A stretch of DNA of 64,000 nucleotides from Salinimonas iocasae. Its GTDB lineage: Bacteria > Pseudomonadota > Gammaproteobacteria > Enterobacterales > Alteromonadaceae. The notes under the pieces were generated by a model, which saw only the letters and a program-made list of their open reading frames with translations, made no database searches and was not told the DNA's origin. The stretch lies in assembly GCF_006228385.1 (NCBI RefSeq), contig NZ_CP039852.1, positions 1,116,001-1,180,000 on the forward strand, read 5' to 3'. Positions 1 through 64,000 of this stretch are shown piece by piece. Every line of letters starts with the position of its first letter. Position 1 is the first letter of the stretch. The position numbers were made by a program, and so were the translations under genes.

Positions 1-198
1 GTGTTTGATGACTAAATCCATCAGCAGTGTAGAGGGAAGGCCGGTGGCTTCAACAGTTGTAGGCTTTGATAACAGACTTGTTGAGGTACTGCGAGTTTCA
101 GACGGCGCGGCATTGGCAGAAAACAAAGATAAATCGCTTACCGTATCCGTTGTTCCGGAAAATTCATTGTCATTGTGTTGTTGCTGTAGGTATGACAT
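1..198 (-). CDS. N-terminal fragment of a protein in the Tad pilus locus (cut by window edge)
   Basis: An open frame starts with ATG at 196-198, behind an AGGTGAG ribosome-binding site, and runs off the left edge after 66 codons. The visible residues are Gln/Asn/Ser/Thr-rich for about 50 positions, then enter a more ordered stretch (TGLPSTLLMDLVIKH). From memory, similar openings occur in winged-helix/AAA ATPases found in some Tad loci, but the fragment is too short to confirm this. It lies 23 bases downstream of the prepilin peptidase gene on the same strand, so it is probably the next gene of the pilus operon. No function is assigned. Confidence 0.6.
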   Translation of the reverse strand, partial: MSYLQQQHNDNEFSGTTDTVSDLSLFSANAAPSETRSTSTSLLSKPTTVEATGLPSTLLMDLVIKH

Positions 199-221
199 AG
201 GCTCACCTGTCCGGTTTATTG

Positions 222-761
222 TTATAGAAATAGTGCGGTGACTGCACCGCGCAGCGCAGGGTCGAGGTAACAGGTAATAACAAACCCCACCGCCAGCGCG
301 GGGGCATAGGGAACGGGCTGAGAGGCCAGCTCGTCAGAATCTGGTTTGAAATAGCGCCGCAGGTATAAGCAGTGCCAGTAGCGGGTAAAGGTCTTTCTGA
401 CACCTGTCAGGCCGGCTTTACGTGCGCCAAGAAGAATGGCCAATAAGGTACCTGCAATAATGCCCCAGGCAAGGGACCATAGGGCGATGGTTGGTCCGGA
501 TAGTGCGGCCACTGCCATCATTAGTTTTACATCGCCTGCACCAAGCAGCCGAAATGCAAACAGCGGGAAAAGAAGAACGAACATCAGACAAATTGCTAAA
601 AGTGAGTATCCCAGCCCCTGCCAACCGGTAAGCGCCATATTCAGGGCTAATCCGATCACCATGAACACAAGACAAAGCTTATTGGGAATTTTCATGGTGG
701 TAAGATCAAAGAAGATGGCCAGGATGAAACAGATGGATATCAGCGTTAATACCAACAACAT
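222..761 (-). CDS. Prepilin peptidase, TadV/CpaA type (A24 family)
   Basis: This 179-residue polytopic inner-membrane protein should cleave the leader of Flp-type prepilins. The length fits the short CpaA/TadV class, which lacks the N-terminal methylase domain of PilD. The two catalytic aspartates expected for A24 peptidases are visible: one near residue 19 (FDLTTMKIPN, followed by a membrane helix) and one in the GAGDVKL motif near residue 75. The ATG is preceded by AAAGGAG. The gene lies just downstream of the Flp pilin gene, its likely substrate, and upstream of the partial gene at the window edge, consistent with one leftward pilus operon. Confidence 0.88.
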   Translation of the reverse strand: MLLVLTLISICFILAIFFDLTTMKIPNKLCLVFMVIGLALNMALTGWQGLGYSLLAICLMFVLLFPLFAFRLLGAGDVKLMMAVAALSGPTIALWSLAWGIIAGTLLAILLGARKAGLTGVRKTFTRYWHCLYLRRYFKPDSDELASQPVPYAPALAVGFVITCYLDPALRGAVTALFL

Positions 762-774
762 GACAGTCTCCTTT

Positions 775-807
775 AAAAAGTGAATGAGGGGGCGGCACTC
801 CCCCTCA
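775..807 (-). terminator. Stem-loop between pilin and prepilin peptidase genes
   Basis: An 8-bp perfect stem (TGAGGGGG at 785-792 pairing with CCCCCTCA at 800-807) sits between the stop of the pilin gene and the peptidase gene. On the minus strand the T-run comes five bases after the stem, so it is a weak terminator or an mRNA-stabilising hairpin. Such an element would let the pilin be made in excess over the processing genes. Confidence 0.5.
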
Positions 808-832
808 AAAGTACTAAAGTATCGGCTTTATA

Positions 833-1063
833 TTAGCCACCTGCAGTAGAGGAGTTACAACCTGCGGTCAACGAGCCGTCTGCTGTTCCGCCGTCAGCTG
901 CTGTACATAGCTCATTTATAGTTGTTTCCGTTACTGTCCCTAATTGTGTAAATGCAGTTACCAATCCACCCACAACCAGTGAGCCCGCAATCGCATATTC
1001 AACGGCTGTCAGGCCGGACTCGTCCTGAATAAAATCCTGTAATAAAGTTTTGGCGTTTTTCAT
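833..1063 (-). CDS. Flp-type major pilin (class IVb prepilin)
   Basis: This 76-residue prepilin has a short basic/acidic leader, then the Flp processing site and motif ESG|LTAVEYA, followed by a single hydrophobic helix (AIAGSLVVGGLVTAFTQL). After cleavage behind Gly by the neighbouring peptidase it would polymerise into a Tad/Flp adhesion pilus. The C-terminal tail is Gly/Thr/Ser-rich with two cysteines that could form a disulfide. I chose the ATG at 1061-1063 because GGAGAAAGGT immediately precedes it and the leader length then fits; a longer frame extends upstream to 1225 without pilin features. Confidence 0.9.
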   Translation of the reverse strand: MKNAKTLLQDFIQDESGLTAVEYAIAGSLVVGGLVTAFTQLGTVTETTINELCTAADGGTADGSLTAGCNSSTAGG

Positions 1064-1193
1064 ACCTTTCTCCATAGGTGTAAAAGAGTGATCCACCCAA
1101 TCATCACGAGTGTTGAACCTCTGATTAGTTGGTATGAAAAGCTTAGCGAGAAAGAGGGTGCAATCGCTTACACCAAATTGCGGGTTGTTGTAT

Positions 1194-2630
1194 CTAATTG
1201 CGTAATGTGTCACCACGTTGCGCAATGATGGTATTTAATTGCGCAACGTCTTTTTGATAGATATCAGGCAGCCATTCAATGATGCCATCACGAATCTGCA
1301 CAGTCTGGTAACTCAGGTAAGTGGCGACAGGCTGTGATAGGCGCACATGACGAGTGGCCGGGGATTGGTATGCGCCAACGGCGGGCTCAAGATCTCGATC
1401 AAGCAGCACCTGCGCCAGTTTTCCCGGATTGGCGATGCGCACGCAGCCGTGACTCAAGGCCCGCTGCGACTGAGAGAAAAAGGCTTTAGCCGGAGTGTCG
1501 TGTAAATAAATAGCATCGTTGTTTTTAATATTAAAGCGCCATTTACCCAGCGCGTTGCTGGGGCCCGGTCCCTGTACCAGCAGATTGCGTTGATACAGTG
1601 TCTCGCCAGACTGATGCGTATTAATATCTGTGATGACGCGGCGATCATCGCGATCCACCCAGTAAAAATTTTCTGCCTGCATAAGATGGGGAGCCCTGTT
1701 CAGTCGAGGTAGCAGCTCATTGCGTACGATACTGGCAGGGGGGGTCCACTGCGGATTCAGTGTCACCCTGTCAATTTCTGTCAGCATGATGGGCGTGGGT
1801 GTATCAGGGTGTCCCACCACCACCGGCATACTGAAAACAGTGTTGCCCTTATCACGGTAATACAATGTATAGGCCGGAATATTCACCAAAATATATTGCG
1901 CAGGGACTATAGCTGGCAGTGAAAGCCAGCGTCGCAGATTCTCCTGCAACACAGCCAGTCTTTGAGATGGACTAAAGCGCAGTTTCTCTCTTGTGGCCTG
2001 GTCAAGTTGACCACTGGCAGACAGACCATGGCGCTGCTGAAAACGTTGCAGCGCCCGTTTCACCGCTGGGGTAAACCCTGTTGATTTGGCGGGCGCGCCA
2101 GGATAGTCGCCCAACTGACTTAGCATGTTAACCAGCGCGCTAACCTGCGGATGACGTTGTCCCAGCCGTGAAGAGAAATTTTCATTAATGTGAGGCCAGG
2201 GAAGTAACGCACGCTGACGCATAGTCGCAATGGCCTGTCTTAACTGTAGCACTTCAGAAAACTGTGGTAACTGGTTATCAATTAACGCCGCCAGTGAATT
2301 GCCGGCATGTGCCTGCCAGATATCATCAGCGGTCAGTGATGAGGTTGCAATTTGGTGACCAATTTTTATTTGGCTGACAGCCAGTAACTGATTGGTCAGA
2401 TATTTTGCGGTAATAGCAGGGTTACTTTGTTCTGAAGGGAGTAGCTGCGCGCTTTTTCGCATACCTAAGTCGGCTAACAGACTGACCAGTTCAACCCCTG
2501 ATAAGTTGAGTTGATGATGATCGTTAAACCACAGGTCCTGATGGCTTTTATCTGTGACGGTCTCGCATATTGCCTGACTGGATACGACTATGATTAACCC
2601 CGCTAATAAGCGTTGAATAACGCCGCCCAT
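1194..2630 (-). CDS. L,D-transpeptidase, YcbB/LdtD-like, periplasmic
   Basis: This 478-residue exported protein has an N-terminal signal peptide (hydrophobic stretch ending near SSQA), an alpha-helical region, a peptidoglycan-binding domain at about 170-225 (FTPAVKRALQRFQQRHGL), and a YkuD catalytic domain with the SHGCVRI motif at 393-399, where Cys396 is the nucleophile. Enzymes of this class make 3-3 crosslinks in peptidoglycan or attach proteins to it. It starts two bases after the stop of the AraC-type regulator gene, so the two are probably co-transcribed. The gene ends 130 bases before the pilin start, and an envelope role in pilus passage is possible but unproven. Confidence 0.9.
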   Translation of the reverse strand: MGGVIQRLLAGLIIVVSSQAICETVTDKSHQDLWFNDHHQLNLSGVELVSLLADLGMRKSAQLLPSEQSNPAITAKYLTNQLLAVSQIKIGHQIATSSLTADDIWQAHAGNSLAALIDNQLPQFSEVLQLRQAIATMRQRALLPWPHINENFSSRLGQRHPQVSALVNMLSQLGDYPGAPAKSTGFTPAVKRALQRFQQRHGLSASGQLDQATREKLRFSPSQRLAVLQENLRRWLSLPAIVPAQYILVNIPAYTLYYRDKGNTVFSMPVVVGHPDTPTPIMLTEIDRVTLNPQWTPPASIVRNELLPRLNRAPHLMQAENFYWVDRDDRRVITDINTHQSGETLYQRNLLVQGPGPSNALGKWRFNIKNNDAIYLHDTPAKAFFSQSQRALSHGCVRIANPGKLAQVLLDRDLEPAVGAYQSPATRHVRLSQPVATYLSYQTVQIRDGIIEWLPDIYQKDVAQLNTIIAQRGDTLRN

Positions 2631-2632
2631 GT

Positions 2633-3499
2633 TTAACCTACACTTTTTAACTGCATACGTGTAGGGGGCACAGTCTGGCTGGCCAGTCTGCTGATCTCGG
2701 GCAGAATGGTTAGTCGCAGATGCTGGTATCGGTTAAAGGCCTCATCTACCTGAAAATGCCGATTACCCGACATGTACGCTTTCGGCGTCAGGCCGAAAGA
2801 GTCTTTAAACGCCCGGCAAAAATGTGATGGGCTGGAAAAGCCCAGACCAAAGGCTACGCTGGTGATACTGGCTTTAGGGTCAATAAGCAGCGTTTCCGCT
2901 TCTTCAAGCCGACGGTACGTCAGATAGTGTCTGAAGCCCATACCACATACGTCTTTAAACAAGTGGCTGATGCGACTGGGACTTAAATTGAGCTCCCGGG
3001 CTATACGCTGTAATGAAAGCTTGGCGCAGAAATGTTGTTCAATGAGCTGAATAATTTCTTCAAAATTAATAACGTTCTGGCTACTAAGCATATCAACCGG
3101 TGCCGGTGAAGGTGCATCGACCCTGACGCTGTCCTTGCCCAGCAGTGGTAGAATACTGTCCTGAAGTCTTTCGCAATCGCAGTGTCGTAATGGCGTTAGT
3201 ACAACGTCATCGACATGTGAGCGCAAAAGATCACACATCGCCGGAACTGTCAGGTGTTCAGCAAACACCAGTAAAAACTGACACCCCTGGTCCTTTAATA
3301 TTTTCAGGTTATACGCATGCTTCGCAGTCAAATCACCCATAACATACGCCATTACCGGCGATGCATTCTGATTATCAAACGTAAATTCTGAAAAGGCACA
3401 GGTTTCAGCAGGAATATATGCATCAATCATGCTGCTGACTTCATTCATCAGCACAGGCTGTGTGCCAGTGATGGTTAAAAGTGAATTGTTCTTGCTCAC
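2633..3499 (-). CDS. AraC-family transcriptional regulator with a receiver-like N-terminal domain
   Basis: This 288-residue protein has a C-terminal AraC/XylS double helix-turn-helix (about 150-245, with LSLQRIARELNLSPSRISHLFK and the conserved GFSSPSHFCRAFKDSFGLTP pattern). The N-terminal 125 residues alternate strands and helices in a way that resembles a response-regulator receiver, but I see no clear acidic phospho-acceptor triad. It may be a pseudo-receiver or a ligand-binding domain. The gene is followed two bases later by the L,D-transpeptidase gene, so it may control its own operon or the adjoining pilus genes. Confidence 0.8.
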   Translation of the reverse strand: MSKNNSLLTITGTQPVLMNEVSSMIDAYIPAETCAFSEFTFDNQNASPVMAYVMGDLTAKHAYNLKILKDQGCQFLLVFAEHLTVPAMCDLLRSHVDDVVLTPLRHCDCERLQDSILPLLGKDSVRVDAPSPAPVDMLSSQNVINFEEIIQLIEQHFCAKLSLQRIARELNLSPSRISHLFKDVCGMGFRHYLTYRRLEEAETLLIDPKASITSVAFGLGFSSPSHFCRAFKDSFGLTPKAYMSGNRHFQVDEAFNRYQHLRLTILPEISRLASQTVPPTRMQLKSVG

Positions 3500-4313
3500 A
3501 GCTATACCCTTAGCTTATCAATTTAAGGCAGTAAGCAATCACACTGTTCTAATGAAAAATGACACGCTGTTCTTATTATTATCTTTATTTTTCAACATCA
3601 AGATACAGAAGACCCACCGCCATCTGTTGTTGTTTGAAATTTGTACAGCATTTTTCGCACCAATAATTTTTTATCATTATTTTTCATTAGGATAAAAGTA
3701 CTGGGCGACGGGGTGCATCCTGAGCTTGTAAAAAATTATGACACTTCCGGGTTGTTATTATTTAGAACGTTAGCGCACGCTTACTTCTCAAGCCTTAAAG
3801 CATAAAAGAGGCATGATATTTTGATGATAACCATCCGGTTAGTTTTTTGACAGGTTGTGAGAAAAAATGAACTAATGTAAATTTTTTCTTATCTATCGGG
3901 TGGTTAAAAAATAGCCTAGTGCAGAATCGGAAGATGATCAAATTATATTTTACACTTTTTATGTATCTGTGAGAGATCTAGGTTATGTCCCCCAAAACTT
4001 GATGTTGCTGGATTTCGTCGCATTTACGACAAACTACTACCGGTTTCTTCAGAGGCTTTCCAGAATGGAAATGTAGGCCCGATAGCAAAATTTCTCATTC
4101 TTTCGCAGTAGGATAAACCGCGCGCTCCATGAAGCATTTGTTAATTGAATGTTTATGTGTATTAAGAAAAAATTTATAATAAAGAGGAAATATAGAGAAA
4201 AAGGACTACTCTTACAGGCTGGAAAGCAGATGAGCATGGAACATTCATTCTGCCGGGAAGTATAAAATACGCTGCCGTAGGTAGCATAATCAGCTGGAGT
4301 AGTACTGATTATT
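3500..4313. other. 814-base AT-rich intergenic region between divergent genes
   Basis: This lies between the leftward AraC-type gene and the rightward diguanylate cyclase gene. It is visibly more AT-rich than the coding DNA around it. No convincing gene is seen on either strand. A TATAAT hexamer at 4175-4180 could be a -10 element for the cyclase, leaving a leader of about 130 bases, but the -35 region is poor. I looked for a cyclic-di-GMP riboswitch and did not recognise one. The region probably holds promoters and binding sites for both genes. Confidence 0.5.
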
Positions 4314-5591
4314 ATGCGATCTTTAAATGTAGCCGGCATTTTTCTATTGCTGGGCATTGCAACTGTTGCACTGATGATATGGCAACATGTGGGCATGAAC
4401 ATTCAACACAATTTGCTTGCTGATGCCAGTCGTACAGCCACACTGTTTTCCGACCGGATAAATGGTGGTACCAGCGCCGGCACTGTTTCGGGCAGTGACG
4501 GGGATGTGACACTGCAGTGCAATGTAAATCATAATGACTTTACCCATGCGTTCTGTGGATTTACGCTAAATGTTGCAGCCAGAAATCAGGGCGTCGATAT
4601 TACCCGGTTCAATACGCTTGAGCTGGATGTTGAGTATGAAACACCCGTCAACGACACCTTACTGGTTTACCTGCTGAATAAGGAATATCAACCCGAAGAG
4701 CGTGAGCGAGCAAATATGCAACCGCTTAATATCCTTGCTGGTAAATCATCCTATTCCATTTCAGTAAGCAGCTTTTTCGTACCATCCTGGTGGATCTATC
4801 AGTTTCCGAGGGACGATCTTCAGGGCCAGGCCAATATGAAGAACGTGACCAAACTTCGCCTGACGACCGGCGACAATGCACAAAGCCGCTCGGTTAAGAT
4901 AGTTCTCCGTTCCGCCATACTTTCCGGTAAAGCGATAAGTAAAACGCAAATGTATTTTATGGTTATTGCTTGTTGGATTATCGTAACCGCATTCTTTTCT
5001 ATCAGACTTCTGCTTGGCCTTTATCATTCATCAAAGGCGCATAAAGCAAAAAATTTGAAGTTACACGCAGAAAACAGTCAGCTGTACGTCGAAAAACAAA
5101 AGCTTTCGGAAGTTGCCAAAACCGATCCACTTACCGGTGTTCTTAATCGGGCGGGACTGACTCATGCCATGCTGATGCTGAAACTGAATGATATCGACAA
5201 CTCTGACACCCACAGCCTTATTTATCTTGATGTCGACCATTTCAAGAAAATTAACGACAATTTTGGGCACGATAAGGGCGATGAAGTACTTGTTGCACTA
5301 TGTGACATGTTAAAAGCATCTATCAGGCATTCGGACTTGCTCATCAGAATGGGGGGAGAAGAATTTCTTATTATCTGTACTCACACCATGTTGGGTGACG
5401 CCAGTCAGCTCGCTGAAAAGTTTCGCAACCAGATAGCCTCTTCAATTATCGCCGATATTGATATCACCTGTAGTTTCGGTGTCACGGAATGTCGTAGCAG
5501 TAATCTGCAAAGTGCTATCGCACGGGCTGATAAATATCTGTATCAGGCCAAGCAAAGCGGCAGGAACCAAGTGTGTTCGACACTGGCATGA
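4314..5591 (+). CDS. Membrane diguanylate cyclase (GGDEF) with extracytoplasmic sensor region
   Basis: This 425-residue protein should make cyclic di-GMP. It has an N-terminal membrane helix (about 5-25), a periplasmic region (about 30-215) that looks like a beta-rich ligand-binding domain, a second helix (about 217-236), a short coiled coil, and a GGDEF domain (about 265-425). The active-site motif is GGEEF at 347-351, an allowed form. An inhibitory I-site RHSD lies at 338-341, exactly five residues upstream, suggesting product feedback. The start is not strongly marked; GGAG lies about 13 bases upstream. It appears to be a single-gene unit. Confidence 0.9.
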   Translation: MRSLNVAGIFLLLGIATVALMIWQHVGMNIQHNLLADASRTATLFSDRINGGTSAGTVSGSDGDVTLQCNVNHNDFTHAFCGFTLNVAARNQGVDITRFNTLELDVEYETPVNDTLLVYLLNKEYQPEERERANMQPLNILAGKSSYSISVSSFFVPSWWIYQFPRDDLQGQANMKNVTKLRLTTGDNAQSRSVKIVLRSAILSGKAISKTQMYFMVIACWIIVTAFFSIRLLLGLYHSSKAHKAKNLKLHAENSQLYVEKQKLSEVAKTDPLTGVLNRAGLTHAMLMLKLNDIDNSDTHSLIYLDVDHFKKINDNFGHDKGDEVLVALCDMLKASIRHSDLLIRMGGEEFLIICTHTMLGDASQLAEKFRNQIASSIIADIDITCSFGVTECRSSNLQSAIARADKYLYQAKQSGRNQVCSTLA

Positions 5592-5755
5592 CGGGGTAGC
5601 ATTATTGGTGATGAGTATTGTCTTGGGAAGAAAGTCTTAAAAACAGTCTTCGCAGAAGATTAAATAGCTGCCTTTCTGTCCTGCGCTTTTACTTGTCTGT
5701 GACCTGCGGTTTTCGTTATGGTTAACACACTGATAACAAGCTGAAAGTTGCCCTC

Positions 5756-7063
5756 ATGCTCCATGCTGCCGCACGACCCTTTGTAAAGCTGGTAGATCGC
5801 TATCTGCCGGACCCCTATATTTTTGTGTTACTTCTGACTTTGGTTGTATTTATTGCAGCAATGCTGGTGGAACAGCAATCGCCTGAAGCAGTGATAAGCC
5901 AGTGGGGTGAGGGGTTCTGGGGCTTGCTTACCTTCTCTATGCAGATGCTTTTAGTACTGGTGAGCGGTTTCATGCTGGCCAGTACGCCGCTGATCAAAGG
6001 AGGTCTGGACAAATTAGCGGCGCTGGCCCGAACTCCCGGAAAGGCTATTGTTCTGGTCACGCTGGTATCGTTAGCTGCCAGTTGGCTGAACTGGGGATTT
6101 GGCCTGGTTGTTGGGGCGCTTTTTGCAAAAGCGCTGGCCCGGCGCATTCAGGTGGATTACCGTCTGCTTGTAGCAAGTGCCTACTCTGGTTTTATTGTCT
6201 GGCATGGTGGGCTGGCCGGCTCAGTGCCCTTAACCATTGCAACTGAAGGCCATTTTACCGAGTCGCAGATAGGCGTAATCAGCACCAGCCAAACTATTTT
6301 CGCAGATTTTAACCTCGTCTTGCTCGCCATCTTATTCGTTACTATTCCTTTGGTGAACAGGCTGATGCTGCCTAAAGGTAGTGACAGTGTTCATGTGGAT
6401 GTGCGCAAAATTCAGGAGTCAGACCTGCCGGCGGCCAGTAATGACCGGCCTGCAGATAAACTGGAGAATAGTGTTATCCTTGCGCAGTTGGTAGGGTTCA
6501 GTGGTCTGATTTATCTTGCAGTTTATTTTGCCGGAGGCGGTGGGCTGAACCTGAATATCGTAAACTTTTTATTTTTATTCAGCGCTATTGTTTTGCATGG
6601 TACACCGCGACGCTTGTTACACAGTTTGCAACAGGCAATCCAGGGAGGAGCGGGTATTGTTATTCAGTTTCCTTTTTATGCTGGCATCATGGCGGTAATG
6701 GTGCAGTCTGGCCTGGCCCAAAGTCTGTCGCAATGGCTGATCAGTTTCGCCAGCGCAGAGACTTTACCAGTACTAAGTTTTCTCAGTGCCGGTATCGTGA
6801 ACATTTTTGTCCCGTCCGGCGGAGGGCAGTGGGCTGTTCAGGCACCAGTTATTCTGCCCGCTGCAGAACAACTGGGCGCCGAGATTAATCGTGTTGCCAT
6901 GGCTGTTGCCTGGGGGGATGCCTGGACCAACCTTATACAGCCTTTCTGGGCGTTACCAGTGTTGGCTATCGCCGAATTAAAGGCCCGCGATATCATGGGG
7001 TTCTGCCTGGTACAGTTGCTGATAACCGGAGTAATAATCAGTGCGGTATTGATGTGGGTTTAA
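5756..7063 (+). CDS. atoE: Short-chain fatty acid transporter, AtoE family
   Basis: This 435-residue inner-membrane protein has about 10-12 hydrophobic segments and matches the AtoE short-chain fatty acid/acetoacetate transporter family in length and motifs. Recognisable stretches include the opening LVDRYLPDPYIFVLLLT, SAYSGFIVWHGGLAGS and FVPSGGGQWAVQAP. It would import compounds such as butyrate or acetoacetate. The expected partner genes (acetoacetate CoA-transferase, thiolase) are absent nearby, so here it stands alone. Confidence 0.88.
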   Translation: MLHAAARPFVKLVDRYLPDPYIFVLLLTLVVFIAAMLVEQQSPEAVISQWGEGFWGLLTFSMQMLLVLVSGFMLASTPLIKGGLDKLAALARTPGKAIVLVTLVSLAASWLNWGFGLVVGALFAKALARRIQVDYRLLVASAYSGFIVWHGGLAGSVPLTIATEGHFTESQIGVISTSQTIFADFNLVLLAILFVTIPLVNRLMLPKGSDSVHVDVRKIQESDLPAASNDRPADKLENSVILAQLVGFSGLIYLAVYFAGGGGLNLNIVNFLFLFSAIVLHGTPRRLLHSLQQAIQGGAGIVIQFPFYAGIMAVMVQSGLAQSLSQWLISFASAETLPVLSFLSAGIVNIFVPSGGGQWAVQAPVILPAAEQLGAEINRVAMAVAWGDAWTNLIQPFWALPVLAIAELKARDIMGFCLVQLLITGVIISAVLMWV

Positions 7064-7190
7064 TCGTTCTTTGCACTAATAACAGTGGAACGATTATTGA
7101 TTACTTCTCTTTGTAGGTCTTTGTTAATACTGGAAAATGGTTAACTTGCTTAAAAGTTGGCTACGACCACCACTACTGGAGAAATTTCAT

Positions 7191-7661
7191 ATGGCGTTTA
7201 TACCACACCGTTATTTAATACTGGCAGGGCTGGCCATGTTTATCGCTATTCCCGCTCAGGCGAAAGACAGTAAGGCGGCTGACTCCCTTAAAGCTCAAAT
7301 TACGCAAGCGGATGCCACGTTTTTCGATGCATTTAATCGCTGTGATATCGACAAAATGGCGTCTATGTTTTCACCCCAGCTTGAGTTTTATCACGATACC
7401 GGTGGGGTGACGGATTATGAGCAGACAATGGAAGCTTCAAAACGTCTGTGTCAGCGTGTTCCGGATCTGACCCGAACGCTAGAGCCTGATACCGTCAAAA
7501 TCTATCCGATAAAAGATTTTGGTGCCATACAGCAGGGGCAGCATACGTTCTGCCATAAGGAAAACGGCAAAGACGATTGTGGCACTTTCGGATTTACCCA
7601 CATCTGGAAACAAACTGAACAGGGCTGGATAATTCATCGCGTGGTCAGCTACGGGCATTAA
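7191..7661 (+). CDS. Secreted NTF2-like (DUF4440-type) protein
   Basis: This small protein of 156 residues has a signal peptide (FIPHRYLILAGLAMFIAIPAQA) and one NTF2-like cone-shaped domain (about 40-155), with the typical opening ADATFFDAFNRCDIDKMASMF and the ending THIWKQTEQGWIIHRVVSYGH. Family members bind or act on small molecules, and no specific reaction can be assigned. I chose ATG 7191 because GGAGA precedes it and the signal peptide starts there; an in-frame ATG at 7137 adds 18 unlikely residues. Three cysteines in the mature part could form disulfides in the periplasm. Confidence 0.8.
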   Translation: MAFIPHRYLILAGLAMFIAIPAQAKDSKAADSLKAQITQADATFFDAFNRCDIDKMASMFSPQLEFYHDTGGVTDYEQTMEASKRLCQRVPDLTRTLEPDTVKIYPIKDFGAIQQGQHTFCHKENGKDDCGTFGFTHIWKQTEQGWIIHRVVSYGH

Positions 7662-7833
7662 CGCATCACATTTGTCTGGCATGTAAGCGTCCCCGCGTGC
7701 CAGGCTATCGTACAGCTTATTAAATTCCTTTTCTTTCAAACACTTTTTCCACTGATGCCGTATACAGCTTCGGCACAATCGATGTCTTTGAAAAAACTGA
7801 ATCAACAAAGGGGCTGTGCAAGCCAGGTGATGT

Positions 7834-8754
7834 ATGACAAATACGATGCAGTCGTTACTGGACAACATTTATCAGGAAGTATTCCCAATGCTGGGGCAGG
7901 GCAAGGTCGCAGACTATATTCCTGCGCTGGCGTGTGTCGAGCCGCGTCAGTTTGGTATCGCTATCTGTGATAATGAAGGTAATGTGTTCACGGTAGGCGA
8001 TGCCGATGTACCTTTTTCTATTCAGAGTATCTCCAAGGTATTCAATCTGGTTCTTGCTATGAATCATTACGGGGAAGGGTTGTGGGACCGCGTAGGGTGT
8101 GAACCGTCTGGCTTACCATTTAACTCACTGGTGCAACTGGAATATGAAAATGGTATTCCCAGAAACCCGTTTATCAATGCCGGCGCACTGGTGATTAGCG
8201 ATATGAACCAGTCCCGCTTTGCCTCACCGCATCTGGCCGTGCGCGACTTTGTAAGGCGGCTATCGGGTAACCCGGAAATTAACGCTGATCGTATTGTGGC
8301 AGATTCTGAGTTTGAGCATCGGGCAAGAAACGCAGCAACCGCCTATTTAATGAAAGCTTTCAATAATTTCGAAAATGAAGTAGAAGACGTTTTACACAGT
8401 TATTTTTATAACTGTGCCCTTGAAATGTCCTGTGCCGATCTTGCCCGCGGAGCAAGCTTTCTGGCTAACAGAGGCTATTCGCAATGCGGCGAAGAGCAGA
8501 TTTTAAGCCCGAAACAAACCAGCCAGGTTAATGCATTGCTGGCCACCAGCGGTATGTATAATGAAGCCGGTAGCTTTGCTTTTCAGGTCGGATTGCCTGG
8601 CAAAAGTGGTGTAGGCGGCGGGATTATAGCAATGGTTCCCGGGCGCTTTTCGATTTGCGTATTTTCGCCGGCCCTTAACCATATGGGTAACTCGGCACTG
8701 GGCGTCGCCGCGCTGACATCATTAACAAAGCACATCAAGTGGTCGGTTTACTGA
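7834..8754 (+). CDS. glsA: Glutaminase (serine-dependent beta-lactamase fold)
   Basis: This 306-residue enzyme hydrolyses L-glutamine to glutamate and ammonia in the cytoplasm. The length equals the usual GlsA length. The catalytic S-x-x-K motif is at 65-68 (SIQSISKVF), and other family stretches are present: [14 protein letters not shown], the [22 protein letters not shown] block, and [11 protein letters not shown] near the C-terminus. The reading frame ends within seven bases of the end of the opposing lipocalin-like gene, so the two genes converge with a tiny overlap. Confidence 0.95.
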
Positions 8755-9821
8755 TACCCGGTGAGTTCCATAAAGCCAGCCCCGGTGTGAGTACCTGATA
8801 CATCAACCCGGCCTTCATAGTAAGCAAACTGGCCAGGGTTCCACTGTCCTGATTTAAAGGGGGACATAGTGATATCAATATCATGCTTTTGACTGATTAT
8901 GCGCCAGTTCACCGGTACGGGCTTATCGTTAATTATTTCGGTCCCGGTAGCCTGAATAGATAAATCAGCATCAGTCAGAGTATGCGCATTACCATTTCGT
9001 TCTATGTAGGTGCCTGTGGTATAAGGCGCCGCATCATCTACGTGCATCTGAAATGCCATCAGCTTATCGCCGTTATCAAAGTGCACAGAAAACCAGTCCC
9101 AGCCCAGCGCCTCTTTTCGAGCCAGCTGACTGGTCCACTCGTGATCATACCAGGCCTTTCCGGCTACTGTGTATTCGGTGTCATTATGTTTTATCGTGCC
9201 GGAGGCAGTTAAAAAGGGCTGGCTGTAATAGTAGGATCTGAACCTGCCGTCTCTGGATTTGACGCTCACGCCACTATCTCCATGTCTGATATAAGGGCCG
9301 TTGCTTTCAATGTCGAACGACAGGGACGTGTTTTTGTTTATAGTAAAGCGCAGTGTCGCCGGAAAGGGCGCAGCAGTTTCGCTCTGCCATTGCCAGTTAT
9401 CTATCCAGGCATTAAAAGGCTGGGAATTTACGCCCGCATTGCCTACGCCGCCTGCTGCAAAGCGTGATTCAAATGCATGGCTTGCAGGGGTATGTAGCGA
9501 GGCATGCCCCATCCACCGTTGAGTGTCAGACCAGTTACTTACATAACCCGGGTTGGTAGCAAAGCGAAACAGCGTAAACTGCACACCATACGGTTGCTGC
9601 TGTTTATCTTCAAGCACCAGGGTCAGATACCACCACTCTAGTTCATAGGCGGGGTGACTGGCGTGATCAGCAGGCAGGCTGACTGGATGGTTTACTGATA
9701 TCGCTGCGCGCTCTGCATTTGCTGCGCTTTCCCCGGTACCACTGAACAGACTGGTTCGTTCACTTTCTTTTGAGCAGGCAGCAAGAAAAACCAGTATCGC
9801 CAGATAGATAAGTACTTTCAT
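8748..9821 (-). CDS. AttH-like lipocalin-type lipoprotein (CrtC/AttH family)
   Basis: This 357-residue protein has a lipoprotein signal (FLAACSKES, Cys acylation) and a tandem lipocalin-like fold of the CrtC/AttH family. Supporting motifs are [29 protein letters not shown] and [21 protein letters not shown]. Its ATG overlaps the TGA of the upstream permease gene (ATGA), so translation is coupled. With the ATPase and permease it forms an AttEFGH-type ABC system. The family is named from an Agrobacterium attachment locus, and the substrate is not established. A longer frame reaches 9887, but the lipobox fixes the start at 9821. Confidence 0.87.
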
Positions 9822-12280
9822 ACCGCTGTCTCCTGCCGTAAGTCTACCTTTGCTTTGATGCGGCCAACTGGCAGTAACAGTACACACAGCACCACAGCAA
9901 GACTGATAAATACGCTCTGCATCAGCACATCCAATGAAAGACTCATCGGGTAGTGCCAGTAAAACGCGTATCGATTTACCTGATTGATAAATACCCAGGC
10001 CAGCAGAATGCCAAATGGTACTGCCAGTAGCGCTGTAAGCAAACAGAACACCATATACTGGGCCAGCAAAGTGAGTTTAATTTGCCACTGATGTACCCCC
10101 AGCGCCCGCAACACGCTAAGCTGAGGCCGCAAATCCATCATCAACACACTAACAGAAATAGCAAAACATAGTCCGGCTACAAGTAATGTGGCTATATTCA
10201 GCGCGTCGGTGACCACGAAGGTACGATCAAATGTTTCCATCGAGCGTGCTATCAGTTGTGAAGCAATATAGGTATCACCCATATCAGAAAGCGCAAGAGC
10301 CGAAGTGTCTGTGCTGTTATAAAGTGCGACCACCCCTGCAAACCCCTGTGCCGGTGAAAAGTGAGTAACCGGTAAAAGCACCTGCGGGCTGGGATTGCCA
10401 TAATCCGGATAAACCCCCGCGATAGTATAGTCAGCAGAAGATAAGACCGGCTGGCCGCGCGACGACTCGCCCGCGTAAACCGCGCCAAGGGTAACGTTCT
10501 GAGCGACACTTTTATCAAACTTTAAGGCAAATTGCTGGTTAACAAATACTGCTCTTGCCCGGCTAAAGTCACGCCATGCCCGCGCGCTATCATCATTTAT
10601 TACCGTATCAAGCATCAGGGTGGGGCGGGCGCTTACCGATACCGGGAAGCTTCTGACCGTTACCCTTTGCCTTGCCAGACTGCTCACCCCCCGAAAGACA
10701 GGTTGCGCGTCAGGTAACGCAGCAATCACTTCCTCATAGGGCTTTTCAGTGTACAAGTATGACGGTGCTGACAAGCGCTGTGATAACCAGCTTTCCGTTG
10801 CCTGCCGAAAGCTGTCCGTCATCACGTTCATGCCGATATTGGCGCTCAGTGCAATAAAAAAGGCGCATACGGCCAGCCGGGTTCTTGCTGATAACCTTAC
10901 AGAACTTGCCGTTACGTAGCTGAGTAACGGGTAGCGGGAAGGAACAAGATGACTGATGAGTCGGGTTAAGTAAGGCAACCACAACAAAATTAATGCACTG
11001 CCGCCCAGCAATACGGCCGCGACACTGATTAGAGCAAACAGGGTTGTATCTGCAAGCCACAACAATAAGGCGGTGATCAGGATAATTGCAACACTGATAG
11101 CGAGCTGTACCACAAGTGGCCAGTCAGAATGTCGCACAGAGGCAGTTGCAGTGGCCTTTGTAAGCTGTCGCCCGGTGACAATACAAAAGATACTTAGCGC
11201 GGTAAAGGTAATGAGCAGCGCGCCAGAAATTGTCTGCGCCAGAAAAGGGGCCGGGCTGATAAATGCAGAGTCGAACAGGCTAGCAAAGGTTTGCTGTAAC
11301 GCCGGCGTGAGCGCTCGCGTCAGATATAAACCTGCAATTACACCAACTGGCGCGCTGAGTACGCAGTAAAACGCCAGCTCTGCTAACAATGCTACCTGCA
11401 GCAATCGGGCACTCACGCCCATTTGGCGCAGGCGAATAGCAACAGACAAACGAGAGCGGTACATCAATAGCATGGCATTTAATACAATAAAAAATGCCAC
11501 TACTGCCATCAGTACGCCCATGGCCCATAAGTTCAGCCTGAAGCTTTCGCTTAAGTTGCCTTTATCCAGCGCTGTAGCCGCCTGCTCGAATTGCAGATGA
11601 TCGGGCAGTGCAGCGACAACAGCTTGCTGGCGTTCAGCATCGATAGTACTAATAGCAAGCAGCGCGGTGAGCGGGTGCGATGAAGTTGTAACCTGACCGG
11701 TATAAAATGCGCTGAGAGGCAGCACCAGGGTATCATCGGGGATGCCTTTTACCGCACGAACAGTTGTAATCGGGGCGCCGGTTTGTCTGATGACACCATC
11801 AGGGCATTGCAACTGTGATGCGGTTGACGGGGAGGCGAAGGCGGTAATGCCAGTTGGAGCGTTTATGGTTCCAACACTACCGTCGGCCAACTGCCATGAC
11901 TGTGCCGCTTGCATATCTGCACCAAGCACACGAAAACCGGATATTTGTGTTTCTGCGCCGGCCTCACCAGTGCAAGTGAGCGAACGGGTATCCTCGCTAA
12001 TAGCAATCCACTCGGTAAACCCGCTGCGGCGAAGGCTGACATAGTCGGCACGGGTGAGAGGGCTCGTGTTATCAGATGCCTGTTGTATGCGCGCATTGGC
12101 AAACAGCGAGGGGCTATCTGATGCGATATCCCCCTGACGCGCCCCTTCATTGATAAGCCATACTGCGGATACGCCGCCGGTAGCAATCAGTAGCGCTATG
12201 ACAATGAGTGCTGGTTCCCAGGGTTTATATCTGGCCAGGTTAAGGAGGGTGAACAGCACCACTCGCAAACGATTAATCAC
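9818..12280 (-). CDS. ABC transporter permease, FtsX-type, AttF-AttG fusion
   Basis: This 820-residue inner-membrane protein has two FtsX/MacB-like units in one chain. There is a membrane helix near 22-45, an extracytoplasmic region, a membrane bundle around 255-430, a second large extracytoplasmic region around 500-690, and a final bundle at about 700-810. This arrangement matches permeases of the lipoprotein-release/extrusion class. In the AttEFGH system the two halves correspond to AttF and AttG. It overlaps the ATPase gene by four bases upstream and the lipocalin-like gene by four bases downstream, a tight three-gene operon. Export or extraction of a hydrophobic ligand at the membrane is the likely role. 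Confidence 0.86.
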   Translation of the reverse strand: MINRLRVVLFTLLNLARYKPWEPALIVIALLIATGGVSAVWLINEGARQGDIASDSPSLFANARIQQASDNTSPLTRADYVSLRRSGFTEWIAISEDTRSLTCTGEAGAETQISGFRVLGADMQAAQSWQLADGSVGTINAPTGITAFASPSTASQLQCPDGVIRQTGAPITTVRAVKGIPDDTLVLPLSAFYTGQVTTSSHPLTALLAISTIDAERQQAVVAALPDHLQFEQAATALDKGNLSESFRLNLWAMGVLMAVVAFFIVLNAMLLMYRSRLSVAIRLRQMGVSARLLQVALLAELAFYCVLSAPVGVIAGLYLTRALTPALQQTFASLFDSAFISPAPFLAQTISGALLITFTALSIFCIVTGRQLTKATATASVRHSDWPLVVQLAISVAIILITALLLWLADTTLFALISVAAVLLGGSALILLWLPYLTRLISHLVPSRYPLLSYVTASSVRLSARTRLAVCAFFIALSANIGMNVMTDSFRQATESWLSQRLSAPSYLYTEKPYEEVIAALPDAQPVFRGVSSLARQRVTVRSFPVSVSARPTLMLDTVINDDSARAWRDFSRARAVFVNQQFALKFDKSVAQNVTLGAVYAGESSRGQPVLSSADYTIAGVYPDYGNPSPQVLLPVTHFSPAQGFAGVVALYNSTDTSALALSDMGDTYIASQLIARSMETFDRTFVVTDALNIATLLVAGLCFAISVSVLMMDLRPQLSVLRALGVHQWQIKLTLLAQYMVFCLLTALLAVPFGILLAWVFINQVNRYAFYWHYPMSLSLDVLMQSVFISLAVVLCVLLLPVGRIKAKVDLRQETAV

Positions 12281-12936
12281 GCCGGCTCACTGTGCAATTG
12301 CCCGTGTCTCAGCCAGCGCTGTTGCCCGGCCATTCGCGCGACATCATCACTATGGGTGACCACAACCAGCGTGGTTTTGAGCGACTGGCAGGTGTCGTAC
12401 AGGGCTGCAGACACTTTATCACTGGTAGCTTCATCCAGATTGCCGGTCGGCTCATCAGCTAATACGAGGGTGGGTTTGTGTACCAACGCCCTGCTAATGG
12501 CCACGCGTTGCTGCTCTCCGCCAGATAACTGGTGCGCGGGCTTGTTTTTAAGATGCGTGATTCCAAGCAGTCCCATAATATGCAACTGATATTCATCATC
12601 GCTATTGCCCTTCAGACGGCTGGTGAAAGCGATGTTATCCCAGACATTCAAACATTCAATCAGATTGTAGCTTTGAAAAATAACACCAAGCGCCTGCCGT
12701 CTGAACCTGTCTGCATTTTTTTCAGATGAAAACGGTAATGTCTGGCTTCCAATGGTAATAGAGCCGCTATCAGGGGACTCGAAGCCGGCGATTAATGATA
12801 ACAGGGTTGACTTGCCTGACCCTGATGCGCCACGAATACTCACCGATTCTCCATCGGCGACAGTCAGGCTCAGCTTGCTAAGAACCGGCGCATCGGTATT
12901 TGAATACCGCTTACTGATTGCGTTGATATTGATCAT
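12277..12936 (-). CDS. ABC transporter ATP-binding protein (AttE/LolD-like)
   Basis: This 219-residue ATPase has Walker A GASGSGKST at 36-44, a Q-loop (VIFQSYNLIE), signature LSGGEQQR and Walker B LVLADEPTGNLD. That places it in the MacB/LolD/FtsE group, which pairs with FtsX-type permeases. It is the first gene of the leftward operon and would power the fused permease encoded immediately downstream. The 211 bases to its right separate it from the divergent endonuclease gene and should hold both promoters. Confidence 0.93.
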   Translation of the reverse strand: MININAISKRYSNTDAPVLSKLSLTVADGESVSIRGASGSGKSTLLSLIAGFESPDSGSITIGSQTLPFSSEKNADRFRRQALGVIFQSYNLIECLNVWDNIAFTSRLKGNSDDEYQLHIMGLLGITHLKNKPAHQLSGGEQQRVAISRALVHKPTLVLADEPTGNLDEATSDKVSAALYDTCQSLKTTLVVVTHSDDVARMAGQQRWLRHGQLHSEPA

Positions 12937-13147
12937 AGTGTTGCGAGCGATAATGAAGTTACAGGCACAGTGCTGACTACGGCAAAAACGATTTCAAAGC
13001 CCAGTACAGGTGTGCACATTTATACCAAATTGCTAAAAACTTATACGTGCTTTTTATTATCTTGTCATAAAGCTGTGCCAAGGTACTGTCTGCTAAATAA
13101 CCAACAACGCCATTTCAGTCCGAATTGGCATAAAAACAGGAAGCGCT

Positions 13148-14773
13148 ATGAAACGTACTTTTGCATCTTCAGTAAAGCGACCATTGGTTGCGGCAGCCAG
13201 TCTGCTCCCTTTAGCGGCGAGCGCACAAATCGCCAATGCCGATTTTGAAAGCTGGTCAGCAAACGGGCCGGATAGCTGGACAACGATAGATTCAGGCATA
13301 ACGGTGAGTCAAAGCAATAGTCTGACGTATTCGGGCAATGCTGCAGCCGCGATAGATGTACTCACAGGCGCTCAAAGTGATACCGACTTTCGGCAAAGCG
13401 TCGACGTAGAGGCGGGCAAAAGTTATGAGTTCAGTGTATGGGTCTATCATACTGAGGGGAATCTGGCGGCCCGAATTTATGTGGATGGGTATCACAATTA
13501 TTCCTCAGAAGCGCTGACCGGACAGTGGCAAAAACTGTCTTACAGCTATACAGCATCGACCTCGAAAACTATTGAAGTCGGCCTTCGTTTTTATGATCAA
13601 ACGGGGTTTGATGGTGTTGAGCGGGTCTATATAGACAACTTCAGTCCGGCAGTATCTGGCGGCACCGGTAACGGTTGTTCACAAAGCAGCGGGACGTTTT
13701 CTTTAACAACAGATAATTACGGTAGTGAAACCAGCTGGCAAATTACTGACAGTAGTAATCAGCAGGTGATAAGCGGTAGTGGTTATGCCAGCAATACGAC
13801 CACCGAAACACCGGTATGCCTGGCAGACGGTGACTATACATTAACGGTATCAGATAGCTATGGCGATGGCATTTGCTGCAGCTACGGCAGTGGTCAGTAT
13901 TCGCTGAGCGTGGCCGGACAGACTCTGGCAAGTGGCGGGCAGTTCGGTGCGCAGGATGTTACTGCATTCTCAGTTGGTAGTGCCGGCGGTGGCGGTTCAG
14001 ATCTAAGCGGCTACTACAGCAGTGCAGACGGGTTAACAGGCTTTGCACTTAAAACAGAGCTTTATAACATTATCAGAGGGCACAGCACCCAGTCTTATTC
14101 CGACCTGTGGACCTTTTATCAGAGCTACGGCGACGATAAGTATTACGAGAACGATGGCAGTATTCTGGATTTTTATTCAGAAAACCCGACAGGTAATGAC
14201 CCGTACAACTTTACCGCCGGCGCAGACCAGTGCGGTTCATACAGCGGCGAAGGCGATTGCTACAACAGAGAGCATGCATTCCCGCGTAGCTGGTTTGGTG
14301 GTGCGGTAGCACCAATGAATACAGATGTTCATCATGTGTTTTCAACAGATGGTTATGTCAACGGTCGCCGCAGTAGTTATCCTTATGGTGAGGTTGGTAG
14401 TGCCAGTTATGTCTCGTTAAACGGCTCGAGGTTAGGTAATGCGGCATCTGGTCTGGGTTATAGCGGCACTGTTTTTGAGCCTATCGATGCGTTTAAAGGT
14501 GATGTGGCTCGTGCTTATTTTTATATGGCTACCCGTTATGAGCCGAGCATTGGCGGCTGGCAGTACAATTCTTCCTATGGCGATGCGGTACTTGATGGCA
14601 GCGACGCTCAGGTATTCGAGTCGTGGTTCTTAACAATGCTCAAGCAATGGCATGCACAGGATCCTGTTAGCCAGGCAGAGCGTGATAGAAATGATGCAGC
14701 GTACAGCTTTCAGGGGAACCGCAACCCGTTTGTGGATCATCCTGAACTGGTTAGCGAAATCTGGGGCAACTGA
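13148..14773 (+). CDS. Secreted multidomain endonuclease I family nuclease
   Basis: This 541-residue exported protein has a signal peptide (ending near ASAQ), a jelly-roll carbohydrate-binding-like domain (about 28-165), a small Cys-containing module (about 175-275) with the motif DSYGDGICC, a Gly/Ser linker, and a C-terminal endonuclease I domain (about 285-541). The nuclease domain carries REHAFPRSW (374-382), DVHHVFSTDGYVNGRR and RNPFVDHPE, typical of the NucM/EndA beta-beta-alpha-metal family. It probably degrades extracellular DNA for phosphate or nutrients. The two N-terminal modules suggest attachment to polysaccharide or surfaces. A clear terminator follows. Confidence 0.9.
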   Translation: MKRTFASSVKRPLVAAASLLPLAASAQIANADFESWSANGPDSWTTIDSGITVSQSNSLTYSGNAAAAIDVLTGAQSDTDFRQSVDVEAGKSYEFSVWVYHTEGNLAARIYVDGYHNYSSEALTGQWQKLSYSYTASTSKTIEVGLRFYDQTGFDGVERVYIDNFSPAVSGGTGNGCSQSSGTFSLTTDNYGSETSWQITDSSNQQVISGSGYASNTTTETPVCLADGDYTLTVSDSYGDGICCSYGSGQYSLSVAGQTLASGGQFGAQDVTAFSVGSAGGGGSDLSGYYSSADGLTGFALKTELYNIIRGHSTQSYSDLWTFYQSYGDDKYYENDGSILDFYSENPTGNDPYNFTAGADQCGSYSGEGDCYNREHAFPRSWFGGAVAPMNTDVHHVFSTDGYVNGRRSSYPYGEVGSASYVSLNGSRLGNAASGLGYSGTVFEPIDAFKGDVARAYFYMATRYEPSIGGWQYNSSYGDAVLDGSDAQVFESWFLTMLKQWHAQDPVSQAERDRNDAAYSFQGNRNPFVDHPELVSEIWGN

Positions 14774-14783
14774 TAACAACCAT

Positions 14784-14815
14784 GACACGCCTGTATCAGT
14801 CAGGCGTGTCTTTTT
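14784..14815 (+). terminator. Rho-independent terminator after the endonuclease gene
   Basis: A perfect 10-bp stem, GACACGCCTG (14784-14793) with CAGGCGTGTC (14801-14810), has a 7-base loop and is followed by five T residues. It lies 10 bases past the endonuclease stop. Confidence 0.9.
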
Positions 14816-14820
14816 AAGCG

Positions 14821-15390
14821 TTATGAAAGGTGCGTATAGAGAATAGATGCGCCGACAATAATTAGCGTGACCCCACCGAATATCTCGGCCTTATTTCCGA
14901 TATAGCGTCCCAGTCGATGTCCGGCCAGGGTGCCAATGGTGACCATTGTTGCTGTCGCCAGACCAATTAACACCGCCGCAAGCACGATGTTCACACTGAC
15001 AAAGGCCAGACTCACACCCACTGTCATTGCATCAATGCTGGTGCCAATCGCGGTGAATATGGTGGCACCGATAGCATGCTGCGTCATTGATGATGAACTT
15101 TCACCTTCCTCGCCATCATCTTTCAGACTGTTGATAATCATGTGTAACCCAAGCCCGCTTAGTAAGGTGAAGGCTACCCAGTGATCCCACTGCTCAATAA
15201 AAACTGCGCCGGCCGTTCCTATGAGCCAGCCGATAATCGGTGTAAGCCCCTCAACAGTACCGAAGATTAGCCCGGTTTTAAGCGCGTTCGGAATACGAGG
15301 GTGCTGTAATGAGGCACCTTTACCCAGTGAAGCCGCAAATGCGTCGGCTGACATAGCGAACGCTAAAGCCAGTAAAGCAAAAAAACTCAT
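14821..15390 (-). CDS. mntP: Manganese efflux pump MntP
   Basis: This 189-residue membrane protein has six hydrophobic segments, matching the MntP/YebN family in length and pattern. Conserved acidic helices are visible: AMSADAFAASLGKG near the N-terminus and GTSIDAMTVGVSLAF in the middle. It would export excess Mn2+ from the cytoplasm. In enterobacteria the gene is controlled by MntR and a manganese riboswitch; I looked upstream (15391-15560) and did not recognise the riboswitch. It converges on the endonuclease gene. Confidence 0.92.
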   Translation of the reverse strand: MSFFALLALAFAMSADAFAASLGKGASLQHPRIPNALKTGLIFGTVEGLTPIIGWLIGTAGAVFIEQWDHWVAFTLLSGLGLHMIINSLKDDGEEGESSSSMTQHAIGATIFTAIGTSIDAMTVGVSLAFVSVNIVLAAVLIGLATATMVTIGTLAGHRLGRYIGNKAEIFGGVTLIIVGASILYTHLS

Positions 15391-15684
15391 AACGGTAAAA
15401 AATAGTGGTTTTATCTATTGTCGCATGGAAATTATATCGCACATAAGTGTTCACATCGAAAAACAGCGCAATCGTACTAATAGCGGCTGGGATCAGCACG
15501 CAATGGTGTGGCGATGTAATCAAATGTCTTACAAAGAAGGGATGGTATTAGTGTTAGCGTCAGGGGAATATCTCATCAATACTTGTCAATTTCAGAGCCC
15601 TGGCGGCAATTGAGTAAACTATTCAGGAATCGAGCGTATCAATATCTGAAGATAGATTTTCAACAGATTGAAAGAGGAAAGCGA

Positions 15685-16113
15685 ATGGATAAGGCCGCAA
15701 AAACACTTAAAAAATTATGTGAAATGGACTTTGATGCTATTGAAGCTTATGAAGAAGCAATGAAACGCTTAGAAGATAAATCAATATCAGACAAATTGGC
15801 GGAATACAGAAGCGACCATATGGCGCACACCGATACCTTAAATACGCTGTTATCCTCGCGTGGGGAAGAAGTCGTAGACGGGCCTGACAGTAAAAGGGTC
15901 TTAACAGAAGGGAAGGTTGTTATCGCCGACTTACTTGGCGATAAAGCAATTCTTAAAGCAATGGTGGCAAATGAGAAAATTACGGTGAAAGCCTATAAAG
16001 AGGCCGCTGACAATGACGCGCTGAACGCCGAAGAAAAGAGTAAAGTTGCAGAACATTATGAAGACGAAAAACGTCATCATGACTGGATCAAGTCGACCAG
16101 CGAGAACATGTAA
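15685..16113 (+). CDS. Ferritin-like DUF2383 domain protein
   Basis: This 142-residue, highly charged all-helical cytoplasmic protein has a four-helix-bundle pattern and matches the DUF2383/PA2169-type ferritin-like family. Candidate metal ligands are visible in helices: DAIEAYEEAMK, AHTDTLN, and AEHYEDEKRHHDWI. Its function is not established; members are often stress-related. The ATG at 15685 is preceded by AGAGGAAAG, and the upstream in-frame codons are not needed. A hairpin terminator lies about 85 bases downstream. The roughly 295 bases between mntP and this gene hold no recognisable gene. Confidence 0.8.
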   Translation: MDKAAKTLKKLCEMDFDAIEAYEEAMKRLEDKSISDKLAEYRSDHMAHTDTLNTLLSSRGEEVVDGPDSKRVLTEGKVVIADLLGDKAILKAMVANEKITVKAYKEAADNDALNAEEKSKVAEHYEDEKRHHDWIKSTSENM

Positions 16114-16199
16114 GAACTGTAATTTATATGCGCATATAACCGCTGAAACTCTCAATATTCGGGTTAGTATTTTATATAGCGTTTTCTCTTAATAAGGAA

Positions 16200-16230
16200 A
16201 CAGTGCAGCGATTTGCTGCACTGTTTTTTT
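16200..16230 (+). terminator. Rho-independent terminator after the DUF2383 gene
   Basis: A 10-bp stem, ACAGTGCAGC (16200-16209) and GCTGCACTGT (16215-16224), has a 5-base loop and a run of seven T residues on the plus strand. The opposite side carries only a weak T-rich stretch, so it may also help stop the leftward DUF5666 transcript. Confidence 0.88.
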
Positions 16231-16237
16231 CTGAAAG

Positions 16238-18013
16238 TTACTCTTCCTCTGTGTCTTCGTCAGTTTCCGTTTCAGCTTCCTCGACCAGTACCGCACCCTC
16301 TTCGGTGAGGGTACCTTCAAATTCCACCACCGCGCCGGTTTCCAGCGCTGCCAGGAATGTCTCAACACTGACGTCTTCGCCGTCAACTTCCAGTTCACTG
16401 TTCTCATCAAAAAGTAGCTGATAGCCGCTGACAGTAACAGAGGTTTCTGAAATTGCTTCAACCTGACCTTCTACAGAAACTTCAGTGTCCTCAGCGTCAT
16501 CGTCTTCATCTTCGCCATTACCCTCGTTACCTTTTCCTGGTTTACCCTTATCTGGCATAACCTTGACTTCATCAGCTACCAGGCTGGTATCGCTATAATC
16601 ACCTTCCACTTTGACGCTAACAGCTTCATTTTCATCGATGTAAGTCAAAAAGGTCTCCAGTGACATATCACCTCGTCCTTCAAACTCAGTGTCCTGGGTA
16701 AAGGTAACGGCTACGCCCGCGACAGTCATTCCTTCAGCTGTTGCCTGAGAAACCTTGCCTTTGATTTCACCGTCGCGGTCATCCTCATCGATTCGCTTCA
16801 CTTTAAGCGCCATGACAGTACCATCATCAGTTTCAACTGATGCAATCTTGAGCAAATCGTTAACCAGAATATCGTCGAAGGTAAAGCGACGTTCTTCCAG
16901 TTCCGACTCATCTTCATACTGGGTATCGTCGTCAGCGACAAACGTAATGCCATTGACCACAAACGTTTGCGCGTCAGCATCAACACTGGTTACCGTGCCT
17001 TCTGTTTTGGTGTTGCTATCGCGCTTTTTAAACTCAACTTTTTCGGCAACCCATTTATCTTCGACCAGGCTTCCCTCAATATTCACCCAGATATTTTGCG
17101 TGAAGTCTTCACGAGTACCATCTTCAAAGTCAGTTTCTTCATCTAGTGCGAAATCGTAACGGTTAACTTTAAAGGTCCCGGCTGCTTCATCATAGCTGGT
17201 AACTACACCGGCTATGTCGACATCTTCAATATCGCTCATATCACGTGGTTGATCGTCAGATTCGCCCTCTATTTCAGTGGCAGTAAGTGCCGCGGAGGTT
17301 TCTGACGTGAGTGTACCTTCAACTTTCACCACCAGGCCATCAGTCAGGTCTTCAATAACCATCTCCTCGAAAGTAGCCTGACTGTAGTCTATGAGTTGCT
17401 GACCAATCAAGAATGTCTTTTCATCGGTATTCAGGCTGCTTATCTCACCGGCCAGTTTGACATCAGTATCTTCGGTCTCAAGTTTTACGAAGGTTGCGTA
17501 GAACCCATCTTCGGTGGCGTAACCACTCACTTCGACCATGTCGCCAACGGTCAGTAACTCGGCATCGGTTTCGTCAAACTCCGTTAAGTCATCAAAGTAA
17601 ACATTCTGTCCCAGTACCGTAAACTGTGAGTTGGCGTTATCAATAGCACTAACAGAACCCTGCAACGTTTCTTCGTATACAATTTCGGTGGCCTGTGGAT
17701 CGCTACCATCATCGGTTTGGTTCGCCATTACTCTGACGACCATACCCATTTTAAGCCCGGACTCCTGAGCACCACTTTCACCAGAGATGGTAAAAGCTGC
17801 ACTGTCTGATACATACCGTTTGCCGTTAACATACACACTACCAAACCCGGTTACGACCCCTTCAATAACAGTTGAGCCCGAGGGTGACTGTTCTGTTGGT
17901 GGTGCCGTATCCGGCGTGTCATTGTTCGCAACTTCAGTTTGTGAATCACCACCGCCACACGCACTCAGTGTGGTGGCAATAGCCAGTGCAATCAGGGACT
18001 TTCCGAACGTCAT
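16238..18013 (-). CDS. Lipoprotein with seven tandem DUF5666 repeats
   Basis: This 591-residue lipoprotein (lipobox LSAC, then GGGDS) is built from seven consecutive units of about 65-80 residues. Each has the pattern of a DUF5666 small beta-barrel: Gly-x-Val start, TFxVxG core, Thr-x-Phe/Tyr acidic strand, and a final GxxVxVxG strand. An acidic, Gly/Lys-rich linker lies before the last repeat, and the C-terminus is almost pure acidic residues. The protein is extremely acidic. Function is unknown; repeated small beta-barrels suggest a structural or binding role at the cell surface. The start was set at 18013 from the signal peptide and a GAGG box. Confidence 0.85.
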   Translation of the reverse strand: MTFGKSLIALAIATTLSACGGGDSQTEVANNDTPDTAPPTEQSPSGSTVIEGVVTGFGSVYVNGKRYVSDSAAFTISGESGAQESGLKMGMVVRVMANQTDDGSDPQATEIVYEETLQGSVSAIDNANSQFTVLGQNVYFDDLTEFDETDAELLTVGDMVEVSGYATEDGFYATFVKLETEDTDVKLAGEISSLNTDEKTFLIGQQLIDYSQATFEEMVIEDLTDGLVVKVEGTLTSETSAALTATEIEGESDDQPRDMSDIEDVDIAGVVTSYDEAAGTFKVNRYDFALDEETDFEDGTREDFTQNIWVNIEGSLVEDKWVAEKVEFKKRDSNTKTEGTVTSVDADAQTFVVNGITFVADDDTQYEDESELEERRFTFDDILVNDLLKIASVETDDGTVMALKVKRIDEDDRDGEIKGKVSQATAEGMTVAGVAVTFTQDTEFEGRGDMSLETFLTYIDENEAVSVKVEGDYSDTSLVADEVKVMPDKGKPGKGNEGNGEDEDDDAEDTEVSVEGQVEAISETSVTVSGYQLLFDENSELEVDGEDVSVETFLAALETGAVVEFEGTLTEEGAVLVEEAETETDEDTEEE

Positions 18014-18258
18014 AATAAATACCTCATTGTTACAGTGAGCTTCAGAATATGCGTTTACCATTCTTAAACAACAGGCTAGCAGTATACCAACCGATAAGTG
18101 CGCACCTTATGCCATAACTGTAACTTCGCGGATGGGCACTATGTATATGACGTGTAAAACTTTTTATTTAGGCTTTGTAAATTAAGAATTTAATTTTTCT
18201 TTAAAAAATGTGGAGGGTGATATTGCCTGATAAGCAGGGCTGAGTTTATTTTTCAGTC

Positions 18259-19272
18259 TTACACTGTCGGGTCATTATGTGATGTTACCGGCGTAGTGCC
18301 GCGCTCGGGCGCATCGTTTTGACGGAAACGGCCTATGGCAGAGGTGCCTATATCGTGAAATGGTCGGGTATAAGCCTGCACAACGTTGTGATGGCCGGCG
18401 TCCTGTCTGCCCAACCCGAAGCGTAGGCGCATGGCCCGCTTAGATAGCACCAGCGAGCCAAACATTCGATCCCAGACCGCCAGCGCAGTACCAAAGTTTT
18501 TATCAAAATGCTTTGGATTCGTGCTGTGATGAATCTGATGCTGTACCGGGCTGATAAACCATTTTTCCAGCTTGCCCCAACGCCATTTAACATGCGAATG
18601 ACGCAGGTTGCTGCCCAGCATATTGAAGGCAAAAACCAGCGCGTTGGCGCCCAGGATATCGAACATCGACAGCGCGGTGCCGAAAAAGTAGTAACTGATG
18701 CCCACAGCAAAACCCTGTGCAATGGCCATGCGGGTAGCATAAAGGAAGCTTTCTACAGGGTGAGAGCGGTACACGGTCATCGGCGTCAGTACCAGTGCGG
18801 AATGGTGAACCTTATGAAAATGCCACAAAAAAGGAATTTTGTGCATCATCCAATGCAGTAAGAAGCGCGTAAAATCGTCAAACAGAAACAATATCAACGT
18901 AAATGCACTGATAACAATGACACTATTTTGCGTAACCGGAGGCTGATAGCCGAAAACGCTCTCCAGAGCATCACTGATACCCAGTGCGATAGGCACCATA
19001 GTAAGCACTATCGGTGCCCACAGCAACGCTCTGATCAGGCGGTTTATCACATACAACTGATAATCGAGCCGGGCAGAGCGATGCAACCAGATTTTGCGAT
19101 TGAACAGTTGTCTTACAGCACCCTGTTGACCACGCAGGCCAAACTGAGTGGCTGTTACCAGCAAGCCAATAAGCAGTGCACCGAGCAGGTAGCCAGCAAA
19201 TAACCTGCTATTCGGATCAAGCACAGCTTTCGCCATTTGTCCGAATTCAGTTAGCAGCAGGTCTGTCATCAC
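18259..19272 (-). CDS. Membrane di-iron fatty acid hydroxylase / sterol desaturase family protein
   Basis: This 337-residue membrane protein has several hydrophobic helices and the eight-histidine pattern of the fatty acid hydroxylase superfamily: HWMMH (140-144), HFHKVHH (151-157), HSH (225-227) and HQIHH (245-249). These ligate a di-iron centre that hydroxylates or desaturates a lipid-like substrate. The substrate cannot be read from sequence. It is the last gene of the leftward iron-type operon, 15 bases after the TonB-dependent receptor gene. The C-terminal 50 residues are polar and lie beyond the catalytic core. Confidence 0.87.
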   Translation of the reverse strand: MMTDLLLTEFGQMAKAVLDPNSRLFAGYLLGALLIGLLVTATQFGLRGQQGAVRQLFNRKIWLHRSARLDYQLYVINRLIRALLWAPIVLTMVPIALGISDALESVFGYQPPVTQNSVIVISAFTLILFLFDDFTRFLLHWMMHKIPFLWHFHKVHHSALVLTPMTVYRSHPVESFLYATRMAIAQGFAVGISYYFFGTALSMFDILGANALVFAFNMLGSNLRHSHVKWRWGKLEKWFISPVQHQIHHSTNPKHFDKNFGTALAVWDRMFGSLVLSKRAMRLRFGLGRQDAGHHNVVQAYTRPFHDIGTSAIGRFRQNDAPERGTTPVTSHNDPTV

Positions 19273-19287
19273 TGGCTCCCTAAAGGT

Positions 19288-21507
19288 TTAAAATGCGTAT
19301 TTAACACCGAGCTGGAACTGGCGCGACATATTGGGGCGGGCACCATAGGGACGGCGGCTTACGATATCTTCGTTATCCAGCAGGTTGGTTACTTTGGCAT
19401 ACACCCGGCTTTGCGGTGTTAGCTGATAACCTGCTGACACATCCATATTCAGTAGCGCATCCGTCTCTTTGCCCGCCAGTGTGCTATCGCGTACATCCCC
19501 GGTAAGTGCCTGCTGCGCAGACTCAGGCATGCTGTCAGAATACGAGGTAAGAATATGGATATCAACCTTGTCGCTAACCAAACCCAGACTCACAGACACC
19601 ATATTCTCAGACAGATAAGGCACAGAAGCCCCTTCTTCGACGAAGCCCCACTGTGCGAACTCAGAATAGAATGTCTGATTAAATTCCGATTGTGTGTGAG
19701 TGTAAGTAACATTAAGCGGTAACGACCAGTCTTTCATCACCTGCCATTGACGCTGGTATGACGCTTCAACCCCGTACACATCGACATCGCCAGCCTGAAA
19801 CGTGGTATCTGTATCGCAACCGGCAGATATTGAACAGGATTCAATCAGATTAGAGTAATCATTATAAAAGCCAACGAGTTCAACACGCTGAGTGGGCTGG
19901 ATAAAGCGCCAGCCTGCTTCAAAGTTGTTACTCTGCTCGACGTCAATAGAGGCCGACTGAATAGGACTGGTCGGAACAAACCCCTGATGAAATCCGGCGA
20001 ACAGGGCATGCTCTCGGGTTAGCTGATAAAACGCGCTGATTGCGGGCAGCCATATCCGGGTGGATTTATTTTGAAAGTCCTGCTCGAAGCCCGGTGCTCT
20101 GTTCTGGTACTCGCCGTCAATAAATTCACCGCGGATACCGGCGGTCAGCGAAAGCGCGCCAAAGGATACGGTGTCGCTGGCATAAACAGAAAAAGCATCT
20201 GTTTGCTCAGTGTTGGTGGTGGTGGCACGCGTTGGCTCGCCGGTTAGCGCCAGCTCACCCGAGCGCATGAAATAGTTGGTAGCAGTATGATTACGCTGAA
20301 TTTCATCACTGTGATAACGTGCGCCAAACTCAACCTGATGGGCAAAGCCGGCCAAATTCAAATCCAGGCTGATATCCACCTGCACGCCCAGTGAATAATA
20401 TTCTCTGGCATTGTTGCCCAGTACAATTTTCTCGCGTACGGTGCTGTCGGATTGTCCGGTCAGTATGCCGTAATACCCTGCGTTTTGTTCGGTGGCAGGG
20501 TTAGTCAGAATTTGCTGCAGGGTAGGTATCTGTCCGCCCAGAGAACTTTCAAACCCGTTAATTTTATTCCAGGCGCGTTCAAAGTTGTTGCGATAGACAC
20601 GGGTTGTTACGTCAAACCAGTCGCCAGCCAGAAAGTGCGTCAGTTGCAGCTGATTATGTTCCCAGTCCATTTTGTCCAGCGCTGATGCAGCATATCGCCG
20701 ATAGGGATCTTCAGCAAAATCGTCGTCAGTCAGTCCCAGGTAGGTTTCGTTGGAGGTTTCCTCACTGTAGCCACCCTTAACCTGCACATACTGATCATAG
20801 TGCGCGGTACTCAAATCGTAGCGCCATTTGGCCATCACATCGATTTTTTCAAAACCGGTATCTCCACCGTTATCCAGCGACTTAAACCCATCACTGCCAA
20901 TGGCGATACCTTCTACCAGAAAACCGTGGTCGTTGATGGTATTACCATAATAGCCATGACCTTTGTAGTACCCGTCTGTTCCGCCTGCAATATCGAGCTG
21001 ACCAGTTTGTTCGCCAGGTATCTGGCGGGTGACCAGATTCAGTGCGCCGGCGACCGTGTTGGGACCATAAGCAATAGTAGAAGGGCCCTTAGTGACCTCT
21101 ACCGCCGTCATTTTACTGACCATAGGAAAATAGTAAGCTGCCGGTGCCGAGTAGGGCGCCGGGCCAATCAGCACGCCGTCTTCCATGATATTAATTTTTT
21201 TACTGCGCTCGGGCGTTACGCCACGAAAACCGATATTGGGGCGTAGTCCGAAACCGTCTTCCTGACGAATATTAACACCGGGTACAGTGGCAAGTACCCT
21301 TGAGATATCGTCAAACTCAAAGGCTTCAAGTGCTTCTTCAGTGATCAAAGTGACCGAACCTGCAGTGGTATCAAGCTGTTGCTGACTACCAATAATACTA
21401 ATGTGCTCTAAACTGCTATCAGCCGGCTCGGCCATGGCTGATGCTGAGTAGGTCTGGCAGGCTGCAGCGACGGCAACCGACAGAATTCGTAATACGTGCT
21501 TTTGCAT
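19288..21507 (-). CDS. TonB-dependent outer-membrane receptor (FecA-like)
   Basis: This 739-residue receptor has a signal peptide, a probable TonB box (EHISIIGS), a plug domain (about 45-165, with VPGVNIRQEDGFGLRPNIGFRG and the GPSTIAYGPNTVAGALNL block) and a 22-strand barrel ending in a terminal Phe (QFQLGVKYAF). The plug pattern is that of FecA-type ferric-citrate and related receptors, but it lacks an N-terminal signalling extension. It likely imports an iron complex. It is 16 bases downstream of the imelysin gene and 15 bases upstream of the hydroxylase gene, in an operon with a Fur-box match. Confidence 0.93.
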   Translation of the reverse strand: MQKHVLRILSVAVAAACQTYSASAMAEPADSSLEHISIIGSQQQLDTTAGSVTLITEEALEAFEFDDISRVLATVPGVNIRQEDGFGLRPNIGFRGVTPERSKKINIMEDGVLIGPAPYSAPAAYYFPMVSKMTAVEVTKGPSTIAYGPNTVAGALNLVTRQIPGEQTGQLDIAGGTDGYYKGHGYYGNTINDHGFLVEGIAIGSDGFKSLDNGGDTGFEKIDVMAKWRYDLSTAHYDQYVQVKGGYSEETSNETYLGLTDDDFAEDPYRRYAASALDKMDWEHNQLQLTHFLAGDWFDVTTRVYRNNFERAWNKINGFESSLGGQIPTLQQILTNPATEQNAGYYGILTGQSDSTVREKIVLGNNAREYYSLGVQVDISLDLNLAGFAHQVEFGARYHSDEIQRNHTATNYFMRSGELALTGEPTRATTTNTEQTDAFSVYASDTVSFGALSLTAGIRGEFIDGEYQNRAPGFEQDFQNKSTRIWLPAISAFYQLTREHALFAGFHQGFVPTSPIQSASIDVEQSNNFEAGWRFIQPTQRVELVGFYNDYSNLIESCSISAGCDTDTTFQAGDVDVYGVEASYQRQWQVMKDWSLPLNVTYTHTQSEFNQTFYSEFAQWGFVEEGASVPYLSENMVSVSLGLVSDKVDIHILTSYSDSMPESAQQALTGDVRDSTLAGKETDALLNMDVSAGYQLTPQSRVYAKVTNLLDNEDIVSRRPYGARPNMSRQFQLGVKYAF

Positions 21508-21523
21508 AAAATAACTGCTCTTA

Positions 21524-22741
21524 TTAGTCGTTGTCGCCAGCAGAAGTGGCAGGCAGTTCCAGGGCCAGACTCTGGATAAAATCAGTCTTCACAGTGTCGG
21601 TGACATCTTTTACTTCTGAGTGAAGTTGTTCAACATCCTCTGTCTGCTCACTTAGCAGTGTTGAATATGAGCCAGTAAGGCTTTCGGCGTGACTGATAGC
21701 TGCATTGATGTCAGTAAGTAACCGTGTCGCAGTATCGCTGTCGCCGACATCATTCAGAAAATCATCGAACCCGGTATTGTCTGCTTCACCGCCTAGGTAC
21801 AGAGCTTTCAATCCTTTCAGGTTGGCAATAATGTTTTCTAAAGAGTGGTCAGCGTAAACCGATTCAGCATTTTGCGGGCAAGGGGAGGTGCCGCAGTCAT
21901 TCGCGATGATACCTACCGGGGTAGCAATTTTCGCGTCTTTGGTGACCTCTGTGATGTAAAACATCGCATCGCTGATATCGTTAACAGCCTCCAGAGAGAC
22001 TGCGAACGGGCTATCCGGCTGACCGGCATTTTTTAAAACCTCACCATACCCCTGTTCGCCTTCAAAGGCAGCGACCAGTGTATTGGCATTCGTCACCAGA
22101 TCTTGTGCAAGTAATTGCGAATAGGCACAACGGGCCTGACGTCGATCCTGCTCGGTGCGGTTATTCCAGCCCTCAGGCTCGGTGCCAGCGACGGTACACT
22201 GGTGATTTAAATCTGAATTAAAAAGCGTATATTCCAGTGCATCCAGGCCACGTCTGCTGGGCGTTCGCGTGGTTAAATCATACCCATCGGACTCTGCCAG
22301 CACCACATCCTGGTCGATGGCACATGCACTTACGTTAGGCCATGAATAAATTTTGTTGCGCAGCGCATAGCCATTATCAGCTAACGGACCTATTTGCATG
22401 ACTTCGGCCAGTTGCCAGGTGGACATCGTTGCCTTCCAGCTTTGCTGCGCCTGCTCCTGTGCATCAGAAGCATCGCCAGATGTCAGCGTTTCACAATATG
22501 CCGTTATGTCGGCCTGAAGCGCAGTGGTATCTTCTGCAAATTTGTTATAGGTGGGCAGTAAAACATTATCTACAACTGAAGCCAGTAGCAGTGATTCGTT
22601 GAAATTGTTTTCTACAGGTTGTTCCGGCGCACTGTTATTACCATACTGCGCTCCCGTATCGCTGCTGGTGCTCTCGCCGCAGCCGGTTAACAAACCAGCC
22701 ATCGCAACAGCGATAGTGTTAACCAGTAAAGAACGTTTCAT
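21524..22741 (-). CDS. Imelysin family lipoprotein (M75 / IrpA-like)
   Basis: This 405-residue lipoprotein (lipobox LLTGC) has the imelysin fold of two helical bundles. A family signature is visible at about 164-175, RRGLDALEYTLF, where the GxHxxE motif of many imelysins has Asp instead of His. Imelysin-type proteins are widely tied to iron uptake (IrpA, EfeO M75 domain, ICMP). Proteolysis is doubtful for many of them, and the altered motif here argues for binding rather than catalysis. It lies between the DUF4856 gene and the TonB-dependent receptor gene and probably works in the periplasm with the receptor. Confidence 0.9.
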   Translation of the reverse strand: MKRSLLVNTIAVAMAGLLTGCGESTSSDTGAQYGNNSAPEQPVENNFNESLLLASVVDNVLLPTYNKFAEDTTALQADITAYCETLTSGDASDAQEQAQQSWKATMSTWQLAEVMQIGPLADNGYALRNKIYSWPNVSACAIDQDVVLAESDGYDLTTRTPSRRGLDALEYTLFNSDLNHQCTVAGTEPEGWNNRTEQDRRQARCAYSQLLAQDLVTNANTLVAAFEGEQGYGEVLKNAGQPDSPFAVSLEAVNDISDAMFYITEVTKDAKIATPVGIIANDCGTSPCPQNAESVYADHSLENIIANLKGLKALYLGGEADNTGFDDFLNDVGDSDTATRLLTDINAAISHAESLTGSYSTLLSEQTEDVEQLHSEVKDVTDTVKTDFIQSLALELPATSAGDND

Positions 22742-22751
22742 AGGGACTCCA

Positions 22752-22787
22752 TAAAAAAGACACCGCTGCTATGAAAGGCAGCGGTGT
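22752..22787 (-). terminator. Terminator-like hairpin inside the iron operon
   Basis: On the minus strand a 10-bp perfect stem (positions 22760-22769 with 22778-22787, core ACACCGCTGC) with an 8-base loop is followed by six T residues. It lies between the DUF4856 stop and the imelysin ribosome-binding site. It should lower transcription of the three downstream genes relative to the first. Confidence 0.82.
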
Positions 22788-22800
22788 TCGTCGTGTCGGT

Positions 22801-24531
22801 TTACCAGTTGGCTACATTTTCGCTATCAAAGCTATATGCCTGCTCAAGAATATCGCGAGCCTGCATCAGTTCAGCCTGATAAGCAGCAACCGCATCGCTG
22901 TCGGTCAGCACTGGCTTGTCACCCATGAAAGCATGTAACTGGGCAAACTGTTCATCTGTCACAGGAGAGAAAGGATTAAACTGTAAGCCCAGCGCAAAGC
23001 CTTTCATCTCAGACCAGTGCTTGGCTAAATCGCTGTAGTTGAAATCATCTGTACCAATTGCGTCAAGGTCGGCGTGGGTATCATTGATGTAGTGAACAAC
23101 GGTAGCTGCAATTGCACGTTCCCAGGCATCCAATGCACTGTCACGGTACTCTTTAAGCTCTTCAAGTTGCGCATCGGTCAGTGCTGTACCTGCCGTATCG
23201 TTTAGCAATTCACGCCCCATCAGAAACGCATTCATCGCCTGAGCAGTATAATCAGTATCTGTAGTTGCACCCAAATCACGCTTTGCCGCGTTGGTAGACT
23301 GACCAAAATTGTACTCAGCATTGAAGTCGATAGCATCGTCGCCATCGGTATCATGGTAGCCTTGCCAGTCGTCACGACCGCCTTTACTGGCAATTTCTTC
23401 GTCAGTGTATTCAAGGTAATCGCGGGCTGCACCAAAGTAACCGAAACCTTCGTCGAACTGGTGCTCAAGAGACGTGAAATTTTCATCACTGTTAGTGTGG
23501 TCTGACAGCAGCCCTTTATCTGGTGTGTCGCTGTCCAGATAGTCATCCGCTGCCTGACTGTATGTGACAGACATAAGCAGAAACTTTTGAATGAGTTGCT
23601 TAAGGTCGCGACCGTCATCGGTAAGATAAATTTTAGTAATGTCGTTACCAAAAGGATCCTGACGCAAGGTTCCGCCTAATTGTGCATCGGCATTATCTGC
23701 CAGCTCATTAAAAAACATGCGCACCAGGCCTTCAGGGGTAGTGCTACCGGCATCACCCCAACCAACAAACTCGCCGTTATTCCAGTCTTTATGTTGACCG
23801 ACCTCATCATTACCGGCAATTTTACCTACCAGATTTTTACTGGATGATGAGACATCTGCCAGCGTTTGCTGTACTGCCGCCGGATCAGTGGTAGTGAGCA
23901 GGGCGCGCTGTGACAATGCATCATAATCGCTCACGTCGAAATACGAATTTAATGCCACAATAACATCTTCACGGGTCGTGAAGTTGCCGTCGGTATCAAA
24001 GGCTGCGGTATCACCTAACTGTGTATCAATCAGGATATTTAAATCATTGATTAACAGATGACGCGCAACCTGACCGCTGTAAGAAACCGCTGATTCACCA
24101 TTTACAAAGGCACTTTCAAACCCGTAAAAGTCCAGCGCGTCGTTAATATCGATAGTCAGCGTTTTGGTGTAGGTCTCGTCACCGCTGTCAGTGACAGTCA
24201 CATCAACATCAACGGTAGTCTGCGTCTCATAATCAAGGGCTACACCGTCAGCCAGAGAAAGCGTAGTACCATCAATAACAAACTGTTCATTTTGCGTGGT
24301 AAAGGTAAATGTTTCGTCGCTGTCAGCGTCAGTTGCAGATAGCATTCCGATCTCTGCGCCTGCTGCATTCTCATCCACACTGGTAGAAGACACTGAAATA
24401 TCAGTAGGTGCAGAATTTGAGGGAGGCGGAGTTGGCGTAGGATCATCATTATCAGATGATGAACTACCACCACATGCTGAAACCAGAAGAGAACTTGCAA
24501 CGGCGACGGCCAAAAGCTTTTTGTTAAACAT
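22801..24531 (-). CDS. DUF4856 domain lipoprotein with N-terminal cadherin-like segment
   Basis: This 576-residue lipoprotein has lipobox VSAC, a Ser/Asp/Pro low-complexity linker (about 22-45), a cadherin-like segment (about 42-130; APTDISVSSTSVDENAAG, then ATDADSDETFTF), and a large helical DUF4856 domain (about 133-576). DUF4856 has no established biochemical function; it recurs near imelysins and TonB-dependent receptors, which suggests an iron-related surface role. It is the first gene of the operon and nearest the Fur-box match, and a terminator-like hairpin after it implies it is made in larger amount than the rest. Confidence 0.85.
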   Translation of the reverse strand: MFNKKLLAVAVASSLLVSACGGSSSSDNDDPTPTPPPSNSAPTDISVSSTSVDENAAGAEIGMLSATDADSDETFTFTTQNEQFVIDGTTLSLADGVALDYETQTTVDVDVTVTDSGDETYTKTLTIDINDALDFYGFESAFVNGESAVSYSGQVARHLLINDLNILIDTQLGDTAAFDTDGNFTTREDVIVALNSYFDVSDYDALSQRALLTTTDPAAVQQTLADVSSSSKNLVGKIAGNDEVGQHKDWNNGEFVGWGDAGSTTPEGLVRMFFNELADNADAQLGGTLRQDPFGNDITKIYLTDDGRDLKQLIQKFLLMSVTYSQAADDYLDSDTPDKGLLSDHTNSDENFTSLEHQFDEGFGYFGAARDYLEYTDEEIASKGGRDDWQGYHDTDGDDAIDFNAEYNFGQSTNAAKRDLGATTDTDYTAQAMNAFLMGRELLNDTAGTALTDAQLEELKEYRDSALDAWERAIAATVVHYINDTHADLDAIGTDDFNYSDLAKHWSEMKGFALGLQFNPFSPVTDEQFAQLHAFMGDKPVLTDSDAVAAYQAELMQARDILEQAYSFDSENVANW

Positions 24532-24583
24532 TCCTTACTTCTCTTATTACGTTAAGTGAAGCATGACTATACCAGTTTACAAT

Positions 24584-24598
24584 TGAGAATCAATATCA
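24584..24598. promoter_or_regulatory. Fur box candidate between the iron operon and the cation-efflux gene
   Basis: The sequence TGAGAATCAATATCA (reverse TGATATTGATTCTCA) matches the 7-1-7 Fur consensus TGATAATNATTATCA with two mismatches. A second half-site-like element (TGATTCTCATT) lies at 24619-24629. The site is about 53 bases upstream of the DUF4856 start, where an iron-dependent repressor would block transcription. It could also affect the divergent gene starting at 24756. Confidence 0.75.
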
Positions 24599-24755
24599 TT
24601 CGCAATGGTTTTTGCGCCTGATTCTCATTACAGTTGCACGTACTGATTAAAGCGAACCGAATTATACAAATTGCCATAAATACCGAAGACTTCGCGTATT
24701 TTTGCCCGGAATTGAATTCTAGAAGCACCCTGAGGCTGTAAAGGAACACTGACAC

Positions 24756-25631
24756 ATGGCACATCATCATCACCACGGCACGTCAACACGTATTGGATGG
24801 GCATTTTTGCTGAATCTTACATTCACCATCATTGAATTTATTGGTGGATTGCTGACAAATAGTACCGCCATCATGGCTGATGCTGTTCATGATTTGGGAG
24901 ATACGCTTTCCATAGGCAGCGCCTGGTTACTCGATAAGTTAAGTAAAAAAGGTGCAGATTCTTCTTTTACCTATGGGTACCGGCGACTGAGTCTGCTTGG
25001 AGCCCTCATCAACGCGCTGGTGCTGGTAGCTGGCTCAGTGTGGATTTTAACGCAGACAATCCCGCGGTTGCTGGAACCGCAGATGCCACATACTGAGGGT
25101 ATGATGGGACTCGCCGTGTTGGGTGTAATAATGAATGGCTATGCAGCGTATAAACTTCATGGTGGACAGGCACTGAATGAAAAGGTACTCAACTGGCACT
25201 TAATTGAAGATGTGATGGGGTGGGTTGCGGTACTTATCGTCGCCATTACCATGCATTATGTTGACTGGCCAATTCTGGACCCACTGCTGTCGTTGCTATT
25301 CACACTGTTTATTTTATTCAATGTATTTCGCAATCTTAAAAGTACCGTAAAGCTTTTTTTTCAGGCTGCACCGGAAAAAAGTATTACACGCAAAGTATCA
25401 GAGCGGCTCCTGGATATTTCTGCTATTTCAGATATTCATCATTTACATATCTGGTCACTGGATGGCGAGCATCACATAGCAACATTGCATGCAGTGGTAA
25501 AATGCGAAACGCTTGATGAGTATCGTACGCTAAAAAAGCAGGTGGCAGATACATTAGGGCAGTTTGATTTTACCCATACGACTGTCGAGTTTGAATTGCA
25601 GGGTGAAGATTGCCGCGATGAAAATGAGTAG
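24756..25631 (+). CDS. Cation diffusion facilitator (CDF) efflux transporter
   Basis: This 291-residue inner-membrane protein has about six membrane segments and a C-terminal cytoplasmic domain. CDF metal-site residues are visible: ADAVHDLGDT in the second helix and WHLIEDVMGW in the fifth, an H/D arrangement typical of zinc exporters. The protein opens with MAHHHHHG, a natural histidine run that may bind metal. C-terminal DIHHLHIWSLDGEHH is also family-typical. It is transcribed divergently from the Fur-box operon. Zn2+ is the most likely substrate; Fe2+ or Co2+ cannot be excluded. Confidence 0.9.
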   Translation: MAHHHHHGTSTRIGWAFLLNLTFTIIEFIGGLLTNSTAIMADAVHDLGDTLSIGSAWLLDKLSKKGADSSFTYGYRRLSLLGALINALVLVAGSVWILTQTIPRLLEPQMPHTEGMMGLAVLGVIMNGYAAYKLHGGQALNEKVLNWHLIEDVMGWVAVLIVAITMHYVDWPILDPLLSLLFTLFILFNVFRNLKSTVKLFFQAAPEKSITRKVSERLLDISAISDIHHLHIWSLDGEHHIATLHAVVKCETLDEYRTLKKQVADTLGQFDFTHTTVEFELQGEDCRDENE

Positions 25632-25688
25632 CGGGTTCTAGCGCTTCACTACGAAGCGCTACAAGTATGCTGCGTTACGATATCAGGT

Positions 25689-26234
25689 TCAGGAATGCGT
25701 ACCGCGAATTGGATAATCGTTATCAGGTTTTCTGAGCCATTGCAGACCATCTACCAGGATATCCACATCAGGTCTTGAAAAAGGTGCGTTAGAAATATCA
25801 ACGATACGAATTTTATTTTCCTGATCGACGACAAATATAGCGGGTTCAGCAAAGGAGTGGTCGGTTTCCTGCTCTGAACGGGGCGCTGAAATATACAGCC
25901 CTAACGCTTTCATATTGTCTTCGCTAAGCCCGTAACCCAGCGTAAAATCTACTGAAAGATCGTCTAAATGGCTTTCCAGCTGGTCCTTGCTATCGGCAGA
26001 CACCGCAATAACATCTACGCCTGCATCCATGAGTTTGTTTTTGTGTTTTGCCAGTTTATTCAGATATTTTGTGCAGATAGGACAATGCTTTCCCCGATAA
26101 ACAACAATCAGCTGCCAGTCCTGACCTTCACCAGTTTGCCCGAGCGTATGCGCTTTACCATGCAAATCGGTAACGGAGATATCGGGAAAGGTACTGCCGG
26201 CCTGTAACTTCTGAGAAAACGTAGGTTGTGACAT
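25689..26234 (-). CDS. Peroxiredoxin-like AhpC/TSA family protein
   Basis: This 181-residue thioredoxin-fold protein carries the segment VVYRGKHCPICTKYL, i.e. a Cys-Pro-x-Cys active site at the position of the peroxidatic cysteine of AhpC/TSA proteins. This is a redoxin with a CxxC pair rather than a classical 2-Cys peroxiredoxin. It probably reduces peroxides or disulfides in the cytoplasm, as no signal peptide is present. The ATG at 26232-26234 has AAGGAGT before it; an upstream in-frame start adds five residues. It converges with the CDF gene. Confidence 0.83.
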   Translation of the reverse strand: MSQPTFSQKLQAGSTFPDISVTDLHGKAHTLGQTGEGQDWQLIVVYRGKHCPICTKYLNKLAKHKNKLMDAGVDVIAVSADSKDQLESHLDDLSVDFTLGYGLSEDNMKALGLYISAPRSEQETDHSFAEPAIFVVDQENKIRIVDISNAPFSRPDVDILVDGLQWLRKPDNDYPIRGTHS

Positions 26235-26451
26235 AGTACTCCTTATCATTTATATGAAAGCCGGGTGGTGTATTAAAACGGCGAAATCCGGCGTATTGCA
26301 AACTGATAAAGTGCTTACGGGTAACAGTGGCTATCAGGATTAGCCCGGACTGGATGAAAAGCGCAATATGACAAATCTTTAAAAAAGCATCTGATAGCAG
26401 GGGCGCACCGTAGTGCAACCCCCCGCCTGAAGTAAACAGCTCTGAATGTTT

Positions 26452-27066
26452 TCAGTGCAGAAATTTCCACACAATACTGTGTTCAGAACCCATGCTCCAT
26501 AGCAGCACAACAGCCATAAGCAGCACTTCCAGCAACAGAACACCGATAGCCATCATGGTACTGGAAAGAATAAATCCTTCCTTGTTGCTGATACCCAGGA
26601 AGTTGGGCGTTCCCTGATATAGAAGGTAGGCCGTGTAGCAAATTCCCGCAATACAGGCCAACGCGCATACCCAGATAATTGGATATACCGCAAATAAACC
26701 ACTAAGAAACATGGGGGTAGCAATATAGCCAGCAAAAACAATGCACTCATGCCGTGAAGGACGGGATGGAAATTTTCTGGCAAGCCAGTGAATAATACTG
26801 CCAACCGCTGCAACCGCCAGAAGTATCAATAAGTAAAAGCAGGCGCCAATTAGCAGACCCGTTTCGAAACTTACCTGGATTGTGTCGGTTTCGCCTCCCA
26901 GCGACCAGCCAAACTGGGTAGTACCGATGAAAGAGCTTACAACAGGTATCAGTGCCATCCACAGTACGTGGTGCATATATAGATGAGAAACGGTTTCGTG
27001 TTCGTCATTAATAGTGCGCCATTCACGATCAGGATGATGTAATAGTCCCCACAGATGATTGCTCAT
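26452..27066 (-). CDS. Yip1 domain inner-membrane protein
   Basis: This 204-residue protein has five hydrophobic segments in the Yip1 arrangement and the family-like opening LWGLLHHPDREWRTI. Bacterial Yip1 proteins have no firmly established role. The gene stands alone between the peroxiredoxin-like gene, also leftward, and the divergent hybrid kinase gene. The 217 bases separating it from the peroxiredoxin-like gene show no gene. Confidence 0.8.
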   Translation of the reverse strand: MSNHLWGLLHHPDREWRTINDEHETVSHLYMHHVLWMALIPVVSSFIGTTQFGWSLGGETDTIQVSFETGLLIGACFYLLILLAVAAVGSIIHWLARKFPSRPSRHECIVFAGYIATPMFLSGLFAVYPIIWVCALACIAGICYTAYLLYQGTPNFLGISNKEGFILSSTMMAIGVLLLEVLLMAVVLLWSMGSEHSIVWKFLH

Positions 27067-27202
27067 TGACTTCTCCTACGTTGCCTAAGCTTTTACATCC
27101 TATTAACAATATACGTAAGATGTTTTAAATGTGTAGGATGATATTTGTATAAAAAATGAACTTTAAAGAACTGGCGAATATAAGCGGCGCTTTCAAATTG
27201 GA

Positions 27203-27214
27203 ACAGGGACCTGT
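27203..27214. repeat. Short palindrome, REP-like
   Basis: A 5-2-5 inverted repeat, ACAGG-GA-CCTGT, is followed by a T-rich run (27218-27223). It resembles the cores of short dispersed palindromes seen in marine gammaproteobacteria, but a single copy cannot prove this. Confidence 0.25.
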
Positions 27215-27311
27215 CTCTTTTTTCCGCAATATAAGCCTTTAAGCGGTGCATTACCCGGCGGCTTAATCTACACTAGGCGTAGAATCAACTAAGATATAAC
27301 CGGTCGTTGTT

Positions 27312-29363
27312 ATGCTTAAAAAGTTGCACGAACTGACTTCGGATGAGTCGTTGCGCTTCGAGCAAAAAATCATTGCTATTCTTGAGCTGGGACTGGAAAA
27401 GTTTCAGCAGCAGCATGCTATCGTCAGCTTAATAAGTGGTGATGAATATACGATAAAATACGTTGTATCCAGCGATCCGGCACTGGTGCCCGGCCTGTCA
27501 TTTTCACTCGGGCAAACGTATTGCTGGCACACATTGCAGGCAAACGAGGCGCTGGCCTTTTCCAACGCGTCACAGGTGCCCACTATAGCCACCCACCCCT
27601 GTTATGAAACGTTTCTTTTGGAAAGCTATATAGGCGCCCGGATTGTTGTCATGGGTGAGCTGTACGGAACACTTAACTTCTCCTCTCCCTCAGCCCGTAA
27701 TAAACCTTTCAGCACTGATGACACTGACTTCATAAACCTGTTTGCACAATGGATAGGTGTGGAGATATCCCGGCACATAGAGCAGCAAAAGCTAAAGCAG
27801 CGTATTGAGCTGCAACAACAAATGGAAGAGATGGCGCTGATTGGTGGCTGGGAAGTTGATCTTATCAACAATAAGATTTATTGGTCAGAACAGACCCGGC
27901 GAATTCATGAGGTTCCCGACGATTATGAGCCAGATCTGGTCAGCGCTATTGAATTTTATCCCGAAGGGGAGTCCCGCGATACCATCTCTGATGCGCTGGC
28001 CGAAGCGATGGCTACCGGTAAGCCCTGGAGTCTGGAAATTTTGCTAAGAACCTATACCGGTAAGGTCAAATGGGTCGCGACGCAGGGCCGGCCGGAATTC
28101 AGGGACGGTCAGTGTGTAAGAATCTTTGGCGCCTTTCAGGATATCGACACGCAAATGTCGTTACGCCATGAGTTAATTGAAAAGCGAGATGAAGCAGAGC
28201 GTTTACTAAAGGCCCGCAGTGCAATGATTGGCAAAATAAGCCACGAACTGCGTACGCCAATTAACGGCATCGCTGGCATGCTTCAGACCCTCAAGGGCGA
28301 AAATAACAAGGATATCATTGAAAGCCGTGTGGCTATTGCAATGCGCAGTGCCGATCTTTTGGTCCGGCTGGTCAATGATGTACTGGACTACTCAAAAGTC
28401 GAGTCGGGACAACTTGAGCTTGAAGAGGTGCCTTTCTCTGTCAGAAATATTTTCGACGACCTGTTTTATCTCTACGAGCCCCTGGCGAAAAAGAAAGGGC
28501 TTACGCTAAATGTGGATGCGCAGTTCCCGGAAGGATTACGGGCACTTGGGGATCCGGGGCGAATGACGCAAATTTATTCTAACCTGATTAATAATTCGGT
28601 GAAGTTTACCGAACAGGGCAATGTAAGTCTGACAGCGCGTATCAAGGAAAAGGCAGGGCGCGAGGTGATTGCTGTCACGGTAACTGATACCGGTATAGGC
28701 ATGGGCAAACAGGCTATTGAAAGTCTCTACCAGCCTTTTAAGCAGGGGCACTCAGGTATATCGTCAAAATACGGGGGCTCCGGGCTGGGCTTTGCTATTG
28801 TAAAAGAGCTTTGCGATGCGTTTGGCGGTACCGTGAAAGTGAGTAGTCGCGAAGGGCAGGGCACCCGCATTTTTGTTGAACTGCCTATAAATGCAGTGAA
28901 TCAGGAAGAGGTGGTCCAGGAAGATTATATCGGCCCGCAAAACACCAGCTTTGAACATGTTAAGTTACTGGTAGTGGATGATAATGAAATAAACCGGCTG
29001 GTGATGGAGTCTTTGCTTTCTCAGCTTCAGGTCAGCGCAGATTATGCTGTTAACGGATTAGAAGCGTTAACCTGTATTGAGCGTGCTACCGAGCCGTATA
29101 CCCTGGTATTCATGGACTGCGAAATGCCGGTAATGGATGGCATTGAGGCGACCAGGGTTATCAAAGAAACCTACAGCATCGATGGCAAAATGTTTATCGT
29201 GGCTATGACGGCGGATACCTCAGACACTAACCGTCAGGCTTGTCTCAAAGCCGGTATGGATGCCTTTTTGACTAAGCCGGTAAAATTAGAAGCTCTGCGC
29301 AGTGTATTGAGTGAAGTGGCTTTCCCGCAAATTACAGCTTCTGCTATTCCCGGTGCCCGCTGA
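27312..29363 (+). CDS. Hybrid sensor histidine kinase (GAF-PAS-HisKA-HATPase-REC)
   Basis: This 683-residue cytoplasmic protein has a GAF domain (about 10-155), a PAS/PAC domain (about 170-285), a HisKA domain with the phospho-acceptor His311 in ISHELRTPING, a HATPase domain (N box NLINNSVKF, G1 DTGIGMG, G2 GGSGLGFAI), and a C-terminal receiver with phospho-Asp602 in FMDCEMPVMDG. It has no membrane segments, so it should sense an internal signal. There is no phosphotransfer or output protein beside it, so its target lies elsewhere. Confidence 0.93.
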   Translation: MLKKLHELTSDESLRFEQKIIAILELGLEKFQQQHAIVSLISGDEYTIKYVVSSDPALVPGLSFSLGQTYCWHTLQANEALAFSNASQVPTIATHPCYETFLLESYIGARIVVMGELYGTLNFSSPSARNKPFSTDDTDFINLFAQWIGVEISRHIEQQKLKQRIELQQQMEEMALIGGWEVDLINNKIYWSEQTRRIHEVPDDYEPDLVSAIEFYPEGESRDTISDALAEAMATGKPWSLEILLRTYTGKVKWVATQGRPEFRDGQCVRIFGAFQDIDTQMSLRHELIEKRDEAERLLKARSAMIGKISHELRTPINGIAGMLQTLKGENNKDIIESRVAIAMRSADLLVRLVNDVLDYSKVESGQLELEEVPFSVRNIFDDLFYLYEPLAKKKGLTLNVDAQFPEGLRALGDPGRMTQIYSNLINNSVKFTEQGNVSLTARIKEKAGREVIAVTVTDTGIGMGKQAIESLYQPFKQGHSGISSKYGGSGLGFAIVKELCDAFGGTVKVSSREGQGTRIFVELPINAVNQEEVVQEDYIGPQNTSFEHVKLLVVDDNEINRLVMESLLSQLQVSADYAVNGLEALTCIERATEPYTLVFMDCEMPVMDGIEATRVIKETYSIDGKMFIVAMTADTSDTNRQACLKAGMDAFLTKPVKLEALRSVLSEVAFPQITASAIPGAR

Positions 29364-29551
29364 GTATTTTCCATAACGTGGCTCCATAATCGGGGCTCCA
29401 TACGGTGGCTTCATACTGAGGCCGCCTTTGCGGTCACCTTCAGTACCATTTTGACCTGCCTTACTATTTATGGCTTTCTTTCGTGCTAAGTAATCTTTAA
29501 GCATACTTTGTGATGTACAACATAGCAGGATGGAAAAAAGACGAAGAAATC

Positions 29552-30544
29552 ATGAGTTCAAAATTATCGCCGGTGGCACACTCGGTTTTGCATCTTCCAC
29601 TTAAAAGCTGGTGGCACATTTGCAAAAGAGTGGTGAAGAAAACGCAGGAGCATAATCTGCCTATAGTAGCCGCCGGTGTGGCGTTTTACTTTTTGCTGGC
29701 CATATTTCCGTTATTGGGCGCACTGATATCATTGTACGGACTGATGGTTTCTCCCGAAGAGCTTAGAGAACATATGGCTATGCTGGTGGATGTCGTGCCC
29801 TCACAAAGCCGTTATATTCTGGAAGAGCAGCTAAAAAATCTGACGGAAAAGTCGAGCTCAACCCTGAGTTGGGGGCTTATTCTTTCTATTGTGCTCTCAC
29901 TATGGAGCAGCAGTAAAGGGGCGAATGCGCTGATAACCGCGTGCAATATTACGTACAACGAATCTAAAGGCCGAAACTTTTTTAAAGGCCTGCTGGCCAG
30001 AATGACGGGCACCACAAGCATTATCCTCACCATCATTCTTGCCCTTGCGCTGATCACTATCGTGCCTAAATGGATAAGCTGGGCTACAGCAGGGTTTATC
30101 TCTACCGCGCAGGCCAATTTTATCACTCTGCCAATTATGCTCTTGTTATTTAATGCGAGTCTGTCAGCGTTGTATCGATACGGGCCACATCGCAGACCGG
30201 CTAAGTGGCGCTGGGTAACCACGGGCTCGATCATGGCTACGGTGCTGTGGATACTTGCCTCATATGGCTTCTCATTCTATTTAAGTGAGTTTGCCAGTTA
30301 CAATAAAACATACGGCTCTGTAGGTGGCATCATCATATTATTGATGTGGCTGTACCTGACCGCGTACATCATCTTACTCGGGGCAGAGGTAAACGCCGCT
30401 ATTGAGCTGCAGACATCCGCAGATAGCACCGTGGGTGACGAAAAGCCCAAAGGTGATCGCGGGGCATTCGTGGCTGATAATACCCCTGAAGATTTGCGCA
30501 ATATGAAGGCCCGCGAGAAGTCTCCCTTCCAGCAAAAAGAGTAA
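29552..30544 (+). CDS. YihY/BrkB family inner-membrane protein
   Basis: This protein of about 330 residues has six membrane helices and the YihY/BrkB signatures: VAAGVAFYFLLAIFPLLGALISL near the N-terminus, SKGANALITACNITYNE, and LYLTAYIILLGAEVNAAIE near the C-terminus. Its function is unsettled; family members were once called ribonuclease BN and are probably transporters. The C-terminal 40 residues are polar. An upstream in-frame start at 29510 would add 14 residues; neither start has a strong ribosome-binding site, so the N-terminus is uncertain. Confidence 0.85.
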   Translation: MSSKLSPVAHSVLHLPLKSWWHICKRVVKKTQEHNLPIVAAGVAFYFLLAIFPLLGALISLYGLMVSPEELREHMAMLVDVVPSQSRYILEEQLKNLTEKSSSTLSWGLILSIVLSLWSSSKGANALITACNITYNESKGRNFFKGLLARMTGTTSIILTIILALALITIVPKWISWATAGFISTAQANFITLPIMLLLFNASLSALYRYGPHRRPAKWRWVTTGSIMATVLWILASYGFSFYLSEFASYNKTYGSVGGIIILLMWLYLTAYIILLGAEVNAAIELQTSADSTVGDEKPKGDRGAFVADNTPEDLRNMKAREKSPFQQKE

Positions 30545-30710
30545 AGTATTGTTATTTCCCTATAAACGTTGATTTATTGAGCAGTTACTTCAATCCCGGC
30601 CCTCTGCCTATTGCTGTAGGGCTGGAATTTGATAGAGTTGACGGCCTTAGTCTATAGATTAACCATGTTCGCTGGCACGTGCGCTTGTCAGCAACGTTCA
30701 GGATACACGA

Positions 30711-31421
30711 ATGGCAGAGCAATGCTTTCGGATGAAAGGCACAACGCTAACCAGCATTGTGCTTGATATAATAACGTTTGACCCTGATGAATTTGACACG
30801 CAACTGGCAGCAAAGGTCGCCAGTGCTCCGCAGTTTTTCACTCGTTCTTCCCTTATTATTCAATTAAGTTGTAACATTGATGCAACCGCCTTTGAGTTGC
30901 TGGTAACACTGTGTCGCAAACACCAGCTTCAGCCTATGGCAGTAAAAGGGCAGGTAAATGATTTACGCGAAACTATCAATGATCTGGGGCTGTCTGATAT
31001 CAGCCAGAGCAAGTCAACCGATAGTGAGCTACCGGCTTCCGGGGCGACAGAAACCCCCGAGCAAAAACCAGCAGGCGCGACGCCAGAGGTCAACAAAACG
31101 CGAGTGGTCTCACGTCCCGTGCGCTCAGGACAGCAGGTTTATGCCCAGGGCGGTGATCTGATTATACTGGCGCCGGTAAGTGAAGGGGCTGAAATTCTGG
31201 CTGACGGTAATATTCATGTATACGGCACAATGCGCGGCCGGGCCCTTGCGGGGGTTAAAGGCGATACTGAAGCGCGGATTTTCTGTCAGCAAATGGAAGC
31301 TGAACTGATCTCCATCGCTGGCAGATTCGTCATGCAGGAAACTATACAAACACAGTGCTGGAAAAAGCCGGCACAGGCATATTTAGAAGAGGATGCGTTG
31401 CTGGTCACCGAAATGGGGTAG
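30711..31421 (+). CDS. minC: Septum site-determining protein MinC
   Basis: This 236-residue inhibitor of FtsZ assembly keeps division away from the poles. It has an N-terminal FtsZ-binding domain (about 1-105), a variable Ser/Pro/Ala/Thr linker (about 105-130) and a C-terminal beta-helix domain (about 130-230; ILADGNIHVYGTMRGRALAG) that binds MinD and dimerises. It is the first gene of minC-minD-minE, with 31 bases before minD. The gene is preceded by AGGA and lies 166 bases after the YihY-type gene. Confidence 0.96.
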   Translation: MAEQCFRMKGTTLTSIVLDIITFDPDEFDTQLAAKVASAPQFFTRSSLIIQLSCNIDATAFELLVTLCRKHQLQPMAVKGQVNDLRETINDLGLSDISQSKSTDSELPASGATETPEQKPAGATPEVNKTRVVSRPVRSGQQVYAQGGDLIILAPVSEGAEILADGNIHVYGTMRGRALAGVKGDTEARIFCQQMEAELISIAGRFVMQETIQTQCWKKPAQAYLEEDALLVTEMG

Positions 31422-31452
31422 GGCAGTACGTTTTCGTCGAGGAAAAAAGTAG

Positions 31453-32262
31453 ATGGCAAAAATTATCGTTGTAACCTCCGGAAAAGGAGGTGTTGGAAAA
31501 ACAACATCCAGTGCGGCTATTGCAACCGGCCTGGCGCTTCAGGGACACAAAACGGTCGTTGTAGATTTTGATGTCGGTTTGCGTAATCTTGATTTGATCA
31601 TGGGCTGTGAGCGACGCGTCGTCTACGACTTTGTCAATGTGATTAACAAAGAAGCCTCACTGAATCAGGCGCTTATTAAAGATAAGCGTACCGACGGTCT
31701 GTATATTCTGCCCGCTTCGCAAACCCGTGATAAAGACGCGTTGACGATGGATGGGGTGCAGACGGTACTGAATGATTTGAGTAAAGACTTTGAGTTTATT
31801 ATTTGTGACTCGCCTGCCGGTATCGAGCAGGGCGCACAGATGGCACTGTATTTTGCCGATGAAGCCATTGTTGTTACTAACCCGGAAGTGTCATCAGTCC
31901 GGGACTCTGACCGTATCCTGGGTATTTTACAAAGTAAATCGATGCGTGCAGAGCAGGGCAAAAGTGTTAAAGAGCATTTGCTGTTGACCCGTTATAACCC
32001 GCATCGCGTAGCAACCGCAGAAATGTTAAGTGTTGCCGATGTTGAAGAAATCCTTGCAGTTCCGTTACTTGGCGTGATCCCTGAATCTGAAGCTGTACTT
32101 GCGGCATCTAACCAGGGTGCACCTGTTATTCTTGATCAGCAGTCTACAGCTGGTCAGGCCTATTCAGATGCGGTGCGCCGTTTAGTGGGCGAAAAGGTGG
32201 AACATCGCTTTTTGGAAGCTGAGAAGAAAGGTTTCTTTAAGCGGTTGCTCGGAGGAAAATAA
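31453..32262 (+). CDS. minD: Septum site-determining ATPase MinD
   Basis: This 269-residue ParA/MinD-type ATPase recruits MinC to the membrane and oscillates under MinE control. The deviant Walker A motif KGGVGKTT is at 11-18, and other family blocks ([27 protein letters not shown]) are intact. The amphipathic membrane-targeting tail is visible at the very C-terminus ([10 protein letters not shown]). Its stop codon overlaps the minE start (TAATG), so the two are translationally coupled. Confidence 0.98.
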
Positions 32263-32513
32263 TGGGAATTTTTGACTATCTGTTAAAAAAGGGAAAGTCG
32301 AATTCTGCAGCCGTTGCTAAAGAGCGTCTGCAGATTATCGTTGCGCATGAGCGCCGCAAGCGCACTGAACCTGACTATCTGCCAATGATGCAAAAAGAAA
32401 TTGTTGAGGTCATTCGTAAATACGTACAGATTGCAGACGACCAGGTGTCGGTGCAGGTTGAAGATAGTGATGATTGCAGCGTGTTAGAGCTGAATATTAC
32501 CTTGCCGGAATAA
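32262..32513 (+). CDS. minE: Cell division topological specificity factor MinE
   Basis: This 83-residue protein stimulates MinD ATPase activity and restricts MinCD to the poles. The N-terminal membrane-binding and anti-MinCD helix ([23 protein letters not shown]) is followed by the topological specificity domain. It shares one base with the minD stop and is followed by a strong terminator, ending the min operon. Confidence 0.97.
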
Positions 32514-32528
32514 TTAGCCGGCGGTAAT

Positions 32529-32559
32529 AAAAAAGCGCTTCAGTTGAAGCGCTTTTTTT
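32529..32559 (+). terminator. Rho-independent terminator after minE (bidirectional)
   Basis: A long stem centred at 32543, core AAGCGCTTCA with TGAAGCGCTT, is flanked by A-runs on the left and seven T residues on the right. It can terminate both minCDE and the opposing carboxypeptidase transcript. Confidence 0.88.
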
Positions 32560-32579
32560 GTGTCTGACTGTGTAGTTTA

Positions 32580-34121
32580 TTACCGCTGATAACGAGCCGG
32601 CTGATCTTCTTTAGGAATGGTTGCACTGATGAACTCACGAATATGTTCATTGGCAGTTTTCAGATCTTCTTTACGCAAATACATCATGTGCCCACTACGA
32701 TAGCCTTTGAAGCTCAGGCGGTCTTTCATTTTGCCACTGGGATCCAGCTGCCACATAGTGTATTTAGCATCAAAGTAATTGGTGGCTCCATCGTAATAGC
32801 CAGATTGAATCATCACATTCAAATACGGGTTGGCTGCCATAGCGGCGCGCAGGTTTTCACCGGTACTGTTGTCTGAGCGATCCCACGGGTGAACCGGACC
32901 GAACATGTTGTATTTTACGTCTGTATCAAACTTCAGCTCGTTCTTCAGATAATAGTTGATTGCAGGTGTGAAGGAATGAAGCCATGATGATAGCTCGGCA
33001 TTGTAATCAGGGCGGGCGCCGGAATCCTGTTTATCAATACCCAGGTAGCGACTGTCCAGTCTGCCGATCGTTTTCCCTTCATCCCGTAAAAGCTCTTTCC
33101 AGAAAAACCAGGTGCTGACATCCAGGTTGTTTCTGGCAATGGCTGTTTCGCTGATACCAGAGTAACGCGCCATCTGGCGGATAACATTCTGCTTTTCTTT
33201 ATCACTGATAAAGCCACCGCGGCTTAGCGCAGGCGTTAGTTTTCCCAGCGTGAACGTTTCTACCTGTTCAAGGAAGCTTTCCAGCTCCATATTCTGGTAT
33301 TCGTCAGGCAGCTTCTTATGGTGCCAGGCTGCCGCTGCAAAGTAGGGCAGGCGATTAGCCGCTTCAACGACACCATCGCGGGCAATACCCAGCTCAGTGG
33401 GCGATACCAGGATCACACCGTTAAGATACATCCACTGCTGATTTTGCAATGCCAGCGCCAAGCCTGATACCCGGGTCGTGCCGTAGCTTTCGCCAATCAG
33501 ATACTTTGGTGAGCGCCAGCGGTTATGACGTGACACAAAAGTGTTTATCCATTCAGCCAGGTATTCAACATCGGCATTAACACCGAAGAACATTTTTTTC
33601 TGCTCTTCTTTTGACGGCATTTCACCGTCTTCGTTAGGAAGAATGCGACTGTAGCCAGTGTTGACAGGATTTACGTAAACGATGTCAGCGACATCTAACA
33701 CTGAGTACGGATTCGATTTCAGTCCATAGGGCTGTACCGGGTAGCCCTCGTCGTCTACGTTCAGAATTTTGGGGCCGGTGTAAGCGATATGCATCCACAC
33801 CGATGCCGAGCCCGGTCCGCCATTAAAGCTGATAAGAAGCGGGCGCGTTTCAGCATCCTTTATATCGTTACGTGAGTAATAGGTGTACTGCAAAGTAGCA
33901 ATTGCATCGCCTTCGTCATTCCAGACCGGCTGCATGCCTGCCTGTGCCCGATACTCAACCCGGTCGCCGCCAATGGTGGTCCGGTGCTTCGTATCTATCG
34001 ACAGTTCTGTATCAATGCGGCGATCGTGGTTTTCTTCACCGTTTTCCTGTGCCTGTACGTACACCGATGTGCCTGCTGTCAGACCTATCGTTGCGGCAAG
34101 TACATATCCCTTCCAGTTCAT
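32580..34121 (-). CDS. Secreted serine carboxypeptidase, peptidase S10 family
   Basis: This 513-residue protein has a signal peptide (ending near YVQAQ) and a full S10 alpha/beta-hydrolase domain. The oxyanion-hole motif NGGPGS is at 100-105, the nucleophile Ser212 in GESYGTTR, the Asp in YYDGATNYFD and the His in RSGHMMYLR near the C-terminus. It would remove C-terminal amino acids from peptides in the periplasm or outside the cell, for protein scavenging. It appears to be a single-gene unit transcribed towards minE. Confidence 0.92.
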   Translation of the reverse strand: MNWKGYVLAATIGLTAGTSVYVQAQENGEENHDRRIDTELSIDTKHRTTIGGDRVEYRAQAGMQPVWNDEGDAIATLQYTYYSRNDIKDAETRPLLISFNGGPGSASVWMHIAYTGPKILNVDDEGYPVQPYGLKSNPYSVLDVADIVYVNPVNTGYSRILPNEDGEMPSKEEQKKMFFGVNADVEYLAEWINTFVSRHNRWRSPKYLIGESYGTTRVSGLALALQNQQWMYLNGVILVSPTELGIARDGVVEAANRLPYFAAAAWHHKKLPDEYQNMELESFLEQVETFTLGKLTPALSRGGFISDKEKQNVIRQMARYSGISETAIARNNLDVSTWFFWKELLRDEGKTIGRLDSRYLGIDKQDSGARPDYNAELSSWLHSFTPAINYYLKNELKFDTDVKYNMFGPVHPWDRSDNSTGENLRAAMAANPYLNVMIQSGYYDGATNYFDAKYTMWQLDPSGKMKDRLSFKGYRSGHMMYLRKEDLKTANEHIREFISATIPKEDQPARYQR

Positions 34122-34334
34122 AAAGCCTCTGTATGTTGTTATTTTTACCTAAGCCATCTGCTTTTGGCCGAATTAACCCTATCTTAACAAACCTTAAAGT
34201 AGTTATTAGCGTTATTTAGCGTTCACTATCTAAGCTTGGTCGAACTTTCAGGAGCGCAGATAAACCAAAAAACCGAAGGAGGCTGTAAGAAACCAGAGAA
34301 TCACTTTTTAGGCTTCACAGAACACGAGGTGCAT

Positions 34335-35345
34335 ATGAAACAAGTTGAAACTGGCAACCCTGAGCAGGGGCTTGATGGCATAAAGGTCAACGAAGTAGCC
34401 CCGCCACCTGAGCCAAAAGCGAATGAGATTATGGTTGAATTACACGCCTCAAGTCTTAACTATCACGACTACGGGGTCGCTAGCGGGACCATGAAAGCAC
34501 CAGAGGGCAGAGTACTGATGTCAGATGGTGCCGGTGTGGTTAAAGCCGTAGGTAGTGATGTGACTACCTTTAACGAAGGCGATCATGTGGTATCAGTGTT
34601 TTTCCCTGACTGGCAGACCGGCGGCCCTACCATAGGAGATTTCAGCAGAACGCCCGGCGATGGCATTGATGGGTATGCCCGCGAATTTGTAACAGTACCG
34701 GCAAGCTGGTTTACCCGGGCCCCCGCTAACTGGTCACACAGTCAGGCAGCAACAATTACTACAGCAGGCATGACAGCCTGGCGGGCACTGGTCGTGGAAG
34801 GCAACCTCAAACCCGGTGATACAGTGCTATTACTGGGAACCGGCGGCGTCTCAATCTACGGGCTGCAGATTGCTAAGGCGATGGGCGCGCGTGTTGCTAT
34901 CACTTCTTCCAGCGATGATAAGCTGGAAAAGGCTAAAGCCTTAGGTGCTGACTTTACGGTAAATTATAAAAAGGATGAGAACTGGGGCAAAACGGTCAGT
35001 GAATGGACCGGTGGCCGCGGTGTGGATCATGTTGTCGAGGTGGGCGGGCCTGCTACTCTCGGCCAATCAATAAAGGCTACGCGTGTAGGTGGCAGCATTG
35101 TACTGATAGGCGTGTTAACCGGTATTGGCGGTGAAGTACCGACCGCCTTGTTGATGAGAAAGCAAATACGTTTGACAGGCATCATTGTTGGCAGCCATCA
35201 ACATCAGGAAGAATTCGTAAGTGCATTGGAAAATATGAATTTTACGCCTGAAATAGACAAAAGTTTCGCCTTAGAAGAACTGGCGGATGCGTTTCGCTAT
35301 GAGGAATCAGGCGAACACTTCGGTAAAATTGTTGTCGAGTACTAA
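34335..35345 (+). CDS. Zinc-type alcohol dehydrogenase-like NAD(P)-dependent oxidoreductase
   Basis: This 336-residue medium-chain dehydrogenase/reductase has an N-terminal GroES-like domain (ASSLNYHDYGVASG, MSDGAGVVKAVGSDV, FNEGDHVVS) and a Rossmann domain with LLGTGGVSIYGLQIAKAMGA. The residues where catalytic zinc ligands would sit (Asn-Tyr-His-Asp rather than Cys) suggest a zinc-independent quinone-reductase-like enzyme. The substrate is unknown. The start at 34335 follows GAGGTG; an upstream extension to 34236 adds 33 low-quality residues. A terminator follows. Confidence 0.85.
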   Translation: MKQVETGNPEQGLDGIKVNEVAPPPEPKANEIMVELHASSLNYHDYGVASGTMKAPEGRVLMSDGAGVVKAVGSDVTTFNEGDHVVSVFFPDWQTGGPTIGDFSRTPGDGIDGYAREFVTVPASWFTRAPANWSHSQAATITTAGMTAWRALVVEGNLKPGDTVLLLGTGGVSIYGLQIAKAMGARVAITSSSDDKLEKAKALGADFTVNYKKDENWGKTVSEWTGGRGVDHVVEVGGPATLGQSIKATRVGGSIVLIGVLTGIGGEVPTALLMRKQIRLTGIIVGSHQHQEEFVSALENMNFTPEIDKSFALEELADAFRYEESGEHFGKIVVEY

Positions 35346-35356
35346 CTGCGAAAGAG

Positions 35357-35388
35357 CCTTCAGGCGCACCATCGCGTCTGAGGGTTTT
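35357..35388 (+). terminator. Rho-independent terminator after the oxidoreductase gene
   Basis: An 11-bp stem with two G-U pairs (35357-35367 with 35374-35384) has a six-base loop and is followed by TTTT. Confidence 0.7.
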
Positions 35389-35530
35389 ACTTCCAAACGA
35401 TGTAAACGGGCTTATTGCGGAGCACTGAGTAACAGATTAAACCGTTTACCCCACCACCTCCTGAACCAGCGAGTTAATCCCTGAAGCAACGGCGTTCGTA
35501 AAAGTCATTCATATCAAAGCAAAACCCGCA

Positions 35531-35557
35531 CTTTAGCGGTAAATCGGAGAGCTAAAG
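35531..35557 (+). promoter_or_regulatory. Inverted repeat enclosing a ribosome-binding site
   Basis: CTTTAGC (35531-35537) and GCTAAAG (35551-35557) can pair, placing the GGAGA ribosome-binding site in the loop and the first base of the GTG start in the stem. It could tune translation of the methyltransferase, but this is only a sequence observation. Confidence 0.35.
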
Positions 35558-36300
35558 TGACGCTGCAAGTCGTGACTGATTCGTCCCATGAAAAGACCAT
35601 ACTGGAAGGTTGCATCCGGGAAAAAGCCTGGCCTGATGCTGAGCTACGCATCCTTGAGGCTGGCTGTGGGAATAAGTGGCAGCTTTCGCTAAAAGGTTTG
35701 CAATACTCTCTGTCCGGTATAGATTTAGACGAAGATGCATTGCGTTTACGGCAGGCCCGGTTTCAGGATCTTGATGAAGTTATTGTCGGTGATTTGCGTA
35801 CAATATCGCTGCCCAAGGCACAATATGACGTCATTTATACGGCTTATGTACTTGAACATGTCAGCAATGTGCCACTCGTACTGGCAAACTTCAACCGGTG
35901 GCTCAAACCCGGCGGCTTGATGATTATTAAAGTGCCAGACCGTGACTCAGTCTATGGCTTTATCGCCAGAAGCACCCCTCACTGGCTGCATGTTTACTAT
36001 TATCGCTTTATCAAAGGTAACAAAAATGCGGGCAAGCCGGGCTACCTGCCTTATCCCACTGTCTATGATACAGCCCTCGGCAGAAACCGGATGCTAACGT
36101 ATTGCGAGCAGCAAGGCCTGTCAGTGAAGGGGGTCTTTGGGAAAAATAATTACCTTCGCAAACGTTCAGCCCGTGATCGCGTAATCAAAGTGTTTGTCAG
36201 ACTGGTGAACTTATTCTCCTTTGGCAAACTCGCCTGGCACTACAACGATCTTATCTACATCATAGAAAAGCCTGCATCGGATACTGACGAAGCACAGTAG
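35557..36300 (+). CDS. Class I SAM-dependent methyltransferase
   Basis: This 247-residue protein has the SAM-binding motif ILEAGCGNKWQLSL, an acidic loop (GIDLDEDALRLRQ) and post-motif YDVIYTAYVLEHVSNVPLVLANFNRWLKPGG, typical of the methyltransferase-11/23 group. The C-terminal region with several basic and aromatic residues (HWLHVYYYRFIKG) may bind a lipid or glycan acceptor. The actual substrate is unknown. Translation starts at GTG 35557, with GGAGA upstream. It lies in a stretch of unrelated single genes. Confidence 0.82.
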   Translation: MTLQVVTDSSHEKTILEGCIREKAWPDAELRILEAGCGNKWQLSLKGLQYSLSGIDLDEDALRLRQARFQDLDEVIVGDLRTISLPKAQYDVIYTAYVLEHVSNVPLVLANFNRWLKPGGLMIIKVPDRDSVYGFIARSTPHWLHVYYYRFIKGNKNAGKPGYLPYPTVYDTALGRNRMLTYCEQQGLSVKGVFGKNNYLRKRSARDRVIKVFVRLVNLFSFGKLAWHYNDLIYIIEKPASDTDEAQ

Positions 36301-36421
36301 AAGGCGCTAATGATGTGCATAGATGCCGTATTGCAGACTATTCTTGTTAATTACTGATAACAAAGGTCGAAAAGCCGCGCTCAATTCAGGATAATACCTC
36401 TATTCTAATCAAACGATGGGA

Positions 36422-36440
36422 TCGTCACTTATTATGACGA
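36422..36440. promoter_or_regulatory. Inverted repeat upstream of upp
   Basis: TCGTCA (36422-36427) and TGACGA (36435-36440) are separated by seven bases and end 28 bases before the upp start. It may be an operator or a leader hairpin; no known motif is recognised. Confidence 0.3.
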
Positions 36441-36467
36441 GTGCCCTAAAGCATACCGGAGATAATC

Positions 36468-37097
36468 ATGGCCGTGCACGAAATCAAACATCCGTTAGTT
36501 CAGCACAAGCTGGGCGTAATGCGTGAAGCTAATCTGAGCAGTAAGGATTTTCGCCAGCTTGCCAGTGAAGTCGGTAACTTACTGACCTATGAAGCGACTC
36601 GCGATCTCAAGACGGAACCGGCAACAATTGAAAGCTGGTCAGGCGATGAAATCAGCGTTGAGAAAATTAAAGGCAAAAAAATTACGGTTGTGCCGATCCT
36701 TCGAGCCGGTTTGGGGATGCTGGATGGGGTGATGGAATTGATTCCCAACGCAAAGATCAGTGTGGTGGGGTTGTACCGGAATGAAGAAACGCTGGAACCG
36801 GTGGCTTATTTTGACAAGGTGGTTAAGGATATCGACCAGCGTACTGCATTAATTGTCGACCCGATGCTGGCAACCGGTGGCACGCTTATCGCCACTATCG
36901 ATTTGCTCAAACAGCGCGGCTGCAACCATATTATGGGCCTGTTTTTGGTGGCCGCACCTGAAGGCATTGAAGCGGTGCAAAGTGCGCACCCTGATGTGGA
37001 CATTTTTACAGCGTCTGTAGACGATAAACTCAATGAACAGGGCTATATCTTACCCGGACTGGGTGATGCCGGCGACCGTATCTTCGGTACGCGATAA
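36468..37097 (+). CDS. upp: Uracil phosphoribosyltransferase
   Basis: This 209-residue cytoplasmic enzyme converts uracil and PRPP to UMP for pyrimidine salvage. Length and motifs match the family: the opening [28 protein letters not shown], the PRPP loop [11 protein letters not shown], and the C-terminal [23 protein letters not shown] precedes the ATG. A uracil permease, often encoded next to upp, is absent here. Confidence 0.97.
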
Positions 37098-37147
37098 CGC
37101 TTTTCTAAAACGCGAAAGAAAGTGATTAAAAGACAAAAAACTGGCGA

Positions 37148-37165
37148 AATTTAATCGATTAAGTT
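37148..37165. promoter_or_regulatory. LacI-type operator candidate
   Basis: A 12-bp perfect palindrome with central CpG, TTAATCGATTAA (37151-37162), extends to 18 bp with one mismatched pair. LacI-family operators are palindromes with a central CG. It sits 132 bases before the LacI-type gene, so it may be an autoregulatory site. Confidence 0.5.
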
Positions 37166-37296
37166 ACAACATTTATATAGTCGTGAACGGTTGATGGTTA
37201 ATGCCGCCAGTCGATATCAAAGCTAAAGCCCAAGCTGTAATTAGCGGACAGCGCCGGGCCGCCGCGCTCATGTGTTGATTTTCATTTTGAAGAAGT

Positions 37297-38322
37297 ATGA
37301 ATAAAAACAAACTGACCTTAAAAGGCGTCGCCGATATTATCGGCGTCTCCACTGCGACGATTTCAAACGCATTCAATCGCCCTGACCAGCTTTCTGCTAA
37401 GAAGCGTGAAGAGATCCTCACTAAATGCAAGAAAATTGGTTACCACGGCCCTAATAAAGCGGCTCAGATCTTACGCAAGGGACAGTCTGGCATCGTTGCA
37501 CTGATTCTGGCTGATAATATTGAGTATATGGTCAGTGACCCGGTTGCCAGCACGTTTATCAAAGGCGTTTCGCGAGTCCTGCAGAAAAATAATAAGCACT
37601 TACTGCTATTTAGCGGAAACGAAGGCAGCATCCGGGATGTCAGTGACTTTGTAGATGGCTTTATTTGTTATGGTGCACCGCAAAACGCAGCCCTGGCGCA
37701 AGAGCTTAAAAGTGCCGTAAAACCTGTGGTCACCGTAGACTTTAATATCGAAGGGTTGCCATCGGTTAATATTGATAATGAGCAGGCAGCTTACGATATT
37801 GCCACAACCGCGCTAGGTGATGATGAGCGGGTGGCGATACTCGGCCTGAAGTTGATTAATTCCCCAACCACATGCCGCATTTATGACAGCCCCTTATTCG
37901 GCGCAGAGTCATCCATCGCTCAGCGCCGATTGCAGGGGTACCTAAAAGCGATAGAAAAAACAGGAAACCATATTTCAAATGACTGGATATGGCATATTCC
38001 TGAAAGCCAGGGGGCTTACGCGAGGCAGGCTGCTAATGAGGTGCTCAACTGTGAACCCCGGCCCACAACTATTCTGTGCATGAGCGATATCATCGCCCTG
38101 GAGCTGTTACAGTGTGCGCTGGCTAAGGGTATTGATGTTCCCGGTTCGCTTAAAATTACTGGCTTTGACGGGATTGACGAAGCAGCGCGCACGCGTCCAA
38201 ATCTCGCTACTGTATGTCAGTCGAGCATCGCAAAAGGCGAACTCGCTGCGACCAAGTTGTTGGAGAGCGCAATCGATAACACAGTCATGCCTTACGACAT
38301 TATTGGCGGCGAAACGGTTTAG
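37297..38322 (+). CDS. LacI-family transcriptional regulator
   Basis: This 341-residue regulator has an N-terminal LacI helix-turn-helix (LKGVADIIGVSTATISNAFNRP) and hinge helix (ending near AAQILRKGQSG), then a periplasmic-binding-protein-like effector domain (about 65-340). The hinge lacks the usual Leu-Ala pair at its end, but the fold is clear. No sugar-catabolic gene adjoins it, so its regulon is elsewhere or limited to itself. A CG-centred palindrome lies upstream. Confidence 0.9.
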   Translation: MNKNKLTLKGVADIIGVSTATISNAFNRPDQLSAKKREEILTKCKKIGYHGPNKAAQILRKGQSGIVALILADNIEYMVSDPVASTFIKGVSRVLQKNNKHLLLFSGNEGSIRDVSDFVDGFICYGAPQNAALAQELKSAVKPVVTVDFNIEGLPSVNIDNEQAAYDIATTALGDDERVAILGLKLINSPTTCRIYDSPLFGAESSIAQRRLQGYLKAIEKTGNHISNDWIWHIPESQGAYARQAANEVLNCEPRPTTILCMSDIIALELLQCALAKGIDVPGSLKITGFDGIDEAARTRPNLATVCQSSIAKGELAATKLLESAIDNTVMPYDIIGGETV

Positions 38323-38590
38323 CCTGCCGCATAGAACAGACCAAACCGATAGTGGTTGTTAGCTCAGCGTTTCGCATCTGCATACCTGATCGCCGTAGTA
38401 GTTATCCTGATAATTGCACACTACCTGTAAGGGCTGAGCGACAACGGCGGCTTGAGGTGAGCTGAAAAGTTTTTTTAATAGTTGCATAGCGTGTATCCAA
38501 TGTTTGATCTAAACGATGAATAAAGGATGCACGCAAAATTGGTTTGAGTAAAAAGATTAAAACCTATTAACCTAATAGTAATTTTAGAAT

Positions 38591-39337
38591 CTAGCTCATG
38601 CGGGATAAAACAGATAAAGGGGCGACACGAAGAAAATAACGCACAAATGCCCATGGCCATACGGGAACATACGCATTGGCTGGCTCTTTGTTGATTGCTT
38701 TAACCAGCGCTTTACAGCCGGTTTCGGTATCCACGATAAACGGAACATTCTTCACTTTCTCATTAATTGCAGAACGGATAAAGCCGGGATGCACTGTTGT
38801 TACCTTAATTGGCGTGTTCATAACATCAACCCGTATCCCTTCAGACAAGGATGAAAGTGCTGCTTTGGTCGCAGCATAGACAGTCAGGGCTCGTCTGAAA
38901 CCGCGAATACCACTTACCGATGACACCGTGACCAAATGTCCATGATTCTGCTCACGAAAAATCTCCATCGCTGCTTCACACTGCGCCAAAGCAGAAACAA
39001 AGTTTGTCGTGGCGGTTTCTTTATTCGCCTTGAAGTGGCCGGTGCCGATAGATGCCCCTTTACCCATCCCAGCATTAACGATGATTCTGTCAAGCTTGCC
39101 AAGCTCTTTGGCAAAGCCGTGAAAAACATCGAATACAGCGTCATGATCGTTCACATCCAGTGTCTGAACACGTACCTTCAGGCTTCGGTTTATGGAAAGG
39201 CATTCATTGCGTAATGAATCGAGGTGCTCTTTACGGCGGGCACATAGCGCAAGATTGTGACCTTTTCGGGCAAATTCAATAGCCATACCCCGGCCAAGCC
39301 CGGAACTGGCGCCGGTTATTAAGATGTTACGTCTCAT
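38591..39337 (-). CDS. Short-chain dehydrogenase/reductase (SDR)
   Basis: This 248-residue classical SDR has the cofactor motif GASSGLGRG (residues about 8-16), IVNAGMG, catalytic Ser in TVSSVSGIRG and YAATK. The early Arg-rich loop (CARRKEH) suggests NADP(H). The substrate is unknown. It starts three bases after the stop of tdk on the same strand, so they are probably co-transcribed, though no functional link is evident. Confidence 0.88.
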   Translation of the reverse strand: MRRNILITGASSGLGRGMAIEFARKGHNLALCARRKEHLDSLRNECLSINRSLKVRVQTLDVNDHDAVFDVFHGFAKELGKLDRIIVNAGMGKGASIGTGHFKANKETATTNFVSALAQCEAAMEIFREQNHGHLVTVSSVSGIRGFRRALTVYAATKAALSSLSEGIRVDVMNTPIKVTTVHPGFIRSAINEKVKNVPFIVDTETGCKALVKAINKEPANAYVPVWPWAFVRYFLRVAPLSVLSRMS

Positions 39338-39340
39338 TGA

Positions 39341-39925
39341 TTACGGTTTATCCCAGACGAGTTGTTTGAAGTGCTTACGGCACATCGACTCGTACCGATC
39401 GTTTCCGCCTATCTGCACCTGGTCGCCACACGTCACGGCGTGACCGTTATCGTCCAGACGAACCACAAAGCTGGCTTTACGCCCGCAATGACATACTGTT
39501 TTAAGCTCAGCGAGTTTATCGGCCCAGGCAAGAAGATAGTGACTGCCCTGAAACGTTTCACCCAGAAAGTCTGTGCGAAGACCATACGCCAGTACCGGAA
39601 TATTTAACTCATCCACGACCTCAACCAGCTGGCGAACCTGATCCCGGGTGAGAAACTGCGCTTCATCTATAAATACACAGTCCAGCTTCTGCTCTGCAGA
39701 CTGCGCTTTAACGTTATCGAACAGGTTATCGGTATCGGTGAACAACAATGCGTCAGCCTGCAAACCAATTCGGGAGGCAACTTTGCCAACCCCGTACCGA
39801 TCATCCAGCGCTGCGGTAAATATAATTGTGTGCATGCCGCGCTCTTTGTAATTGTAAGCTGATTGCAAAAGCGCGGTAGATTTCCCAGCGTTCATTGCCG
39901 AATAGTAAAAGTAAAGCTGTGCCAT
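39341..39925 (-). CDS. tdk: Thymidine kinase
   Basis: This 194-residue class II thymidine kinase phosphorylates thymidine for dTMP salvage. The P-loop MNAGKST is at 11-17, the Walker B-like motif FIDEAQFL and lasso/zinc cysteines (CHCG and CRKHF) are present. I chose the ATG giving [16 protein letters not shown], the standard family start; an upstream frame to 39976 adds 17 unlikely residues. No strong ribosome-binding site is seen. Confidence 0.95.
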
Positions 39926-40071
39926 AGTCGTATCGTTATTATTATTTAAGAAGGCAGGGCAGGGGGGAATTCGCATACCCTGATAAACAGCTGGTTATTG
40001 TAACCAACGGGAAACCAGATGTGTAAAAAATCTGCGTAGCCTGGATGCAGGTTTCCAGTTGACGCACAAAT

Positions 40072-40100
40072 AAAAACAGGAGCCGCTGGCTCCTGTTTTT
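40072..40100 (-). terminator. Rho-independent terminator after fadE
   Basis: A 13-bp perfect stem, AAAAACAGGAGCC (40072-40084) with its complement (40088-40100), has a 3-base loop. T-runs occur on both strands; it is well placed to end the leftward fadE transcript. Confidence 0.88.
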
Positions 40101-40125
40101 ATTTTATATTTACTGAAGGCTTATA

Positions 40126-42390
40126 TTAAGCGGCTTCAGTTTTACCGCTATCAGGCTCTGGTGTGACATCCGGCATAGTTTCTTCCGGTGACAGCAGCTC
40201 CAGGTCAAAGGTAAATTCATCAACCCGTACAGCCAGCTTACGCTTCTCATTATAATCGTGCAGCTGTTCAGCTTCAGAGGCATTAATCACACCTTTTTCC
40301 TGTAGCTTATTCAGTGCATTTTCAAATGATACAAACGGAACCACCGGTTCTTTGCGCAGTGCTTTTTGCACTTTGCTAAGCAAGTGGGCAACCGCATGCT
40401 TCGCTTTGAACGCCTGCTCGTTAATGTCATTCCCATCGCCAGGCAGCGCACGAACCAAGTGCGTAAGCTGTGCTTTCACACTGCTATCCTGCATAGACGC
40501 CGCGGCCAGCTCATTGACCAGTTTGTCTGAGATACCACTTACACTGTTGCTGTAGGTATTCGTCAGCACGCGCATCAGACCACGGGTAGGCGTATTCGGG
40601 AAGTTGTTGATAAAATCAACAATTGCCTGTTCCGCCTGCATCAGGCTCCACTGCATCGCATAGTCAAAGAACGGACGGGCTTGCTGACGGTCTTCAATGC
40701 GTTGCTCGTAAAAACGAACCGCAGCCATTGCACCGTACAGGTAGCTCATCACATCACCCAGGCGAGCAGAAAGCAATTCAGCTTTCTTCAGATCACCGCC
40801 TAGTACCGCCAGCGACAAATCAGCCAGAGGGGCAAGTTTCGCCGAGATGCTGTTCATACGCTTTTCGTATTTACGTACTTCAGGTAACGCTGATTTTGCA
40901 TTACGGGCAAAAGGCGCATAGCTTTGAGCAATACTGCGCAGCGAGTTTTTAACACTAAAGCTGATTGTTTTACGCAATACTTTATTAAACTCACCATCAG
41001 CACTGCTATCATCACTGTGGATGAGGTCAACCATCTCTTTTAGGTATGGGTGACAGCGCATCGCACCCTGACCAAAAATCATCAGGTTACGGGTAAGGAT
41101 GTTGGCACCTTCCACTGTAATAGCAATGGGTACTGCGCTGTAAGCGCCGGCCAATGTATTCTGAGGGCCACGCTGAATCGCTTTACCGGCCTGAATATCC
41201 ATCGCTGAGTTAAGCACATCACGGCCCAGCTCAGTCATGTGGTATTTGGCGATTGCAGTAACAACAGATGGCTTAAGCCCCATGCCCAGACCTTCAGTGG
41301 TCAGTACACGCATTGACTCCAGCAGGAATGTTTTACCGGCGATGTCTGCCATCTTGCCCTGAATACCTTCAAAGCGACCAATAGGTAATCCAAACTGTTC
41401 ACGAACATAGCTGTATTCTGCCGCACCTTTAAAAGATGCCTGCGCTGTTGCTACGCCCATAGCCGGAAGTGAAATGCCACGTCCCGCGCCCAGGCAGCTC
41501 ACCAGCATTTGCCAGCCGCGACCGATATTCTTTTGTCCACCGATGATGAATTCCATAGGAATGAACACATCTTTACCACGGGTTGTACCGTTGTAAAAAC
41601 GCTGGCCCATCGGATCATGACGATTACCCAGCTCTACACCAGGGTGTGTTTTTGGCAGCAGCGCACAGGTAATACCCAGCTCTTCTTTGCCACCCAGTAA
41701 ACCGTTTGGATCATATACTTTGAATGCCAGACCCAGCACCGTAGCAATTGGCGCAAGTGTGATATAGCGCTTATCCCAGGTTACTGATAAACCGACAACT
41801 TCTTCGCCGTTCCATTGACCTTTTGTCACGATTGCCGCATCTGGAATACCGCCGGCATCTGATCCCGCTTCAGGGCTGGTCAATGCAAAACACGGAATAT
41901 CCTGACCGACTGCCAGACGGGGTAACCAGTAGTCCTGTTGCTCTGTTGTGCCATAGTGCATCAACAATTCGCCCGGGCCTAATGAGTTAGGCACCATCAC
42001 GGTAACCGCGATCGCACCACTGCGCGCTGCAATGGTGGCAACAATTGTTGAGTTGGCATAAGGGCTGAACTCAAGACCACCAAATTTCTTTGGAATGATC
42101 ATTGAAAAGAAACGGTTCTTACCCAGAAAATCCAGAATTTCTTTAGGAATATGCGTGCTGTTAGCCAGCTCGAAATCATCAATCATGCCCAGTAGTTCTT
42201 GCACTGGGCCATCCATAAAGGCTTGCTCGTCAGCGCTTAATTGAGCTTTAGGAACAGCACGCAGTGCGTCCATATCAGGCTTCCCCTGGTAAATTGACGA
42301 CTCAATCCAAATGTCACCGGCATCCAGTGCTTCCTGCTCGGTAACAGAAATTGGAGGAAGGACTTTTTTCAGACTTTTTCTAATACTCAT
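40126..42390 (-). CDS. fadE: Acyl-CoA dehydrogenase, FadE type
   Basis: This 754-residue FAD enzyme carries out the first step of fatty acid beta-oxidation. The acyl-CoA dehydrogenase core is at about 80-470 (FALTSPEAGSDAGGIPD and the GRGISLPAMGVATAQ block), followed by the FadE-specific C-terminal domain of about 280 residues. E. coli FadE has about 814 residues with N-terminal membrane helices; here the N-terminus starts directly with a soluble segment, so the membrane part is missing. It appears to be a single-gene unit with a strong terminator. Confidence 0.93.
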   Translation of the reverse strand: MSIRKSLKKVLPPISVTEQEALDAGDIWIESSIYQGKPDMDALRAVPKAQLSADEQAFMDGPVQELLGMIDDFELANSTHIPKEILDFLGKNRFFSMIIPKKFGGLEFSPYANSTIVATIAARSGAIAVTVMVPNSLGPGELLMHYGTTEQQDYWLPRLAVGQDIPCFALTSPEAGSDAGGIPDAAIVTKGQWNGEEVVGLSVTWDKRYITLAPIATVLGLAFKVYDPNGLLGGKEELGITCALLPKTHPGVELGNRHDPMGQRFYNGTTRGKDVFIPMEFIIGGQKNIGRGWQMLVSCLGAGRGISLPAMGVATAQASFKGAAEYSYVREQFGLPIGRFEGIQGKMADIAGKTFLLESMRVLTTEGLGMGLKPSVVTAIAKYHMTELGRDVLNSAMDIQAGKAIQRGPQNTLAGAYSAVPIAITVEGANILTRNLMIFGQGAMRCHPYLKEMVDLIHSDDSSADGEFNKVLRKTISFSVKNSLRSIAQSYAPFARNAKSALPEVRKYEKRMNSISAKLAPLADLSLAVLGGDLKKAELLSARLGDVMSYLYGAMAAVRFYEQRIEDRQQARPFFDYAMQWSLMQAEQAIVDFINNFPNTPTRGLMRVLTNTYSNSVSGISDKLVNELAAASMQDSSVKAQLTHLVRALPGDGNDINEQAFKAKHAVAHLLSKVQKALRKEPVVPFVSFENALNKLQEKGVINASEAEQLHDYNEKRKLAVRVDEFTFDLELLSPEETMPDVTPEPDSGKTEAA

Positions 42391-42649
42391 AATAACTCAT
42401 CCGCTCATCTGACCAGTTGTTTAAGTGAAGTGTACATCAAAATCTGGAAAGATCAAATGAGGGTAAGAAAAATGTTAATTGTCTGACGAAAATTTAACGT
42501 TGATACCTGCAGTGACGGGCGCGGCACTGTCAGTCCATCATCTATCTGCATACCTATGAATAGGAATAAAAACCGCTTGGTGGCTTATACTTGAGGATAA
42601 TTCTCGCTACACTGTGGCCTGTTATTTATCTTTAAGGATTCGCCTGTTC

Positions 42650-44974
42650 ATGCAAAAACTGCCCGGATGGATGAAGTGGTGCCTTCACTCTCCAAAACTC
42701 GCGATATTACTTTTTATCTTCCTTTGTGCTGCCACCGGATGGGGCGCGCAGAATCTTTATTTTCGAGGCGATTACAAGGTTTTCTTCGAGCCTGATAATC
42801 CGCAGCGCAAAGCGTTTGAGGATATGCAGAACATTTTCAATAAAAGTGAAAATGTCTCGTTTCTCATCGTGCCGAAAGAAGACACAGTTTATCGGTCTGA
42901 AACCTTTGAGCTGATTTATCAGCTTACGGAAGACGCCTGGCAGCTGCCGCTCTCTACGCGGGTAGAATCAATATCCAATTACCAGCACACTTACGCAGAA
43001 CAGGACGACCTGGTGGTTACTGATCTGATTCGACAGGGGCAGTACGACAGCGACCACGTCAGCTGGGTAAAAAATGTGGTTCAGGAGGTCCCCGAAATTG
43101 ATGGCAGGCTGGTGTCAGATGGCGGCGATGTCGCAGTGGTTAATGCCACTATCCAGCTTCCTGATGGAGACCAGACCAAAGAAGTTATCGAAATTGCAGA
43201 TTACGCCCGCGAGCTGCAAAACAAATATGAGCAGGCATTTCCTCAGCATGATATCTACCTTACGGGTATGGTTATCATGAATGATGCGTTTGCGGTGGCC
43301 GCACAAAATGACGCGCAGACATTAATACCGCTGATGTTTGTTGTCATCACGGTCATGATAGCGCTACTTACCCGATCCATCGTTTCTGCCCTGGCGACCT
43401 TGCTAATTGTCGGCTCCTGTATTGTGGTAACAATGGGCCTTGCGGGCTGGGCCGGAATATTTTTAAGCACCGCCACGGTCAATGTACCCACCATGGTTAT
43501 GACTCTGGCCGTTGCGGACTGTATTCACGTTATCGTCAGCTTCAGACAATTCGCCCGGCAGGGCATGGCTAAACATGAAGCGCTGGCAGAAAGCCTGAAA
43601 GTGAATACCAAACCGGTCTTCATCACTAGTGCGACAACGGCCATCGGCTTTTTAATGCTCAACTTCTCGGCTGTCCCTATTCTTTCTGACTTGGGCAACA
43701 TGACCGCAGTAGGCGTTATGTTCGCTTGTCTGTTCTCGTTAACCGTACTGCCCGCAATACTGAATCTGGTCCCGCTACGGGTAGCGTCAACACAGTCACA
43801 AAGTCATTCCCGGTATGTACAGGCGAGTGAGTGGATATGTCAGCATCATCGTCGCGTGTTACCAATATCGGTATTTGTTGTAGTAGTGGCGCTGGTCTTT
43901 TCTACAAACAATGTACTTAATGATATAGCTGTAAAATATTTTGATGATTCGAGTACGTTCAGACAGGCAGTGAATGTACAGGAAGAGACAATGGGCGGAA
44001 TGTCGAACATCGACTTTGTCATCTACACCGATGAAGAGTACGGCGTGACTGATCCAAATGTGTTGCAAAAAGTAGACGCGTTTTCAACATGGCTGGGTGA
44101 ACAGCCTGAGGTCAATCATGTGACCAGCTTCAGTGATACCATGAAGCGCCTGAACATGAATATGAACAACGATGACCCTGCCGCCTATCGATTACCACAA
44201 ACGCAGGAAGAAGCATCGCAATACTTATTGCTTTACGAAATGTCGTTGCCTTATGGCCTTGATTTAAATAATCAAATCGATATAAACAAATCTGCTGTAA
44301 GGGTTATCGCCGTATTAGATAATCTTGGTAGTAACGAATTTACCGAGTTTGAGCGTCGCGCTAAAAGCTATTTTGGTGATTTGGCACCAAATTTGCGAGT
44401 TGAAGCGGCTAGCCCGCCGCTTATGTTTGCACATATCGGTGCACGCAATATGAAAAGTATGGTGTGGGGAACCTTGCTGGCACTGGTGCTTATCTCCGGC
44501 CTTATCTTTATTGCGTTACGCTCATGGCGGCTGGGGCTGGTTAGTTTAATGACAAATCTGATCCCGGCCGGTATTGGGTTCGGCGTGTGGGGCATGGTTT
44601 CCGGTCAAATCAACATGGCATTATCAGTAGTGCTGAGCATGACCATGGGGATAATTGTGGATGATACGGTTCACTTTTTATCTAAATATCAGATTGCACG
44701 GGACAAAGGCCAGAGTGTTCGCGATGCGATTGGATACACATTTGCAACGGTTGGCCAGGCGTTGGTGACTACCACACTGGTACTGGCCGCAGGATTTGGA
44801 ATATTGATGCTATCCAGTTTCAGACTTAACTCTGATATGGGTACGCTTACGGTAATTATAATTGTCGCCGCATTGCTGGTGGATCTGTTGTTCCTTCCGG
44901 CATTTCTGATGTGGTTAGATCGCGAAAAAAAGCAGTCCAGAGGTGAGCAAGATGCAATATCTGAAACGAATTAA
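42650..44974 (+). CDS. MMPL/RND family exporter
   Basis: This 774-residue inner-membrane transporter has two repeats, each with one helix, a large periplasmic loop and a five-helix bundle (12 helices in total). Family acidic motifs in the bundles are visible: VADCIHVIVSF in the first half and IIVDDTVHFLSKYQ in the second. It resembles HpnN-like lipid transporters more than drug pumps, and no periplasmic adaptor gene is present. I chose ATG 42650, in front of which AAGGA lies about 13 bases upstream; a GTG at 42614 is an alternative. The next gene overlaps its end by 23 bases, and the set forms an operon. Confidence 0.9.
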   Translation: MQKLPGWMKWCLHSPKLAILLFIFLCAATGWGAQNLYFRGDYKVFFEPDNPQRKAFEDMQNIFNKSENVSFLIVPKEDTVYRSETFELIYQLTEDAWQLPLSTRVESISNYQHTYAEQDDLVVTDLIRQGQYDSDHVSWVKNVVQEVPEIDGRLVSDGGDVAVVNATIQLPDGDQTKEVIEIADYARELQNKYEQAFPQHDIYLTGMVIMNDAFAVAAQNDAQTLIPLMFVVITVMIALLTRSIVSALATLLIVGSCIVVTMGLAGWAGIFLSTATVNVPTMVMTLAVADCIHVIVSFRQFARQGMAKHEALAESLKVNTKPVFITSATTAIGFLMLNFSAVPILSDLGNMTAVGVMFACLFSLTVLPAILNLVPLRVASTQSQSHSRYVQASEWICQHHRRVLPISVFVVVVALVFSTNNVLNDIAVKYFDDSSTFRQAVNVQEETMGGMSNIDFVIYTDEEYGVTDPNVLQKVDAFSTWLGEQPEVNHVTSFSDTMKRLNMNMNNDDPAAYRLPQTQEEASQYLLLYEMSLPYGLDLNNQIDINKSAVRVIAVLDNLGSNEFTEFERRAKSYFGDLAPNLRVEAASPPLMFAHIGARNMKSMVWGTLLALVLISGLIFIALRSWRLGLVSLMTNLIPAGIGFGVWGMVSGQINMALSVVLSMTMGIIVDDTVHFLSKYQIARDKGQSVRDAIGYTFATVGQALVTTTLVLAAGFGILMLSSFRLNSDMGTLTVIIIVAALLVDLLFLPAFLMWLDREKKQSRGEQDAISETN

Positions 44975-45758
44975 TTCCTGGTTTTTATTGGTAGCCGTGG
45001 CGCTGGCGATGCCGGCTTTTGCTGATGAAAAGTCAGAAAAGCAGGGTTTGAAAATTGCCAAAGAACGTAAAGACCGGGATCGCGGCTGGCAGAACAGTGT
45101 GGCCGAAATTACCATGATTCTGCGCAATGCCAGTGGTCAGGAAGCGACCCGGGAAATGCGGGTCGATACCCTTGAAATGGAAGAGGACGGTGACAAAGCC
45201 CTGACGGTATTTGACTCGCCTCGCGATGTAAGTGGCACGGCTTTTTTAAGTTTCTCTCATGCTATGGAGCCTGATGAGCAGTGGATTTATCTGCCAGCGA
45301 TAAAACGTGTTAAACGCATTGCTTCCAGAAATAAATCCGGACCTTTCATGAGCAGTGAGTTTGCCTTTGAAGATATGACGTCGTTTGAAGTCGAAAAGTT
45401 TAAGTACGACTTTTTGCGCGAAGATACTTATCAGGGCGATAAGGTTTTTGTTATCGAGCAAATCCCTCAGGATGAATTTTCAGGCTATTCAAAACAAATA
45501 GTATGGATTGATCAGAAACACTATCGTGTGCGCAAGGTCGACTTTTTTGATAAGAAAGGGGATGAGCTTAAAACCCTGGAGTTTGAAGAATATGAAAGTT
45601 ACGAAGTCGATGGCACCACCTTCTGGCGTCCACAGCGAAGCTACATGTATAATCATCAGACCGGAAAATCGACTGAACTGGTTACAGAAAACCTGAAGTT
45701 CAAACAGGATCTTGATGAATCCGACTTTGACAAAAACAGTTTGCGCAGAGCACGTTAA
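44952..45758 (+). CDS. Outer-membrane lipoprotein-sorting-like protein (LolA-like fold)
   Basis: This 268-residue exported protein has a signal peptide (ending near PAFADE) and one LolA/LolB-like beta-sheet domain, with motifs typical of proteins encoded beside MMPL transporters: DEQWIYLPAIKRVKRIAS and FMSSEFAFEDMTSFE. It probably shuttles a lipid or lipidated substrate across the periplasm from the transporter encoded just upstream. ATG 44952 has AGGTGAG in front; a GTG three codons earlier is possible. Its start overlaps the exporter gene and its stop is four bases before the barrel gene. Confidence 0.88.
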   Translation: MQYLKRINSWFLLVAVALAMPAFADEKSEKQGLKIAKERKDRDRGWQNSVAEITMILRNASGQEATREMRVDTLEMEEDGDKALTVFDSPRDVSGTAFLSFSHAMEPDEQWIYLPAIKRVKRIASRNKSGPFMSSEFAFEDMTSFEVEKFKYDFLREDTYQGDKVFVIEQIPQDEFSGYSKQIVWIDQKHYRVRKVDFFDKKGDELKTLEFEEYESYEVDGTTFWRPQRSYMYNHQTGKSTELVTENLKFKQDLDESDFDKNSLRRAR

Positions 45759-45762
45759 TCGT

Positions 45763-46959
45763 ATGATTAAACCAAAACTTACCGTAATGGCAGCGCTGGT
45801 CGCTGCCTCTTTTTCATCACAGGCAGAGGTTGAGCTTGGTGGTAGCACGTCATTTGAAGGGCGCTACTTTCTGCAGGACGCCGCTTATCCTGGTCAACCC
45901 CGGACCCAGGCTTCTATTGCTATTGAGCCAGAAGCTTATACCGAGTGGAATGATGGACAGGACAGCCTGCTTTTCAAACCCTTTGCGCGGCTTGATAATC
46001 AGGATGATGAAAGAACCCATTGGGATGTAAGAGAGCTTCAGTGGCTGCATGTTGCCGATGAGTGGGAAACCCGGGTAGGGATTGGTAAGGTATTCTGGGG
46101 GCAAACCGAGTCGTTGCATCTGGTAGATATCATTAACCAGACAGACATGGTTGAGCAGGTTGACGGTGAAGATAAGCTTGGTCAGCCGATGGTTAATTTT
46201 ACAACCTATGGTGACTGGGGCACGGCATCAGCTTATATCCTGCCATACTTTCGTGAGCGTACCTTTCCCGGTGTAGACGGCCGGCTTAGACCACCACTGC
46301 CGATAGTGTCAGATCGCGCGCAGTATGAGTCTGATGCCGAGCAGAACCATATTGATTTTGCTTTGCGTTACCAAAACAGTTTTGGTGATTACGAAGTTGG
46401 CTTATCTTATTTTAACGGAACCACCCGTGAACCTGAATTAAGCGTTGCGCAGGAAGAAATTACCGACCCGTATATTTTTCCCTATTATGCACAAATTCAA
46501 CAGTTCGGCCTTGATATGCTAAAGGTTCAGGGCTCCTGGCTGCTGAAGTTCGAGGGTATTTACCGGGAAGGCCAGAGTGAAGATTTTCTGGCTGCGGTAG
46601 CCGGTTTTGAGCGCACCGCTGTGGGCGTGCTGGGCACTACGCACGATCTTGGTTTTCTGATGGAATACCAATACGATGAGCGTGAAAATAACTTTTTCGC
46701 TACCGGTCAGAATGACCTCATGGCAGGGGTTCGCTGGTCGTTCAATGATATTGACGGTACCGAAGTGCTTGCCGGGTTTGTTCAGGACTTGGATGAGTCT
46801 GCTACCTACAATGCGTTCGTTGAAGCATCCAGCCGGATTACCGATAACTGGCGCTGGAAAGTGGATGCGTATCTTTTCTCTTCTGACGATGAGACCGACA
46901 CTTTCTATTATATGCGCCGTGATGACCACCTTCAGGTCACACTTGAATATTTCTTCTAA
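45763..46959 (+). CDS. Outer-membrane beta-barrel protein (DUF1302-like/porin-like)
   Basis: This 398-residue protein has a signal peptide (ending near SSQAEVE) and alternating amphipathic strands rich in Tyr, Phe, Asp and Glu, and ends in Phe (QVTLEYFF), the mark of a barrel inserted by the BAM complex. Barrels of this type accompany the MMPL plus LolA-like pair in many proteobacteria. It may form the outer-membrane end of the same lipid or hydrophobic-compound route. The start is set by the signal peptide, four bases after the previous stop. Confidence 0.82.
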   Translation: MIKPKLTVMAALVAASFSSQAEVELGGSTSFEGRYFLQDAAYPGQPRTQASIAIEPEAYTEWNDGQDSLLFKPFARLDNQDDERTHWDVRELQWLHVADEWETRVGIGKVFWGQTESLHLVDIINQTDMVEQVDGEDKLGQPMVNFTTYGDWGTASAYILPYFRERTFPGVDGRLRPPLPIVSDRAQYESDAEQNHIDFALRYQNSFGDYEVGLSYFNGTTREPELSVAQEEITDPYIFPYYAQIQQFGLDMLKVQGSWLLKFEGIYREGQSEDFLAAVAGFERTAVGVLGTTHDLGFLMEYQYDERENNFFATGQNDLMAGVRWSFNDIDGTEVLAGFVQDLDESATYNAFVEASSRITDNWRWKVDAYLFSSDDETDTFYYMRRDDHLQVTLEYFF

Positions 46960-46986
46960 CTCTTAAAAATCAGCGGTAACAGCGTC

Positions 46987-47529
46987 ATGAGAATAAAATG
47001 GATGGCTGCGCTTTTGGCATTGTTAAGTGTCAGCGCACAGGCTACGGAAAAACTATACGGTGTCATCGGAGCGGGTTACACCGATGCCGATTTTGAGAAT
47101 GCTGAAGCGAGCAGTGAAAACCTGAATTTGGCGCTGGGGCATGAGTTTGCGCCAAAGTGGTATTTTGAAGCTGGCTACAAGCGCTTATTCGATGAAGAAA
47201 CCGACCAGGCCGATATGAAAGCGGACGCACTATATCTGGCGGTTCTGGGGAAAGCTGGCGGGCGCAAGGGTGAACTGTTTTATAAACTCGGGGTAATGCG
47301 TGCTGATGTCAGTGGCTTCCGAACAACAGAAACAACCTGTAATGGCGCTGCCAAGCAGGCCGGTCAGTGTACTTTCGATGAAGGTGTATTTGCTGGCATG
47401 GCAGGACTGGGTTTCGATTTTCACGTCGGTCTTAACAGCATGATTCGCCTTGAATATGAATATATTTACGGTGAGGACGACCTGACAGCGAATTTGTTCA
47501 ACGTAGCGTACAGATACAACTTTAACTAG
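46987..47529 (+). CDS. Small outer-membrane beta-barrel protein (OmpA/OmpW-like fold)
   Basis: This 180-residue exported protein has a signal peptide (ending near SAQATE) and about eight amphipathic strands, and ends with the pattern FNVAYRYNFN. One Cys pair (TTCNGAAKQAGQCTF) may form a disulfide loop. It belongs to the general outer-membrane barrel class; a specific role cannot be read. It lies 27 bases after the larger barrel gene and is probably the last member of the exporter operon. Confidence 0.78.
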   Translation: MRIKWMAALLALLSVSAQATEKLYGVIGAGYTDADFENAEASSENLNLALGHEFAPKWYFEAGYKRLFDEETDQADMKADALYLAVLGKAGGRKGELFYKLGVMRADVSGFRTTETTCNGAAKQAGQCTFDEGVFAGMAGLGFDFHVGLNSMIRLEYEYIYGEDDLTANLFNVAYRYNFN

Positions 47530-47612
47530 TCGCTAAATCTGCGTGTTGAAGTAAACTTTCCCCCTGGTCGGGCGGTATGAATAGGTAAACCAGCTAAGGG
47601 GTACTGATATTC

Positions 47613-47870
47613 ATGAAGAATGAGTTGGACAATACTTTCATACTTCGGGTGTTTGATAAAATTCGTCAGTTCGGCACCAAACAGGATGACCGCTATCAGC
47701 TTAACGGCATCACAGCGTTTACAGATATGGACGGCTACACGTTATTTGTAGAGGATCCAAAGGTGAAACTGCAATATGGCTTCCATAACCAGTATCACTA
47801 TGATTATGAAGATGATGAGCACGTTAAGCAGTTTACTAAGAAACTCAAAGAGATAGACGAAGAGTATTAA
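47613..47870 (+). CDS. DUF3081-like small protein
   Basis: This 85-residue soluble, acidic protein contains LRVFDKIRQFG, GITAFTDMDGYTLFVEDPKV and HNQYHYDYED. The pattern resembles the DUF3081 family of gammaproteobacteria, whose function is unknown. No signal peptide or membrane segment is present. A clear terminator follows. Confidence 0.7.
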   Translation: MKNELDNTFILRVFDKIRQFGTKQDDRYQLNGITAFTDMDGYTLFVEDPKVKLQYGFHNQYHYDYEDDEHVKQFTKKLKEIDEEY

Positions 47871-47898
47871 CTTCTCACGTTTAACCAGTGAATTTGTT

Positions 47899-47924
47899 AA
47901 GCCCGCCCTTTGGCGGGCTTTTTT
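47899..47924 (+). terminator. Rho-independent terminator after the DUF3081-like gene
   Basis: A 9-bp stem, AAGCCCGCC (47899-47907) with GGCGGGCTT (47912-47920), has a 4-base loop and is followed by T residues to 47924. Confidence 0.92.
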
Positions 47925-48018
47925 GTATGTACAGAGACTGACTGCCATTTACGCACAACATTGGTATCCGCGCCAAGTATAGGTACAATAACCGAAAAAT
48001 TTTTTAGGTAGTTCGTTT

Positions 48019-48945
48019 TTGTCAGCAATTACACCTCCTTCTTTTAAACTGGCATTTTTAGGGCCGAGATACTGGCTCGTCTGGTTAGGCGTACTTATTC
48101 TGTATGTGCTCACCTGGTTGCCGTTTTCCTGGATCCGCGCTATCGGCAGCGGTACCGGCAAACTGATTGGCCGAATCGTTCCCAAGCGAGTGAACATAGC
48201 CCGCCGTAATATTAGTCTTACCTGGCCGCATCTCAGCGCGGACGAAGTAGAGCGACTCACGAATGAGAACCTGAGCAGAGCAGGGATGGCCTTGTTTGAA
48301 ACGGCGATGGGGTGGTGGTGGCCAGGGTGGCGTATCAAACGTCACTTTACTATCGAAGGATACGAATATGTCGAAGCCGCGCTGGCTCAGAACAAAGGCG
48401 TGTTTGGTCTGGCGCTGCATAACATGAACCTCGAGTTCGCCTGCCGGGGCCTGGGTTACACCCATCCGGCAATTGCGTTTTACCGTAAGCACAACAACCC
48501 ACTTATTGATTATCTGCAGTATCACGGGCGCGCCCGTTCAAACAAATACATGATTCACAAGCGAAACGCCCGCGCGCTGATAGCCGCGCTGGATAGTCAG
48601 GAATTGTGTCTGTATCTGCCCGATCAGGATTACGGGCGCTCTCAGAGTATATTCGTACCTTTTGGTGGTGTGGCAAAAACCGCTACGTCTACTGCCACGC
48701 TGATGTTTGCCCGGCGTGCTGACTGTGTCCCTATGATTTTCACCTCGCAGTACACTGCAAATGGTTATAAAGTAAAGATATATCCGCCTATGCCTGAACT
48801 GGCGTCGCTGGATGATGAGCACGCACTGACCATGCTGAATGAAAAGGTGGCAGAAATTGTTGCTGAACAACCGGAAAGTTATTTGTGGATGCACAAACGT
48901 TTCAAAACAAGACCAGACAAGGATGATCCGTCGTTATACGATTAG
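48019..48945 (+). CDS. lpxL: Lipid A biosynthesis lauroyl acyltransferase, LpxL/HtrB family
   Basis: This 308-residue inner-membrane enzyme transfers an acyl chain from acyl-ACP to Kdo2-lipid IVA, a late step of lipid A synthesis. One N-terminal membrane helix (about 17-36) precedes the acyltransferase domain with the HX4E catalytic pair His134 and Glu139 (LHNMNLE), the equivalent of the E. coli pair. Conserved LPDQDYG and WMHKRFKTRP are present. Translation starts at TTG 48019 with AGGTAG upstream. The gene lies in a stretch of envelope genes (barrel proteins, hldE). Confidence 0.93.
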   Translation: MSAITPPSFKLAFLGPRYWLVWLGVLILYVLTWLPFSWIRAIGSGTGKLIGRIVPKRVNIARRNISLTWPHLSADEVERLTNENLSRAGMALFETAMGWWWPGWRIKRHFTIEGYEYVEAALAQNKGVFGLALHNMNLEFACRGLGYTHPAIAFYRKHNNPLIDYLQYHGRARSNKYMIHKRNARALIAALDSQELCLYLPDQDYGRSQSIFVPFGGVAKTATSTATLMFARRADCVPMIFTSQYTANGYKVKIYPPMPELASLDDEHALTMLNEKVAEIVAEQPESYLWMHKRFKTRPDKDDPSLYD

Positions 48946-48988
48946 CTAATTGTGTAGCGTAGTTACGCTTTACTAAAATGCGACGGAC

Positions 48989-49606
48989 ATGAGCACAGGA
49001 AGATGGCTGAAAATGACGAAAAAAAATTATTCAGGTAAACGGTTCTGGATAAGCCAAATTGTTATTGCGCTGGTTCTTATCCTGATCGCCGCAGCAGTCA
49101 TTTACTGGCAACAATCTGCCGGTGATGGTGAAGAGAAGCGTAGCGTATCCAAGGGTTTAAGCGACTTCTATAGTCAGTTCAGAATGGGGCCTGACCAGTC
49201 TGAAGAGCTGACCGAGGAGGACTTCGTGATCGATATCAATCGTGATGACGGAGCTTTAGAAACCCGGCTACAGACAATGTCCAGTGAATTACGTCCGGTG
49301 AAAAAAAGCTGGGTCGGTGAGCATAAGCACCGCTCATTCAAAGCGGGCAGAACATTACGCGAGGCTATCTCAGCATATGCAGAGAAAGAAGGTATGCAGG
49401 TTATCTGGGACCTCGAACAAGACTTTGTCATCAAACACCATTTCCAGATGGACGACACGCTTGTTGGCTCTCTGGACAAAATTGCAGCAGCAATAGACAG
49501 CAATTTCAGTGGAGATGTAGAAACCTTTGTCTGTCCGGGGCAGCGAACCCTGGTAGTAACGGCAAAACCCTCGGAGTACCTGGATGATAACTGCAGAAAG
49601 CGCTGA
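48989..49606 (+). CDS. TcpQ-domain (PilL-type) membrane-anchored protein
   Basis: This 205-residue protein has an N-terminal membrane anchor (about 22-45) and a periplasmic part ending in a TcpQ-like domain: WVGEHKHRSFKAGRTLREAISAYAEKEGM and the two-Cys tail (FVCPGQRT, DDNC). TcpQ domains occur in type IV pilus/secretin accessory proteins. No pilus gene adjoins it here. A second in-frame ATG at 49013 is equally acceptable as start. The stop codon lies inside a terminator-like stem shared with glnE. Confidence 0.72.
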   Translation: MSTGRWLKMTKKNYSGKRFWISQIVIALVLILIAAAVIYWQQSAGDGEEKRSVSKGLSDFYSQFRMGPDQSEELTEEDFVIDINRDDGALETRLQTMSSELRPVKKSWVGEHKHRSFKAGRTLREAISAYAEKEGMQVIWDLEQDFVIKHHFQMDDTLVGSLDKIAAAIDSNFSGDVETFVCPGQRTLVVTAKPSEYLDDNCRKR

Positions 49607-49620
49607 TTCCGCAGCGCTTT
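49597..49620. terminator. Hairpin between convergent TcpQ-domain gene and glnE
   Basis: A 9-bp stem, AAAGCGCTG (49597-49605) with CAGCGCTTT (49612-49620), has a six-base loop. The stop codon of the TcpQ-domain gene is within it. Only short T-runs follow, so termination would be moderate. Confidence 0.5.
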
Positions 49621-49632
49621 ACTGCACTGTGC

Positions 49633-52497
49633 TTACTCTGCGCCCAGAACCTGCTGCCAGATGCGTTTGACGTTGTTCAGTAGTGCATCTAACTGATCAG
49701 AACGTTGTGCAAATTTATCATCGGCCAGTGTTAGCTGGTGATACTGATCACGCAGTGTCTGATAGGCATCGACCAGGTTGTCGCAGGTTTTATTGTCGAT
49801 GATACCCAGCGTCATAGCCTTATTCAGAATCCGCGTATTGTCGGTATATCGGGTCAGCGATTCATTTTCATGCGAGCAGGCTAACACCCAGAACTGAGTT
49901 AAAAACTCTATATCTGCAATTCCACCTTCGCATTGTTTTAAATCAATTTCAGAAGGCGTACCGGCATTCAGGTGGTCACGCATTTTTTGGCGCATGGAAA
50001 CCACATCGTCACGAAGAGAGTCGGTGTCCCGGGTCTTAGTTAAGATGGCATGCCGCACCTTATCAAACGATGCCAGTAAACTACTATCGCCGGCTACGCC
50101 TCGCGCCCTGACCAATGCCTGGTGTTCCCATGTCCAGGCTTGTTGCTGTTGATAACTTTCAAAACCGTCAATGTGGCAACACAAAAGACCTGCTGAGCCG
50201 GAAGGGCGAAGCCGCAGATCGGTTTCATAAAGCTGACCGAATATTGTGTTTGTATTGAGCAAGTGCATAATGCGCTGAGCAAGTTTTATATAAAATTGCT
50301 GCGCACCTACTGACTTCTTTCCGTTGGTTGACGCATCCGTTGGTGCATTATGGATAAATACCAAATCCAGATCAGAGCCATAACCCAGTTCATAGCCACC
50401 CAGCTTGCCATAGCCAATGACCGCGAACCCCCGGTGATTTTCTTCTAAATGCTCGGGCGTGCCATAACGGCTAGCAACCTGCTCCCAGGCCTGATAAATA
50501 ACCGCTTCCATTAAAACTTCTGCCAGTACGGTAAGTTTATCGCTGACTCTGACCACCGGCAGCGAGCCGCTGATATCTGAAGCGGCGATACGAAGTTGCT
50601 GGCAAAGTTTGAACTGGCGACACGCGTCCATTGAAAGTTCAACATCATCCGGATCGACTCTGAGCAACTGTTGTCGCAATTCATCTTCATACTCACTGCG
50701 ACTTTCCTCCAGACCGGTGTTTTGCTGCTCCAGATAAAGCGGCGTTAGTAGCTCATCCAACAGCAGCGGAAAGCGTTGGATCTGCTTGGCTATCCATTCG
50801 CTGCGCTCACAGAGTTTGACCAACTGATTCAGGACATCCAGGTTTTCCAGCAACAAAGTCAGATAAGTGGTTCTGCCAGTAATTGCACGAATGACATTCA
50901 ACACGCGGGGCATTACACGGTAAATTCGATTTGGCGAGGTCTCGATAAGCGTATGTAATAACTCCGGCATGAGCTCATCCAGAGTACGCAAACCCCGTTC
51001 ACCGATGCGAAATTGCCGCAGATTGGCGCGAAACTCCATCAGCTGCTCATAAACTGCGTCGGCGTTGTCCTCATCCATATATGGCGTGAGCAATGCGCAA
51101 AGTTCCCGCCTGTCCATATCTACCTGCCAGACATCGTTACACACGTGAAACAGCGAATCTTCATGAGAGTGAGTCTCGTGGTGCTCTTCGACCAACGCAT
51201 TGAACTGCTCATGCACCTCCTGCATTCTTTGTGTCAGCTCATCGTAAAAGGTGTCGTAGTCGATAAAACCCATGACTTTGCACACCACGGCTTTAGGCCA
51301 CTCATCATCGGGTAAGGTTTGGGTTTGCTGGTCATCAAACTGCTGTAACGTATGTTCGACTTTACGTAAGAAGCAATAGTGGCCGTATAGCTGGTGAATG
51401 GTATCCGGCTCTACAATATCCAGTTCGGACAGGGTATGCAGAGTGCGCTTCAGACTGCGCCGCTGCAAGGCGGGTTCACGCCCCCCGTGAATAAGCTGAA
51501 AGCTTTGGGCAAAAAATTCAATTTCGCGAATACCGCCAGCGCCCAGTTTAATATTATCTTTCAGCCCGCGCCGTCTTATTTCACGGTTTATCAGCCCTTT
51601 CATATGCCGAAGTGCATCAATCGTTGTGAAATCCAGATAGCGTCTGAAAGTAAACGGGCGCAATATATTGAGTAATTCATCTACATAAGGCGAGTCGGGC
51701 GTAATAGACCGCGCTTTTATCATCGCAAAGCGTTCCCAGTTTCTTCCCTGTTCCTGATAGTAATCTTCCAGCGCCGCAAAATGTGTCACCAGCGGGCCGC
51801 TGTCTCCGAAAGGGCGAAGCCGCATGTCAACCCGGAATACCTGACCCTGCGCCGTTACCGTATTCAGCGCACTGATGAGCTTCTGCGCCAGTCGGTTAAA
51901 AAACTGCTGGTTTTCGACCTGTTTACGGCCGCCCTCGGTCTCACCTTTATACGGGTAGCAAAATATCAGGTCGATATCGGATGAGAAATTAAGCTCTCTG
52001 CCGCCTAATTTACCCATACCCAGAATAATCATGGGTTGTGGACCGTGCGGGCCCGCGGGTTTACCATAACGCTCACTGAGATGATTATACAGCCAGTCGT
52101 TGGCAGCCAGAATCAAACTATCCGCCAAAGCTGAAACCCGTGTGACGGAAGATTCAATGTCCTGATTGTTGAGCAAGTCGCACTGCGCGATAGCTGCCAT
52201 CTGAGTATTGCGAAATTCTCGCAACACCCGCATCAACTGGTCCTCAGACTTAACCTGTTCAAGTTCAGCATTTAACGCCTCGCGATAACCCTCATCAGAT
52301 AAGGTGGCATCTTCTAACTGCTGAATGTTCTGGTGTTCAAAAATGCGCCCCAGAAACCGGCTCAGGCCCGGCAGGCTGAAATTTTCATCGTCGTCAGAAG
52401 GTATGGCTTCCTGCAAATGAGAGGCGTCATCATGACGTTGCCAGAAAGTCTGTGCTTTTTCCCTGATAATCCTGTTCATCTGCTCTTGCGTAGGCAT
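49633..52497 (-). CDS. glnE: Bifunctional glutamine synthetase adenylyltransferase/adenylyl-removing enzyme
   Basis: This 954-residue enzyme adenylylates and deadenylylates glutamine synthetase in response to nitrogen signals via PII. It has two nucleotidyltransferase-like halves, each with GKLGG..(S/G)SD(I/L)DL: GKLGGRELNFSSDIDL in the N-terminal half and GKLGGYELGYGSDLDL in the C-terminal half. The length matches E. coli GlnE (946). I chose ATG at 52495-52497 because GAGG lies nine bases before it; a GTG/ATG extension reaches 52518. Confidence 0.95.
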   Translation of the reverse strand: MPTQEQMNRIIREKAQTFWQRHDDASHLQEAIPSDDDENFSLPGLSRFLGRIFEHQNIQQLEDATLSDEGYREALNAELEQVKSEDQLMRVLREFRNTQMAAIAQCDLLNNQDIESSVTRVSALADSLILAANDWLYNHLSERYGKPAGPHGPQPMIILGMGKLGGRELNFSSDIDLIFCYPYKGETEGGRKQVENQQFFNRLAQKLISALNTVTAQGQVFRVDMRLRPFGDSGPLVTHFAALEDYYQEQGRNWERFAMIKARSITPDSPYVDELLNILRPFTFRRYLDFTTIDALRHMKGLINREIRRRGLKDNIKLGAGGIREIEFFAQSFQLIHGGREPALQRRSLKRTLHTLSELDIVEPDTIHQLYGHYCFLRKVEHTLQQFDDQQTQTLPDDEWPKAVVCKVMGFIDYDTFYDELTQRMQEVHEQFNALVEEHHETHSHEDSLFHVCNDVWQVDMDRRELCALLTPYMDEDNADAVYEQLMEFRANLRQFRIGERGLRTLDELMPELLHTLIETSPNRIYRVMPRVLNVIRAITGRTTYLTLLLENLDVLNQLVKLCERSEWIAKQIQRFPLLLDELLTPLYLEQQNTGLEESRSEYEDELRQQLLRVDPDDVELSMDACRQFKLCQQLRIAASDISGSLPVVRVSDKLTVLAEVLMEAVIYQAWEQVASRYGTPEHLEENHRGFAVIGYGKLGGYELGYGSDLDLVFIHNAPTDASTNGKKSVGAQQFYIKLAQRIMHLLNTNTIFGQLYETDLRLRPSGSAGLLCCHIDGFESYQQQQAWTWEHQALVRARGVAGDSSLLASFDKVRHAILTKTRDTDSLRDDVVSMRQKMRDHLNAGTPSEIDLKQCEGGIADIEFLTQFWVLACSHENESLTRYTDNTRILNKAMTLGIIDNKTCDNLVDAYQTLRDQYHQLTLADDKFAQRSDQLDALLNNVKRIWQQVLGAE

Positions 52498-52630
52498 AAT
52501 ACACGGCCTCATTGTCACTGCCTGAGTTTGGGTTTCAGGCCGATTGCATGAATAATGACGCAGAGTCTGTCACATCCGGTTATCAGGCTCCAGCAACAAA
52601 TAATAATACACCGTATGTAAGGGAACTGAG

Positions 52631-53542
52631 ATGGAAACGCTGGTCAAATTAGTACCGCTGCCCCGCGACTTGTGGGTCTACCTTGTTATCGACCTGGCGC
52701 TGGCTTTGCTGTTACTGGTACTGCTTAAATGGCTGGCCGGATTATTCAGAAAAGGCTCAGTGACTGACGAACTGGCGGTTAAAGATAATTTTGCTTTCGG
52801 TATCAGTATTGCCGGTGGCATGTTGTCCTTATGTATCGTGCTGGGCTCCGTGGTGGGTCGGCATGTCGGGCAGGGGTTTGAGTCGGCTGCGACTGGCATG
52901 GTCAGTTTTGGATTAATCGGTATTGTACTGGTTAACTTCGGTCGCTTTGCTCACGACAAACTGGTGCTCAACCGGGTAGATACACGGGCGCTGATTGGTG
53001 ATCGAAGTGTGAGTATTGCCATGGTCGACGCGGCGAGCCTTATCGCCAGTGCTATTATTTTAAGAAGTATGGTGTTGTGGGTGGATGGCAGTGATATGAA
53101 CGCCATGATTGCGATTACCACCGGATTTACAGTAGTGCTGACAATCCTGTTGTTCATGACACGTATCTACGAGGTGCGCTATGCCAGAGACAATCAAAAC
53201 GATTCATTTCAGGGCGCATTGCAAAAAGGACAACTGGCACTGGCTGTCGAACATGCCGGTAACCTGCTTGGTACAGCGCTGATAGTGGCTTCAGCGCGAC
53301 ACTTGCTTAACTACCATCCTGATGGCTATGTCAGTAATGTAACCGGCTGGCTGATAGTCAGTGTTGTCTTATCACTGGCGCTCTATATTCTGGTCAATGC
53401 CAGTAAGAAGCTTATTCTGTGGGGGCTGGACTACCGGCAGGAAGTGGACAAACAGCACAATATCGGCGTAGCGTGCCTGGAGTTTTGCCTGACACTGGGC
53501 ATCGCACTCATTGTTAATGGCATACTTGAATTCTTATCTTAG
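52631..53542 (+). CDS. DUF350 domain inner-membrane protein
   Basis: This 303-residue protein has eight hydrophobic helices in two similar DUF350 units (about 15-140 and 150-300), each with a helix-short-polar-loop pattern and GISIAGGMLSL or NLLGTALIVASA. The function is unknown. Some relatives are encoded with polyamine-related ATP-grasp enzymes, none of which is present here. It converges on the GIY-YIG gene with a four-base overlap. Confidence 0.85.
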   Translation: METLVKLVPLPRDLWVYLVIDLALALLLLVLLKWLAGLFRKGSVTDELAVKDNFAFGISIAGGMLSLCIVLGSVVGRHVGQGFESAATGMVSFGLIGIVLVNFGRFAHDKLVLNRVDTRALIGDRSVSIAMVDAASLIASAIILRSMVLWVDGSDMNAMIAITTGFTVVLTILLFMTRIYEVRYARDNQNDSFQGALQKGQLALAVEHAGNLLGTALIVASARHLLNYHPDGYVSNVTGWLIVSVVLSLALYILVNASKKLILWGLDYRQEVDKQHNIGVACLEFCLTLGIALIVNGILEFLS

Positions 53543-53886
53543 CAAAACCTGGCGGTAACAATCTCGACCTGTTGCGCTGTCAATGCGCGCAGGTCTTCCT
53601 CAATCAGTGCCAGCTTTTCGCGCTTACTCAGTTGTTTTATCGCGTACTCGGTCTTCAAAGCAACAGACCGGTCGCTGACGTTCAGGATTAAGCGAAACTG
53701 CAACGGGCCCTTTCCTTTCAGTGCGCGGGCACCACCTTTAAGCTCACCGCTGTGCTGCCGAAGTCGACGGTTCGGGTCGGTGGTGATTCCGGTGTAGAAC
53801 TGTCCCAGCCGGTTCTCAATAACATAAACATACCACCGGTCAGTGCTGTCCTCATTTTCCGTTAAGACTGATATACTTGCTGCCAA
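53539..53886 (-). CDS. GIY-YIG domain nuclease-like protein (UPF0213/YhbQ type)
   Basis: This 115-residue protein is a single GIY-YIG domain: [20 protein letters not shown] matches the conserved Y..Y and YTG core, and [21 protein letters not shown] provides the Arg/His helix and loop. These small proteins may act on DNA in repair, but the biochemical role is poorly known. No ATG is available in the N-terminal region; TTG at 53884-53886 is the likely start. Only 30 bases separate it from the divergent hldE start. Confidence 0.85.
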
Positions 53887-53916
53887 TTTTCATATCTTAT
53901 TGCTGAACGACTGAAT

Positions 53917-55347
53917 ATGATTCTACCAGATTTCAAAAATGCTAACGTACTGATTGTCGGCGACCTGATGCTCGATCGCTATTGGGGAGGAAGCACCGGT
54001 CGTATCAGCCCAGAGGCGCCGGTACCGGTAGTCAATGTTAATACCAGTGAAGACAGGCCAGGCGGCGCGGCTAATGTGGCAATCAATGCGGCTATGCTGG
54101 GGGCAAACGTGAGCCTGCTGGGGTTATGCGGACAAGACGAAAATGCCGAAATACTGAAAAACAGATTGTCTGCGTTTGATGTCGATTGTCACTTCACGTC
54201 GGTTGCCGACCGCGACACGATTACCAAGTTGCGGGTCATGAGTCGTAACCAGCAGTTATTGCGACTGGATTTTGAGAAATCATTTGCTGACAGCGATAAA
54301 TCGGCAATGGTCGAACGGTACATGGAACTGTTACCCAGCGCAGACATTGTTATTCTTTCAGATTACGCTAAAGGAGCGTTGTCTTCGCCGCAACCACTTA
54401 TCAGTGCCGCCAGAGACGCACAAAAAGTCGTGATTGTTGATCCAAAAGGTACGGATTTTGCGAAGTATAGAGGCGCATCACTTATCACGCCAAATATGGC
54501 AGAGTTCAGTGCTGTCGCGGGGAATGCGCAGAACGAACAGCACCTGGTCGAGCTTGCTGTGGCAATGAAGCGTGATTTAGCGCTCGAAAGTTTATTGGTC
54601 ACCCGCTCTGAAGAGGGAATGACGCTGTTTCACGGCGAATCAGACGCATTTCATTTGCCGGCGAAAGCAAAAGAAGTGTTTGATGTTACCGGCGCCGGAG
54701 ATACCGTGATATCGACGCTGGCAGTCGCTTATGCAGCAGGCGCTTCTATTCAGGATGCATGTATGCTGGCGAATGTCGCGGCAAGCATTGTTGTTGGCAA
54801 GTTAGGAACGTCAACGGTTACTGCAACGGAACTAGCGGTAGCATTGCAGGAGCAGCATAAAAATAACGATACTGGCGTAATGAGCGAAGATCAGTTGGCC
54901 ATTGCCATAGACCAGGCCAAAAAGCGTGGCGAGCATGTAGTGATGACCAACGGCTGTTTCGATATTCTGCACGCAGGCCATGTATCTTATTTGCAGGCTG
55001 CAGCGCAGCTGGGCGACAGATTGATAGTGGCTGTCAATGACGATGCGTCTGTAACACGATTAAAAGGGGAGGGGCGACCGGTCAATAATGTTCAGCGCAG
55101 AATGGCAGTATTGGCAGGGCTGGCATCCGTAGACTGGGTTGTTCCTTTCAGTGAAGACACGCCGCAGCGGGTCATCGGCCGATTGTTGCCCGATACGCTG
55201 GTTAAAGGTGGTGATTATAAAGTAGAAGACATTGCCGGTGGCCATGAGGTAATCGAAAACGGCGGCAGTGTGAAAGTATTGCACTTTGAAGAAGGTGTCT
55301 CAACGACTGCCATTATCAGGCAAATTGTTGGTAACGAGGGTAAATAG
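53917..55347 (+). CDS. hldE: Bifunctional heptose kinase/ADP-heptose synthase
   Basis: This 476-residue enzyme makes ADP-heptose for the LPS inner core. The N-terminal PfkB/ribokinase-like domain (about 1-315) carries RPGGAANVA (47-55) and [10 protein letters not shown]; the C-terminal cytidylyltransferase-like domain (about 340-476) carries [16 protein letters not shown]. Length and two-domain order equal those of E. coli HldE. It lies between the GIY-YIG gene and the XrtA-system ATPase gene. Confidence 0.97.
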
Positions 55348-55370
55348 CCCACAGACATCAAATAAATAGT

Positions 55371-55407
55371 TACGTGTCACGTATAGTCGTCTGGCTGGTA
55401 TTAGGCT
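55371..55407 (+). promoter_or_regulatory. Palindrome plus weak sigma-54-like -24/-12 pair upstream of the XrtA-system ATPase
   Basis: TACGTG-T-CACGTA is a perfect 6-1-6 palindrome at 55371-55383. Just after it, GG at 55393-55394 and GC at 55405-55406 have the 10-base spacing of sigma-54 promoters, though the -12 context (AGGCT) is poor. The ATPase start is 45 bases further. Confidence 0.3.
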
Positions 55408-55450
55408 AAGATTCGTTCGGGCACTCAGGCAGAAGTATAGCGGTAATTCC

Positions 55451-56536
55451 ATGTATGAAAGTTATTACGGGCTGGATTCAAAACCTTTCCAGCTAACACC
55501 GGATCCAGATTTTTTCTTTGCCAGTCGCTGGCACAAACGTGCAATGTCGTACCTACAGTATGGCCTTTCACAGGCCGAGGGCTTTATCGTTATCACCGGT
55601 GATATCGGTACGGGTAAAACGACGATTGCTAACTCTCTGGTCGCCGAGATTGAAGACGATATTGTGGTTGCGCATATCGTAACGCCCAAACTAACTCCGG
55701 ACGAGCTGGTTAAAATGGTGGCTTCTAAATTTGAGTTGGATGTCGCCGGAAAAACCAAAGCGGATATTCTGAAAATTCTGGAAGTCTTTTTATACGATTT
55801 GAGTAAAACCGGTCGCCGTGCGCTGTTATTGGTCGACGAGGCACAAAACCTGCCGTTAGAGACCATCGAAGAGTTGCGTATGCTGTCCAACTTTCAGGAG
55901 TTTGGCAAACCGTTGCTTCAAAGCTTCTTATTAGGGCAGGAAGAACTACAGCCGATTTTGCGAGCGCCTAACATGGAACAATTCCGTCAGCGAATCGTTG
56001 CATCATGCCACCTGGCACCGCTTACTCTGGAAGAAACCAAAGAATATATTGAGTTTCGCCTGCACCACGCAGGGTGGAACGGTAGCGCATTGTTCAGTGA
56101 CGATGCTTATGGCCGCATTTATAAGTTTACCCGTGGTGTCCCTCGTAAAATCAACACGTTGATGGACCGGATTCTGTTGTTCGGATTCTTAGAAGAGCTT
56201 GAAACATTAGATGGTGACGCAGTTGATTCTGTGATCAACGAGGTTAGCGAGGAAATGTTTCTGCCTGAAACGCCCTCTGTAGAGGAACAGGAAGCAATTG
56301 ATGAAGAAGAGTACGAGGCATCGGTAGGTACTGGTGTTCCGCACAAGCCAAAGAAAAAGCTCATGACGCCCAATGGTAATGAAATTCAAGACGCTGAATA
56401 CTATAAGGCGATGCTTAGTGAGCTGGTTGATGCGTTAGATGACGCCATCAGTCATAAGATAAAGCTGACGCAATATATCGATAAGCTTTTGAAGAAAAAG
56501 TACAAGACCTATGTTCGCTTGAAAGAAGATGACTAA
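55451..56536 (+). CDS. XrtA/PEP-CTERM system-associated ATPase
   Basis: This 361-residue AAA ATPase matches the ExeA-like family typical of XrtA exosortase loci. The characteristic opening is MYESYYGLDSKPFQLTPDP; Walker A GDIGTGKTT is at 50-58 and Walker B LLLVDEAQNLP at about 119-129. The C-terminal 90 residues are acidic then Lys-rich, with a coiled-coil-like end, and may contact another component. In most XrtA clusters this gene sits inside the exopolysaccharide operon; here it is next to hldE and a PEP-CTERM-like gene. Confidence 0.88.
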   Translation: MYESYYGLDSKPFQLTPDPDFFFASRWHKRAMSYLQYGLSQAEGFIVITGDIGTGKTTIANSLVAEIEDDIVVAHIVTPKLTPDELVKMVASKFELDVAGKTKADILKILEVFLYDLSKTGRRALLLVDEAQNLPLETIEELRMLSNFQEFGKPLLQSFLLGQEELQPILRAPNMEQFRQRIVASCHLAPLTLEETKEYIEFRLHHAGWNGSALFSDDAYGRIYKFTRGVPRKINTLMDRILLFGFLEELETLDGDAVDSVINEVSEEMFLPETPSVEEQEAIDEEEYEASVGTGVPHKPKKKLMTPNGNEIQDAEYYKAMLSELVDALDDAISHKIKLTQYIDKLLKKKYKTYVRLKEDD

Positions 56537-56603
56537 TGTCTGAAAACTTTACACACTGTATTATTTTTTCGAGAAACTGATTGTAAAACAAGAGGTTAAA
56601 AAT

Positions 56604-56619
56604 TGGCCTGTAAATTGCT
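56604..56619 (+). promoter_or_regulatory. Sigma-54 (-24/-12) promoter candidate for the PEP-CTERM-like gene
   Basis: TGGCCTGTAAATTGCT matches TGGCACG-N4-TTGCW with GG at 56605-56606, GC at 56617-56618 and exact 10-base spacing. It lies 53 bases before the start codon. XrtA-linked PEP-CTERM genes in other proteobacteria are known to be controlled by the PrsK/PrsR two-component system and RpoN, which fits. Confidence 0.68.
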
Positions 56620-56671
56620 CAGCGATTAACCAGGAAGAAGTGGTAGTAACTATGGTAGTGAGAGGTCACTG

Positions 56672-57541
56672 ATGAGATTACTGAGCAAGGCGGTTTTAGG
56701 ATCAATGTTATTCGGGGCAGCATGGACGTCGCAGGCTGCAATGTGTGGTGTGAGTGATGTGCAGATCACTGAAATAAAAGTTTTGGATGGTAGTCCTGCC
56801 ACTCAACTTGATACCTCGTTAAACGCAACAGACTGTATTGGCGCATTTGAAGGTAATAACAGCGCGTTCACCCAACCAGATTATAATCTGGGTTATAAGG
56901 ATGATGGTTGGTTCAATGTAGATAGTTACAACGGCTGGTGGGATACCCCTGGTGTTTTCGTAGAAGATGACGCATTACAGAACCTACAGGGCAAAGGTGA
57001 AATCGACCCGGGCTGGATCTATGTAGGCAAAGCCGAAGCTGATAGTGGTTTTAGTTTTAATGGCGCCACTATGGATAATGGCGAGACGTCTTATACCTTC
57101 CTTGATTCGCTGTTAACCATCAGCTGCCCTGATCAGGAAGGTGGCATTTGCGACGATGCATCAAGCGGTACATTCCAATGGACGCCGCCTGCTACAAATC
57201 CTGATGCGCTGATGGAACTGCTGGGTGGTGAGTTCTTTGACAAAGTTGGTATCGTGTTCAAGGCTGCTAAACAATTCGTTATCTACGAGTTTGACTTGAA
57301 AGATCTTGGTTTAGACCCTGTGTACGAAGGTGACCCGAATTATGCGTTTAAAGGTACATGGGACCTGAGCGATACTTTGGTTAAAGAGAGTGGAAACGGT
57401 AAGATAGTTTCACAGGGCTTATCGAATGTATCTGTATGGGCACGTGACCCTGCTGCAATCGTTGATGTACCGGCGCCTACAACTTTAGTGCTAGTTTTAT
57501 TTGGCTTAGCACTAGTAATTCGTAGACAATTCATGCAATAA
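56672..57541 (+). CDS. PEP-CTERM-like exported protein
   Basis: This 289-residue protein has a signal peptide (ending near TSQA) and a beta-rich, Asp/Trp/Gly-rich mature part with four or more cysteines. It ends in a tripartite sorting signal: VPAP at 266-269, a hydrophobic helix, and a basic end (RRQFMQ). The usual motif is VPEP; Ala replaces Glu here, a variant seen in some families. It should be anchored or released by exosortase XrtA and lies directly after the system's ATPase gene. Two hairpin terminators follow. Confidence 0.82.
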   Translation: MRLLSKAVLGSMLFGAAWTSQAAMCGVSDVQITEIKVLDGSPATQLDTSLNATDCIGAFEGNNSAFTQPDYNLGYKDDGWFNVDSYNGWWDTPGVFVEDDALQNLQGKGEIDPGWIYVGKAEADSGFSFNGATMDNGETSYTFLDSLLTISCPDQEGGICDDASSGTFQWTPPATNPDALMELLGGEFFDKVGIVFKAAKQFVIYEFDLKDLGLDPVYEGDPNYAFKGTWDLSDTLVKESGNGKIVSQGLSNVSVWARDPAAIVDVPAPTTLVLVLFGLALVIRRQFMQ

Positions 57542-57559
57542 TAGCATCGAGTAATAAAA

Positions 57560-57581
57560 AAAGCCTCTGGAGAGAGGCTTT
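57560..57581 (+). terminator. First terminator after the PEP-CTERM-like gene
   Basis: A 9-bp stem, AAAGCCTCT (57560-57568) with AGAGGCTTT (57573-57581), lies 18 bases past the stop. It has A-rich flanks on the left, and the right arm ends in three T residues. Confidence 0.75.
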
Positions 57582-57613
57582 AATAATTATAAAATTCCAT
57601 ATTCCAAACATTC

Positions 57614-57642
57614 ATAGCGGGCAATTAGCTCGCTATTTTTTT
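57614..57642 (+). terminator. Second, tandem terminator
   Basis: A 9-bp stem (57614-57622 with 57628-57636, one G-U pair) has a 5-base loop and is followed by a run of T residues to 57642. It backs up the terminator 30 bases earlier. Confidence 0.75.
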
Positions 57643-58394
57643 GTCTGAAGAAACATCTGGCTAATCTTCCCTAACTAGCCAGCATGTTCACATAATCCCA
57701 TATTCCGAATAGTATAATGCAACCTGCAGGCCAATATTCTATTCTTACTGCGATTAAATTGTTTTATCTGTAAGTTATTGAATATTTAGCTATTCCGTTA
57801 GCTGCTCATAAAGCCTCGAAACTACCAATCAAGGGTTAAGTGCAATTGTTGTACTGCAAATGCTGCATAGGCTTGTAAATGTTACACATCAGAACTGCAT
57901 TCAATGGTTGTATTACGCACTTGGTGTGTAACTTCGTTACCAAATACCGACATAGAAGTTAGGCAGGGCGGGAAAGAGGTGGGTATCATATTATTCCTCA
58001 GAGTGATTATCAGTGCACGACTTCTCAAGCTGAGAGCTTCTGCTTGTTCTGTCAGGTGTGATAACCGCTCCTGATAAGTCTGGTTCGAAAGAGATAGGGT
58101 TTGCCCATAGGCTTTATGATAACCACAGCCGCTTTCGACCGCTGAGGCCCTGAATCCACATCGACCAGGTTACGAAGAAACTTTCACATTTAGGTTAGCC
58201 CAGTCACCTTGCATCATCGGGACAAGGGCAGGCTAAGACGAAACAACAATGTTCGAATGTAGAATGAGACTGGTATCGTATAAACAATATTAGTCGCAGG
58301 AGTAGCGATAGCTTGTATGATTAAAGCAACATAGCAGAGTAGGGGGCGGGAGGCCTGTTACAAAGATGGCTGGCCAGAGACCTGAGACGAGACA
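57643..58394. other. Gene-free 750-base region between convergent XrtA-system genes
   Basis: No credible gene was seen on either strand. A minus-strand open stretch of about 40 codons near 58065-58190 reads protein-like but has no start or match I recognise; it may be a decayed gene. One GTTAGGC motif near 57959 resembles an integron core site but has no partner. The region marks the boundary between the ATPase/PEP-CTERM unit and the glycan genes. Confidence 0.5.
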
Positions 58395-58443
58395 ATAAAA
58401 AACCGAGCTTTGCTTCACCTTACAGGTTGCAAAAGCCCGGTTT
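58395..58443 (-). terminator. Terminator of the leftward sugar transferase gene
   Basis: On the minus strand a long imperfect stem (arms 58401-58413 and 58429-58442, core ACCGAGC/GCCCGGT) is followed by six T residues. It lies about 30 bases past the transferase stop. Confidence 0.75.
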
Positions 58444-58474
58444 ATATCAGTGACAAAGCTGAGGTGGTGTAGAA

Positions 58475-59887
58475 CTAGCGCCCTTTACCAAACAGAACGA
58501 TTTCTACAGTACGTATAAGGATCAAAATATCCAACAACATACTTTGGTGTTTCACATAATAGAGATCGAACTTCAGCTTCTCCATAGAATCTTCAACACT
58601 GGCACCATAGGGGTAGTTAAGCTGTGCCCAGCCAGCAAGACCCGGCTTTACATTATGGCGTTGGTTGTAATAGGGAACTTCACGTACCAGCTTTTCGACA
58701 AACTCAGGACGTTCTGGTCGTGGCCCAATGAAAGACATCTCACCCTTGAACACGTTGAACAACTGAGGCAGCTCGTCAATCCGGTATTTTCTGATGAAGT
58801 GACCGATACGGGTTACGCGGTCATCATTTTTGCTGGCCCATTTAGCACCATCTTTCTCTGCATCAGGACGCATACTGCGGAACTTGATAATTTTAAACAG
58901 CTTACCGTTTAATCCTACCCGCTCTTGTTTATAAAACACCGATGTACCTGTTCGACGACCATCGTCCAGCCAAATGATAATGGCTGTAAGTAACATAAAT
59001 GGCCAGGTGAACAGAAAGATAAAGCCTGCAAGAAAAGCGTTTATCGTATAATCCAGTGCATCGCGTAAATAATTCTGACTGTGGAAGCCGTTAGAATAAA
59101 TAACCCAGCTAGGATACATCAGGTTAACTACAATCTGCCCGGTTTCACGTTCCATAAAGTCCAGCAGGTCAGTAACCTCAATGCCACGCAGACGACACTC
59201 AAAAAGTACTTCAATGGGCAGGGTGCCACGACGTTGGTCACAGGCGATAACAATCTCTTCAATATCGTTGTCGGCAATAAATTGCTGAAAATTCTCATCG
59301 ACTTTAACGTGAATGATTTCCTCTTTACGAATGCCTTCCTCACGGTTATCACCCGGTATAGGAATAAAGCCAACAAGGTCGAAGGCAATACGGTCTACGT
59401 CCCGACGCATCCGCTTTTCAATAATAGAAGCACGCTCACCTGCACCTAAAACCACAATGCGAACCTTACCCAGACCTAACAGACCCAGCCGGTTGGTGAA
59501 ATAACGGAAGACTACCAGTGTAATGATGATTGAGGCGACGGCCGCTGGTAAATAGTAGGGGTGCATAATCAGGTCATCAAAAAATGCCCGACTGATTATC
59601 TCCACGAAAAAGTAACTTAACCCGACGCTAACAAAAATACGCCGGATGATGCCACGGAAAGTTTCGCGCAATTTTGCTTCATATAACCCGACTGATAAGG
59701 AGCAAAGCAGGATACAAACGGTTAATAATCCAACATTTACTACGAGTTTCTCGATAGTTACAGAATTTGTCAGTGCTAACTGAACCAAAATGAAATGCGT
59801 AATGTACCCCATATACGCAATAAGTAATGCTTCCGTTGCAACTAATATGTTGGAACGTTTACTTTGATTATGCCTGTTTAACGCCAC
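58475..59887 (-). CDS. Exopolysaccharide initiating sugar transferase, EpsB/TIGR03013 type
   Basis: This 470-residue polyprenyl-phosphate sugar-1-phosphate transferase should start repeat-unit assembly of the XrtA-linked exopolysaccharide. It has four N-terminal membrane helices (about 15-130), a Rossmann-like domain (about 140-260; VLGAGERASIIEKRMRRD), a further membrane helix (about 285-310) and the WcaJ/WbaP-type catalytic domain (FKIIKFRSMRPDA, DELPQLFNVFKGEMSFIGPRP). It is transcribed away from the export genes, with about 150 bases between the divergent starts. Confidence 0.92.
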   Translation of the reverse strand: MALNRHNQSKRSNILVATEALLIAYMGYITHFILVQLALTNSVTIEKLVVNVGLLTVCILLCSLSVGLYEAKLRETFRGIIRRIFVSVGLSYFFVEIISRAFFDDLIMHPYYLPAAVASIIITLVVFRYFTNRLGLLGLGKVRIVVLGAGERASIIEKRMRRDVDRIAFDLVGFIPIPGDNREEGIRKEEIIHVKVDENFQQFIADNDIEEIVIACDQRRGTLPIEVLFECRLRGIEVTDLLDFMERETGQIVVNLMYPSWVIYSNGFHSQNYLRDALDYTINAFLAGFIFLFTWPFMLLTAIIIWLDDGRRTGTSVFYKQERVGLNGKLFKIIKFRSMRPDAEKDGAKWASKNDDRVTRIGHFIRKYRIDELPQLFNVFKGEMSFIGPRPERPEFVEKLVREVPYYNQRHNVKPGLAGWAQLNYPYGASVEDSMEKLKFDLYYVKHQSMLLDILILIRTVEIVLFGKGR

Positions 59888-60039
59888 TCCTGGCCCCCTG
59901 ATACTGCAAAGTCGAAGTACATCGTAAAGCTATTCAATGTAATAGACTATAAATGATGTTGGCATTATAGTGGTATTTACCGTAGGGTAAATTGTATAAA
60001 CAAAAAAATTTCACCATAACGAGTTTAGGAAGATCTCTT

Positions 60040-60672
60040 ATGTATAATTCTAAAAGCATCATTCCGGTTGTTTTAGGAGCAGCAGTATCGTTACTATGCG
60101 GCTGTACCAGTACTTCCGAACTACCTGAAGCGAAAACGCGTGCGTCGTTGACTACCAGTGTTGATGATTATCAATACCTAATCGGTCCGGGCGATACGTT
60201 AAATATTTTCGTGTGGCGAAATCCAGAGATCTCAGGTCAGTATACAGTTCGACCCGATGGTAAAGTGACTACTTCACTGGTCGAAGATATTGACGTCGCC
60301 GGGCGAACCCCAGCAACGCTTGCCCGCGAAGTTGAAGAAAAACTCTCTACATTTATTAACAACCCCCGTGTCACCGTCAGCGTAAATAACTTTTCCGGTC
60401 CGCTTAGCGAACAGGTTCGGGTTATCGGCGAAGCAGCCAATCCACAGGCAATCAGCTATTCACAACATATGACGTTGTTGGATCTGATGATCGCGGTAGG
60501 TGGTCTGACAGAATTTGCTGATGGCAACAGCGCTAAACTGGTGCGAGTAGAGGACGGTGAACAGCAAACGTATAACATCAACATTGATGATTTAATTCGT
60601 GACGGCGACATTTCACAGAATGTTGATATTTTGCCCGGTGATATCGTAATTATCCCTGAGGCCTGGTTCTAG
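60040..60672 (+). CDS. XrtA-associated polysaccharide export lipoprotein (Wza-like)
   Basis: This 210-residue outer-membrane lipoprotein (LLCGCTST lipobox) has a polysaccharide export domain (LIGPGDTLNIFVWRNPEISGQYTVRPDG) and one SLBB domain (VIGEAANPQAISYSQHMTLLDLM). Its short length fits the XrtA-system branch rather than full-length Wza. ATG 60040 follows AGGAAGA; an earlier TTG at 59992 is in frame but unlikely. It heads the rightward operon. Confidence 0.92.
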   Translation: MYNSKSIIPVVLGAAVSLLCGCTSTSELPEAKTRASLTTSVDDYQYLIGPGDTLNIFVWRNPEISGQYTVRPDGKVTTSLVEDIDVAGRTPATLAREVEEKLSTFINNPRVTVSVNNFSGPLSEQVRVIGEAANPQAISYSQHMTLLDLMIAVGGLTEFADGNSAKLVRVEDGEQQTYNINIDDLIRDGDISQNVDILPGDIVIIPEAWF

Positions 60673-60692
60673 TAGTAGCGGAACAAATTTAC

Positions 60693-62261
60693 ATGCAGGA
60701 TTTACAGCCATCTATTGCGCAGTTCTTTGACTTGCTCAAAGGAATATGGATAAAAAAGCGCATTATTATTATTTGCTCGTGGATTATTTGCCCCATAGGC
60801 TTTTTCTACGTCGCAACTTTACCTAATCAGTATGAGTCAGCAGCCAAGGTGTATGTTGATACAGGTTCACCCCTTGAGCCTGTACTTACAGGTATTGCCA
60901 TAAAATCGGATCCCAAACAGGAGATTCGTATGATGGCTCAAACACTTTTAAGTCGCTCGAATCTGGAGACTATCGCAAGAGAAAGTGATTTAGATATCAC
61001 TACCACCACTGACGAAGAATTCAGTAGCCTTATTAACGACTTAAGCAATGATATCAAGCTTATCGATACCGGTAAGGACAATATCTATAATATTGCCTAT
61101 GAAAACGAGAGCCCGGCTGTCGCACAGCGAGTAGTGCAGGAAACGTTATCACTATTTGTTGAAGGTTCGCTAGGTAACAATCGCCGCGATACAGATACCG
61201 CAGGAAGGTTTCTGGACGAACAAATCGCTGACTATGAAACGCGACTTGCTGACGCTGAGCAGCGTTTAGCAGCGTTCAAGCGTAAGTACAGCGAAATTCT
61301 TCCGATGACTGGGTCATTTTATGACTCTTTACGTCAGTTGAAGGCCAGTCTTGAGAATACGCAGCTTCAAATTCGCCAGGCGCGACAGCAAATTGATTCT
61401 ATGCGAGCGCAAATTTCATCGTCGAAAATGGCAGACAGCTTCGGCGTTCGCAACGATAGCTCTTCAGCATTGCAAACGCGATATGATCAACGTATCAAGT
61501 CTTTAGAAGACCAGCTCGATAGCCTGATGCTGCGCTACACAGATCAACATCCTGATGTTATCGAAACGAAACAGCTGTTGAGCAGTTTGGAAGACGCCCG
61601 CCAGGAAGAGATCGACCAGTTTTTGCAAGAGCAGGGCGCTGAAGAAGGGCAACCAGTCGGCGCTTATAACAGCCAGATATCTCTGGAAGTCAGTCGTCTT
61701 CAAAGTGAGATAGCCTCGCTTCAGGTCCAGGAAGAAGACCTTAAAGCTAAAATTACTGAATTAGAGTCCAAGATTGATCTGATTCCACAAATTGAAGCTG
61801 AGCAAGCATCATTGAATCGTGATTATGGTATTACCAAAAAGCGCTATGAAGAACTTCTGACACGTCGCGAATCTGCAGATATTAGTCGCCGTGCTGATGT
61901 TTCTGCCGAAGAGTTCCAGTTCAGAATTATTGAGCCGCCATTGGTGCCTTCTGAACCTTCAGGACCGCAACGCCTGATGCTATACACTTTGGTATTGTTA
62001 ATTGGCTTCGGTGTGGGTATTGGTATTGCATTCTTACTGAATCAGCTATCACCGGTATTGGTTCGAGCAAGACAATTGCGTGAGCTAACTGATTATCCAG
62101 TTTGGGGAACAGTGACCCACCTTGAGATAGAGTCTATTGGCAAAGATAATAAGCGTCGTTATGTGGTTTTTGCGGCAAGCTCACTGGCTCTGGTATTTAT
62201 CTATGGAGCGTTGATGGCTGCAGAATTAATGAACCTTAACCTGCAAGGTGTGTTGTCATGA
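60693..62261 (+). CDS. XrtA-associated chain-length determinant protein (Wzz domain)
   Basis: This 522-residue inner-membrane polysaccharide co-polymerase has an N-terminal helix (about 23-41), a large coiled-coil periplasmic region (about 180-400) with many Gln/Glu/Arg heptads, a second helix (about 428-448) and a third near the C-terminus (about 488-512). It controls chain length of the exported polymer with the kinase encoded next. Its stop overlaps the kinase start (ATGA), so they are translationally coupled. Confidence 0.92.
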   Translation: MQDLQPSIAQFFDLLKGIWIKKRIIIICSWIICPIGFFYVATLPNQYESAAKVYVDTGSPLEPVLTGIAIKSDPKQEIRMMAQTLLSRSNLETIARESDLDITTTTDEEFSSLINDLSNDIKLIDTGKDNIYNIAYENESPAVAQRVVQETLSLFVEGSLGNNRRDTDTAGRFLDEQIADYETRLADAEQRLAAFKRKYSEILPMTGSFYDSLRQLKASLENTQLQIRQARQQIDSMRAQISSSKMADSFGVRNDSSSALQTRYDQRIKSLEDQLDSLMLRYTDQHPDVIETKQLLSSLEDARQEEIDQFLQEQGAEEGQPVGAYNSQISLEVSRLQSEIASLQVQEEDLKAKITELESKIDLIPQIEAEQASLNRDYGITKKRYEELLTRRESADISRRADVSAEEFQFRIIEPPLVPSEPSGPQRLMLYTLVLLIGFGVGIGIAFLLNQLSPVLVRARQLRELTDYPVWGTVTHLEIESIGKDNKRRYVVFAASSLALVFIYGALMAAELMNLNLQGVLS

Positions 62262-63178
62262 GCAGTACAATAGAAAAAGCCCTTCAGCGCCGTCGTGAAG
62301 CGATGGCGGCAGAGAAGGCGAAAAAACAGAGCGCTGATAGCGCAGAGCAGCAGTCTGAGCCGTCAGTATCTGCTACTCGTCAAAGATCGGCGACAAAAAG
62401 ACCGCAGGGGCCAGTTTCGCAAATTGAACCCTTTAACATCGATATTGAAAGGCTGGAGCGAAACGGCCATGTCTCGTTGTCAGGTGTTCGCAAGGGTATA
62501 AACGAAGAATATCGTGAGATTAAGCGTAAACTGCTTGCAAATGCGTTTGGACCGCTATCTTCAACCATAAAGAATAGCAATATCATTATGGTTACCAGTG
62601 GGCGCCCTTCTGAAGGAAAGACATTCACTGCGACGAATCTTGCGTTGAGTATAGCCTCAGAACAAGATAAGACGGTTCTGCTGGTCGATGCTGATGTATT
62701 AAAGCCAAATGTACTGAATACCTTTGGTCTCGAGCGCAGAAGCGGACTGATGGAGTATCTCACTGGGGAAGTTGACGATATTGCTGACGTACTGTATCCG
62801 ACGAATGTTGATAAGCTGAAGATAATTCCAGCGGGCCGTACACATCATTTATCTACTGAATTGCTGGCTAGCCAGAAAATGCATGAAACAGTTGATGAGT
62901 TTGCTAATCGCTATCCTGACCGTATTGTTATTTTTGATACGCCACCACTAATTGGTATTACAGAAAGTGCTATTTTGGCTAACTTTGCCGGTCAGGCCGT
63001 GGTTGTAACAGAAGAAGGGAACTCTAAGCTATCTGATATACGCTTAAGTGTTGAACGGCTTAATCCTGATATGGCAATTGGCTTCGTCGTTAACAAAGTA
63101 GTCAATAAGGATGCCAACGACCCGGGTTACTATGGATATTATTATGGACAAGAACAAGAAAGAGCTAATGGCGCGTAA
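62258..63178 (+). CDS. XrtA-associated tyrosine autokinase (BY-kinase)
   Basis: This 306-residue ATPase phosphorylates its own tyrosine-rich tail to regulate polymer assembly. Walker A GRPSEGKT is at 115-122, Walker A' LLVDADVLKPN at about 142-152, and Walker B FDTPPL near 225. The C-terminus has a tyrosine cluster (GYYGYYYGQEQE). The N-terminal 100 residues are polar, and the membrane partner is the chain-length protein. It overlaps the next gene by 11 bases. Confidence 0.93.
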   Translation: MSSTIEKALQRRREAMAAEKAKKQSADSAEQQSEPSVSATRQRSATKRPQGPVSQIEPFNIDIERLERNGHVSLSGVRKGINEEYREIKRKLLANAFGPLSSTIKNSNIIMVTSGRPSEGKTFTATNLALSIASEQDKTVLLVDADVLKPNVLNTFGLERRSGLMEYLTGEVDDIADVLYPTNVDKLKIIPAGRTHHLSTELLASQKMHETVDEFANRYPDRIVIFDTPPLIGITESAILANFAGQAVVVTEEGNSKLSDIRLSVERLNPDMAIGFVVNKVVNKDANDPGYYGYYYGQEQERANGA

Positions 63179-64000
63179 GTTTACTGCGTCTAAGTTAGCA
63201 TTGTTCACCTGCTCCGCATTGGCGACGGGTGTCGTCAGTGCCGGAGATCTGGAAATACGACCCAGAGCGTCTTCTGAACTTATTTTTCAACAGATAGATT
63301 CTGATATCCGTGGTGATCGAGATGTGACCACGCTCCGGATTGAGCCATCTGTTGATGCGGTTTACACAGCTAAACGCGCCAGTGCATCAGCGAATATCTC
63401 TGCAACCCACTTAGAGCGTGATACCGATGCATTTAGCTCGCGCAATGACTTCCTTGAATATCAGTACGAGGGTCAGCTGGATGTTATTGAACGCTTACTA
63501 ACAATAGGTGTACTGGGGCGTTCCAGATATTTAAACGCGAATACGAATAACTTTCTTATTTCCGACCAGCTAACAAATTCTAATGATCTGACGCGCACGC
63601 AAACCGATACGATTCGCGCATCGAGCGACTTTACCCGAAATCCGCTAATCGAAGCGAGAACCTCTGTATCGTTCAGCAAAGTGCAGGCAGAAGAAAATCA
63701 GTTTCGAAATACCGGCAGGCTCAATAACGAAACATTTGAGGCAAACGCTAACATAACGGATGGTAGCGCTATTCAGGGCTTCAAATGGGAGCTGGATGGC
63801 ATGTATAGCGATACGGATCGTTCAGAAGCTAACCTGGGAACCTTTGAAACGCATGAGGTTGATGGATTTGTTGACCGGTTGATTTACGGAAGGTGGGCGT
63901 TTAGGGTCACTGGCTGGTCAGAATCTTATGAATTTCGCAGCCAGGGCAATTTCATTCAGGACGTTCGCGAGTTTGATAGCTATGGTGGGGGTATAACCTA
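63168..64000 (+). CDS. XrtA-system outer-membrane beta-barrel protein, TIGR03016-like (cut by window edge)
   Basis: An open frame runs from ATG 63168 off the right edge (about 277 codons visible). It has a signal peptide (KFTASKLALFTCSALATGVVSAG) and then barrel-like strands rich in Arg, Asp, Asn and Thr, beginning DLEIRPRASSELIFQQID. Its position directly after the tyrosine kinase gene is that of the TIGR03016 outer-membrane protein of XrtA loci. In-frame starts at 63132 and 63144 would give a longer basic N-region; AAGAAAGAG in front of 63168 favours the short form. Confidence 0.82.
   Translation, partial: MARKFTASKLALFTCSALATGVVSAGDLEIRPRASSELIFQQIDSDIRGDRDVTTLRIEPSVDAVYTAKRASASANISATHLERDTDAFSSRNDFLEYQYEGQLDVIERLLTIGVLGRSRYLNANTNNFLISDQLTNSNDLTRTQTDTIRASSDFTRNPLIEARTSVSFSKVQAEENQFRNTGRLNNETFEANANITDGSAIQGFKWELDGMYSDTDRSEANLGTFETHEVDGFVDRLIYGRWAFRVTGWSESYEFRSQGNFIQDVREFDSYGGGIT

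Follow-up and report, generated by a model that had tools for sequence, protein, structure and literature searches.

Imelysin operons of the ICMP/IrpA type are exemplified by PA4370-PA4373 and VC1264-VC1266 (Xu et al., 2011; PMC3143127). They resemble the operon of Salinimonas iocasae considered here in being imelysin clusters that are linked to Fur and tied to iron uptake (in our case by prediction), but our operon has neither a di-haem peroxidase nor an imelysin with the GxHxxE motif, and it carries genes for a DUF4856 protein and a FA_hydroxylase (FAH) instead. The EfeUOB/M system (EfeM structure, PMC9174327) likewise uses an M75/imelysin domain as its periplasmic iron component; unlike that system, however, our operon lacks EfeB, its genome has no FTR1 match, and it possesses a TonB-dependent receptor of its own. 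An ICMP- or EfeUOB-type system was rejected, as searches found no di-haem or DyP peroxidase among the four operon genes and no FTR1 match in the whole genome.

The operon lies on the minus strand of the window (the whole 64-kb stretch of DNA that was analysed) and runs in the order DUF4856 lipoprotein (24531..22801), imelysin lipoprotein (22741..21524), TonB-dependent receptor (21507..19288), and FAH (from 19269 with an ATG start, or 19272 with a GTG start, to 18259). The intergenic gaps are 59, 16, and 18 bp (the last is 15 bp with the GTG start), so the four-gene, same-strand cluster described in the original prediction is real. With slightly more confidence than doubt, we explain it as a Fur-controlled ferric-iron operon whose uptake proteins depend on a product of an inner-membrane oxygenase.

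A Fur-box-like site, TGATATTGATTCTCA, is located at 24584..24598 on the minus strand, 52 bp from the DUF4856 start codon. Its position upstream of the first gene had been predicted correctly, but the count of 13 out of 15 that accompanied it included the N of the consensus, and the site matches 12 of the 14 specified bases of TGATAATNATTATCA, which we take to be the Fur-box consensus for scoring. Four sites with at least 12 matches, including this one, occur in the window, and when the intergenic stretch was shuffled 2000 times by dinucleotides, such a site arose 7 times. Among 79 relatives, two of which had upstream regions too short for the survey, a best site of at least 11/14 to this rigid consensus was found upstream of DUF4856 in 33 of 77 and none in the other 44, the corresponding rates being 7.4% for shuffled sequences and 5.9% for 628 further upstream regions at these loci; Fur-like sites at loci of the HTTM type discussed below were noted without a control. 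The operon is probably iron-controlled, its putative Fur site being conserved above chance. In the 59-bp gap between DUF4856 and imelysin, a T-run comes after a strong hairpin (22753..22789, minus strand). When relatives were scanned with a permissive detector, this combination turned up in the corresponding gap of 42 out of 77; it was also seen between receptor and FAH in 23 of 61 cases and downstream of FAH in 3 of 75, and shuffling the mononucleotides of the first gap produced it 14 times in 770. The predicted hairpin is possibly a partial terminator, and DUF4856 may therefore be made in excess of the other operon genes.

The DUF4856 protein (576 aa; PF16148, 43.3 bits against a cut-off of 22.3) consists of a signal peptide, a lipobox Cys20, a cadherin-like domain at about residues 37-134 (29.3 bits against a cut-off of 28.8), and the helical DUF4856 domain, and it has an invariant C-terminal Trp576. 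On the question of whether DUF4856 is a distant imelysin, a fold search with this protein returned matches filled by the cadherin domain, and an HH comparison with imelysin gave alignments confined to the end with the signal peptide or to a weakly matching piece of the N-terminal part. Imelysin (405 aa) belongs to its family with a PF09375 score of 135.1 bits (cut-off, 23.5) and is the sole imelysin found in the genome at E <= 1e-8, where there is one PF09375 match. The lipobox Cys is invariant in both proteins, at DUF4856 in 36 alignment rows and at imelysin (Cys21) in 34, which bears out the expectation of two lipoproteins. The imelysin motif reads GLDALE, and the His of GxHxxE is missing in 34 of 34 alignment rows; an ICMP/IrpA assignment was rejected for this reason, and with GxxxxE instead, the motif is like that of the IPPA type of Xu et al. 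(PMC3143127).

The receptor (739 aa; PF00593, 122.6 bits; PF07715, 58.5 bits) has the ferric dicitrate receptor FecA as its nearest solved relative by sequence (profile score of 151.6 bits; runner-up, 55.9), yet it is rejected as a FecA equivalog, scoring 104.4 bits against an NCBIfam cut-off of 1100. FecA takes up ferric citrate, and among the arginines that we take to contact citrate, numbered in mature FecA with an assumed signal-peptide length, the position of Arg380 aligns with the invariant Arg368 of the receptor, that of Arg438 has no Arg, and Arg365 lies outside the alignment. Receptors in relatives were sought solely with the operon's own receptor as query, so distant ones may be missed.

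FAH is an integral membrane protein (336 aa with the ATG start) that belongs to PF04116 by its score (76.9 bits; cut-off, 31) and by its conserved His clusters, in both of which it is like other members of the superfamily such as OlsE and Scs7; its context here, by contrast, is iron uptake. The ligands H139, H143, H152, H155, H156, H170, H224, H226, H244, H247, and H248 are invariant in all 34 rows of the four-gene type, and FAH is probably a di-iron membrane enzyme with its His cluster facing the cytoplasm, a topology read from the positive-inside charge rule. PF04116 members act on lipids, and it might be supposed that FAH is a membrane-lipid hydroxylase that is switched on at low iron and alters the envelope, sharing regulation with the uptake proteins without making a product that they bind. 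This would fit with OlsE being the only NCBIfam model to match FAH and with Scs7p being its best, though weak, structural match. However, FAH scores only 56.6 bits against the OlsE cut-off of 475, and was rejected as an ornithine-lipid hydroxylase of that type. Moreover, FAH tracks one protein, DUF4856, often as an adjacent pair and in two classes, as described below; a general envelope change does not predict such tracking of a single protein, and we regard this explanation as unlikely.

The four-gene order is conserved. Among 79 named loci, chosen as the best of 145 relatives that patterns derived from the operon's own protein had retrieved, contig ends interrupt two (L040 and L071), and 74 of the 77 testable ones are colinear, with one more rearranged yet complete; the objection that the four genes might rarely be adjacent thus fails. 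Gene calls throughout the surveys were mechanical, and L168 and L208 required a six-frame search. In a sample of 345 genomes of the order, which shares some assemblies with the named loci, DUF4856 occurs in 24, FAH at 300 bits or more in 25, and both in 24; the order is colinear in 19 of the 24 DUF4856-bearing genomes (one DUF4856 genome, G410, was left out of the locus check). An iron-acquisition module with conserved co-occurrence, as originally proposed, is well supported, in that gene order and Fur-like sites recur in relatives.

The same proposal regarded the hydroxylase as an unexpected member, whereas it proves to be the most constant partner of DUF4856 across two classes, ahead of imelysin or the receptor. 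When loci were picked solely by PF16148, the cluster included FAH at 16 of 18, directly adjacent to DUF4856 at 11, and imelysin at only 6; the 11 comprise all 10 loci (from 9 genomes) of the other class, where the unit has neither imelysin nor receptor. FAH is not strictly required, since none was found within the stretch examined at L073, it lies 161 kb from the operon in the genome of L045 (G544), and it is on a separate contig in G288. Its not being next door in L045 and L073, together with its survival in G465, which has no DUF4856 or imelysin match, might suggest that FAH is a mere passenger, an iron-using enzyme retained through shared regulation or history. But the linkage recurs in several arrangements and in two classes, and FAH surpasses imelysin and receptor as a constant neighbour of DUF4856, which leaves this account with very little probability.

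The linked FAHs form one clade of 59 rows with moderate support (93/87) in a tree from which the truncated FAH of L209 was left out and in which L175 is labelled 'none' although it stands beside an ICMP imelysin (its DHOR is cut short). Related FAHs stand in or beside imelysin/di-haem-oxidoreductase clusters. FAH relatives at 255-300 bits have an imelysin within 8 kb in 21 of 22 cases (20 of 20 if picked by FAH score alone), those at 170-255 bits in 0 of 17, with DUF4856 only at one truncated pair-type row, and distant FAHs below 100 bits in 0 of 13. One family, f194, makes up 13 of the 17 relatives at 170-255 bits and falls inside the linked clade; 6 of its 13 members have an FbpA-like gene within 8 kb, compared with 1 of 13 distant control FAHs. 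FbpA-like genes also occur within 8 kb of the pair-type loci L145, L205, L206, L208, and L210 and directly after FAH in the four-gene locus L232, and FTR1 occurs within 8 kb in nine FAH-imelysin loci. These neighbours agree with the explanation we favour. Together with the cytoplasm-facing topology indicated by charge, they would also suit a FAH that handles iron itself, its His cluster accepting, reducing, or sensing iron from a permease without any oxygenation. Nevertheless, FAH keeps every ligand of a hydroxylase without variation and the S. iocasae genome has no FTR1 match, and we consider such a role quite improbable.

In a few relatives, the place that FAH would occupy beside imelysin is held by an HTTM protein of the vitamin-K-carboxylase (VKGC) type, an unrelated protein family. 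This arrangement occurs at three loci, L163, L225, and L213, two of them in genomes and one on a plasmid from Bacteroidota, a phylum sampled through plasmid records only. In the class sample, the VKGC lumenal domain is found in 2 of 258 genomes, both copies lying between imelysin and TonB receptor. The HTTM protein of L163 keeps a Lys and a His that align with Lys218 and His160 of human VKGC (numbering from the alignment), which presumably have functional roles. Relatives of the Persicobacter imelysin occur in 36 plasmid records, of which six other loci were inspected; none had FAH or HTTM within 7 kb, and in three of the plasmid loci (Azospirillum, Sulfitobacter, and Paracoccus) DUF1513 fills the place after a second imelysin. 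The HTTM neighbours and the retained Lys and His could be taken to mean that FAH, HTTM/VKGC, and di-haem enzymes are alternative protein modifiers that create metal ligands on imelysin or DUF4856. The VKGC active site faces the lumen, whereas that of FAH probably faces the cytoplasm, and its His boxes would thus be separated from imelysin and DUF4856, which are exported; because DUF1513 can also hold the place, a gene found there need not share function. Protein modification is accordingly a highly improbable reading. That FAH and HTTM swap in one cluster, and that membrane oxygenase chemistry is integral to iron uptake of the imelysin/DUF4856 type, is a proposal we make tentatively and with more doubt than confidence, although HTTM in the FAH place and the constancy of FAH do suggest that such uptake may make use of oxygen chemistry in the membrane.

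Returning to the oxygenase-assisted ferric-iron operon that we favour, the core of the system would be the conserved pair of exported DUF4856 and inner-membrane di-iron oxygenase FAH. In the periplasm and at the outer membrane, a ferric complex would be dealt with by the DUF4856 and imelysin lipoproteins and the FecA-like receptor, while FAH would use O2 on a membrane-soluble small molecule, such as a lipid-like ligand or a quinone, whose product the system would need to bind, move, or release FeIII; both the direction of iron flow and the catalysis by FAH are what we infer. A 2-hydroxylase such as Scs7 yields an alpha-hydroxy acid, and VKGC yields a malonate-like group. By analogy with these products and with the ferric citrate that FecA takes up, the FAH reaction might install a hard oxygen donor for FeIII, a specific guess that is speculative and would more probably prove wrong than right.

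The DUF4856 family, of which the open-access papers searched make no mention by name, gains a defined partner and context from this analysis, and within Pseudomonadota a lipid-type oxygenase family becomes tied, in two classes, to the uptake of ferric iron. If the proposed exchange of FAH and HTTM is true, bacterial VKGC homologues would gain a physiological role, and one that is testable, namely that of making a hard-oxygen ligand or a modified carrier for FeIII.

The four minus-strand genes at 18259-24631, separated by gaps of 59, 16 and 18 bp, encode in order a DUF4856 protein that includes a cadherin-like domain, an imelysin, a TonB-dependent receptor and a membrane di-iron hydroxylase of PF04116 (FAH), and they very probably form an iron-acquisition operon. 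The surrounding genome (4.16 Mb, two contigs, completeness 100) has its best relative found in Salinimonas profundi, with 93% identity in DUF4856. The cluster, originally proposed from this one sequence, is real and conserved, as the order DUF4856-imelysin-receptor-FAH is colinear in 74 of the 79 named loci, which are the best 79 of 145 relatives. FAH does not adjoin in two of the 79 (L045 and L073), two are interrupted by contig ends, and Marinobacter daqiaonensis has imelysin-FAH-DUF4856-receptor, with FAH directly 3' of imelysin.

The product of the next gene 3' of the operon (16238-18061, minus strand) is lipoprotein-like, 607 aa long, and contains six DUF5666 stretches; because such a gene follows FAH in S. 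profundi as well, but in no other row of the neighbour listing, it was left out of the operon. On the opposite strand, 2.1 kb past FAH, lies a DUF2383/ferritin-like gene (15583-16113), and an endonuclease I whose N-terminus carries a carbohydrate-binding-like domain (13148-14773, plus strand) is apparently secreted.

Gene order was also surveyed, with less bias, in 345 genomes of the order, with matches required to reach into the DUF4856 domain and FAH to score at least 300 bits. DUF4856 was found in 24 genomes and FAH in 25, with 24 common to both, and 19 clusters are colinear (the window's own and 18 of the 20 stretches examined). Elsewhere the two genes form a direct pair (G350), lie 161 kb apart (G544) or are on separate contigs in three genomes (G382, G288 and G410): in G382 the contig ends directly after the receptor, and in G288 no FAH occurs in the remaining 1.36 kb past the receptor. 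G465 keeps FAH alone, with no DUF4856 match and no imelysin match at E <= 1e-8. To judge by eye, this FAH stands between ffh on one side and rpsP/rimM/trmD on the other, and several Colwellia loci seemingly carry the whole operon at the same place; the lone gene is a probable operon remnant. Several Shewanella loci (L026, L028-L030, L032, L034, L038, L039, L044) have a same-strand ORF of 234-236 aa directly after FAH, and in another four-gene locus (L162) DUF3450 and MotA/ExbB-type genes follow on the same strand, an arrangement also seen in TonB2-like energising systems.

The original prediction regarded the hydroxylase as an unexpected member, a view that is not borne out by PF16148 (DUF4856) searches of the class (5/274 genomes), the phylum (7/249) and one family of another class (9/149, 10 loci), which together give 18 distinct loci. 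DUF4856 has its most conserved neighbour in FAH, which is present in the cluster at 16 of the 18 (a four-gene cluster in five, a direct pair in 11), while imelysin belongs to the unit in six and the receptor in seven. The two exceptions are G085, which has an HTTM/VKGC (vitamin-K-gamma-carboxylase-like) gene instead, and G210, where the contig begins inside DUF4856, the receptor is next and no FAH was found in the 8 kb examined. In the other class FAH directly follows DUF4856 in all 10 loci, with no imelysin and no detected receptor in the unit. Read by eye, 10 pair-type DUF4856 N-termini carry an ordinary signal peptide that lacks a lipobox. An FbpA-like gene lies within 8 kb in four of these 10 loci (L205, L206, L208 and L210) and in G350, and follows FAH on the same strand in the four-gene locus L232. 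In another of the 10, the pair-type L167, an imelysin and then a di-haem oxidoreductase (DHOR) run divergently, starting about 1 kb away, so that two iron-linked arrangements meet at one place.

The association with iron extends to further FAHs. The set examined comprised every FAH that the order survey listed at 170-300 bits (36), 13 of the weaker ones as controls, and the DUF4856-found loci. At 255-300 bits, imelysin lies within 8 kb of 21 of 22, namely all 20 chosen by FAH score and the four-gene L165, the exception being the pair L166; the corresponding counts are 0/17 at 170-255 bits and 0/13 for distant controls below 100 bits. Twelve of the 20 are in imelysin-DHOR-imelysin-FAH clusters, nine of which have FTR1 no more than 8 kb away, and the other eight are divergent from imelysin(-DHOR). 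A maximum-likelihood tree of 75 FAHs places every linked FAH in a single 59-row group with moderate support (93/87), set apart from the distant FAHs at 100/100, and the imelysin-DHOR-linked FAHs form two separate groups within it. Thirteen of the 59 rows, all of family f194, lack both imelysin and DUF4856 nearby; an FbpA-like gene is within 8 kb of six of them (L187, L188, L190-L193), but also of one of 13 distant controls.

In a few loci a different enzyme stands where FAH would be expected. The VKGC lumenal domain occurs in two of 258 genomes of the class sample: G085, with the order DUF4856-imelysin-HTTM/VKGC-DCC1-receptor and no FAH in the 9 kb examined, and G025, with DUF5122-imelysin-HTTM/VKGC-receptor. 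A Bacteroidota plasmid, NZ_AP025293.1 of Persicobacter psychrovividus, carries imelysin-DHOR-imelysin-HTTM/VKGC, with HTTM/VKGC in the place that FAH has in the linear clusters. Residues aligned with Lys218 and His160, functional residues of human VKGC, are conserved in the G085 enzyme. Caution about replacement is called for, since neither FAH nor HTTM lies within 7 kb in any of six other plasmid imelysin loci (of 36 records), three of which have DUF1513 after the second imelysin, and since the 9 kb around each of three further plasmid HTTM genes contains no imelysin.

A Fur-like site lies 52 bp upstream of the DUF4856 start codon in the window, and sites matching at least 11/14 of the consensus precede 33 of 77 DUF4856 genes, versus 7.4% of shuffles and 5.9% of 628 other upstream regions. 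Because 44 of the 77 relatives have no such site, Fur control is likely, judging from these matches, but not established for all. Sites of 11-13/14 also lie between FAH and imelysin in 4/4 divergent loci examined, a count that has no control set. The 59-bp DUF4856-imelysin gap contains a hairpin with a T-run, and similar structures occur in this gap in 42/77 relatives, versus 14/770 mononucleotide shuffles, but also in 23/61 receptor-FAH gaps. Through this predicted hairpin, DUF4856 may be made in excess over the other products.

Among solved structures, FecA is the receptor's nearest relative, and the margin is wide (151.6 versus 55.9 bits). The imelysin lacks the His of GxHxxE in 34/34 rows of its alignment, and no other imelysin was found in the genome at E <= 1e-8. 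As FTR1 has no match in the genome and the single FecCD permease is away from the operon, transport across the inner membrane has no obvious gene here. The His ligands of FAH are all invariant, and the K/R-rich character of the loops bearing them probably places the active site on the cytoplasmic side. VKGC acts on the lumenal side. If both enzymes serve one system, a shared substrate would most simply be a membrane-soluble small molecule. The more specific idea, in which the two reactions would each make a hard oxygen ligand for Fe(III), seems rather doubtful, and we lean slightly towards the wider reading that oxygenase chemistry is part of iron uptake. Iron uptake by imelysins and TonB-dependent receptors is known; the chemistry at the centre of this operon is now a testable question.
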